This document shows positions 1 to 64,000 of a stretch of DNA of 64,000 nucleotides, one piece after another. The notes under the pieces were generated by a model, which saw nothing but the letters and a program-made list of their open reading frames with translations, searched no databases and was not told where the DNA came from. Each line of letters opens with the position of its first letter. Position 1 is the first letter of the stretch. A program made the translations under genes and the position numbers. This DNA is from Lineus longissimus (Eukaryota > Nemertea > Pilidiophora > Heteronemertea > Lineidae), in assembly GCF_910592395.1 (NCBI RefSeq), contig NC_088308.1, forward strand, positions 7,145,001 to 7,209,000, in the 5' to 3' direction.

Positions 1-229
1 GTCTCCATAGCACAGAGTGGTCACAAACCTGTCAATGATATGGAAGCCTTGTCGCCTGGTAGTCCCTATCACCGAGGCCAGAGCATTAGCCCAGTGCATC
101 GTGGTAACCTCTCATCGCCAGAATCCTCACCTCTCAGCTCAGGAGCCAACTCGCCGAGAGAGTTCAGGGGTGGTATTCAGAAACCTGATAACAGACATAA
201 TGTTGCAGGACACCGATCTGCAAATAAAG
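1..229 (+). CDS. MAP2K6: Probable 5' exon of the MKK3/6 gene, Ser-Pro-rich N-terminal extension
   Basis: The frame is open from the window edge for 76 codons and ends at aaag|gtacca in phase 1. This is the phase the 1776 exon needs, and it places a Lys-Gly pair before RKKPPG just as vertebrate MKK6 has SKG before KKRNPG. The segment is rich in Ser, Pro, Gly and Arg and carries six Ser-Pro dipeptides, for example LSPGSPYH and [10 protein letters not shown]. Vertebrate MKK6 has only about six residues here, so this would be a long extension. The nearest Met is at 40. Membership in this gene is inferred from phase and context; it could be one of several alternative first exons. Confidence 0.55.
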
Positions 230-3200
230 GTACCAAATAATAATGGAATTTTATGATATTTTTTCACTGGTATTGGTCGATTAATGAGTTATGTAGGTCA
301 TGTTGCCAACCAATCGAGCAACCTGCCAAAGTAAAGTTGGTTGTCTTTCTTCACAAACCAGGAGTCCTCGGGGGGGGGGGGGGGGGGTGGAATATCTTCT
401 CAAAGAAAGAAGTTGCCTGCCCTAAAATTTGGTCTCCAGCAACTAAAACCTCACCTTATCTAACCACTGCTTACATCTAACTTTTTTTGGCATGATAGTC
501 CATGATTTTCGTGTTTACATGTACTGTAGAATGAACTGTTGTGCCACATCTCAGAGTAGATATCCGCCACACACCAATACTTCTACACTGACCCTACTTA
601 GGACACAAATTAGACACACATCTCTTCTCTCACATAAAATCCCTCGTTGTAGCCCTATACCGGTGTGCGAATCCTCATCTTTGATTATGCCATAGAGCAC
701 GATCCCATTTGAATTGGATGTTGTGCATTTGGTGGTCTCAACTCACCATGTTCTGGCCAGATTGTTTTTTAGACGGGGTGCTCACCGGAGAATTTTTCGA
801 ATTCGAGGCTCAGATTTTTCGAATTGTTTGCATAAAAATTGTGTCATTTTTGTGCAAAAAGGCTTGGGTAACACAGTACACATTGTATGTAGTTTTATAC
901 ATGTATTTCGATGGTTTCTATTAAGGGTGTTTACATGCAGATTGTGCTCCTTTGCAAGTCCCAGATCAAGCTCACAGTGTTAGAAATGAAAAACAAGGAG
1001 GCACCTCAACGCCCTGGCATGCCTAGGAAACAGATGGTAGCGCCCCCTTTTTAGAAACTTTCTGGTGAAAACACTGTCTCTAAACAGTCAAAACTGTGAA
1101 TAGTTCCTGTCAGGCAGGTTTTGTGCTCATTACCATGTAACCTACTAATGAGGTCATATGGTCCCTGGGAGATCATAACTGATTTATGAATCGTATACAC
1201 AGTCTTTGTGCTGTTGAAGTCACACATTGAAAGTAGTTTATGCATGCCAATGCACACAATAACACAGTAGTGCAGTAGAACCTCTCTATCAAGGACACCC
1301 TTTGGACTGACAAGTGCTGCCCTTTGGTAATACTAATAGAGAGGTGTCCTAATTAGAGAGGTCAAACTGAATGGAGACAACAAATTAAGGAACAAAACTC
1401 GTGTCCTTTGGATAAGTTTCCTCTACGAGAGGTTCCACTGTGTCTAAAAAATTGTTTTGCAGGATAAGCTCAAGCTTATTGGGAACCACCAGTTTTCTCA
1501 CACCAACATTTTTGGTACTGTGACCCTATTTTGACACACTATAATTCATTTCTGTTTTGAGCAGTGTGGCACCGACATCGGTCTGGGTGCTTTCACAGAA
1601 CTATTAATAACTCCATAAGTATGTCTGGGTGCTAAAATGGAAAAAAAATTTTTTTTCCAAGTGCTGCACGTGCACAAAAGCATTCGATAGTTTTTTTGCA
1701 TGTGTCAAGAGCACTTGAGAAAACGTTATCACTTTTCAATGATCGTTTATGTTTTTCTCCTTCCTTGTCTTCCAGGGCGCAAAAAGCCTCCGGGAATGGG
1801 GTTGAAGATCAACGTGACTTCAACGCCCCCTCCAAAAGCTGGGTAAGTCCACATCCTTTGAATTTCTTCTATGCGAAGCCAGTGGCAGTGCCGAGGCTAG
1901 TGACGTATTCCTACTCGACCTATCTGATACACTCTCTATCCATAGCAAAAGAGAGACATCCTCCAACAACCTGGAAAAAAATACTCAATTCTTTAAAATA
2001 GAACTCAAAAGCAAAAAGAAACTTCAAAGTCTCTCCAAATAAAAACTGAAAGATGTCTGATCACATAGTAGATGACACTGTGGGGGTGTTCTACATTGTA
2101 TTCCTTTTCAGATTATCAAAACAATGAACTTCCGTTTCAGGCCCCCGAGAGAGCTCGATGACAGAGTTACCATAACCGTTGACGACAAAGTCTATGACGT
2201 CAAGGCGACTGACTTGGAGCGCCTGGGTGAACTGGGCCGAGGAGCGTATGGCGTTGTTGAGAAGAGAAAGCACACGCCAAGTGGGCTTATCATGGCAGTG
2301 AAGGTAAATACTTGATCCTTTTGTCTTCTTGTTTTGTACATTTGGTTAGCTTTAGATTGGTCAACAATTGAGAGATTGCTGTTTTTCTGATGATAATACA
2401 GTAGAACCTCTCTACTAAGGACACCCTCGGGACTGACAAGTGTTGTCCTTAATAGAGAGGTGTCCTGATTAGAGAGGTCAAATTGAATGGAAAGAACCAA
2501 TTTGGGACCAAAACTAGTGTCCTTAATAGAGAGGTTGTCCTTAATAGAGAGGTGTCCGCTAAGGGAGGTTCTACTGTAGTAATAATAATGATAAAAATGA
2601 TAGTGTGTTCTTATATAGTAATCTTCACTCTGTTATCTAATGTCTCAGTCAAAGTGCTTTAAAATCGAAACATCACCCAGCCTATCCAAAAACATTTCTG
2701 GGGAACCAAGGGCAGCCACAATCGAGCGCACACAAGGATACTTCAGGCCAGTTGCGAGTTACAAAGTGGCACTGGTCGGATATCAAACCCAGGACCTCCT
2801 GATCACAGGGCCGACGCTCAAACGTTGTGCCACCCGTCATCAACTGTCACTTTCAATTCCAGCGGATTCATTGCACTGTGAACTCAGAGGAACAGAAGAG
2901 ACTGCTGATGGATCTTGATGTCTCGATGCGGAGTGGAAACTGTGTGTACATGGTCAAATTCTATGGGGCCTTATTCCGAGAGGTAAGATGTGCTGTCTTT
3001 TCATATTTTTTAGGTCAAGTGAGTACAGATACAAAATTGATGAGTGCACACCAAACCTTCCCTTCTCATAGCAAAGGGTTGGTTGTATATTTTGATTTCT
3101 AAAAAAATAGCTCTTTGTGTAAATTTAGCAAAGTGTTGGTTGTATATTTTGATTTCTAAAAAAATAGCTCTTTGTATAAATTTAAAATCAATCTTGGCAG

Positions 3201-6200
3201 ATTAATCTTTGTTAATATCTAGAAGATGTGTTTCTATCATGCCATGACCTATAATCTGGACAGCTTTGCCTTGTAAGCGCTGCATTGTCACCAGATAAGG
3301 ATGTTGATTTTCTCAGAGAATCATGTTTCTCATAACTGCCACAGTGATTCTTCCGATGTTAATCATCAGAATAGCTCAGTTTGATTGGTTTGTGGATAAC
3401 TTCCTTGTTTGCTAATTTATGTGATTTCTGGCAACTGTTTGGGAAAATTGAATCTGAACACTGCAGGTCGCTGGCTCTGCAACTGTAAATAATAAAATAT
3501 GCTAAATGCATCTGTATGTGTACTTCATATGATATTGTTCATGCAAAGGGGAGAAATCTAACCCCCCTACCCTCACCCCAACCCCCTGTAAAAATGTTGA
3601 GCTGGCTCTAAAGTCACTGTCCTTGTGGCCCATAAATATACTTTTCTCCATCATTTAATTCAGAGCCAAAGGATCTCAAATTGTTCTAGTTTTGTCAATC
3701 ACTGCTTTCAGGGAGACGTGTGGATCTGCATGGAAGTCATGGATACCTCTTTAGACAAATTCTATACGGAAGTTTACCCGAATAGCTCTATACCTGAGCC
3801 AATCTTAGCAAAGATAGCAACTTCAGTAAGTTTATTTCATCCTTGACCTTTGGTTTATCATTGAGAAGTTGTGGTTTCTGCTTCTTCCTCTTCCAAGTTC
3901 AAATTGTTTTGGATATGCAAGCTACCAGTAGTTTATTACAATTTATAGAATGGTTGTGTACATTTTCTGATGCGTCCTAGAATTGTCGACTATAAAAGGA
4001 ATGCTGTAAATTTATGAGTGCTGTGCTGCAGTAGCATTATGTCAATAATTTAATCTTTATCGTCTGCCTAGGATGTGGAAAAATATTCGAATTTACATTG
4101 TTATGTTACTAACCTCTTTTTTTATGTTGCCTACAGGTAGTAAAAGGTTTAGATTACCTCTGCAATAACGGCATCATGCATCGAGATGTTAAACCCTCCA
4201 ATATTTTAATGAACCGTCAGGGCGATGTCAAATTGTGTGATTTTGGTGTCAGCAAGAAAATCATGGACTCAATGGCAAAAACTCGGAATGCTGGAACTGA
4301 GCCTTATCTTGCTGTGAGTAGATAGTGACTAATAATTGCTCCGCGTGTTCTTCTCTTAAAGGTAGTGAAGGCATTAGATTACCTCCATAGCAAGTTAAAA
4401 GTGATACATCGCGACGTGAAGCCTTCGAACATCCTGATCAATCGAGGTGGAGATGTCAAAATTTGTGATTTTGGGATCAGCGGTCAGCTGGTTGATTCCA
4501 TAGCGAAGACCATGGAGGCAGGCTGCAAGCCCTATATGGCAGTAAGTTTGTTTACGAGGTTGTAAGTGTGACGGCTTCTGCTCTGTGGTGTTGTTATTTT
4601 TTTGGTTAAAGTCTATTCCAGTTGCATTTCAGGGTAAAGTTAGCCCTTCCATTCTATTTACAATGTGTAAATAGAACAGTGGAAGGGGCTATTTTTCCCC
4701 CATTTTACCTCACTTGGCACAGAGTGTATCCTTTTTAGGTGTTTGCCTTTTTTTCCTTTCCTACCAGCATGCTTCCCTTGGAGCAGAGTAGGTCCACCCT
4801 TTGAGTGTCCGGTCCTCGGGCTAAAATACTGAACTAGCCTGTACTAGCCTATTCCTACGTTGACTGACTTCCTTTGAAACTGTCCTAGCTTTGGAATGCT
4901 GTTTTATTTTCAAATTTTGATAGATAATTAACAGCTTGACTGTTCAAAAAAGCAATTCTTTATTCATTGTGTCAGTAGCCAACACTATTAAAGGGGTTCC
5001 GACAACGAGAGCCACGCCAGAGAGGTCACTGGCCTGTGGCGGGTGCTAGTGTCTCCCTCTCTGGCTCTTGAATGCCACTTTGACTTCTGTGTTTACAATG
5101 GCTCATGTTTTCAAGTTATAGCCTCTGTGTTTAGTTATCATTGGAGTCATGTTTTTGTTTTGTTTTCTGTATTAGTGCTTGTGTTGATATCTATACTAGA
5201 TGTAGTATTATTGACTGCTGGTAACATGGTTTAAGTAATCAACATGATTTAAATTGTGTTTGTGGCCGAATTGTGGCACCTTTATGATATTCAACATTTT
5301 CAACTTCTTCATGCAGTGGTTGCAAATTTGTGCAAAGTGTAGAGCAAAGAGGTTTTTTTGAATGAGAGGTTTAATACAATGTATATATGTATTTTGTATC
5401 TTTAAACTTACAAATGTTTAATTTACCTTATAATTACAATGGTCCAGGGCCAAAGCCAATGGATTATTGGCCGTGGAGTTCATGAAATGTCACTACCTAG
5501 TGCCATGACCAATTACCGGGAACCACTCAGCCAAGGCTTTCTCTTTTGTGCCGATAAACTATAGTAATCTTTACTTTTCTCTGTGTTTTCCAAAAAAAGC
5601 AAGGAACGTCTAATTGTCTTTTTTTCCATTCCAGCCCGAAAGGATAAACCCAGACACGTCAAGTAAAGGCTATGATATAAAGTCAGATGTTTGGAGCTTT
5701 GGTATCACCCTGGTAGGTGTAGGCCTTGGGCAAAATCCAAAAAGGTTTAGGCTTAGTTTATGAATTCGTGACTACATTTTGGGGGCAGAGTAAAAATACT
5801 CTTATCAAGATAAGCAAGGTAAAAATAGTTGCTCCTAAACCAGATATATAGACCTTCGTAACCAGAAAATTATTTTAACTGGTCTAAACTGATAGAAATT
5901 TGTACCTTTATACATACTACATGGATGCCCCACTCTAAAACTTATTGATAGTGGACATACACTACAGGCGGATTTGTAGTTTGCTTTTCATTTCGGTTGC
6001 GCCAAAGTAGCTCCATTGGCCAATCAGTCAATCAATCCCCTCGTGTCTTGTTCTTTGCTCACTCTCATGCATTTTTTCCAATTCCAGTTTGAGCTAGCCA
6101 CAGGTCAGTTCCCGTACACTTCCTGGAAGACTCCATTTGAGCAGCTCAAACAAGTAGTCCACGACGACCCACCAAGATTACCACCGGGAAAATTTTCCGA

Positions 6201-8105
6201 GGATTTTGAAATGTTCATGGAAAGCTGGTGAGTTAGAGTCCTGGCCGATCATGATTGTGACCAGAGATATTAGCCGCAGCTGATGAAAATGTCTGAACAT
6301 TGTGTAAATAGTCTAAAAGCATAGACAAAGGGGACACTCACGTCATCAAGCCCCCCCCCCCCCGAACCTCCACTAACCTTGACCTTCTAATGTCGGGCAA
6401 CACCTTGTTCACACTCTCAGAAAGTCAATTTGTGCATAATTAGTTACAGATAATGCGCTGATTTGTAATACTTTCCTCATATAGATGAATAAGGGAGCTG
6501 TAACAGTAGAATAGGCTGCCGCATAGCATACTCTTAATAAGAACAGTGCAGTATTGTCACAATTGAGGGGTTATCTCGACTGTCCTACCATCCCATTAAA
6601 AAAAGCCCACACCCTGAACCCAAATCGATATATTAGTCAAATACTGAACCCAAATCGATATATTAGTCAAATACTGTACAGCTGTATCAAGCTAAATGTT
6701 TAGCAATCTTCAATACATGATTTTTCTTCAATCGCTTTTACGAAGATGACCATGAAACTATAGCATGTGTTCCGGCTGTTATGCTAATATCTCTGTCGCA
6801 ATTATGCTAGGCTTGTGGGGCTTTAGCTTAGCGTCCTCCCTTCCTGTGCATGTGTGTGAATAAGTGCTTGGTATTGTCTGGATCTAGATACTTGTCAAAC
6901 GTCATCTGCTGCTCAAATGGAGATTTTCAGGAAGAGTTGGGAGTTGTACCAGGTAGCAGTTTCCCTCTCTTCAGATGAGTGCACCTAGTGGGTCGAGTGT
7001 CCGAACTTGGCCAGGTGGAAGTTACCTTTTGTTGAAAATGATGTCACATCACAGTGTTGGGAGAATGACATCATTTTCATCAGAGCCTGGCTTCAGAACT
7101 AGGTGACATTTTGCCACTTGACTACTCGGTGCACTGATCTGGAAAGAGACGACTTCTGTTCAGCCTACTGTGGACTTGGCTAGTGTTGAAGGTCCTCTCA
7201 GAGGGTCACGTTATGCACAGTTGATGAAATTGCTAACGTCTGCTTACCTATGGCATGGAAGAGTAAGACATGGATGTCATCCAAAGTTGCATTTTCATTC
7301 AATGTTGAGTAAAGTGACATCCGGGAAGGATCTCTAGCCAAGCCTGTAGAAGAATTGAACAATCATGAATTTGATAATCATTATTTATCTTCATGATACT
7401 CGTTATGAATGCCGTCGGTTGTTTTTCTCTCGCCACCAGATGGAAATAGCTACGGGTAAATTCCCTTACTCGAACTGGAAATCTATATTTGAGCATATCA
7501 GGGAGGTAGTGGAAGGCACACCACCTCGACTACCAGACGAAGGCTTTTCGCCGGAGTTTAGAGAATTTGTAGAATGCTGGTAAGCTTTCAAGTATGCAAA
7601 CCTGGAAAGTTGCGCGAGGATCGAGTTCCTTTTGTTGTAGTAATGTCCCTCTCCACCAGACGGCACCACTAGTAGTATCCATCTCTTCAGCACTGTCTTT
7701 TTGTTGTTGCTGTCGCTGCAGTTTTGCACCTCCTTAATCAGGACACCTCTCTATTAAGGAAAGTACTTGTCAGTCCCTTGGATGTCCTTAATAGTTCTGC
7801 TTTATATGTAAGGTATGAAACGACATCGAAAACTATTTTTTGAAGGACGTTGACAGAACTATACTTGGCTGACTAGTTACTTGATTTGTGCCCAGAAAAG
7901 GCCCATGCTTGATTTGAAATTCATGTTTTCCTTTATTTTCAGCCTTCAAAAGAACTGTGCCGATAGGAAGAATTACAAGGAGTTGCTGAGTATGCCCTTC
8001 ATCATAAAGGCCGAAGAACGTGACGCAGAGGTCGACCTGGCTGCTTACGTCCAATCAGTATTAGGGGACAATTTTAACAATACGGCAGACATCCAAAGGG
8101 CCTGA
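1..8105 (+). CDS. MAP2K6: MKK3/MKK6-type dual-specificity MAP kinase kinase (5' end outside window)
   Basis: This kinase should phosphorylate the TxY loop of p38 MAP kinases in the cytoplasm. Exons: <1-229, 1776-1842, 2141-2303, 2863-2982, 3712-3825, then 4137-4313 (5a) or 4362-4541 (5b), 5635-5712, then 6088-6227 (7a) or 7440-7579 (7b), and 7943-8105. All junctions are GT-AG with matching phases. Counted from the window edge (417 residues with 5b and 7a) I see a basic p38-docking motif [12 protein letters not shown] at about 77-88, the glycine loop [10 protein letters not shown], the lysine of IMAVK near 153, HRDVKPSN near 247, DFG near 267, activation-loop S/T in VDSIAKT, the APE motif built across exons 5/6, and a C-terminal MAP3K-docking-like helix ending VLGD. 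The 40-residue exon 2863-2982 is nearly identical to vertebrate MKK6. A second MKK branch such as MKK4 or MKK7 fits less well. Confidence 0.95.
230..1775 (+). other. Probable MKK3/6 intron
   Basis: I see no convincing coding exon here. It contains a poly(G) tract at about 370-386, a foldback element at 1273-1440, and AT-rich filler. An alternative short first exon or promoter could lie here but nothing decisive is visible. Confidence 0.4.
1273..1440. mobile_element. Foldback element, CAGTAGAACC family (copy 1)
   Basis: It begins cagtagaacctctctat and ends with the inverse form gagaggttccactg. The middle carries the family words 'ggactgacaagtg' and 'gagaggtcaaactgaatgg' shared with the 2399 copy. 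There is no transposase. Confidence 0.75.
2399..2576. mobile_element. Foldback element, CAGTAGAACC family (best full copy), in an MKK3/6 intron
   Basis: The left end is cagtagaacctctctacta and the right end is its inverse, gaggttctactg. A TA dinucleotide flanks both sides, as expected for Tc1/mariner or pogo-type insertion. It has no coding capacity, so it is a MITE. Several inner 'ccttaatagagaggt' words make it a strong potential hairpin. Confidence 0.82.
2762..2836 (-). repeat. Probable tRNA-derived SINE head
   Basis: Read on the minus strand it has an A-box-like start (tggcacaacgtttgagcg) and about 45 bases later a degenerate B box (gggtttgatatcc), with a tRNA-like anticodon-arm region between. 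It is too degenerate for a working tRNA. It sits just upstream of the acceptor of the MKK3/6 exon at 2863. Confidence 0.4.
3069..3185. repeat. 57-bp direct duplication
   Basis: Two nearly identical copies, starting at 3069 and 3126, each read tagcaaag-g/t-gttggttgta and end in an 'aatagctctttgt' segment. It lies in an MKK3/6 intron. Confidence 0.85.
4137..4313 (+). CDS. MAP2K6: MKK3/6 alternative exon 5a (catalytic loop plus activation loop, divergent copy)
   Basis: This 177-nt phase-0 exon encodes 59 residues starting VVKGLDYL. It keeps [12 protein letters not shown] and the activation-loop serine and threonine (MDSMAKT), so it should make an active, phosphorylatable kinase. It differs from the standard MKK3/6 sequence: ISG after DFG becomes VSK, and GCKPYMA becomes GTEPYLA. 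A strong pyrimidine tract and ctacag acceptor precede it and gtgagt follows. By my alignment 38 of 59 residues match exon 5b, with no stop or frameshift, which argues against a decayed copy. Confidence 0.88.
4362..4541 (+). CDS. MAP2K6: MKK3/6 alternative exon 5b (catalytic loop plus activation loop, standard copy)
   Basis: This 180-nt phase-0 exon encodes 60 residues starting [14 protein letters not shown]. It holds [15 protein letters not shown] and VDSIAKT followed by GCKPYMA, very close to vertebrate MKK6. It lies only 48 nt after the end of exon 5a. Both copies start with GTA and end in an alanine codon before GT, so either joins exons 3712-3825 and 5635-5712 in frame. Confidence 0.93.
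4633..4716. repeat. Imperfect inverted repeat (hairpin) just downstream of MKK3/6 exon 5b
   Basis: The left arm (ggtaaagttagcccttcc then attctatttac) pairs with the right arm (gtaaatagaacagtggaagg then ggctatttt and a second ggtaaa complement). It could be a foldback transposon remnant or an RNA stem near the alternative exon pair. Confidence 0.6.
6088..6227 (+). CDS. MAP2K6: MKK3/6 alternative exon 7a (alpha-F/alpha-G region, standard copy)
   Basis: This 140-nt exon enters in phase 0 and leaves in phase 2. It encodes [19 protein letters not shown], then LKQVV and a [13 protein letters not shown] stretch, matching the FPYxSWxTPFxQLKQVV region of vertebrate MKK3/6. The acceptor is ttccaattccag and the donor gtgagt. 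It covers the end of helix F and the helix G region of the kinase C-lobe. Confidence 0.92.
6614..6673. repeat. Tandem duplication of a 30-bp unit
   Basis: The unit begins ctgaacccaaatcgatat and is repeated twice head to tail without change, within the intron between exons 7a and 7b. Confidence 0.85.
7440..7579 (+). CDS. MAP2K6: MKK3/6 alternative exon 7b (alpha-F/alpha-G region, divergent copy)
   Basis: This exon has the same length (140 nt) and the same phases as 7a and lies 1.2 kb downstream, between ctcgccaccag and gtaagc. It encodes [19 protein letters not shown], then IREVV and [13 protein letters not shown]. About 23 of 46 residues match 7a. Changes cluster in the helix G region ([10 protein letters not shown] becomes [10 protein letters not shown]). 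There is no stop or frameshift, so it looks like a maintained alternative exon. Confidence 0.88.
7729..7800. mobile_element. Fragment of the CAGTAGAACC foldback family
   Basis: It contains ccttaatcaggacacctctc, the family word cttgtcagtccc, and a truncated end near tccttaatagttctgc. Both termini are damaged. Confidence 0.55.
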
Positions 8106-8205
8106 GGAGTGCGTAGGAAGGTGTAGATGATGATAGTGTGGTTGTTCCGCCATGTCACTGCTGACGTCTGCTTCCTGACGGTGGCTGGACCGGACCTCGT
8201 TTGTA

Positions 8206-8211
8206 AATAAA
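8206..8211 (+). terminator. Candidate polyadenylation signal of the MKK3/6 gene
   Basis: AATAAA lies about 100 nt after the stop codon. It is the nearest such hexamer; others further on (for example near 9058) could give longer 3' UTRs. Confidence 0.4.
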
Positions 8212-10706
8212 TGCAGACACAACAGTGTCTGGTGTCTCCACCTAGTGGTTTATAGCGGGGCATTGTTGTGACATCCTTGCAGAACTTCGGCTTAAGATGG
8301 GGCTGTTACCAGTTGAAGTATCATGGTGATGTTTGTGTTGTATATGCAGCTTCTTGGGGGGCATGTCAAAAATACATTGAAGCCAAAAAACGAACACTGT
8401 TCAACTGGGGGGAGGGGTTGACAAAAATGCCATCATTATTTCTTCTCTTCTCTTTTTAGCATCAAACATGCCAGAAGACAGATTTGTTTCGTCTTTCTAG
8501 GGGGGAGGGTCCAGGGAAGATAAACTGTGTAATTTTGACATGGTCCCTTAGGCCGGGTTACATAAGCTTCACAATGGCACGTGCCATGTTTCATGTGTCA
8601 CATTTCAATTTGGGGCTGAAAGTGACATTAATTCCTAGCCTGCTCATTGGAAACAATTTGTTTGTTTTTCACGTCATAGGTGAAAAGTGACATGTTCAAG
8701 TGACATCATAAACACTATGTAAACCCAGCCTTAGAGGCATGTCATATTTGCCATGTTAAGGTGTAGACATATTGTGTACACGCGAGGTAAACCGTCAAAT
8801 TTTCGCGAGGGGTTATGTCTCTGCAGATTTTGCGAAGAAGACTAGATTTGCAAAAATTAAAATCGCAACAAAAATTGTTTTAATTGGAAAACTGAAAGAA
8901 ATTTTGTAATCGGCCCAAAAAAAATCCAAAATAATCGTAAAAATTTCGCTTATCGCAAAAATAACGAGGTGCAAAATTTGGTGGTTTTTAGTACGCTTTG
9001 ATGAAGTTAGTGATTCGTGATATGCGATATAGTCTATTATGCCTTGTTATTTGTTGTCAAATAAAATCAGGGATGTACCTTTTCTGTTTAGTTGTTGGCA
9101 GTGTCTGGTGATGATTACCTTGGCTGGGAGCCCTAAATTGGCAAATATATGTTTGTAACCCATCACACCAATATGGGAAGTACTGTCGCATTTGGGGCAC
9201 ATGAAATTCCAATGTATCCCCACGTTCGAAGAGCAGCTATTCTAGGCTATCGGCTGCATTTTGATACCACTTTGTATCTTTTGTGGTGACTGAGTAATTC
9301 ATAAATGTTTGGTGAATATAGCCAGCCTTTAAAGTACGTTGTTTGAATTTTTATTACAACACAACAGCTTTGTTCTTCTATACAACGTACATGGACATGT
9401 AGGTGGACTTCACAAAAATTGCTTAAAAATGTCTTCTGAATCATATTTTTGTCAAATTGACGAGTAGAATAGTTAGTTAGATACTGATAAAGTCAATGTT
9501 GCTATTATTATAATCGGAAAGTGGACCAAAATTGACTCAATCGTATTATGCAATACCAGGCCTGGCCAATTGCTACCAGATTTGGTGTGATGGGTCAAAT
9601 ATAAGTGCATTATATGAGTGGAATAACAATTATATGCCTGGTTGTGCTAATTCATTATTCAAGACTATACTTCATTTCCACACATGGCTTGTATTAAAAA
9701 GCATGTTATAATGTTGAAGAGAATTCGTTAAAATCATCTTGTAAACTCCTCGATATCTGTGAGGCAAAGTTTTTTTGTCCTGTATTATGATTTGAAAACA
9801 CTCTTATTGAAGGCTCACAAATCTATCAGAAGGTTTGGGCAATCCACCTAGTTGTCAAAATTACTTAACGTGAAATGAAATATGATATTTTCACTTACAA
9901 AGGCCACCAGATTAAGAGGTTGTGGTAATGAACTGTGTGAATGCCTTAAAACTCAGGTTTGAATGAAGGCTTTGATGTACTGGCAGCATTGTACTTTTGA
10001 TACATGAAGGATGCCAGTAGGTGGGCCAACACTACAGTAAAACAATATTTATGTGTGAAATCCCAAAAAAGCCCTTAGAAATGAATATGGCTGGGGGAAA
10101 ATGGGGAAAATGTCCTCTTTCAGAAATTATTCTTTCTGCCTCGGAGGCGATGGGGTCAGTTGGTTGAAATCTAGCAAGTCTTTTTGAAGTCTCAGTTCCT
10201 AAGAGCCATGACACAAACTGGTTATCATGTGTCATCCTAAGCACAACAGACTTGCAAGTGTCAGTTTAAATTCCTCCGAGGGGCAAAATGGGGTGTTGAC
10301 TATTAAGCATGGTGTTCCTTGCTTCCTGAAGTGAAATGGACACGTTTAGTTTCAAAAAAACATTTTCATATCCAGGTTTCTTGCCTAAGAAATGATTTTT
10401 CTCTAAACACACATTTGGGATGAGTTGCCTTTGTTATTGCCGCTATATTACTGCTATGCTTCTTATTATTAGTGCTTTGATTGTACTTTGTGTAGAATTC
10501 GTTTGTAGCTTATAAGCACCATGTCCATTAGGTCAAGAAATGTAGAAAAAAAGTAGCGTATTTGACTAAATTGTATATGTCCACACTAACTGATATGGTC
10601 AGTGACTTTGTTGCTTTTGTGTATTGTGTCGCTGAAGTATCCTAACCATTGTTTCTTTACAAATGTCGTTGTTGTAGATAGTGTATCTTGAAGTGATGTA
10701 TTGATG
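8212..10706. other. Gene-free stretch, 3' UTR or intergenic
   Basis: No coding exon is supported. A palindromic A/T-rich element lies at about 8774-8997; the rest looks like unique AT-rich sequence. Confidence 0.45.
8774..8997. mobile_element. Probable MITE with A/T-rich inverted ends
   Basis: The left end (aaaccgtcaaattttcgcg) is the imperfect inverse of the right end (gcaaaatttggtggttttt). The interior holds many 'tcgcaaaaat' words on both strands. Borders are approximate. Confidence 0.45.
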
Positions 10707-10876
10707 CAGAGGAACCTTGTTATAATGACACATACATCGAATACACTATTGAAGGCAACTGTGCCAAGTGCCACTCGTCACACTGCATTGAAGTTTACCC
10801 TGGATTCAGTAAACTTTGGATACAGTGAAGCAATTTTCTTTGGTCCAATGTGATGCATTGTGACGAGGTTACACTG
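10707..10876. mobile_element. Degenerate foldback element of a second pogo-like family
   Basis: The left end cagaggaaccttgttataat and right end tgacgaggttacactg are inverse relatives. The interior is degraded and there is no transposase. Confidence 0.45.
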
Positions 10877-12354
10877 TGTACACATCTTGGACTGGTTATG
10901 ACTCTGTGTATGTTTCTACAGATAAAATGACCTCCCTCCCCTTGATCGGTAGGACATTATTTTGCACATTCCAAGTTGGGGGAAGAGGGGTAAAGTTGAA
11001 TTTTGCTTTGATCACAGTAGAGAATAAAAATCCTGAACTTTGAGTGTTGCCAGGTTTGAATAACTGACCTGTCTTTGTTACATACACAGCTGGATACAAA
11101 AATCCGACTTCAGAATGTGTCAGAAATTGACTTTGGCTGGTTAAAATCTTTTGAATGAGGTTACGTATATTTGGAAATCCTAGATTGTAGATTAAATGTA
11201 TCCTACTCATTATATAACTTTGGCATTCGGACCTTGTGATCTTCAGGAACATGAGGGTGGTGACTGGACAGCACCAGCTTTCAAGGTCCAATGTTACTTT
11301 TGTTCGTTTTAACAACCGCTATAATTGTTTATATCTGCTGTTCTTTAGACTGCTAGGTTGTTAATGTGTCATACATGTACATGTTTATGCGACAGAGTTA
11401 AAGGGACTGTCACTTTACTCATGATGTCTGTTAATTTATATTCATTTGCTATAGAATAAGACGCTTTGCTTTCTTGACAGTGTTGAATTGACTCACTTCA
11501 CTCATAATGTTAGTTAAATTATATTCATTTGCCTTCTTCATCAGGTCTTCAATGTTTTCGATCATGAATCTGTATATGACTTCCCCTAAACAGCCTGAAT
11601 TATCTCGACTTTGCAGTGGTAAAGGCCTCCGCCTCATGAACAGGTAGTCAAAGGTTTAAGATCTGTCAGTAGCTTATTTCGATGTGTTTAGACTGGTTTG
11701 CCACCAGCTTGTTAAATTTTGGGTAAAAACTGCCTTCTCGTCGGGTAGCTACATCAGAGGTAGCAGTTGGGAAGTAAGAGTTCTCATAAGCTGACTGGCG
11801 TTTCAGTAATAAGGTTTATAAGGGGTGATATTATATTAAAATAGTTACTTTTACTGTAAGTCTCTAAGTGGGTGAGTGATTGAGAGCCCTCTTCTGATGA
11901 GTTGGGCTACGGGGCTGAATTGTAGTGTTAGGCTAGCCAAAATGTCGCAGTATTGGACCAACGAAATGGTTATGCATTTGGGCCAACTTACAGGGGTCAG
12001 GGCTTACCATAAGCACTAACACATCTTGGTTGGTGTGCTGATATTGCTCTGAAGTGGGGGACATTGTGGTTGACGATGACCCCTTGTGTGCAACACCATT
12101 CAGTGGCCCTAAACTGACAAATTGGTGAAGTTGTGTCTATCTAGAACAAAACATTAGTAGAAATAGAATTAATTGAGATTGTCTGCATTCAATAAATAGT
12201 GAAAATTTTAAATCATACTTTGAATATTATTTCAGGATACATTTCATGGATTGGTTGAAACTGTTGATGGCATGCTAAAATTACTTGTAACTCTTTCTGT
12301 GTATTCTACTAATATAGCTGTTATAGAAGTAAAAAAAATATAGCTGATGAATTT

Positions 12355-12640
12355 CCTTGATGAAATGTTGATTTAGGGCCAGAAAATTAATGTTACAACT
12401 GTATGTCCTATTGTTGAATTCAAGCCATCAGATGCTTAAAAGAGGCATATTTGATGAAATGTTGATTTAGGGCCAGAAAATTGATGTTACATCTGTATGT
12501 CCTGTTGTTGAATTCCAGCCATCAGATGCTTAAAAGAGGCATGTTTGATGAAATGTTGATTTAGGGCCAGAAAATTGATGTTACAACTGTATGTCCTATT
12601 GTTGAATTCAAGCCATCAGATGCTCAAAAGAGGCACATTT
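12355..12640. repeat. Three tandem copies of a 94-bp unit
   Basis: The word tgaaatgttgatttagggcc recurs at 12361, 12455 and 12549, each unit ending near gatgcttaaaagaggca. Copies differ at only a few positions. Confidence 0.9.
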
Positions 12641-13954
12641 GACACTTAAATTTCAATGATGACGAGGCAAAATTTAATTTGAATTGAATGTAGCAATAAT
12701 AATATGCATCATGTTGGTGTTAAACAACTCGAAATGTTGGAAGTGGACTTTAATGTGACAAGTTTTTGGATAAATGAATGAGTTAAATATTGTTGTTCAA
12801 ATTCCTTGCAATACTGCATCGTCTTGGGGGATTTTGTTGTGTTTGTTTGGTCATTTGTTAAAACAGCATGCGAGTTATTCCTTTAAAGTGTCAAAAGAGA
12901 TGGTATAACATGTACACTGCAGGTCATTTCCACTTTCCCATTTGGATGGTCTTGGCATGACTCAGCAGTTCACGTCTGTAACTTTCTACTTTCTATCCAA
13001 ATGGTCCTGAAATCATGTACATTTCAATTCAAAATTCTGGATATCCCTCTTTCGGTGCATTGTCGGAACCCCTAATGTTACCTCGGTGTGTTATTGCAGA
13101 AAAACAAGAAATCTTAATTCTTTTATACATGTATAATCAAGATGAATAGACCCCCTGATTAGTTCTAACTGCATATGGTTAACTGCTGGGTGGTCTAATC
13201 CATAGTCAAACTATATCATGAATCTTACAATCTGGAAGTTACTTTGTTTTTCCGTGTCTTCAATTTGTCCTTTAACCACTATAGATGGTTAGTGTAGATT
13301 ATCACTTAACAGTACCATTTGGATGACTTCATGTATAAAATGTGTAGTTATTTTCAATAGCTGTAAACCCAGAACTATTAAGGCCTGTTTTATTTTGTGG
13401 TTTTGTTAAATTGCAACTGTACATTGTAATGTACATTTCATTTGGCGTTTGGACAACACTGTATAACAGTAAGTTCAGGTAGATTTTCTTTTTTGCAGCC
13501 GTGTATTTTCGAAAATGGCACACAAAACATTTCTGGGTTTATATAACAAACAAGAACCTTCCCTTCACACTGATGACAATGATTATCACTTTAGGGAAGC
13601 AGCAACGTTAATGAACGTCAAGCATATTTAGGCCTCTGAGGAGCAATGACGTTAATTAACGTCGCAGGGAAGAACACCAGAAAATGCTGCTCCCTTAAAG
13701 TGCTAAAGGGCTACGTGTATACTATTCAGAAATTACAATACCCTCCTCATATTTCAATAGTACTGGTGACTTTTTTGGAACACCCTGTACATCTATACCA
13801 AATTTTCCTGGTAGTAGAAAATTTGAGGTTAGTACCAGCAGTTGTTGTACTCAGGTCACTGGCTGTTCAAAACAATACAAGTCACTTACTTTATGCTTCA
13901 TATAGTGCCATCATCTCAGAAAGTCTGTAAATATCAGAAGTGCCTGCCAGGCAT

Positions 13955-14074
13955 TGGGTGATATGAATAAAGACTAGCAAATGCTTTTACTTCAGTTTTG
14001 TACGGAAAGGTCAAGGGTCAATGCTCATTTAGAGTTGGATAAAAGCATTTGCTAGTCTTTATTCATATCACCCA
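13955..14074. mobile_element. 120-bp MITE with about 35-bp inverted repeats (copy A)
   Basis: Left arm gggtgatatgaataaagact and its near-perfect inverse at the right, with arms extending through agcaaatgctttta. The unpaired middle is short. ATT flanks both ends, a possible 3-bp target duplication. A second copy is at 41988-42104. Confidence 0.85.
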
Positions 14075-14429
14075 TTATCTCAAGAATTGCTCCTTTAATG
14101 CGTAGACAGTGACAATACTGTTTTGAACAAGACAGTCCTGTTCTATATATTTTAAGTGATTGTGTTTAGTCGATGGAATGTAGTGATTGAATGGCCCATG
14201 AGAGTATGTGTGAATGAAATCGAATATTTTATCGGTAAGAACTTGTTGATGATTTAGATAGACAACTTGACAGTTTGTACAGTTCAATAAATTTATATAC
14301 TACAAGTACTGGATATATGCCTTCTTTGTAATTTTTTCTTCCACCTTTGCTTTGTGGGGGGTGTCACTCCCAATGACAAGTGCAGAGCATTCTTGCATCA
14401 AAAAGTGTGTAACAAGGGTGAGCCCACAT

Positions 14430-14875
14430 CCAGCTACTGTCACAACAAACAACTCTCATGATTGAAGTGACTGTTCTGGCGTCTAGATGACAGCTAAAGT
14501 CTCTCATCAAAATTTCATACTACTGCACAGAAACACTATCCACCCTTGCTACAACACCCGTCTTGTCATGTGGTGAGTTGAGAGAGTCGCATCCTGATCA
14601 AATAGGATGAAGCGACACCATCGTCTTGCTCAAACTGTGACTGAAGTAATTGTTCTGGCCTACTATCGAGATGACAGCCAAAGCCTCTCATCAAAATCTC
14701 GTAATACAGCATAGGAACACGATCTACACTTGCTACAACACCATCTTTCCATACGGTGAATTGAGAGTCACAACCTGAACGAATAGGACGCAGCGACACC
14801 ACTGTCTTCCCAAACGATGAGCGAGTTGGGACAGTCACAACTAGACTGAATGGGACCTGGCTGTTTTATCTATTT
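14430..14875. repeat. Degenerate left flank of the satellite array
   Basis: Diverged relatives of the satellite subunit, with 'gagttg...acagtcacaac...gaataggac' skeletons, precede the homogeneous core. Spacing is irregular. Confidence 0.6.
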
Positions 14876-17545
14876 TCCCTACTGTGGGAAAGGTTGAGAC
14901 AGTCACCACCACACGGAAGCGACCTTGCATCTCCTTCGTCTTGCCTAAACAGCGAGGGAGTTGTGACGGTCATAGCCTTAGGGAATAGGACCTGGCTGCT
15001 CCACTGTCTAGCCCATTTGGCGAGAGAGTTGAGACAGTCACCACCATACGGAAGTGACCTTGCATCCTTGTGTCTTGCCTAAACAGCGAGGGAGATGTGA
15101 CGGTCACAGCCTTAGGGAATAGGACGTGGCTGCTCCACTGTCTAGCCCATTCGGCGAGAGAGTTGAGACAGTCACCACCATACGGAAGCGACCTTGCATC
15201 CTTGCGTCTTGCCTAAACAGCGAGGGAGATGTGACTGTCACAGCCTTAGGGAATAGGACCTGGCTGCTCCACTGTCTAGCCATTCGGCGAGAGAGCTGAG
15301 ACCGTCACCACCATACGGAAGCGACCTTGCATCCTTGCGTCTTGCCGAAACAGCGAGGGAGCTGTGACGTCACAGCCTTAGGGAATAGAACCTGGCTGCT
15401 CCACTGTCTAGCCATTCGGCGAGAGAGTTGAGACAGTCACCACCATACCGAAGAGACCTTGCATCCTTGCGCCCAGCCTAAACAGCGAGAGAGTTGTGAC
15501 GGTCACAGCAATAGGGAATACGACCTGGCTGCTCCACTGTCTAGCCATTCGGCGAGAGAGTTGAGACAGTCACCACCATACGGAAGCGACCTTGCATCCT
15601 TGCGCCCAGCCTAAACAGCGAGAGAGTTGTGACGGTCACAGCAATAGGGAATAGAACCTGGCTGCTCCACTGTCTAGCCATTCGGCGAGAGAGTTGAGAC
15701 AGTCACCACCATACGGAAGCGACCTTGCATCCTTGCGCCCAGCCTAAACAGCGAGAGAGTTGTGACGGTCACAGCAATAGGGAATAGAACCTGGCTGCTC
15801 CACTGTCTAGCCCTTTCGGCGAGAGAGTTGAGACAGTCACCACCATACGGAAGCGACCTTGTATCTCCTTCGTCTTGCCTTAACAGTGAGGGAGTTGTGA
15901 CGGTCACAGCCATAGGGAATTGGACGTGGCTGCTCCACTGTCTGGCCCATTCGGCGAGAGAGTTGAGACAGTCACCACCATACCGAAGAGACCTTGCATC
16001 CTTGCGCCCAGCCTAAACAGCGAGAGAGTTGTGACGGTCACAGCAATAGGGAATACGACCTGGCTGCTCCACTGTCTAGCCATTCGGCGAGAGAGTTGAG
16101 ACAGTCACCACCATACGGAAGCGACCTTGCATCCTTGCGCCCAGCCTAAACAGCGAGAGAGTTGTGACGGTCACAGCAATAGGGAATAGAACCTGGCTGC
16201 TCCACTGTCTAGCCCTTTCGGCGAGAGAGTTGAGACAGTCACCACCATACGGAAGCGACCTTGTATCTCCTTCGTCTTGCCTTAACAGTGAGGGAGTTGT
16301 GACGGTCACAGCCATAGGGAATTGGACGTGGCTGCTCCACTGTCTGGCCCATTCGGCGAGAGAGTTGAGACAGTCACCACCATACGGAAGCGACCGTGCA
16401 TCCTTGCGTCTTGCCTAAACAGCGAGCGAGTTGTGACGGTCACAGCCTTAGGGAATAGGACCTGGCTTCTCCACTGTCTAGCCCATTCGGCGAGCAAGTT
16501 GAGACAGTCACCACCATACGGAAGCGACCTTGCATTCTTGCGTCTTGCCTAAACAGCGAGAGAGTTGTGACGGTCACAGCCATGGGGAATAGGACCTGGC
16601 TGCTCCACTGTCTAGCCCATTCGGCGAGAGAGTTGAGACAGTCACCACCATACGGAAGCGACCTTGCGTCCTTGCGTCTTGCCTAAACAGCGAGGGATTT
16701 GTGACGGTCAAAGCCATGGGGAATAGGACCTGGCTGCTCCACTGTCTAGCCCATTCGGCGAGAGAGTTGAGACAGTCACCACCATACGGAAGCGACCTTG
16801 CATCTCCTTCGTCTTGCCTTAACAGCGAGAGAGTTGTGACGGTCACAGCCTTAGGGAATAGGACCTGGCTGCTCCACTGTCCAGCCCATTCGGCGAGAGA
16901 GTTGAGACAATCACCACCATACGGAAGCGACCTTGCATCCTTGCGTCTTGCCTATTAGACAGCGAGGGAGTTGTGACGGTCACAGCCTTAGGGAATAGGA
17001 CCTGGCTGCTCCACCCATTCGGTGAAAGAGTTGAGACAGTCACCACCATACGGAAGCGACCTTGCATCCTTGCGTCTTGCCTATTAGACAGCGAGGGAGT
17101 TGTGACGGTCACAGCCTCAGGGAATTGGACCTGGCTACTCCACTGTCTAGCACATTCGGCGAGAGAGTTGAGACCGTCACCACCATACGGAAGCGACCTT
17201 GCATCCTTGCGTCTTGCCTATTAGACAGCGAGGGAGTTGTGACGGTCACAGCCTTAGGGAATTGGACCTGGCTACTCCACTGTCTAGCACATTCGGCGAG
17301 AGAGTTGAGACCGTCACCACCATACGGAAGCGACCTTGCATCCTTGCGTCTTGCCTATTAGACAGCGAGGGAGTTGTGACGGTCACAGCCTTAGGGAATT
17401 GGACCTGGCTACTCCACTGTCTAGCACATTCGGCGAGAGAGTTGAGACCGTCACCACCATACGGAAGCGACCTTGCATCCTTGCGTCTTGCCTAAACAGC
17501 GAGGGAGTTGTGACGATCACAGCCATAGGGCTGCTCCACTGTCTT
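14876..17545. repeat. Satellite array: 133-137-bp monomers, about 20 copies
   Basis: Monomers contain two related halves, one reading gagagttgagacagtcacca and one gagttgtgacggtcacagc, so the monomer is itself a diverged dimer of a unit of about 67 bp. Monomer length is 133 at 15481-15750, about 134-135 in the middle, and exactly 137 at 17062, 17199 and 17336. A higher-order repeat of 402 bp (three monomers) is visible: 15674-15913 recurs unchanged in translation at 16076-16315. Open frames cross the array on both strands because of the repeat, not because it codes. Confidence 0.95.
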
Positions 17546-18061
17546 TCCCATTCGGCGAGAGATTTGAGACAGTCACAACCACACAGAATCGGAGCTGGTT
17601 GCTCACCGTCGGAGAAGAGTGGGAGATTTAGTTGGGCCAGGGAAAGGACAGTCACAATCAGACCGAATAGGACCTGGCTGCTCCACTGAATCCCCCATAC
17701 GGTGAGAGTTGAGAGAGCCACAACCAGACCGTATCGAGCACACAGTGATAGAGATGAAATAATCAAAACAAGACTACCTATTCGGTTCCACCATGTTGCA
17801 TACACGATGAGAGAGATGTGACAGTCCATACTAGCTCTCCATGTTAGAAAAACGGTGGAGATGCCAGGCCCCATTCCGTCTGGTTTTGACTGCATCTGGC
17901 CTATCCCAGTCGGCCTTGTTGTGGCTGGCTCATCCTCCCGTCCTGTTAAAATTGGGTGCAGTAGTTCAACCGTGTTGCTAACATAAGGAGACCAATAGGA
18001 CAGTCACAAGCAGACCAGATAGTACCTGACTACCACACTGTCCCGCCCATACGGGACAATG
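17546..18061. repeat. Degenerate right flank of the satellite array
   Basis: Old, diverged subunits are still recognisable ('gagagatttgagacagtcac', 'ggacagtcacaatcagac', 'gaataggacctggctgctcc'). The pattern of young core and old edges fits growth by unequal exchange. Confidence 0.65.
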
Positions 18062-18335
18062 ACAGTGCTTATTTTGAACAACCAGGTCCTGATGATTCGA
18101 GTGTTATCCAAGTTTGGAAGACAGAGTCACAACCATGGAAGACAGTAGTCTCAATCATGATAATGCTTATTTTCAGCAATCAGGCCCTGATGATTCGAGT
18201 GTTATCAAAGTTTGGAAGACAGAGTCACAACCATGCAAAACAGTAGTCTCAATCATCGCTTATTTTGAACAACAGTTTTGAAGACAGAGTCACAACCATG
18301 GAAGGCAGTAGCCTCAATCATGATAAAAGCCAGTC
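18062..18335. repeat. Separate tandem repeat, unit about 95-98 bp, 2.7 copies
   Basis: The words 'gcttattttgaacaa', 'ctgatgattcgagtgttatc' and 'gacagagtcacaaccatg' recur at about 18066, 18164 and 18257. The 'agtcacaacca' word hints at kinship with the neighbouring satellite. Confidence 0.8.
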
Positions 18336-20593
18336 ACAATCTGTTTTTTGATGAAAGAGGCCGTCAAAGAATTGACTTGATGTATTTCCAATGGTGGTTC
18401 TTTGAACAAGGCTTACAATAAAGGACATGAACAAAGTTATAATAATTGACTGATATATTTTGTCAAATCAGTGACAGGAATTCTACATAATTCTAGGAAA
18501 AATCTTATTGAATGGGTAATATTATCCACGGAGACGGATTAAAATGAAATAATTCGAAACAACTGCTGAAAAATTCAAATAATAAGTTATACAGAATTCA
18601 TGAAAGCAAACAAGACCAGACAGATACCAAATATAACTTTCAATTCATCAGTTTACCCGGTACTAAAGAGAGTCTACAGACAGGAGCCAGGTACTTGAAT
18701 TTCCCATTGGTCTCTCCAACCTGACTACGACGAAACTGTTCATGCTTGTGTGAGGAATACATGCAATGCTGAATCACACACGTCCCAGTCCCCCAACCGC
18801 TAAAATTTTCACATGAAGAGAACAAATCTGAGACTGGAACTCCCCTGCCTTCAGTCCAAGTTCTAACATGATAAGGTTGCAACAAGATTTAGTGCAATAG
18901 TTGTCAATCATTTAAAGTCACTTAGGCTATCACTTTCGACATGAAACTAGATGGAAAAGATTTGTACAGTTTATATTTCGAATGTGATGTCTGAATGAAT
19001 GAATTCAACGATTTCTGAAAGCAAATTAACCTCACAGCAGAGCCCTCTGATTGGCTCATTTCCACAAGCACAGCAGGCGGATTACGGCACTTTTGATTGA
19101 CCAATCCACCGGAACTAACCCCCCTTTTTGCCTCTTGAAATCCCTGAATAAAGCAAGACAAGAGACGAGAGGCATCAAATGACTCCACAACAAGTACCAC
19201 AACTCCACAAATGTGAACATACATGTACAATGTACTGTGTCGACGCCATTTTGCCGGTTTTGTCAGTCTATTTCACATAGGCCTCTTACACGCAATATAG
19301 GCCCTTTGTACAAGCCACCTTCATCCGGCTAAATAGCATTTACACAGCATATAAATGTACGATAAAATCAAATTATTTCTACACCAAACCAATCCTAAAT
19401 TGCAAATACTACGAGGATGGGATGAACTAACATGTGGCTATCTACATTTTTTTTCTCTTAAGATGATTTCGTCAACAACAAATTTAAATTTTTTTCCCAA
19501 AACGCAAAAGTCCTGGGCATCGTTTGGTTCTATTATACCCGGCAATTATTTTCGGTAAATTTTTTCTCAAGTATTGATGAGAGCAACTGCTGGTCATTGC
19601 TAGAACTGAATGTTAAAAACCTGCATTGACTATATAAAAATATACACAAATGAAATTTAATGACAAGAACTGGTGAATGAAAAGGTAGGTCCAACACTAT
19701 GTTGAATTATCTAAGAGCTGCTGTTGAAAATATACATTAAAAACATTGACTTTGGGAACAATTCTACAAATTGCGAGTCAATATTGTCTGAAATACACAG
19801 ACACTGTACAGACCACCAACTTCTTTACAAATCGTTTACAAATAATGACTCAAAGTTTCTCGGTTAAAAAACTGAATTGCCGTAGGTGAAGATGGAAGTG
19901 ATATACATTCTTATTCTATGTGTAAACAGCTTGAGGCATTACATATTTTTTTTCGCAAGGTATCACCAGTCTGTTTACATTACGATTGTATAAGACACTA
20001 ATGTACTGTACCATTGAATGACATTTAAGTGATACAAAATACAAAGACAGGCAGATATATGCGGAGAATTCATAAAATAAAAGCTGAGTTGTAATACAAC
20101 CACATTTCCTCTCTGAATTCACAACAGCAGAATAAAGTGAAATCAACAAAGACTGCCAACAGCTGCTGAAAATCAACAAGCCCATGTCGGAGCATCTTTC
20201 TATTTTTGTGTACGCCTTTAAAACACTTCATGGCGTAATGTAACTGAAACACCTGACAAAAATGAGGTCAAAATACAGAGACCAGTCAGAATAACACGGG
20301 CAGTTGAGAAGCTACAGCAACTCATACTATAGATTTACATGTGTCCAGTTTTCAAATCCAAAAAAAACGTTGAATTGGTCCAAGTCTGGCTTCATCACCC
20401 GAGGCCAAAACCAAACATGGACGAGAGTCACTTTTAAAAACATTAGAAGTTTTGTACCACAACAAAATGCAGCCAAAAGTCTCATTAGTTCAGATTTTTA
20501 TCCACAACGGACAACAGTAAACACTGAACACTTGCGTAAAAATCGTTCATCGTGCTGGATACAGAAATTCCATCGTAAATACGAGTGACCTTA
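18336..20593. other. 3' flank / probable 3' UTR of U2AF2
   Basis: No coding exon is supported. Since U2AF2 runs leftward and stops at 20594, part of this is likely its 3' UTR, but no clearly preferred polyadenylation signal stands out. Confidence 0.4.
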
Positions 20594-28271
<7,678 letters not shown>

Positions 28272-29027
28272 TTTTCTGCTTTTTTACAATCAAATCGGCG
28301 TTTGTTTGAGAGTTCAAATGAGAACTATATACTCTCGGTTGTGATTGCCAATTAATAACCGTATTTTTAAGAGCAACCACTGGTTTTATTGTTCTTTTTG
28401 ATGATAAAATTTGGAATTCGTAAAATCGGAAAATGGCGACGATCGCTGTCCGCTCATTTCGCTCCCTGATCTTTTCGCCCCCAGTCGTTTCGCTCCAAAT
28501 CGAAGACGTTTCGCTCCCTGGGACTTTTCGTTGGGATGGTACATTGAATTAAAGGGGGACTATACACCTTTTCAGAAATGGGGCGCTGAGTGTCCGAAAT
28601 AGTGATGTCATAAGGGGAAACTAGGCCTTATGGTGGAGGGACAAAGGAGATAGTCATGGTTGACCAACACACTTGAATGCCTTTAATGACGGGCAAGGGG
28701 GAAAAAGTTAGTTCCAATGCAAGCCACCAATTTCGGGAAGCATGTATAGGCAGGAGGAGAGGGCCAATTGGAAATCTGGTGACCACAAAAGAAATGCAAA
28801 CACAGTCATCGATGTATGAATATTTAATAATAAATAAATGTTAACCAACGTTACACAAGATTTAAAAAAAATTCAAATCATGAATGAAGGTCATTATCAA
28901 TAAGTCATGATCTGAAGAAAAGAATCGTTGATCACAACAGCCAGCAATGATTATCAAGCCAAGTTGTAGAAGTCAATCCGAAGGCTGTCTCAGTGACATT
29001 TCATCCACACCCCAAAAAGTCCACATT
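28272..29027. other. UVSSA 3' flank and U2AF2 promoter region
   Basis: The 0.76-kb gap between two genes read in the same direction must hold the UVSSA 3' end and the U2AF2 start region. An AATAAA on the minus strand lies at 28385-28390. A dispersed repeat occupies about 28436-28535. Confidence 0.45.
28436..28535. repeat. Dispersed GCGAAACGA repeat (longer copy)
   Basis: It contains cttttcgcccccagtcgttt and repeated 'tttcgctccctg' words. A shorter inverted copy lies at 36122-36182. Confidence 0.6.
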
Positions 29028-32000
29028 TCACTTTTTGAAATGATAGTTGAATTGGTTACAGAACTTGTCCTTGAATTTCCTCTCATCGATCTTGTCCAGG
29101 TCTGATGCCACTTTCTTTAGAGCTCTCCTGCAAATAACAAATCAACAATCAAAATCCGAATATTGGAGATGCCACTAATGAAGTGGAGTTTTCACTAAAT
29201 AACAGTTTCCTTCAATACAAAGGTTGTAACATCTTTCGACCATTACCATGGCATTCAGTGGTGACACTTGAGCAATAAGGCCACATGAAATTAATTTTTG
29301 TTTCGCGTAGATCTAGAAATAAAATTTTTATGTGCTGACAAGACATAAACCTTAAGTTCTCAATTGTTCTTTTACTCACCTGCTGAGTACCCGCTTCTCC
29401 AATCTATTCCTAGCAGTATTCTGTGTCTGCTTCAAGTTTGTCAGCCCAGGGTATTTCTCCTTCTTCTTTCCTTTCCCTTTTCCCTTGGCTTTCCCCTTTC
29501 CCTTACCAGACCCCAGGTCAACGCCCTTGGCGGCCTCAATATCACGGAGGAGCTCCGGGTCCTGCCAATCTGGCACCTCCTCTCCACCTGCTGAAGTAGA
29601 GAAAACATGACTTCTAAAGCAAGAGGGAACATATTCTATACTACATGCACATCGAGGCCTACAAATACACAGTGCACAGTGCAAACATTAGCATTTCATT
29701 CTGGTTCCAACATGCTATTGTTCTGCTCTATACACAACAAGTATGGATTCAGAAGTGTCAAATTCCCTTCTCCTCTTGGTTTTTCCATAATGTTTACAGA
29801 CAAAAAATGCAAAATATGTATAGAGTTTTTTTTAGGTGATCTCCTGTTTTGTTCTTTATTTTTCCAAAGTAAACAAACATTGGTCTCTCTTACCACTTGT
29901 TCCAGCTCCTGATGATGCTGTTGCCACTGCATCTTCCGGTTTAATTTCAAGGCCCTTCTCATCTCTCTGAACGATCTTGCCATGGAATGGACACTAGGAT
30001 GAAAAGAGAACGTATAAACAGGTCTGGCTTACTTGATACGCTGAATGTATGAGTACCCCATCACATCACATCAGAGGTGTCTGCAGCAGATACCTCTGTA
30101 AGCAAGACACCCGTTCGATTGCGGACACTGATTTTGTCCAAAATTGGTCATTTTCATTCAATTTGACCTACATGTATGTAATCAGGACGCCTCTCTGACA
30201 AGGACAGCAATTCGCAGTCCCAAGTGTGTCCGTTATAGAGAGGTTCTAATGTAATATCATAACCTATCAGAAGTAATTGAAAGGATGATCAGCTAATAGT
30301 TACCTTTAACCTATCTCTTCTTTCACACAACTTTCCATTTGGCATGGGTGCCCGGCAGGCCCACTTGACTGGTTGATACCGGCCCGTAAAGTCAATCTTC
30401 CGCGACGTCATGGCTTCGAGCGTGTTCTAGCAAGTGAGAAAAGTATACATATACAGATCTTTGGCAACACATGTCACCTACATGTACAGAACTATGGCAA
30501 CACAACCTACATGTACAGAACTATGGCAACACATGTAACCTATATTTACAGATCTATGGCAACACATGTAACCTACATGTACAGATCTATGGCAACACAT
30601 GTAACCTACATGTACTGATCTATGGCAACACATGTAACCTACATGTAACAGATCTATGGCAACACATGTAACCTACATGTACAGATCTATGTCTTCAGTT
30701 TTTCACTCAAAAGTCATTTTTCATGGTACATTATGGTGATGAGCTGCGTGTTATTAAAAAAATTAAAAAGTTAATTATGTGGGAAAGTTCCAAAAGGAAC
30801 ATGAATCCGAAGTGATGATGATGATGAAGATGATAACGTTGTTGACGACATTGCTTCTAAATTTCTAGCCCCCTGCATGCACACAAACAAGCACCATTTC
30901 ACATATCAAGTAAGCTGGGAAACTGGGGATGAAGTGAGGACCTACTTACTGCAGTTACAAATTCACTCCCCGTATTTTCAGATTGCCAAAATACATGCAA
31001 TGAATCAAACCTGCAATGGACCCAAAAATATATTAGCGAGCCTCATGTATATTTGAATAGACAAGACAGTCGTACCAATAGCTCCATTTCGGGATGAATT
31101 CCCTTCAACCAAACTTATACTGTCGATTTAAGATTGCTACAAAACTTATGTAGCGCAAGAAATTAAAGGATCATGATAAATAACCATTCATTTACTTCCA
31201 CATCTTACACCTTCAGAAGTAGGTTTATGCACAATGCAAATTTATGTTAATTAAAATATCAAATGATGACTAACTTGACGACTGTTGGAGGCTTAATTTC
31301 CTTCTCTGATTTGCCCCAGTAACTCAAGTCGGTGTCAAACTGAACCTTGGGAGCCCTCTTCAACATTTCTGCTTTCTTGGGATCAATGTCAGCCGTGGAG
31401 GACAGAGGCTTTGGAAAGCTGCTGAAAATCAAATAGAAGCAGCATAATATTATCATATCAAAACATTTCGATTATAGTTCGAGTACCCCACAAATTGATG
31501 ATTGACAATTAATTGATCATTGATTTTAAAATCGCATGCAAAAAAATTACTTGTTTGCGGTGGTCATCGCATCGCACACAACGCAACAAGATCTGCGATC
31601 ACAGCAATCTGCGCTCAATATCAACATCAAACCTTAAAACGTGAATCCTAAAATCAAACCTGGTTGGTGTCGTAATCGTCTCCGTGTGAATTTTTTTCTT
31701 GAGGACATTAAGCGTGGCTTCGACAGTGGTGGGATCAGATGAACACTCAACGTGACTTGGCCGCGATTGAATCTGCCATTGACTGGCCGTCTTCCCAGCA
31801 TACTGTGATGGACGGCTGCCTTTACTCGTAGATTGTTCTGGTTCTAAAATTACATGTAGCAATCGAATTGAAATTGTTGGTGAAATCACAGATCTTGTGC
31901 AGGAAATGTTAAACACTATAACACTATTAAGACCTAGTAAGGAGAACAGTGCTTTGAGCAGGGCCACCTGGAAAGGAGCTTTACAAATATCTCATTGTGA

Positions 32001-35000
32001 CATTTCACAGAAAAGGACCACATATTGAAAAGCGAATTTACACCATTGACCCACATATCGGGCTTTGTTGTTGGCAAAACAATGGCAATAACAAAGACAT
32101 TATCAAAACGTGGTACAGTTTATTGGCAACGTCACAGGGTCAAGGCCAAGTATCAATGTCCAAAATGGATGTCCAGAAGACAGATGACGTCACTGCATGG
32201 CATCTATATGACAAAATATTTATAATCCCGAGTGCCTATTTTTAAAACAACCTCAAGTTAATCATTCTGAGGAAATCAGGGGTTAAAGTTCACTTCTACG
32301 GCCCTGCACGGGGCAAACATTAACCCCCGATTTCCTCAGGATGCAAGTTACATGTAATAAAACTTGAAACTTGAACTAACCTTCAACACTCTTCCTGGGC
32401 CTGAATTCAATTCTCTTGCTAACGAACTCATATTTATCTCTAGTTGTTGTCACTCTCTTCCTCAGCTCCAGAACTTCCCGCACTTGGTCTTGGTGCCCAC
32501 CAAATTTTGTCAGAATCTGAGAAAAAAACAGTACCGGTTTATATTTATGACAAAGTCTAACAGTACTCGATTTGATACTCTAGTCGATGATTGTGAATGA
32601 ATATCAAAGACCTGATAAATATGCTGTAATAAAGCTTTGAAAGCAGTGGCTTTTCAATTCCGAGGCAAACACACTATATGTATCTGATACCAACAACACT
32701 GTCCACCTACATACCTCGAGCCACCTGCTGACCATGGGCCCAAACTTTGTATCAATCAACCTCTGAGCATCAACAAGATTCTGGATGATATCTGTATTGT
32801 TATCATCCTCAATAATCTCTGGCGTCACATCAATGTTGAGATTATAACGCCACGTCCCGAATCCATGCTCTCGAATAAATGCTGAACCAGTTTTACTGAT
32901 CATACTGGCAATATCGGAAACTTCTTCAAAGTCATCGTAATCACTATCATCAGAAGTACAGGATGTTCCAGAGTCCGACTTCACCGCTTCATTTCCACCT
33001 GAAAATGTGTCCATATTAATTTCCGCTTCTGTTAAGCCAACTAGTCTAGAATTTTTTCCACCACTTTTCGAAGACTTTGCAATTGGAAATGGGAGCTTGA
33101 ATTTGTCAAAAATGTCTATATTGCCAACTTGGTTGTCAGCACTACCTTGATGTGATTTGGACACTTTGCCGTCAGAATTGTCGTTTTGTGATTCGGAATC
33201 GACGCTCTGATTTTTCTCCTTCCGCGACTTTTTCCCCGTTGTATCCGCATCAATGTCTGGCCCTCTTTTACCCAGAAAAGAACTATGCGTCTTTTCACAA
33301 GTATCTGGATTCTTCCGAGTAGGACTGTGGCCTTCATTCTGTCCTAGCGTTTCATTTTTTGAATTGCAATCGTCACATTTTGCTAGCAACTCAGGAACAT
33401 GTTCACCAACTCCAGCACTAGTAGAATCTTTATCAGGTTCTTTGTCATGATTATCACCAACGCCCGAGCATGTTGGAGTGAGATCATTTGTGTCAGTATT
33501 CTCATCACACGGCATCACAGATGCAGAAGAAACCACAGGCTCCCAACGAGGTACTTCATTTGCACTAGAATAAATTTTGTCCCAGTCGATCTCGAAATCA
33601 GGATTTGGCAAAATGAGGTCAATCCCACTTTCCAACTGTGTTACACAAGCAAGAATCTCAGTACAGTTTTCTGGAGAAAAAAGAAGAATAGAATGATGAA
33701 AAAATGTATTTTCAATAAAAATTAAAATATGATGTCTGTTTATTTTCTTTCAAGTTAGTTCAGGGAACATCAGTGCCACCAGTTGATAAAGACAAATTTG
33801 GTATCCGCACTAACGCTGTCAAAATACAGCATCTCATATGCTTTGATTACAATAGATACAGGCATAAGACTAAGAGATACAGACACAAGAGCTACAAGAG
33901 ATACATGTACACAACAAACATACCATCCATTTCTTTGCGTAAAGTGTCCAACTTTTTCGTCATAAATTCGCAGCGTCTCCGATCTCTTTCTTCAGCTACT
34001 CGTCTCTCCATCACATTTTGAGCACTAGCATCATTAAATTCAACCTGGAAGTGTTTAGATGGATATCTTTGTTTACAAAGTGACGTCTTTCATTTCTAAT
34101 AACATCCAGTGACCAAATTTATCTGCAAACTTTCTCCAAAAGGGCAGATATAACAAGAAACATAGAGTAAAAAACTGACACAGTATTTTAATAGGATTCA
34201 GTTGCATTCATCACACAGTTAAATTAATTGTTTTACCTTCTTAAAATTCTTCAAAAAGTTGTATCCCAGTGCTAACTTCTTGTAGGCATGTCCAAAATCT
34301 ATGTACCATTTTTGAACAGCTTGGATGGCCAAACGATTCAGATTCTTTGCGGCATGCTTTGGAGGTGGAAGGGGACAATCAAAATCAATCTCTGCAAAAA
34401 GAACATGAACAATTTGTTTTTATTCATGTTAATCTTTTTAAGTGATGGTCGCACTCCTTTCTTGTAATCTACTGAATTTGCCTCCTTCCTATCAGCGTTG
34501 CAGTAGGACTCCCGACGTCATGTCAGCAATATCCGAGACTGACCTCAAGTCATAAGTTGGCCGTTTTATTTCCACATAATAGAAAGCCACCACTAGTGGA
34601 GCTGATCTGGAAGAGGCAAATTCAAGACTGAAATATAAGTAGGTGACAGGCATTTACATTCTGATTGTTCTCCTCCATGCTAAGATATTGCAGTTAAAAC
34701 CAATTCAAGGCTTTTGCCCGATATGTTGTCTAATTGCAACTTCTTAAATTTGCTCTGATAATTACCGGCTGTTAGCTCTAAGAAGTTATGGAAATCCGAG
34801 AGAATGAGTTCTCTAAACTGATGTGATCTCACAAATATCTCATTGGCAATCTGGAAGGCAGAAAAACGGATCTCGGCATGTTCTTTTTCCAGTTGAGACA
34901 TAACCAAGTGATGTAGATGTTTAACATATCCATCAGAAACCCTGAAAAGTGAAAATAGCAGAAGATGAATTTGATTTTTACAATTTTCGGAATTTTTCGT

Positions 35001-35381
35001 ACTGTCCAAACAAAACAGTATTAACTAGAAACAAAGCCAGTTTCTTTAAAAACAGTCTTACCTGTAACTAAAAACAAAGCTAATTCTTCAATTCTAGATT
35101 CTTGCATGACTTTTGTCATCTGGTTTATAGCCTCCTTGGAATATCGACAACTAAAATCGGCCATCAAAACAACTAACCACTAATCAAAGTTTTTACACTG
35201 TAGTCTGGAAATCAAGAGAAGTTAGCCCAATCCAATATAACATGTCGTACTTGCAGATCTTTTTCAAGCTTTTCATGATGCCTTCATCTAGAGTCTGACT
35301 GCCAGATGTTGTCAATTCCTCCACATATTTCGCCATCTCCTGGCACAAACCATGGTCAAGCGCTGCCTCTTCTTCAGACAT
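29028..35381 (-). CDS. UVSSA: UV-stimulated scaffold protein A (transcription-coupled repair)
   Basis: In human cells UVSSA joins stalled RNA polymerase II through CSA and brings in TFIIH. Exons in transcript order: 35381-35251, 34941-34766, 34391-34237, 34044-33924, 33670-32715, 32516-32381, 31843-31660, 31421-31275, 31010-30950, 30426-30304, 29993-29894, 29590-29380, 29127-29028; 2601 nt, 866 residues (human 709). The N-terminal VHS-like helical domain has EEHAEIR-type core [18 protein letters not shown] followed by RSHQFRELI. The CSA-binding region is [13 protein letters not shown] at about 211-223. The C-terminal zinc-finger segment has [19 protein letters not shown] then PFH at about 714-738. 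The end, [13 protein letters not shown], matches the conserved C-terminus. Extra length lies mainly in the acidic, Ser-rich exon 33670-32715. Confidence 0.96.
30078..30252. mobile_element. CAGTAGAACC-family foldback element in a UVSSA intron
   Basis: A degenerate left end (gcagatacctctgtaagcaa) pairs with the right end gttatagagaggttctaatg. Inner words 'tttcattcaatttgacct' and 'agtcccaagtgtgtcc' are shared with other copies. Confidence 0.65.
30440..30690. repeat. 33-bp minisatellite, about eight copies, in a UVSSA intron
   Basis: The word gatctatggcaacacatgta recurs at 30551, 30584, 30617 and 30651, and more diverged units start at 30456 and 30489. It begins within about 15 nt of the acceptor of the exon ending at 30426. 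Confidence 0.92.
32267..32339. repeat. Short perfect-stem hairpin in a UVSSA intron
   Basis: ctgaggaaatcaggggttaa and its near-perfect inverse ttaacccccgatttcctcag are separated by about 33 bases. It may be a small MITE. Confidence 0.75.
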
Positions 35382-36398
35382 GTTTACACTTATCTGGAAA
35401 GGATATCAGAGGTTGGTAGAACATGCTCTGTCAGTTAGATAATCTTCTAAGGCTCTGAAACTCTGTCTCTCACCTTCCCGAAATTATTGGGTTATAAGCC
35501 TGACTATCATGACTATCATAGTGACAATTAGGTTACAACCTGGCTGAGGGGTGAGACACCTCGACCGGAGCACAGAGAAGACAGTTCACAGCCTTGGTGC
35601 CACAGAGACAATGTTGACACCTGGCCTGTCTGAAAGTAGACATCCGCAACCGACAGTTCACAGCCGAGCTGTCACAGATAATTTACAACCTGCCCCAACT
35701 TAAGGTAAGCAACGTGACCCAGCTAATGAGGTAAGGGCCGGAGAAGCGAACAGCGAACATTAAGCATGACTGCAGATGTAGGCCTAACCATCAATAATTA
35801 GACGAGACAAGTTTTATGACATTAGTCTTCCCACTAGGGCACTACACTATGACTAACAGAACACTATGTATAAATGTAAACATTGTTCCAAAAATCAATC
35901 AAGTACAGGAATCTATACGACTTGGCCTATAGACGCCAATAAATCCCAGATCTCACTCATGACATGACTGCAAGAGAAGATAGACTTGCCTAGGATCACT
36001 CTTGATGACCGACGAATGATAAAGAATGAAAGACAAGTGACCTGCCAAAGACCACACAACAGTTGACCAAACGATTCTGGCAACTGCTTGTGCTACACTG
36101 TACATGTTGTACTACATGTACTATTAAAGTCCAAGGGAGCGAAACGACTGGGGGCGAAAAGCTAGCAATTCGCGACGATCGCATAATGCACCACTTCGTC
36201 TATTTCTATTATTCATAAATAATTATCAAACAAAACTCAGATATAGTTACTTATATATTGGGATATAATAACTGACTACATACTTTATTAAAAAATCTAA
36301 GCAATGAATAATTCATTAATGTAACCGTCTACAAATAGGTAGCAGCACTGTCACCGTCTTAATTTTCTAAATTTTGTTGTTACAAAAGTCAAATTTTC
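35382..36398. promoter_or_regulatory. Shared region between divergent UVSSA and ANKRD40
   Basis: The two start codons are 1.0 kb apart on opposite strands, so both promoters should lie here. I see no canonical TATA box assigned to either gene. It includes the short repeat copy at 36122-36182. Confidence 0.45.
36122..36182. repeat. Dispersed GCGAAACGA repeat (short, inverted copy)
   Basis: gggagcgaaacgactggggg and cgaaaag are the reverse complement of the core at 28470-28500, and gcgacgatcgcat matches its gacgatcgc edge. Confidence 0.6.
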
Positions 36399-39038
36399 AT
36401 GATGGAAACGCCACTTCATCCCCAAAAAATGCTAGAGGAAGATTTCAGAGAAGCTGCGTGTGACGGTGATCGCGACAGGGTGCGAAATTTGCTGCAGAAG
36501 GGGGTCCAAATTGACTCCCAAAATAGTATGAATGGATGGTGGGTTTGGAATCTCATCATTTTTTACAGGGTGTGTCAAAGAAATGAAACACATTTTTTAG
36601 CAATTTTAGGCAGAAGGGTCAGTGCATATATGGAGGTATCTAGTGAACACCACTGTAATTGCTGTATTGCTTGGCTTATAATAGACAATTTCTCTGTGTA
36701 GAATGCAGCATGCAGTTATGGGTTGATCGAGCAACTTGACATTAGGGAGCATCCATTAAGTACATACGCACTCAGGGGGAGGGGTCTATGAAAAACTGTA
36801 CAGGGGAGGGGGGGTTATATAGTCTAAAAATTGGTGTTTTCGTGTACGTACTTAATGGATGCTCCCTTAGTCAGTGACACACATCATGATGTCCGCACCC
36901 AGCCAGCCCCACCACCCACACGCTGTTCATGACGTCAATCGTCATGAGCCATGGCGTTGACCACTCGAGTAATTTCATTTCCTCGCCTCAACGTTGCTGT
37001 CTTAGTAAAATACAGGTTGGCCTAATACAGCTTCAGGACATCATGTCTTTGGAAGTCTAATTGCCACTGTGACGCGTCCAAGGCTGTGAGCTAACCTAAT
37101 GTGATGATCTATGACAGTAATAAGGGTTAATGTCACAGTCAAATAGGCCTACAATAGTTGCACCAGTGGAGGAGATGATCGTCAGAAGCCATTAGTCTTT
37201 ATGAAAACTGGTTTATGTTTGCATGACCATGATGACATGACATGACATGAATAAGCATACCTTGGTTATGGCTTGGTCACAAAATCTGGAATTTTGTTTC
37301 GACTTCTTGTGGTGTTGATTTGAAGGCCTATGGGGTATTTTTGAAATGCACCCTGTAATTGCATGATGAAAAATTGCCTGAGACAGCGAGTGTGAGAGTG
37401 ATTGTGTCTTGTTGTATGTAATTTATATGTTTTATGTTGTGTTTCATGTCGATTTATTGCAGCCCTACATATTTTCATAACTGCATCTGCAACCTGAGGA
37501 ACTTACTTGTTGAGAGCACTGTGAAAATTGTCAGAGGATGTGGTTGTTCTGCTAAAATAAAACAATGAAATTGGATTGAATTACGGGACCATAGAATGTC
37601 CATATTACTTAGTATTCATGTTATTATTGCAATGTTATAATTTCCAGGACTGCATTGCACTGGGCCTGTAAACGTGGCCATTCTTCCATTGTAAAACTTC
37701 TTCTGGCTGCTGGAGCGACCGCCAACCTTCCAACTTCTAAAGGAGACCTGCCCTTCGAACTCACTGACAACAAGGATATCCGAGAAATGCTTGGAGGTTG
37801 GTACTTTGAAGAACGTTTCTTCAGATATTTTCCTAGTGTGGAATGATGAGAGACAGTTGTTAGACATCCACTTCATGCTGGAGTCCAGGAGAGCCTGGAA
37901 GGAGGGTAAAGTGGAGGCGACTTGATTTGTTTCCCTCCCTCCCGTGGAAATGCAAAAAATCCACATTGTTGTGATATTTTTTGGACACACAACACAAGGT
38001 TTTAATTGTTCACCTCATTCTATGAAAAGAACATGAAGTGGGCTTGCTTTACCTTTTCCTTTAATTGAAGAAAATGCATTTCAATACCTTAATGTTAAAT
38101 TTTCTAGGTGATTCGTCAACACCTGCTAAGAAAGACAATCTTTCAATCACGCCACATTATCTGAGCCATCCAAAGTTTCCATATATCTCCGATGATAGAT
38201 CAGACTTTACAATGGATGGAGACCTATCTGCTGCATCGAGCCATCGTAGGCCGGACGTGAATCGCTATAGACACTTGAATGGCTATCGAGAGGAAGAAGG
38301 TAACAAACATTTTAAGGCAATTTCTGGGTCCAAGTTCAAAATTTGTGTCATTTTAGAGGATACAGCAATTTGGAAAAAAGGCAACTTCGCCATTTATGAA
38401 AAACGGCATACTTTAAATAGAAGTCACGAAGGGAGAGTTGCCGCTGGTAAGCATGGTAAGGAGGAAATTTCAAGGGTGCAAAGGCAGAATGGAAGGCATG
38501 ATGGCAGTGCCCTTCTTGCCTCCATGAAGTGCCTTCTTTATCAAATACAATGTAACCAAAACCTGGGACTGCGCAATACTGTCCCTTGACTCTGCTCTAA
38601 ATGAAGAGATCTGGACACCAAAAGCTCATTATGGTTTCTTAAAGTATACCAGATATTGGATAGTTCTTCAAAATTTCAGCTACTGTAATAATGGATAATC
38701 ATGGTTTAATTTCAGAATTGGTCCTAAAGGTCCGTGTCGCACATGCAGCAGACACCGATTTTATTGAAATAGAACTGGACCACAGCAATCTGACCTTTGA
38801 CAACCTGGTCTCTGTTATGTGTCAAGAGTTGGAGGTCGACAGGCAGATTGTGCACAAGATACGGAAACTGCCCGATACAATCGTGCGGAAAGACAAGGAC
38901 GTTAAACGACTAAAAGACTTTCAGGAGCTTGAGCTAGTCCTAACGACTAAAGCAATCAGTGCAAGTTCTAGAACATACGGGCCATCACCAACAAATCCAG
39001 TAGCTCCCACCAAAGACGTTAAAACTATAGTTTACTAA
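36399..39038 (+). CDS. ANKRD40: Ankyrin repeat domain-containing protein 40
   Basis: Exons 36399-36538, 37648-37796, 38108-38299 and 38716-39038 give 804 nt, 267 residues (human about 368). The N-terminus has ankyrin repeats (DFREAACDGDRDRVRNLLQK, then NGW|TALHWACKRGHSSIVKLL). A short middle keeps HYLSHPKFPYISDD. The C-terminal conserved domain starts ELVLKVRVAH and carries IEIELDH, KIRKLPDTIVRKDKDVKRLK and FQELELVL. The first Met pair at 36399/36402 leaves the start ambiguous by one codon. The linker before the C-terminal domain is much shorter than in vertebrates. Its cellular role is not well known; protein binding is inferred from the ankyrin repeats. Confidence 0.95.
36745..36866. mobile_element. 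MITE, PIF/Harbinger-like, in ANKRD40 intron 1
   Basis: Left end gggagcatccattaagtac and right end gtacttaatggatgctccc are inverse. TTA flanks both sides, the 3-bp target duplication typical of PIF/Harbinger elements. The 122-bp body is non-coding and G-rich in the centre. Confidence 0.85.
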
Positions 39039-39217
39039 TCACCGATTCATGTAGTTGCTTGATACTGTGGATTGAAAATTAAACTGCAATGTATGTGACT
39101 GCTGAAGCATGATCCATGTTGGCCTAAGTGTAGTGAACCTTTGTCCAATCTGTCCACTTGTTCGCTGCCTATATGTTGATACGTGTTGTCTGTCAAGTCG
39201 TGTTGTCTCTACAATTT

Positions 39218-39223
39218 AATAAA
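39218..39223 (+). terminator. Candidate polyadenylation signal of ANKRD40
   Basis: AATAAA lies 180 nt after the stop codon. Confidence 0.45.
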
Positions 39224-41987
39224 TCTCTCTAAGCCTTGGTCTTATACAGGGTTTGTGAGTACTATGATATGAATCCACACAAATCATTGGAAACAGTGTT
39301 CACCATGACATCACCTCACTTCTGTGTTGGCTTATGACAGGATCCTCCTTGATGGAAACATCTGTCTTGAGGACACAAACACTTCGGCACCGAGTTTCGT
39401 CCAAAAATGGTAATTTCCCTTCAATTTGACTACTGGATATCCTTCATCAACAACAGCACTTGTCATCCCCAAGTGTGGCATTAGAGGGGTACACGAACTC
39501 AAAGAAAACCTGCTCACATTTGATCTACACTACCTTCCATTTATGTTCACTGTTGGTGTCCACATGATATCAAGTCAAGGCATGAGATTGCTATGTGACT
39601 GAAAAGCATGAAACTCCCTTTTTGCCTGAAATTACATGTACAAGTCCTTAAGGAGTAACCCATTGAGCAGATACAGACCAAACAGCCTAAATTCAGGCAA
39701 CTGCCTGAAGATTCTGAAGCCTGGAGTTCTTTGGCGGTGAAAGTCGTGAGCCTTTACCAATGGGTACTTCATCCTAGTTGTGCAATATATATGTATGCCT
39801 GGATTTGTTTGAAACGAAATGGTGTTGTAATGAGGCTTGTAGTTGTAGCCTGGTATCTTTTCCTATAGACTGTCACCTGTCGTAATGCTAATGTTGTATG
39901 GTGCTACCTGGTCTCGGCACAAACCATATACTGGTACTGTGAATAATATCAAGAATTTTGCATGAGCTTTTAGTTTTACATTGCATACGTTTTGATTTCT
40001 GGGTAATATTTTATGTTATTTGATAGATGCAGCGATTTACATAGGTTTTTTGTTGAAGACTGCTTAAGTTTAAGTCACTACAGGTACTACATATCGACAT
40101 CTTCCAGTGTTAGAAAGGTAACATTTACAAGTACTGGTATTTGCTGATAAGTTGCGATAGGGGTCTTTCGTTGGAAAATAATGGGGCGCCCTCTGACTAT
40201 ATCATCGAATCTCATTTTATCTTGAAGACAAAGGTTCTGTTCTGTCATTTGAACAAGAGTAAATGAAAGATAAGACACAAAAGAAGTCAGGACACCTTGA
40301 GTTGGTTGCAAATCTCATGTGGAGATATTCTTATCTTTCATGAAGTGCTTTTTGGAAGAGTCCTTATTTCATGGTGCCAAAATGAGAAATAGAAAATTTG
40401 ACTTATATTTGATGAACAATCAGCTTTCCACTTCCAGTATATTTGGTGCTATGCTTTGTGCGTTAGTTTTGATAATGAATGTGTTTGTATGAAAGGCAGA
40501 GAAAATACTCTGGTTGACACTTTTAAATTATGTTGACGAACATTTGTGTGAAGTTTGATTTAGAAACTTCTGAACATATCAATTCATTGACCCTGAGTCA
40601 AGGTAATTTGAGAGGTCAACTCAGAATTGCTTAATGCTGTGAGAAATAAAAAAATGTCATCTCACTCTAGAAAAAAGTTTGTTTGGCATCAACACTTTGT
40701 TTTAGATGATGCAAGAAGTTCGAAAATGATGAAATTTGTGCAGGGAATGGCTGACTCCCACCCCCCAGATGAAAAAATGTCATCTCTCATCACAACATGG
40801 TATCAAGCAATGTGATGTTATTTTAGAACCCTCTTCTGATCTTTATTTGAACCCTTTTTCTGGGCTTTAATAAATGTCTGGCGCTGAAATATCTATATCT
40901 TAGTCTTATTTTTTAATTGCTTGAGCGTACTACATAACAGATGATGCTGTTCAGTAATACTCTTTTAATCTTGGACATCACATACAGGAGTATGACGATA
41001 CTGGTAATCTGAAAAAGCCTCTTTTGCTCACTTTTCTTTCATCAATGTTTAGCCAGATAAATTCTGGTGTTCTGGACCAGATGTGTACTTCACTTCAGTC
41101 AATAATCCATCCTTTGTTTTTCCAATAAACAAAGTCGATGTTGCTCCCCCTCTTGTCCATGATAATGAATAAATGAATATGAGTTGTCATACAGTACTTC
41201 ATCACTTGGAATACCGCTTCAAAGCACTACATCTATATCCAGAAACCATTCTGTTGAGGTTCATACATCCATTTCAAGCCAGCTACCAGGTTACAGTGAC
41301 TTGACATGGTGGAGCCTCGAACCTGGAGTCCGATTCTCTCCCATTGAGCCGAGGTGCTTCAGTGATGACCATTATGCTGTCACGTCACATAAACAATAAC
41401 AGATGAGGCTCTTTGGATTTTTGAACTAGCTATCCCTGTCACAATGTGAAAATACACCAGGTCAAAAGGACCATTGAGTTCCTACATGACACAGCAGGAT
41501 ACAACAATGGTCTTAAACAATGTCATGCCCTATTCAAGATGAGGTTGCCTGGGCATCCTTCAATGATAAAGCACAACTAAGTTACAAATAGAGGACGATT
41601 TGATGTCCAGGATCTGACAACATGGAGGTGTGGCTGTTTCTTATTACAGCTGAATGATCACCCCACCTAGGTATCTCTTGATCCCACATACAGCTTACAT
41701 GTAGTTGCTGGGTTCCCATGAGGCGGTTTACACAACCTAGTCCATCTATGTGCCTCCCCGGCAATCACCTACGCTCTTTCTCATCAATCATGTACATGTA
41801 GTTCTCCCTTGTAACAACCGAGTTGTGTGATGCCCTCTCTGCAGTACAGCTCTTGTCTGTATGGTCTTTGTGAACAAGTCCCATTCCTTACAGGGGATAA
41901 CCAACTTTACTCAGATGAGACCAGGAGCGTCAGACCAATGACATCAAAACATCATGAAAGTGCAATCAGCTGTGTCTACAGACGGTC
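39224..41987. other. Gene-free stretch after ANKRD40
   Basis: No supported exon. A degenerate CAGTAGAACC-family fragment lies at about 39343-39492, and a weak tRNA-like fragment (A-box ggctcaatgggagag, B-box ggttcgaggct on the minus strand) at about 41300-41350. Confidence 0.4.
39343..39492. mobile_element. Degenerate CAGTAGAACC-family fragment
   Basis: Family words survive in order: 'ttgaggacac', 'ttcgtccaaaaatggtaatt', 'cttcaatttgac', 'cttgtcatccccaagtgtgg', 'ttagaggggta'. Both termini are decayed. Confidence 0.5.
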
Positions 41988-42104
41988 AGTGATATGAATA
42001 AAGACTAGCAAATGCTTCTACTTCAATTGTGTACAGAAAGTCCAAGTGTAAACGTACATGGAGTTTTAGATAAAAGCATTTGCTAGTCTTTATTCATATC
42101 ACCC
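41988..42104. mobile_element. MITE with about 35-bp inverted repeats (copy B)
   Basis: gtgatatgaataaagactag and its inverse bound a short middle. The arms are almost identical to the 13955-14074 copy while the middle differs moderately. Confidence 0.85.
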
Positions 42105-42131
42105 ATTCTCTTTCCATGTTGGATTTGCCAA

Positions 42132-42840
42132 CTGAATGAATCTATTCATGTACCAAGGATGGGCTTGCTCTTTACCCGAACACCTCAGATGTGACCAAGA
42201 GTGTCAAACCAAGGACATACATGTAGAAACATCATCTATATCAGCATCTACTCAGTTGTGATGCAAAGAAATCTCTTTTCGATTTGATTTAGTACCAAGT
42301 GAATGAATCTATTCAAGTACCAAGGATGGGCTTGCTCTTTACCCGAACACCTCAGATGTGACCAAGAGTGTCAAACCAAGGACATACATGTGGACACATC
42401 ATCTATATGAACATCTACTCAGTTGTGATGCAAAGAAATCTCTTTTCGATTTGATTTAGTACCAAGTGAATGAATCTATTCAAGTACCAAGGATGGGCTT
42501 CCTCTTTACCCGAACACCTCAGATGTGACCTGACCAAGAGTGTCAAACCAAGGACATACATGTAGAAACATCATCTATATGAACGTCTACTCAGTTGTGA
42601 TGCAAAGAAATCTCTTTCCCATTTGATTTAGTACCAAGTGAATGAATCTTTTCAAGTACCAAGGATGGGCTTGCTCTTTACCTGAACACCTCAGATGTGA
42701 CCTGACCAAGAGTGTCAAACCAAGGACATACATGTAGAAACATCATCTATATGAACGTCTACTCAGTTGTGATGCAAAGAAATCTCTTTCCAATTTGATT
42801 TAGCACCAAGTGACTGAATCATTCAAGAACCACCAAGGAT
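42132..42840. repeat. Tandem repeat, unit 167-172 bp, about four copies
   Basis: gaatgaatct starts units at 42134, 42301, 42468 and 42640. Later units carry a 5-bp insertion (gacctgaccaag for gaccaag). Confidence 0.93.
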
Positions 42841-44105
42841 GGCTTTGTTACAGGTGGTGTCTGCCAGCTACGTCGCACCGGCTTTCAACGTTTTTAAATT
42901 CTGTCAAGCGAAACTCCTCTGTACATTTTTACATACGGAATTTCTTTCACAATGGGTTAGGACCCTTTCTTCTGGAGTCAAAGGCACGAAATTTTCACAG
43001 AATGATAAGTGATACATACTTGTCATACATGGTGCACATTTCAAGCACTGTTATTTCCTGAGAGTAGGATACCTGGGGACAAAAAGGCGCAAAGGTATTA
43101 AGGGAGGTAGTCGAAAATGACCACTTGGATTTGCTCCAGTACCATCTTTCATTTCCTTCTGTCACACGTGGACAAACAGGTTGTCCGAGCGTTCAAAGGT
43201 TGATGTCACCTCTCAATAGACCCATCCTCCACAAACAATCCTGGATGCTTCCTTTCAGGGCGACTAGTTGATATCACAACCTGACTTCACTCAAGTCGAT
43301 TTAATGGTTTTTCAGAACCAGAATACACACAGGTTAACATACCATTGTCACTGCTTTTTGCACATTTATTGTCAGAAGTACGTTTCATCAAAAACTCACT
43401 AAAAGAACAAGTTTTTGGTTACATCATACTTCTGTCGAATAAATTCCTGTATTTAAAAAGACACAACCAAGAGATAAGTTTGTCATTGCAACATATTTAT
43501 TCAGCCATAACATGAAATCAACAAAACCGTGTTGATTGGAGGCAAAAACTGCAAGCAACAGGACATTTAATGATGCATTATATTACATGTTTTTACAATA
43601 CGATATTTTGTAACCAGGTTTGTTTCACCATATACCGGTAAAGGTATAAGTACTACGGTCTATGGTACTGGGCTATAAACCCAAGGAGAAGAGTCCACTG
43701 ATTACATTCTCTGTTTGCCGGGTATTTATATACCACTCGGACACGTTTTCTTATCGGTTATACACCAGTAGCAATAAAATGTTAACTTGTTTATCCTAAA
43801 GGACATAACCATGTGGCCGAAATATCCGGAGATGATATTCATAATTTTGGTAGTCTCACATGGCACAAGAAACACAAAATAATGAGGTGATAGTATCTCC
43901 AATACAAAAGTCATATCACTAGTAATACTCCCTACATACAAGTGCTTTCATTCCCTTGGAGTGCTCCATATGAAAACTTTGAGGGAAACGGTTAAATAAT
44001 GTTACATTACCAACAACCAAGCCATTACACACACAGCTCCATACAAAGAGGACAGCCAAACGGTACTTAAAGAATGCCATCCACTACAACAACATGACAA
44101 TGTCA
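42841..44105. other. 3' flank of RSL1D1
   Basis: No supported exon. AATAAA on the minus strand occurs at 43365-43370 and 43496-43501 and could end the RSL1D1 transcript. A diverged dispersed repeat at about 42863-43130 resembles 45140-45420. Confidence 0.4.
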
Positions 44106-47100
44106 TCAAGTGGACGATTTTTTCGATTTCTTCGGTTGTTTTACGATAGTCAGCTTGGATTTGCTCATCTCAGTCTTCTTCACTTTCTTATAAACAGGCA
44201 CGGGCTCAATAGTGACTTTGATGTGTTTTCGTTTCCTGTTTGGTTTCCTTTCCATTCGTTTCTTGATATCTTCTGCGTTTTGCCCGTTTGGGACAAGGAC
44301 GACGTCGTATCGTCTAGTGACCATGACCTTTGCACCTACCACAGTCGTCACGTCCTCTGGCTCGTCTTCAATCACCACCTTCTTGCGTATGGGTAAAACA
44401 ACCTTGTCTCCAGGGGCTGCATGAGTAATAACAAAGGAAAGATAAATAGGCAGGTCTCGACAAGTTTTTTTTCAAACCAGTCTTCTCACAATCTTGATGT
44501 AAAATTTTCTGCTGGGCTCAGCTTAAGGAAACAATACCCAAAGAGGCACTACCACCAGCTGGTAACTGATGTTGGTCTGAACAAGGATGGAGCAATTGAA
44601 CCCACAATGTCCAGATCACGAGCCTGGGACATGCTAAGAACCAAAATAGGGTACCTCATGAAGACATGACAAGTGGTTATGGGTTGTGTAGTTACCTGTG
44701 GAATGGTTTTTACAAGAAAATATCTTTGATTACTGTTCACTTTCCAAACAAGTGTCTGAATGTGCCAGTATACTATATTCTCTTCAATAGCCAGTGATCA
44801 AGATTATACTTATATAGAGGAATGTGTTTTTGATACTGAATGATTTTCCCAATGATCATAAAGACTGCAAATAAGATATGCAAATACAACAGGAGGTGGA
44901 TGTTTTGCGGCATGTCTTACCAGTTGACAAGAACAGTGGTAAAGAAGGAACACCGTGGCTAGTAAGGTAGAACGACTGAACATTATCGGGGCCACCAGGA
45001 ATCTTCTCGGCCAAACAATTGGCAGCAGCAAATGCGTTATCTGCAATCTGGTCGACGGTCATATCCAGGTGAGCAACATGAGCTTGGCTGAAATGGAAAT
45101 AAGAATATGTGAAATGGACACAGTCAGGTGATGACTGTCAGTTATGTCACACCAGATTTTGAAGTTACAGGACTTGGCCACAGCTGCAAACATCCTCAGT
45201 TCATTTTTACATATCGAATTTCCTTCTAGCTGGACTTTAACCCCTTCTTCTGGAGACGAGAGTCATGAAATATCCATTTGACTGCAGCAACAAATTTCTC
45301 ATGTCTCCATAAATCTGTGGTTTCGTGATACTTGAACTTTACTGGTGCACATTCGAGCATTTAAGTTCTCTGGTAGCATGCCTTGGGACAGGAAAATAAC
45401 TGAGATATGAGTCGTAACCAATGGTCACTACTTGAGACACAGTAGAACCTCTCTAGTTAGGTCACCAATGGGACTGAAATGTGCTGCCTTTCATAATGAG
45501 GTCTCCTGACAAATGAGGTAAACTGAATGGGGGGGATACAAACCACGAAGTGCCTCGTCCAGTGAGATGCAATCTTGTGTTGTTGATCACATTATCTATT
45601 TCCTTTGAGAGATTCCCAGACAACAAGTCTACTTGGATTGGGTGTCTGGAAAAAAATTTTTTGTAAATAAAAATTGATAACATACTACTGCAAAGACCTT
45701 AAGGGTGAGTAGGGAGGTAAATAAGTGATTTCAGCAACAGCAAAACAAATTTCTAATGGAAATCCAGAAGACCCTGGCCTCATAAAGAATTACTCATATT
45801 TCATCGAGTAGGTTGTGCAGACCCCTCTGCCACATGGATTAATCAGGTTACATCAGGCAACTATTTTTTAAAGACTCACTTTCTACGTCCATAGAAGTGC
45901 TTTCCCAACATCTTTGGCATAATGCCAGCAACCCTTGCATCTGCCAGATAGACGTCGTACATATTCGATAGGTGTCTTTTAGCTTCAAACTGTTTGTATT
46001 CAGTTTTCAACGACTTGACTGGTATGATCTGAAAGTGATACAAAGATATTAATTCACCCCAGAGAAATGAAACCCTCAACTCCAAACATTATGCGGTTTT
46101 GAGTTCCGTGACCCCCCAATATGGCTCTTTGCGAAAACCTGCTCCCTTGACTTGTTTTAAATACCAAATTCAGTTTCTTATTTTACCTCGGTATTCAGAT
46201 CTGGGGCTCTTTGGGAACACAATGGTGTCAACGCTAGTCAATGCTAGTCAATAGTCAACGCTATAAGTTATGCATAAAGGGTTGAGTTTGAATGAGAGCT
46301 ATGGAGATGTCAGCCACTTTTTACGCTTCGATAATCCACTAAATCATTTCTCTACTCACAGTCGTGACACACGTGACGCCCTTTTCAGCCAGGAGATTCT
46401 TGAAAAACCTGACAGTGTCATCATACTCCCTCTTGGATGGGTCAACGTCCTTGACGAATAAACACACATCAGTGGTGGCTGTAGCAAGTTCATGTGGGAG
46501 AGGACTGAAAAACCAAGCCACAGAATATTTGTACAAAAAAAACCCCCCAATTAACCAGAAGGTTATATCTCCAATATAAGAATTAATACTTGTGGCACAG
46601 CTGAATGAAGTACGACCACTCCTTAAGATTCACATTAAGTTTTGAGTCAGTATCAATAATTCCATAAAATGCTTTCTGTTCCCTGCCTGAGGGCTTAATC
46701 TGAACTTCAAAACATAACATCTAATTTGCTGGTATATAGTCATTTCTACCCGAAACTAATGTTTTCATTCATCTTACATTTTAATGCACTTATTTTTAGC
46801 TTTGGGTGCCTTCTTGAATTCTAACTGTAGTCCTATCTTGACACCAGCTTCTCCCAACAGGTTTTTGCTTCCCTTCTTCTTTACATAGTCAACAAGGGCT
46901 GAGGCAGCTTCTTTCACCTGGAGCATAAAAAAGCCGAAATAGTTGTCAACCTTGCATTGCTTGAATCAAATAATAAATTGTATTCAGCAATCCCATGACT
47001 ATTCAGATACCACTACCAACCAGGATTCCCAGACCTACACAGGCGTACATTACATACATCAACAATTTTGTCAAAGTTTGCTTGGGCGCCGACGCAATGT

Positions 47101-47440
47101 ACAAGGAATACGTCATATGTATTGTTAATGCTATACCACTTACAATACATTCAATCAATCAAAGAGTTCAAATGTTCACAATCACATACTGTATGTACAC
47201 ATGTCATGTAGTGATGTACTGTGCATGCGCGTACATCGTGGTGCATAACATGTGCAATCAACAGGATGGGCGTCCCGTTTTGTGGGTTATAAGTGCCAAC
47301 ACATGACACCAACAGCAAATAATAACAATCTCTTATGTTGCCGGAATCCCGTGAACAAAATGATCAACCTTATCTAAGCTGATGGGATCGTGTAATTGCG
47401 ATTCTGATCCGCTTGATTTTTCGTCAACGGAGGCTGCCAT
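44106..47440 (-). CDS. RSL1D1: Ribosomal L1 domain-containing protein 1-like
   Basis: Family members act in the nucleolus in ribosome assembly. Exons in transcript order: 47440-47369, 46917-46778, 46504-46360, 46028-45880, 45645-45544, 45087-44921, 44416-44106; 1086 nt, 361 residues (human 490). The start MAASVDEKSSGSES is short. The L1-like domain runs from about 25 to 260 with VCLFVKDVDPS, LKTEYKQFEAKRHLS, YLADARVAGIMPKMLGKHFY and LLSGNLSKEI, all alignable to the human protein. The basic tail (KKRMERKPNRKRKHIK, KKSKKSST) suits a nucleolar protein but is far shorter than the human tail. The first donor (gttgat) is weak; phase and homology of the joined product support it. Confidence 0.93.
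45440..45540. mobile_element. CAGTAGAACC-family fragment touching an RSL1D1 splice donor
   Basis: It starts cagtagaacctctctagtt and ends in a G-run about 10 nt from the donor of the exon 45645-45544. Only the left half of the element is present. Confidence 0.6.
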
Positions 47441-47447
47441 CTTGGAA

Positions 47448-47453
47448 CACGTG
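47448..47453. promoter_or_regulatory. E-box CACGTG just upstream of the RSL1D1 start codon
   Basis: The palindrome lies 8 bp before the ATG. Myc/Max-type factors bind this site in many ribosome-biogenesis promoters; use here is inferred. Confidence 0.4.
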
Positions 47454-47680
47454 CTTTTGTTTATATTTGTTTCGGGCAGATGGCGCTGCAGTACCTTTGG
47501 CTACAGTTTGTCCCAAAAAAGAACTTTGCAGTTTTCGTCTTTTCACTCAATCTGCACTGCGCACCTCCACCACTATCACATCTGGTAATTGGGCTTAAAT
47601 CGTTAAATTGCAAACTGCTTCTAATGATGGTAATACTTGTCTTCAATCAGGTTGTGAAAATGTCTTCAATACGATCTATC

Positions 47681-47990
47681 CTCGGACAGAGTGATGTGAT
47701 TTGGAGATGGTCCTCAGCTCGGCATAAATGACAAAAGCTGGAATGTCCTCTTCATAGCAATGATGCAAAATGATCCTCTTGGCAAGCTATGTGACTCTGT
47801 CCTTATATGTGTGGGATGATGCGACCCCTGACGATTGTCCTCGGACAGAGTGATGTGATTTGGAGATGGTCCTCAGCTCGGCATAAATGACAAAAGCTGG
47901 AATGTCCTCTTCATAGCAATGATGCAAAATGATCCTCTTGGCAAGCTATGTGACTCTGTCCTTATATGTGTGGGATGATGCGACCCCTGG
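47681..47990. repeat. 159-bp direct duplication upstream of RSL1D1
   Basis: ctcggacagagtgatgtgat begins copies at 47681 and 47840. The two are essentially identical through gatgcgacccctg, so the duplication is recent. Confidence 0.95.
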
Positions 47991-50900
47991 TCTACATGTA
48001 AAATAAGTTCCCCCCGATGACAATATAATCCGTCCACATGCACTATGAGGTGACGCCAGTGCTGGATCACAGGGCCTATATTTCATTGTAAAAGAGACAA
48101 GACCACAATTGATTTTTTAAGCCTTTTAGCAGTTAAATTGTCAATGTTTGACCGCGACGCATCAAAGAATGCGTCAAGTAGTGAAACTGAAATTCGGATA
48201 TGATATACGGGTTAGTCTTGCGAGTAACTGGTGCGATGGAAATTGGTGATTGACCACGGAAATTTTTTTATAATCGACAAATTAGACAGACTTTGATATT
48301 TCCACTGTTTTCAGCCAACTGGCAGAAAAAACTCAAAACACGCCCCCCATTACCCAATTAGCAAAATTCGAAATTAATTTTTTCATCAAATAATTTCTTT
48401 ATATCTGTAGACTTGCCACAGCAAATATTTTTTCAATACCTCTCCAAATATGTACTTGAGAGTAAAAAACATGCACTCGTCTAATTGATAGGCCTCGACC
48501 CTCCAACCTATGAATATTCATTAGTGGTCTTGTCTCAAAATTAGTTCCCTGATGGGATCCACCCAAAAAGTAATCTGTAGAGCCGTATGGCCTAACATTT
48601 TTCTGTACCATTGATGTAAATAGCAAGTATAGTATATAGAATTTATGCATATCACCAGTTCCTATGTGCACGAGAAGTCCATTGATAAAAGACAAAAGGC
48701 TTATTTCTGATGAAGCGTTGGATTTATTACAGAAAATACCATCATCTATGATTAACCACAAACCATCGCATAAACAAAAATATGAACAATTGCCAAAAAG
48801 CTTTATACTATTAAAGACAATAGTCGAGTTAGTCACTGGCATGTATGTGCCTACACTAGGCTGAAAGCACCAGAAGGCCTACTGGGTGAAGACAATTTCT
48901 AAGCCTAGGGAGAAAATTTCTGAAAACTTATATACCAGGTACATGTATATAAGAAATTCACCACATGAATCCAAAACACTTAGTCTCTGAATTCTCATCT
49001 CATGCTTTACTCATTATCACCAAACTGATAATATGGGCTTTCCTGTTGAACAAATACCATGAAATGAGAATTGACTTTCTCTGAAATGTGCTACACATCT
49101 AGATTCAAAATCACAATAAATGTACATGTAAATTTTTATTTCACACACTTTTTTCTCACCAATATCAAGCCTTGTGTCTGTGTAGGCCTATTTTTTACTT
49201 TGAAAGACACTGCAATGGATTGTGCTGCCCCCCCCCCCCCCCCCCGAAACTAATCAAGCGATGACATTTACCACAACAAACAATAAACAAGCACAGCCAG
49301 TTCATGAATAAATTTTTTTAATGGGATGTTATGTGAGACATTGCACCTTCCTTTTTTACCAGACGATATACATGTAATAATTTACATACAAATATATTAT
49401 GATAGGTATTCTAGTGTACATGTATTTTGGTTCCTAAGGCTACAAATACATGGGCTTGGAAGTCCCAATTCTCAATAAGAGTTAAAATGGACAGCTTATG
49501 ACTGGGGAAAGCCAACACATGACACACAATAATACAAATGAACATTGTACATGAACATCAAACTTTTGTTCCGACCTAAAATGTACATTCTGAGAATTCT
49601 CAAGGAGAGTGAAACTGTTTTAACTTTCACTTTAAATTGTGTTTGATGGAGCTTATATGATATGGTAAGATGGTACAATTATAGCCGCTGTGTGCATTGA
49701 TGTGTACTGCTAGCTGTTTCTGAAGGGGGTATATTTGTACTTGGGTTTATTACAGTACAACTCTACCTTGCCTCAGGCGAGCGAAGGCTACCACACAAGT
49801 TGCACCTGGGTTTATCATTGTACCACTTTACCAAAACTGAGACTAGTCAAGGCTATCAATCAAGTTGTATCTGGGATTTTCATTGTACCATTTTACCTTA
49901 CCCCAGACTAGTCAAGGCTACCACACAAGGAACCCATTGAAAATAGACATGCCTATATCACATATTTTTAGACAACATTGCACACATACTGTACATCGTC
50001 TTATTCGGGAATATACTGTATACATTTATCTATGGCCTATCAATCAGGCTCCCTGCCTGAACATACTGTGTCGATGTGTTTAAGCGGATTGAGGGCTGCC
50101 TGTACAAAAAGGCCTATATTACCTGTAATTGCTTTATGTGTAACAGACACCCCTCAACGGCTTAAACATGTTGACACAGTACCAGTAAGTGTGTACAATG
50201 TAAGAGTAGGGCAAGTACATGCTGGGCCAGCACTTCTGCATTTGCATGAGTTCAAGTGTAGGGGGCACTTGTGAACATACCTGAAAATGTATAGAAAAGT
50301 TGGCAGAATAACTGCGCACATTTCCTGATGCATTCTACTACTGCCCTCTCTGCAGGAATCTGCCACATTACACTAACAATAGCGCCAGCCTGTCAGAACT
50401 TGCCCTACTCATACTTCAGTGCTAACCCAAGCAGATCAAGTATTTACAGTCTATGTAAAGGTAGGAATCTATCCCGCACCATGCCACTATTCTGTGATCA
50501 CACAATTGAAAATTGCAAGTGCAAGAGCTAACTTTTCCCCTATTTCCCCACAGTAGCCACTGGAGCCTTAATTTTACACTTAACAAAAAGAAAGTAAGCA
50601 GTTTATTGTACAAAGATGAGCAAATAATCTATAGTCAGGCACTCAAAGAGAAAACAGGAAAAAAAAGCATTATCCGCACTAAAAAAATACCAAATAAATT
50701 AGTACCAGTAGTCAACTTCTATATCGAGAGGCTGTCCATAATTATCAGTATTTTTTTCTTTTCTCAGACCCCCAATTTGATTTGACTGACATTTGGACTG
50801 ACCTTGCTCCCGCCAAAAACACATAATGAAGTACTGAGTTTTTTCTCCCGTTATGAGTGTAGCATTACATACAATGTAGTTGAATATCAGTTTTAATATC

Positions 50901-51837
50901 AGTGTTTATCACCTTCACCTCCTCTACACCAAGTTAGGTAACTTTCACTCTCTTCCACCTGGAAATTTGCAACACCAACTGCAGCAAGAGATAGATAGAA
51001 AATTATGAAGCATTAGCCCTAAACCAATAAGTGCTGAAGAGCAGATCTTGCCATGCGATTCTATAGCCATGCATTTTTTACCTTTCACTAAGGCTGGTTT
51101 ACAGAGTTCATGCAGTCACGCATCACTTTTTACACATGACATGACATGGCATGATAAAGTGACCACTACTGCCACCTTTGTTGTGGGGTTCACACTAGCA
51201 TTTCCAGCAGGCTGGCATGTGAAATCCTAGACTGGTTACTCAAAGGTGAAATGTGATAAATTTGTGAACATACTGCACTCGGGGTGTATTCACATGGGTA
51301 AACACCAGCAGTGTATCTAGCACCTATTTACAGGGGTCACAACAGAAGTTTGGTGATTACATTCACTACACCGAAGCACACAAAACATTCTTTCGCCATC
51401 TTGAAGGAGACAAACGAATGGAGTTAGAGCAAAGGTGAGAGCATGGAATACAACATTGCACCACTGTGAGCAATCATAAAAATGAAAAACATCATCTTGA
51501 GCAACTCACTGCAGCCATATTTTAGCCTATTTTCACAACTATCTCACACTTCCTCCAAAGGCACTGATGATTACCGGTACATTCCCGGCTCACCCAACAA
51601 AGTTTGTGAAAATCTATCATTTCTAACTGGTCTTGATACAGGAACCTACAATGACCACGACAGACTGGTGATATTTGTTGTATATAATAAATGTCACATA
51701 TCACTTGTCTGCAGTGCGCATTAGGTATGTCTGGCAAGGTATGTGTTGCATGAGTTGCTCAAGATCGACAAAAAATCATCGCAAGCAACAACAAAGTCCC
51801 ATATCACCAATCAGCAGAGAGAGGAGCAAAGCGCCAT
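47991..51837. other. Gene-free stretch between RSL1D1 and TEX2
   Basis: No supported exon. It holds a poly(C) tract near 49228-49244, an imperfect 65-bp tandem repeat at 49733-49930, and long chance frames at 48399-48842. The part near 51837 may be 3' UTR of the long TEX2 transcript. Confidence 0.45.
49733..49930. repeat. Three imperfect copies of a unit of about 65 bp
   Basis: The skeleton 'aagttg-acctgggtttatcattgtacca...ccttacc...ctagtcaaggctacca' recurs at about 49734, 49799 and 49864. Confidence 0.7.
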
Positions 51838-51930
51838 CTATGTGTCGGCATCACAAGGCCCATTGTTAACAACGCCGGGGTTCATGACGGGAATCGGCAA
51901 GTCATCCATGTTGGGCAGCACCAACACCTT
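51838..51930 (-). CDS. TEX2: TEX2 alternative distal last coding exon
   Basis: After the acceptor ctctgttcgtttccag the frame reads KVLVLPNMDDLPIPVMNPGV and then a short tail ending DADT and TAG, 30 residues. It matches the C-terminal KVFVMPNMDD motif of TEX2 and enters in phase 0, as does the proximal exon 54826-54731. It would replace that exon and end the protein differently. Confidence 0.8.
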   Translation of the reverse strand, partial: KVLVLPNMDDLPIPVMNPGVVNNGPCDADT

Positions 51931-54730
51931 CTGGAAACGAACAGAGAAGGAGAGCGTCATAAATGGATAGAGACAACGGTGGAGAGACACAACATGACTG
52001 AAGGAGTTGGGGGGGGGGGGTCACTCATTGACTGACATGGGTACACACACCTGTTTGTAAACACAGTGTGTGAGGGGTAGATTTGTAGCACCAACCACGG
52101 GTCACGTGACTGGCAATATGGGGGTGGGGGGCACTTTGATATCTTGGGTCTCATTTTTGCTAATGAGGGGGTCATTTCAGTAAGCCGGCCACATCCTCAT
52201 TGCAATTTGGGTCAAAATGATTATACACTTGTTGGAAAAATCTGGAGATAAGCAGCAAACAGGGATTTTTCCCAGCTTTCAAGGGAAAGTTGACATCTCT
52301 GAATTTACCCTCGATACGAGTATTAAAGCTTCTAACAATGAAAAGGCTAGGAGCAAAATTAAGCAAAAGGTGAGGATAGAGAGGAAGGAAGGAAGAGAAA
52401 GAAGCGTAACTATTGGCAACAAAATGTTTGAACCACAAAGAAGTACACCAGTACTGAAAAAACCGCTTCGAATGAAAAAAAATTCCCAAAAAATTCCCAT
52501 AACAAAAACTTCCAGAACTAGATGTGCTCATACTTGCCACATTAACAACATATATTGAAGAACTAATATGAGGATCATGTTGTGGAAACACCCTGTACCA
52601 TAACATGAAAACCGCCTTTTTTGTCCCACATTTATCCTAGCACCATGCAGCTGCAAAATATGGTACACTCCCCAGCTAGAGGCTATAGCAACAAACAAGT
52701 CTTCCTTTCGTTACATTATGGATCGCCAGCACTACGAAAACCTATGTTTTGGGAGTGTAGATATCAGCAATTATTTGTCAAATCATATAGTTTTACTAGT
52801 TTTGTACTATAGCAGCTTTTTTAGAATACCAAGCATATCAACAGAATCGCATTTCATAAATGCAATTTCCAAGACTCTGATAACTTGGCCATCAACCTTT
52901 GGACCTCGAAATTGAGCTTGGCTAACAGCAACACCATATAGACCTCTTAAATGACAATGTAACATTAGAAACAACATGTATTTAACCAAAAATATATGAG
53001 GCTCGCTTATTTATTGTTGATCTAACTTAGCCAGTCATTAAAACTAGCTCATCAGAGATGTAGACATCAGCTCGGTGCAATCATTCCTTAGTTACGTCTT
53101 CTTTCCCATATACTTGGGCTTTTGCCAGAGATAAGACCATGACAAGTTACACTTTTAGCCCCAGTATGGGATATTTTGTCATGGTCACTCAAATGCAATG
53201 GACCACAGATTTTGATCTATTCTCATCCAACAGATTCTCTAATTTCTTTGTCTTGTTTGATTGTGTACAACAAGATTTTAAATAAAATCTCTGCAATCAC
53301 AGGTGTTACATCATAAATTTTGGAAAAAATTTGTCCAATACAAATAAAGACAAAAGGAGTATGCAAAAATATAGCTACATGTTTCGAAGCTTTTATCATT
53401 TCTTGGACAGATGTTGGCCTACAATGTACATACCAGATCAGATGATTTATGGACAGAAGACATCTGCTACACAGTAGTAAAGATACTGCCAGATGACATG
53501 GAGTGAATTATCACACAGGAATGCACACAAAACGACACAGATGAGATATGATATTCTGTGAACCAATGTTTGCAATTTCTGTAATCTGTATACACTGTTC
53601 CTTGATTATTGATGCTCGCAACTTGGAAATTTATAAAATAAATGCACCATTTCACTGCAGTTGTGGAGAATTTAGCATTTGTTTCACAGTGTTATTGGTC
53701 ATAAATGTTCATTTCTAGTACTAAAATACATTCAGCATATTATTAATACTATAAAGCTAGTTAATGTACAAAGCATGTTATAATAGTATCACGTTAAAAA
53801 GCACCAGCATACAGCATGTGCCAGAAACAAGCCAATCCCCAAACATTTCAACAAACACTATAAACCGCCCTCATAATTCTTAATGAAATTGATGCCCTTT
53901 CACAACAACCTTAGTATTTTATTACTACATGTATCAGATCAGATAATAAACTTTAAGTGAGTTGTTTCTGGCACATACTGTCAGGGACAGAAAGGGTAGG
54001 ATATCGAAGGGTTGGGTTGTTAACTACATGTACAGGTATGCATATCATTGGTGGGAAATGCCATATTTTGGAGTATATATCTGATGAAGCAGTACATCTT
54101 CGACCAATGGACAATTTAAGATAGGGCTGAGCCAAGGAAAAACTAACATGTTTTCCGGGCAAGATTTTCTCAGTGGTACTACTGAACTTTTGCTATTACG
54201 TGACAGAAAAGAAAAACTCCACCTGGAATGGTTTTCTTCCCATTATCAAAACTGTAAAGATCCAGTAGAGACAGCCGGATTTTCATGTTTTGAAATCCCT
54301 TCTGGCGGTATCATCATGTCCTCCTGGCTTGCCAATCAAATTTGCCTTTTCCCTTGCCAGTTTATCATGTATTCAAATGAGAGCATTTCGTACAATTGTG
54401 TACCAATGAGACCAAGGTCTAATTCATGAAATCCAGTTTTGATATCGAGGTCACAAGTCCAAGAATTGATGACGTCGTAAGTGGGTCATTCTCGTGGCCG
54501 GGTTCACTGAGCAGAATAGTAGAAGCTCACTATCATGACAGTACCGGATAGGGCTTTGCACCACCCTGTACCTCATTAGTGCACCAGAAGCCCTAACAAT
54601 GTGAAAGCCCTTTGGAGCAAGATGGTATCGGTACAGTGAAAGACGTCAGCAAAGCAGTCAGTAGATTATAATACATCTGAAATTCTGGACAAATTAGTCA
54701 GTTATGTGGAGATATTTTTGTCGCCAGGCA
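51931..54730 (-). other. TEX2 3' UTR (proximal form) or intron (distal form)
   Basis: No further exon is supported. An AATAAA on the minus strand at 53918-53923 could end the proximal transcript. A poly(G) tract lies near 52009-52020. Confidence 0.45.
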
Positions 54731-54826
54731 TCATCGCGTGGGCTCGAGTATGTCACCTGCGGTGTTGATCTTATCGAACATGAGCGGGACGACTAAATCA
54801 TCCATATTTGGCATCACAAACACTCG
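54731..54826 (-). CDS. TEX2: TEX2 alternative proximal last coding exon
   Basis: After the acceptor at 54827 the frame reads RVFVMPNMDDLVVPLMFDKI and a tail ending EPTR and TGA, 31 residues. It is closer to the vertebrate C-terminus over VFVMPNMDD than is the distal exon. Confidence 0.88.
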   Translation of the reverse strand, partial: RVFVMPNMDDLVVPLMFDKINTAGDILEPTR

Positions 54827-57800
54827 CTGAAACAGAACGAAAGCTAGAAATCAGTACGAGGAAACGATGCTCTGAAACGTATGACCTCCTCTCGTAGTGC
54901 CACTGCCCCTACCTTTACTGCCTCAACCACTTCTTTGAATGATGCACAATTCAATGACCACTTGGTAGATGGCAATGGTCTAGTGAAACGAGTAGGATAT
55001 TTTAGTAGGAATAGGGATCGAACATGTGATAGAAGTGCCATCTCCAGAGCAATAGTATGTCATTTGAAGCAGTGATTGTAGGCGTAACATATGAACAATC
55101 AGTTCCCGAGAAAAAGTAAGGCGAATCCCAGAAAGAAACCATGATGTCTGGTTCTGAAAGACAGTGCTGTCAGAGTGTACCACAGCTGGCAACGATACGT
55201 TTTTTGATCATTTTTCAAACTTCACACATTACATACCTGGAATTCAAGAGCCAGCTTCTTCTCTATCCAATCGGTGATGTGCGTTACGGATATTGCCCTC
55301 TCTCCAACTTGTGGCTTAGCAGATAACCAGAGACGTGGATTGGTGCGAAAACCGTACCTAAAACAGACAAATACAACATGAAAATAGACTTGAATTGGCA
55401 TAGGTTACACAGTTTCTTCAACTCCATTTTTAACAATAGACAGTAACTTTCACTACCTGTGGGAGTCTGTTCTTTGCTTTCAGTATCAGGTATCGAACTC
55501 AAGATATAGGATTACGAATTTGACTGTTTGCGTGACCATTGGTACACAAGTTTCTTACCAAAACCGGTCAGTTGGTGGAGGAGGAATGTTGATGGCCAGT
55601 TTCCCAACCAGACTCTGCACCTCGACACTGAGTACAAGACGAGTATTTGACACGCCCTCCATGGCACGTTTGATGTATTTATTCTCGGTCGCTTGTTGGA
55701 AGTACTTGGAGTTGGTCACCTTGTCGAGGATACGCAGGAGCTTCTTACTCGTCCCACTGCCCCGGATACCACTGAAAGACAAGTTGAATAAACTTTGTCA
55801 AAAACATGAGCTAACGTTTTGAAGAAGGTTAACAGGAGGGCGAGTTTCAGAAAAGGAATTCCTTTTCAGCTAACGTTTTGAAGAAGGTTAACCGAAGGGC
55901 GAGTTTCACAAAAGGAATTCCTCTTCAGCTAACGTTTTGAAGAAGGTTGACAGGAGGGTGAGTTTCAGAAAAGGAATTCCTTTTTTAGAATATTGGCACA
56001 AATTTGATAAGTGAGGGGGCTAGGATTTTACCCGCCACTTTCATTTCTATGAATAACTGTGACAATCTGTTCAACTTCTGGTAAATCTTTGAAAATACGT
56101 GTAGTTGTAAAACCTGCACGTGATCGTCAGTCACAATGTCATCAATCAACTGACTAACAGACATACCCGTTGGAAATGAAAGCTTTCAGTACCTATCATT
56201 TTAAAAATCTATATATGTAGTATTCAAAAAGTCTAACACTCTCATCTGGTACATGTAAAAACCAATGATGTACATACATGTATTCGACCTTTGAGTCAAA
56301 ATTTAGTTTTAGCCAGCCTCACCTGTCGTCTGCCGTATCCACTGGGGGATTCTCTTCTGCTTCCTCATCTGTTGATGATTCCACACTGTCCTCTTCATCC
56401 GAGTGAGTTACAGCAGACCTGAAGAAACAAAGACGATTCTTATCACTGTGCTTTTGAGTGCATGCCAATTATAAGCCAAGAATTTGTTTCTAGTCTTCAT
56501 TTTTATCAACGTTAACATTACCTCTTTCCATCAGTCATGTCTCTCGGCCGATAAACCCTAGGAACTTCTTCCTTGGAGGTCTTCTTCAGTTTCATCAGGT
56601 TGACCTTCGTTTCCAAGGTCATTCTGAAGCCTCCACCATAGGCAATGTCAAGGTCGATCCAGAGGCCTCGCTCATCTAAATAAGGCTTGTAGGCTTTACG
56701 TATCACAGGCATTTCATTCCCCAGTTCTATATCAGTGATGGTCAGCTCATTGATGAAGTAAGGAACCTGAAAGAGGCATCAATATAACATTGAGGCTACA
56801 GTATCACAGGCATTTTAGACCCCAGTTCAATATATTTCTCACAAAGGGAAGTACAGTCAAACCTCCCTCAGCGTACACTTCTATTTGCAGGACACCCTCT
56901 AATCAATGGACACTGATTTTGGTCGGGAATTGGGCATTTCCAATGAATTGGGCCTCTGACTGAACAATAAGAGCACCTCTCTAATGGACTCAATAGCCAG
57001 TCCAAACCCTGAGGGTGTCCAGGTTCTGCTCTAGTTTTCAAATCATGCACAATCTATTGTGCCTTAGAGTACAACCTCTAGCAACGTCCTAGCAATCAAA
57101 TCAAATCCAAACACACTGTCAACTCATGTACCACTTGATTATGCCAGAAAGGACAGACATCTAAGTAGTTGCTTTATGAATCTGACAGAGTCAGACAGCT
57201 GACTGCGGGAGTGGAATATTTTATTGCCAGACAGTCAATAATGAAAATAAATTGATCTGGTCAGGGGATGTCGTTGCTTTCAGACTACCGTTTGCCTCCG
57301 CATTGAAAATGCTGCTAGGCTGAGCCACAATTTTCACAGATGAATCAACGATACATAATAAACAATATGACTGGCACAAAAAATCCCTGCAAACATTCAA
57401 GCATTGTCGTTCCCAGTAGCATACCTGGGGACAGAAAAAACCTGAGATATGTGACATAGCCACAATCACCACCCAACAGGGTCTTGTACTTGTAGAGTGA
57501 ATCGCAAAACAAAATAACATTGTACTTTTCCATCCAAAAAGCAGGTCAACCTGATCAACACGATCTACAGAATGCGATGAGCATGATTCGTAATCCATTC
57601 TGCAGACAAGACGTGGGCGGAAACCCCCGAAGAGAAACATGAATTCCTGGAGCCATGCGGGTGATAGCATGTTTATTTCATCAGGGAATTCCAATTATTC
57701 CAATCATCGGATTGAATATCAATGAAAATACTTTCAATATAGAATAAAGCCGTCATGATCATGACAGGCAATTTCTGACCTCGTTTTGGTCCTCTTTGAT

Positions 57801-60800
57801 TAACTCTGACTACAATTTCGATATTTTCTCCTTCTACTTTCAGACTACATATAATAACATGCCTACATTTGTGAGAAGTTGTTTTGTCATGTTCCTGATT
57901 TATTTAGTCTTTATCCAAGATAACTGGCACTGGTAACCCCATCCACTTTTGGCTGCTTTGAGGGCAGAGACCAGAATCTCTGGACAACCTTTTCCCTTTC
58001 ATCAAACCACTGATTTGTTCTGACCGGTTTGCAACATTATGTACAAACAAGTTGGGGAGGCCAGAGGGGGAAAGTTCTTGAAAGCCAATTGCAAAAAATG
58101 TCCAAGGAGATTAAGACAAAGAGAAGAGCCTGAGCTCAGCAAAGCAAATATAGGATATTGTCTGGGAACTCGATGAATTCAGACAGGCAGAAAGAACTGA
58201 TATTGGCAAAATGTCATCATCATGCTGGTTACCTTTGGTATGTTTGAAGTCCAAGTTGGAGAGAAAGCAGCCAATGTGGTGGAGTGAGTAGACAAAGTGG
58301 TGAAGAGAGCAGCCCGAGCCAAAGTGGTGGAGAGAGCAGCCCAAGTGGCGAAAAGCACCAAAGAAGTGTAGAGTAGACAAGGTGGCGACGAGAGCAGCCA
58401 AAGTAGTGGAGAGAGCAGCCAAAATGGTGAAGAGACCAGCATGAGCCAAAGTGGTGGAGAGAGCAGTCTGACTCTTGAGCCAAAGTGGTGAAGAGAGCAG
58501 CCCAAGTGGTGAAAAGCACCAAAGAAGTGGAGAGTAGACAAGGTGGCGATGAGAGCAGCCAAAGTAGTGGAGAGAGCAGCCAAAATGGTGAAGAGATCAG
58601 CATGAGCCACAGTGGTGGAGAGAGCAGTCTGACTCTTGAGCCAAAGTGGTGAAGAGAGGGGGTTCAAGGAGAGACTACTTTGTCTTTTTACGGCTAATCC
58701 CTTCAAACTATTTCGATATGCACCATTGCTCAGCTGCCGATGCAGTGCCCTTTAAAACAACTGCATGCCTGTTATTAGTGATAAAAGGGTTGATTTTAAA
58801 AAGTGCATTCTGAGACATTCTGCAACATGATAATAGACACTAGACAGTCTGCAATATCAATCACGATCAAGCGACAGCAAATATTTCACTGAACAAGATT
58901 ACTGGAGATCAATCGATGTATTCCATGGCTAGGAATCCTGAGAAAAATCAATAATGCACTCTCTCAGACACACTCTCCAACAAACATGTACCATACACCT
59001 GTTCAACATAGCCCGGACGTTTGTTCACAGAAAATGTTCAAAATTTGACTGTTGGCCAACTGGATGATCAAGGTCTGATCGATATCTATTTATTTGCACC
59101 CAACCCTCTTCTTTGAAAACACACATGTCAGCCTAGAAAGGCTGAAATTGATGCGCTTATTTATAAACTGAATCTGACTTTGACATCCCGATTAGAGCTT
59201 CAGCTTTTAATATGCATGCGCTTATGCTTGACAGGACTGATACAGGATCTTCTTCATGAATGACACTGTGGCTATTAAGTCATTGAGTTAAGGTGGTGCA
59301 TTAGCTGAAACTCGGATGACACTGAGTCTGATCCTGACAAGCCAATCAGTGATGTCAGATGAAGTGCTGTGACAGTCTTCGATATTTGCCGGAAAAGAAA
59401 TCTGGATTCGAGACAAAAGTGGCGGCATAACAAAATCTTTTGTGACACTAAATCGATAGAGAAGAGTGATGTCATTGCATGACAAGCAGGGTGGGAGATC
59501 AAGGAGCTGACTACCCCACATAAAAGCAGTTCAGCAGATCAGATGAAAGCATATTGGTTCCTTATGGAATAGGGGACGAGGCTGTTGGTAGCGGCTACCA
59601 GATAGCAATGCACGTATCAGGATAGCAGGAGAAACCATGTGCAAAGCTGGGGGGCACCTAATTCAGTTTCCCCGTAACCCGACCTAGCAGCACTGGTGAT
59701 ACTGCTGTGATGTCATTGCTTGCTATATGTGTTCGCATTTGTCGAAATGGTGGCCAATGCGCACACCCTCGCCTCCTTTTGACTGAGACTAGAACCAACA
59801 TGGGAAGATAATCCATACTTACGTGAATTTTACTGAGTTTCTTCTGGATTTTCTCCGCCACCTTTTCTGCCCAGTATTTCTCGCGAAGGAAGTCCCAAAA
59901 TATTCTCGATATCAACGCATTCACAGAAATCAGCTGAGGTTCGCACACTATGAAACCGCACCGCGCCCCTTCCTTGCGTATCAAACTTGACGACTTGGCC
60001 ACTTTCAAGATGGCGTCTGCTGGCATGACGCGAGCAAGGAAACGGATGTAATCCGTCTGCATCTTTTCATCTGGGTCAATCATTTCTTTGAGTTCTTTCA
60101 TCCCAGGCTCAGCTGTGCTCACGGATGAATCACTGCTCTGTCGGCGGTGTTTCTGAAACTCGGCCGACGCGCTCCGCGTCAGCTTGGACGATTCGGCCAG
60201 GTAGTTGATCAGCGGTTTACCGCGCGACGCCGCCTCAAACCGCCGGTACCACTCCTCCTTCTCCCGCGTAGTCCGGGCAAATAAATAAAGCACCACTTCG
60301 TTGCACGATTCTTTTGATACAATCTCGAAATCCTTCTCAGCATCCTCGTCAAACGATTCAGATGGCGACACAGATTCATGCGTCTTGGAAGGTGAGTGTC
60401 GAGAGTCTACCTTAACATTACTTTTTCCGTTGTTACCAGATTTGAGATAAATGCACACAGGGTATTTTTTACTCCACAAACGCTTTTTCACTAATTCTGG
60501 TGGAAGAAGGACGATTTTACTCCCAGTTACGTCATAATATCGTTGGTGGATGAATTTTGGACTCGGTAGCGGTTCATCCCACATGCCCCGCTTTGGGATG
60601 CTGGTCTTCGGTCGCTGTAACCGTAATGTCGTCCCCTCCAGGCTGACGTATATGGAATGAGTTTTGTTGATGTGGTAATCCTCTGGGTCATACTCGGCAG
60701 CCTCATTCATCCAACCCTGCAAGCAGACGATAATATCATCCTTATTGTTTGTTCGCCAGAAAACCTTTGATGGGTTTTAAAAACCTTGCTCAGTTTGAAA

Positions 60801-63800
60801 AATTCAGGAGTAGACAACAGCTCTGTGCCATGACAACCATTGTATATTGATAAGATAATAGCTGTGACCAATCTTGGACCCTCTCGGCAGCCTCTCTGGG
60901 ACCGCTCAAGTGTGGTCCGGATAACAAAATCCTGCAATGACTTTTTAAAAATGTTATAGATATTACAAATTCGTAATTTTTGTTTTTGTCATAGAATATT
61001 TGACTTGTGATATACTGATAAAATAAGCGGTTTTTTGTACACCCTGTAGGCTGCACAAGCGTCATGAAAATGCCACAATGTGATAATGTACCATGAAATC
61101 AAGATCCCCAGGCCAAAATCACAATAAGTTTAGTCCACCTACGCTAACTCTAATTCTAAACACTCACCGAATACCAATGAGGTCAAATGATATTTATTTT
61201 TACTTTATTTCTACATTAGCCAGCTAGTGATATGTTGGTGGAACAAATACAACATCATGTTTGTCCTGAGGTTATGCTGGTACTCTAAATTACTTCCTAC
61301 GCAACAAGATAAAATACGACTCTGCAGATGAATTGTCGGAGGATGGTTAAGTGATGGATTTTTTTAATGATATCGTTTATCTGTGCAGTTGATCAGCACT
61401 ATCTTGAAGTTAAAGGAAGACTATAGGCAGGAGCCAGGTCGACCAAATTTAGTTATTGGAAGTCCCCCAATGGGCGACTCCACTACTGCACAACAAATCA
61501 GCAGTTTAAATCAGATAAGCATTACTTTAAAAAGTTAAGGTGCAGACAAAAGCGCCTCGCAAATGAGCAATTTTCATTGCAGCAACCTGCAACAATTATC
61601 ACTGCAATGACTAATGAGCAATAAAAGCATCAATCATCTGCGCTTGTAACTGGCTATTGCTGTTTTGATGTCGATTGCATGGTCACTGATTCTTATTCGA
61701 TATGACAACCACAGCGAATTATTGTCGCCAGCAAATAATTGCAGTTCAAGTAACAAAAATTGCTAGTTTGCGGGATGCTTTTAAGTCAAAGTGTTAAGTG
61801 TCAGTTTTATTAGCTTTACAGACACTCACATACCCGGTATAACCTCTTCGGGTGATAGGGCTGCAAATACTGAGCAAGAAAGAAAGAATCAGAACCAGAA
61901 ACATAAAGCTACACTTGCTGCACACTGTTTGCCTCACTCAAGAGACGATGGCATCAAAGTATGGTGACTTGCTCAAGGTCAAAAACGATGTCTCAGTCAG
62001 TGTTGGGTATTATGCGCATGGTAAATGATGCTTGGAATGTAGGACGTCGCTCCTTTATTTAACTCGACCCGTTTAGGCAGTACATAAACTTGCCGACTAG
62101 ATTTTTATGGTACCCCCTGGGAAAACCTAATTGGATATTGCTGGTGAACAACAGAAGAATTAGATTAGCGTACTTGCACACAGACAGGGGACATAAATCC
62201 ATGGAGACGGAGGAGGAACATTTTTCATACTGGCATAATCTACATGGTGGTAGAGCTGCGGTTTTAGGGCAGCTTGTAACTAATGGCATAATCCGCCAGC
62301 CTCGAAAAGCTTAGCTATTTCATTTTCTCTCAATGGAATATTGCTTCTGGATGCTGTCATTTCAATACAGTGCTCAGTAGAACCTACCTTAGCGGGCACC
62401 TCTCTATTAAGGACACCCTCTCTTAAGGACACTAGTTCTGGTCGTTTCCATTCAATTTGACCTCTCTAATCAGGACACCTCTCTATTAAGGACAACAGTT
62501 GCCAGTCCCGAGGGGTCCTTAATAGAGAGGTTCTACTGTATGTTCAAATGAGGGCCTGTCAGCTAATGCGGATCTCAAAATATTCTCAGCAGCTGGGCAC
62601 ATGCACTCAGACTGACAACTGTTGTCAGCAACAGAGATGACAGATGTGCTCATAGACTAACATTTCCAGTGGGCCACCATGTGTATAAAACAGACACAAA
62701 TTCACAACAAACAGAATCGGCCTTCAAAGATAAAGAACCAGACACTTACCCTGAATATTCCATCCTGGTATTTGGACTCTCGTATCTCCGGCACAAGCTC
62801 GGGCACAAGATCTTCAAGCTTGGCCACACTGAATGGCTCCCTCGGATTCTTGGGTTTGGTCAACCACAAATAGGCGAAGAGTACACCCCCAGCTAGAGCC
62901 ATACCCATGATCAGGCCGGCCACGTATGGAGGAAACGGAATGATGAAATACAAAAATATACTAAGCGTGGAAACTAAGACTTTCGTTACTGGAATCGGTC
63001 GGGGTAGATCACTGCTCTTTGGCGGTATTACAACAGGGGTCTTTTCAGCGTGTTTTTGAGTTGGCACAGATTGAAAGACATTCGTAGATTCAGATTTTGG
63101 TATTTGCGCTGGTTTTTCTGGGTAATCTGGACTCGCATCAAGATAGAGTTCTTCATCCTCCACATCCGGTTTTTTCAAGAGGCTGGATAGTGTCATGGCA
63201 ACGGGTTTAGCTGGTTTTGTTGGGGTTGTACGTTTTGTTGGTGTAACTAGATCTCCCTCCACTGAACTGGCCAGGGGTCTAGACTGACCCGACGTGCGTC
63301 TCGATATAGGGGGAGAGGGAGCACTCTGAGATGGGGGTCGACCGAAAGTGATGTTCTGTGAGCCAAAAAAGTCCTCAACGGGTTCGTCGAAGATATCATC
63401 TGATGTCACAGTGGAGCGTATAGAATTAGAGCGACGTTTCAATTCGTTGATGTCAATGTCACTGGTCATGGAACCAGCTCGTCTCTCGTCTCTGGCCATA
63501 CCCACTGGGCTGTCGGACTGCTTCAATTCCCTCACCGGGCTACCCTCCAAGTCTTTCACACTCCCCAAGCTGCTACGATCAACGGAGGAGTGCCGCGAAT
63601 GACTGGCCGAGTGCTCACCACTTTTCGCACTGGCCTCGATATTACTCGAGCTCTGGCTGGGGGAAATGGTGGGGAGTAAGACTGGGGCAGTGGATAGTGA
63701 CGGTGACCCATCCTTCTTAATATCCATCAAATCCTTCCCAGTGCCGGCCTCGGGATTCGTAGGTGACATCTCCTCCAACTTCCGCGAAATGGCATTGAGA

Positions 63801-64000
63801 GGATCAGCAATCTTATCTGATATCTTCTCCTTTATATCACCAAGAATTGACCGGGAGATGTTCTCTTTTGAGTTGCTTTTCGGGAATGTTTTGATTTCTA
63901 CTTTGGGCGAGATCAGTCTTGTTGGCCTTTTCGGCGTAGCAGACGACACAGATTTGGAGTCATTCTTTCCCAACTGGAGAGTTTCATTCTTGTTGTTGAA
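54731..64000 (-). CDS. TEX2: TEX2, SMP-domain ER lipid-transfer protein (5' end outside window)
   Basis: TEX2 belongs to the SMP-domain lipid-transfer proteins of ER contact sites. Exons in transcript order: >64000-62750, 60716-59823, 56766-56522, 56418-56323, 55771-55559, 55357-55237, 54826-54731; about 971 residues visible. The first exon is Ser/Pro-rich and ends with two membrane segments (VSTLSIFLYFIIPFPPYVAG, then LIMGMALAGGVLFAYLWL). The second exon holds a PH-like domain (HSIYVSLEGTTLRL to REKEEWYRRFEAA) and opens the SMP domain (NALISRIFWDFLREKYW). Later exons complete it: PYFINELTITDIELG, GLWIDLDIAYGGGFRMTLET, VEVQSLVGKLAINIPPPPTD, ITDWIEKKLALEFQ and VFVMPNMDDL. The frame is open at the window edge, so the N-terminus lies beyond it. 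Confidence 0.95.
55809..55985. repeat. Three tandem copies of a 59-bp unit in a TEX2 intron
   Basis: agctaacgttttgaagaagg starts copies at 55809, 55868 and 55927. They end in aaaaggaattcc and differ at a few positions. Confidence 0.93.
56848..57035. mobile_element. Degenerate CAGTAGAACC-family element in a TEX2 intron
   Basis: Left end cagtcaaacctccctcagcg, family words 'caggacaccctctaatcaa' and 'gcacctctctaatgg', and right end 'gggtgtccaggttctgctct'. Confidence 0.6.
57036..59822 (-). other. Large TEX2 intron
   Basis: No exon is supported. Besides the element at its end it contains the purine-rich repeat at 58250-58680; long open frames over that repeat are low-complexity artefacts. Confidence 0.5.
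58250..58680. repeat. Purine-rich tandem duplication, unit about 162 bp built from about 27-bp subunits
   Basis: 'agccaaagtggtggagagagcag'-type words repeat many times, and larger blocks recur about 162 bp apart (gactcttgagccaaagtgg at about 58470 and 58632). Confidence 0.85.
60717..62749 (-). other. TEX2 intron after the membrane-segment exon
   Basis: No exon is supported. It contains a good CAGTAGAACC-family element at 62375-62538. Confidence 0.5.
62375..62538. mobile_element. CAGTAGAACC-family foldback element, well preserved
   Basis: Left end cagtagaacctaccttagcg and right end taatagagaggttctactg are inverse. It lies in the opposite orientation to the 2399 copy, with the same inner words (cattcaatttgacctctct, ccagtcccgaggg). 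Confidence 0.82.

Follow-up and report, generated by a model that had tools for sequence, protein, structure and literature searches.

Two pairs of apparently mutually exclusive tandem exons in an MKK3/6-type MAP kinase kinase gene

A gene on the + strand of the 64,000-nt stretch of DNA analysed here (the window) was read as an MKK3/6-type MAP kinase kinase (MAP2K) in which tandem exons form two mutually exclusive pairs, independent of each other, with four possible full-length kinases; a probability of about 0.82 was assigned to this reading. The choice between exons a and b would exchange the catalytic loop and the activation segment, the part that MAP3Ks phosphorylate, and the choice between exons c and d would exchange the region around the alphaG helix, the MAPK docking part; one gene would then yield four full-length kinases (a/b × c/d). 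Exons a and d are expected to be used in RNA, and the forms that carry them would presumably be active as kinases, with an altered input or substrate preference.

Gene structure and identity

The gene was rebuilt from splice sites and reading frame, and most of its length was located in the leftmost 8.1 kb of the window. The MKK3/6 N-terminal coding exon (1..229, +) starts left of the window, and its frame and junction agree with P0003, a database protein of 453 aa encoded by the window locus. It is followed on the same strand by exons e1 (1776..1842, with AG/GT, frame and P0003 in agreement), e2 (2141..2303, with the glycine-rich loop GRGAYG and the IMAVK lysine), e3 (2863..2982) and e4 (3712..3825). 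Constitutive exon e6 (5635..5712, +), which begins with PERINP and is present as a single copy in the window, separates the two alternative pairs, and the last coding exon, e8 (7943..8105, +), contains the stop codon. The intron between a and b has 48 nt; every other intron, including those of the alternative routes, measures between 298 and 1727 nt. All four exon combinations are open and end at one common stop, and when the exon peptides were compared with the window by tblastn, strong matches were obtained only within the a/b and c/d pairs.

The protein assembled with exons b and c gave its best PDB matches with 3vn9 (E 7.7e-134) and 8a8m (E 8.9e-130), both MKK6; in the ranking, four MKK6 rows came first and were followed by MKK4, and MKK7 also stood below MKK6. 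Assignment of the gene to the MKK3/6 type is supported by these best matches. P0003 corresponds exactly to the b-c form with 36 extra N-terminal residues and was the only protein from this locus among the database matches listed, where no annotated isoform with exon a or d was found. In a tree of the constant part, the gene was tentatively placed (support values not given) beside P0093, adjoining a group rich in molluscs, and the DNA would accordingly come from a spiralian.

Other features of the window were recorded during the same analysis. Similar dispersed repeats around 'tctctatta...ggacacc', recognized by eye at about 1270-1440, 2400-2580 and 7730-7800, look like a small family of mobile elements, and the region 15674-17690, where near-identical open frames recur on either strand, apparently consists of long tandem repeats. 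An open frame on the - strand at 34680-35024 matched Pfam UVSSA_N, the UVSSA N-terminal domain (E 9e-22). Another open frame of 372 aa on the - strand (59658-60776), without a Pfam match, is presumably TEX2-like, as judged by eye.

Exons a and b

In exon a (4137..4313, +, 59 codons) both the catalytic loop and the activation segment are divergent, and exon b (4362..4541, +, 60 codons), which is present in P0003, encodes them in canonical form. As claimed in the original prediction, the two are in-frame phase-0 exons of these positions and lengths, and both encode the 12-residue motif and the S.AKT sites named there; HRD, DFG and S.AKT (paired S/T, SxAKT) are kept in a and b alike. The identity, put at about 64%, was computed as 38 of 60 aligned columns (38/59 without the gap). 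A tblastn search of the window with exon a returned exon b at E 1e-22 and the next row at E 4.9, so the likeness of the two is far beyond chance. The description of both exons as intact with good splice sites held in part: AG/GT was present at every junction (3825, 4137, 4313, 4362, 4541 and 5635) and no stops were found, but the donors of a and b are weak. With a simple matrix of human-type frequencies, the 5' splice sites of a and b scored 1.7 and 2.0, those of e4 and the first exon (1..229) 1.5 and -0.6, and those of e1, e2, e3, e6, c and d 4.1-6.5, above a and b.

The residues of the two exons were compared with 134 reference MAP2Ks, defined as proteins from two protein searches with at least 200 aa, a loop-motif match and no repeated loop. 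Exon a has residues absent from 134/134 references at four columns (C9, K41, I43 and M44), whereas each changed residue of exon b occurs in at least four of the 134. Exon a is also one residue shorter before HRD, and has GT where most references have GC (C in 111/134, T in 19/134). The cysteine lost from exon a (AGC.PYM) was considered as the redox-sensitive cysteine of MKK6 and rejected, because the latter is the Cys just before DFG, according to the part of PMC7076255 consulted, and is kept in both a and b.

Third positions of the pair are saturated (42 of 59 differ), and most amino acids have been retained (pS 0.89, pN 0.23). Neutral evolution of a from b was simulated in 500 runs, in which a copy received as many third-position changes under the assumption of equal base changes and no indels. 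The simulated copies kept a mean identity of 9% and a maximum of 24%, compared with 64% observed, and 6% of the runs remained stop-free, as the real exon a is; at about half the divergence, the mean and maximum were 28% and 56%. Judged by these simulations, neutral decay cannot explain exon a. The use of a and b as alternatives, as originally predicted, is supported as the best-fitting reading of the sequence, because boundaries and phase match, the exon combinations are open, the 48-nt intron would hinder joint splicing, and constraint acts at the protein level. The prediction was incomplete, in that the c/d pair, the antisense element and the 48-nt intron were overlooked.

Exons c and d

The second tandem pair consists of exon c (6088..6227, +), which is present in P0003, and exon d (7440..7579, +), each of 140 nt. 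They encode peptides identical at 23 of 46 residues and were joined by tblastn at E 2.6e-14. The pair probably covers the alphaG region, in a canonical form in c and a divergent form in d. An aligned F is kept in both exons, and the ten-residue segments in which it lies differ at its flanks: the Pro before F is found in 50/134 references, the Ile of d in 5/134 and the His of d in 0/134. The canonical exon c also has one residue found in 0/134 references, so that the presence of rare residues does not by itself set a and d apart. According to the part of a preprint consulted (PMC12871702), the phenylalanine-led alphaG helix of MEK1 docks the MAPK insert in the MEK1-ERK2 complex, and alphaG binding in MKK6-p38alpha is very similar. 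The F of c and d would correspond to the phenylalanine that leads alphaG in MEK1.

Synonymous and nonsynonymous divergence between c and d amounted to dS 1.28 and dN 0.43. In 500 neutral runs from c under the same assumptions, identity to the original averaged 25% with a maximum of 52%, compared with 50% observed, and 19% of the runs were stop-free; at about half the divergence, the mean rose to 50% and the maximum to 85%. Neutral decay thus appears to explain d only poorly, and the simulations do not by themselves establish constraint on it. Since the outcome at half divergence was milder, the case for d rests mainly on its frame, length and splice sites.

Conservation and origin of the alternative exons

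The original prediction had proposed an orthologue search for both exons, and at the protein level this search returned no counterpart of exon a: the marks of an a-type loop, DFG[VI]SK or GT.PY, were found in 0 of 236 relatives among the matches listed (proteins besides P0003, from the best 120 of 1004 in a wider search and the best 120 of 563 in a search with exon a). Seven of the 236 lack the closing PE, and their loops are ordinary MKK5 or MKK7-like. This absence is weak evidence, because a database clustered at 90% identity may hide a one-exon variant behind the canonical form. A protein query with exon d by itself yielded a single candidate and no scored match. A scan of genome contigs with exon a yielded 25 loci, with bacterial or MAG titles, and a scan of viral contigs gave no relative. 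One of the genomic loci (L001, on a contig titled Crocinitomicaceae MAG) is 64% identical over 44 exon a residues, which is high for a bacterial kinase and may represent contamination.

A view of a and d as leftovers of duplicated exons, rarely or never used, with b-c as the only working kinase, was judged improbable. The b and c exons of P0003, the residues found in 0/134 references at four columns of a and one of d, the low donor score of a and the missing a-like loop among the listed relatives would all be consistent with such relics. Against them stand open frames, matching phases, intact splice sites and the lack of stops, together with an identity of a far above neutral expectation; moreover, the donor of b is about as weak as that of a.

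The origin of the copies was examined with trees, in which family labels were assigned by our own motif rules. For exon a (60 columns), FastTree gave a grouping with MEK1/2 and MKK5 at a support of 0.955; the grouping of d with MKK4 was loose (0.68). On these grounds, exon a could derive from the gene of a different MAP2K, MEK1/2 or MKK5, and d conceivably from that of MKK4, and not from tandem duplication, in which case a would still be an alternative exon; VVKGL, CDFGVS, GT and a shorter loop before HRD are common to a, MEK1/2 and MKK5. In topology tests with 37 sequences each, a position of a inside MKK3/6 was excluded by bp-RELL (0.018) and c-ELW (0.020) but not by p-AU (0.096), which rejected none of six trees; sisterhood of a and b (p-AU 0.18) and of c and d (0.16) was likewise not rejected. 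An origin from another gene is quite unlikely, given also that a and b have in common a 29-nt stretch over the acceptor that is 83% identical, that the activation segment of a is the longer AKTxxAG of the stress-kinase group and not AKTYVG, and that the copies adjoin one another. Tandem duplication followed by divergence is favoured because of this acceptor stretch, the longer segment of a and the side-by-side position.

Common exon boundaries were dropped as proof of tandem duplication, since MKK5/MKK7-like fragments in the database break at identical places, before VVKG (P0215) and after YMA (P0143, P0174 and P0135). This suggests that the boundaries at VVKG and YMA are old and common to several MAP2K families, and they do not decide the origin of the exons.

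Probable mutual exclusivity

Both pairs have the sequence features by which WebScipio recognizes mutually exclusive exons (in the part of PMC3228551 consulted). Lengths are similar within each pair (177/180 nt and 140/140 nt), splice sites are AG/GT with equal phases, and neighbouring exons are homologous (38/60 and 23/46 residues). Of 16,180 exons on the X chromosome of the fly that were not annotated as exclusive, just 90 had these features, according to the same part of PMC3228551.

The a-b intron (4314..4361, +) is 48 nt long, and its retention runs into in-frame stops. CTAAT, the sole match in it to eight branch-site words, would place the branch-point A at base 19 of the intron and 29 nt short of the acceptor, so that the putative branch point lies less than about 50 nt from the upstream donor, as indeed does the whole intron. 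Some lineages of animals do splice short introns. The steric limit of about 50 nt comes from OGDH and human studies and may not be the minimum of this species. In the OGDH work, as far as PMC7969005 was consulted, the threshold between donor and branch point was near 50 nt; OGDH exons 4a/4b, which show steric exclusion, have branch points closer than about 50 nt to the upstream donor, as is predicted for a and b here, whereas the intron there is 118-131 nt in birds and mammals. A human survey with a criterion of <50 bp, as given in the part of PMC5740500 consulted, counted 57 such clusters (9%).

The reading frame is kept if a and b are both included or both skipped, and a steric block therefore matters for this pair. 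In contrast to this, a TGA arises where c is joined to d, and a transcript with neither of them is shifted in frame and runs into an early stop. Double inclusion would accordingly be blocked in two different ways, sterically for a-b, where the intron would be below the length needed for splicing, and by the junction stop codon for c-d. Mutual exclusivity looks built in for both pairs, because of the 48-nt a-b intron, the stop at the c-d junction and the frame shift when c and d are both skipped.

An antisense element between exons c and d

An element in the c-d intron (6908..6964, +) is antisense to both exons of the second pair. Its bases 6908-6937 are complementary to exon c at 6116-6145 (26/30), and bases 6910-6964 align antisense to exon d at 7442-7495. 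The local antisense scores of 40 (c) and 36 (d) exceeded the maxima of 500 dinucleotide shuffles of the intron (27 and 30) and of 60 shuffles of the whole window (33 and 29), none of which reached the observed values. One element is thus complementary to two competing partners beyond chance (0/500 intron shuffles and 0/60 window shuffles for both c and d). Exon b was without a comparable antisense partner (score 24), and five other exons scored 24-31. A weaker stretch in intron 1 (484..519, +), of uncertain significance, is antisense to part of exon a at 4247-4281 (score 36, 14 exact bases, 0/60 whole-window shuffles).

When 598 overlapping 60-nt windows of intron sequence were compared as duplex partners, the windows over the element ranked first for c and also for d, and the predicted duplex energies were -67 and -60 kcal/mol for the element with exon c or d RNA. 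In a predicted fold of 6080-7590, the element pairs with c; when the c arm is blocked it pairs with d, and when the d arm is blocked it stays on c. Predicted folds of 6080-6980 (z -4.8) and 6890-7590 (z -9.0), segments picked after the repeats were seen, were each more stable than 20/20 shuffles. Of 32 evenly spaced 600-nt windows, the three mostly over the c-d intron had z values of -1.7, -2.9 and -3.3, and two others in the gene reached -3.5 and -4.0. The antisense match of the element to c and d is solid; the fold statistics give no special evidence, because the segments were chosen afterwards and other windows of the gene reach such values.

The element may be a pairing switch, an editing complement or an inverted exon relic. 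About an even chance was given to the last of these, a degenerate exon copy in inverted orientation that serves no function. The minus strand at 6962-6909 reads exon-like, with 9/18 residues matching c and one stop (tblastn, E 0.16), and the c-d intron also contains further repeats, some inverted and some direct. Inside the paired part, c and d differ at third positions no less (9/19) than outside it (13/27), which counts against a selected switch, and the fold values of the other 600-nt gene windows agree with a relic as well. A copy of a single exon does not simply predict, however, that the element agrees more closely with c in one half (26/31, d 22) and with d in the other (20/26, c 8).

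Use of the element as an editing complementary sequence, with which c or d RNA would pair and undergo A-to-I editing, so that the locus would (also) be an editing target, is rather improbable. Site-selective editing duplexes often join an exon and the adjacent intron, as stated in the part of PMC5654063 consulted, and the predicted duplex energies fit such a role; the resemblance of the element to an inverted exon copy speaks against it.

Pairing of this kind is known from docking-selector systems (Dscam, 14-3-3zeta, Mhc and MRP1), in which, according to the part of PMC6071210 consulted, one element is likewise complementary to two competing sites, although the docking site there lies in an intron up- or downstream of the cluster and the selectors lie beside the exons. 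In the present gene, exons c and d are themselves the partners, and the element predicted to pair with them lies between them. A fuller scheme can be put forward as a tentative and rather unlikely proposal: a 2 × 2 splice-coded kinase with a/b as input module and c/d as output module, in which the c/d choice would be set by an intronic element derived from an inverted exon copy that pairs with either exon, masking the one it binds and leaving the second accessible.

Relation to known systems and significance

JNK exons 6a and 6b are mutually exclusive and are located in the kinase C-lobe. Like the exons described here, those of JNK (MAPK8/9) are alternative exons in a kinase of the MAP kinase cascade and change substrate binding, but they act one cascade level further down, and one pair per gene is given in the table of PMC8699841, a review consulted in part. 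The part of it consulted also covers MAP2K splice forms (MEK1b, MKK3b, MKK6b and the MKK7 forms); these are alternative splicing of MAP2Ks too, but the forms lack internal or N-terminal parts or have sequence added at the N- or C-terminus, with no swapped catalytic-domain exon among them. FYN has tandem kinase exons that are mutually exclusive and differ in tissue use, whereas these span the SH2-kinase linker together with the N-terminal part of the kinase domain, where the ATP site lies, and not the activation segment or alphaG (PMC9741552, in the part consulted). In the open-licence PMC literature, no title among the matches listed described the swapping of a catalytic or docking exon in a MAP2K. 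Tandem exclusive exons are thus already known, kinases included, and two such pairs in one MAP2K are probably a new variant.

Through a MAP2K, signals from many MAP3Ks reach a small number of MAPKs. Separate exchange of activation segment and docking helix by splicing, if it takes place in this animal, could shift wiring specificity from one tissue to another with no need for additional genes. These natural pairs of exons would provide matched swaps for testing the residues behind MAP3K input and MAPK output, and the c-d element would allow a direct test of whether exon sequence can itself be the selector in exclusive splicing.
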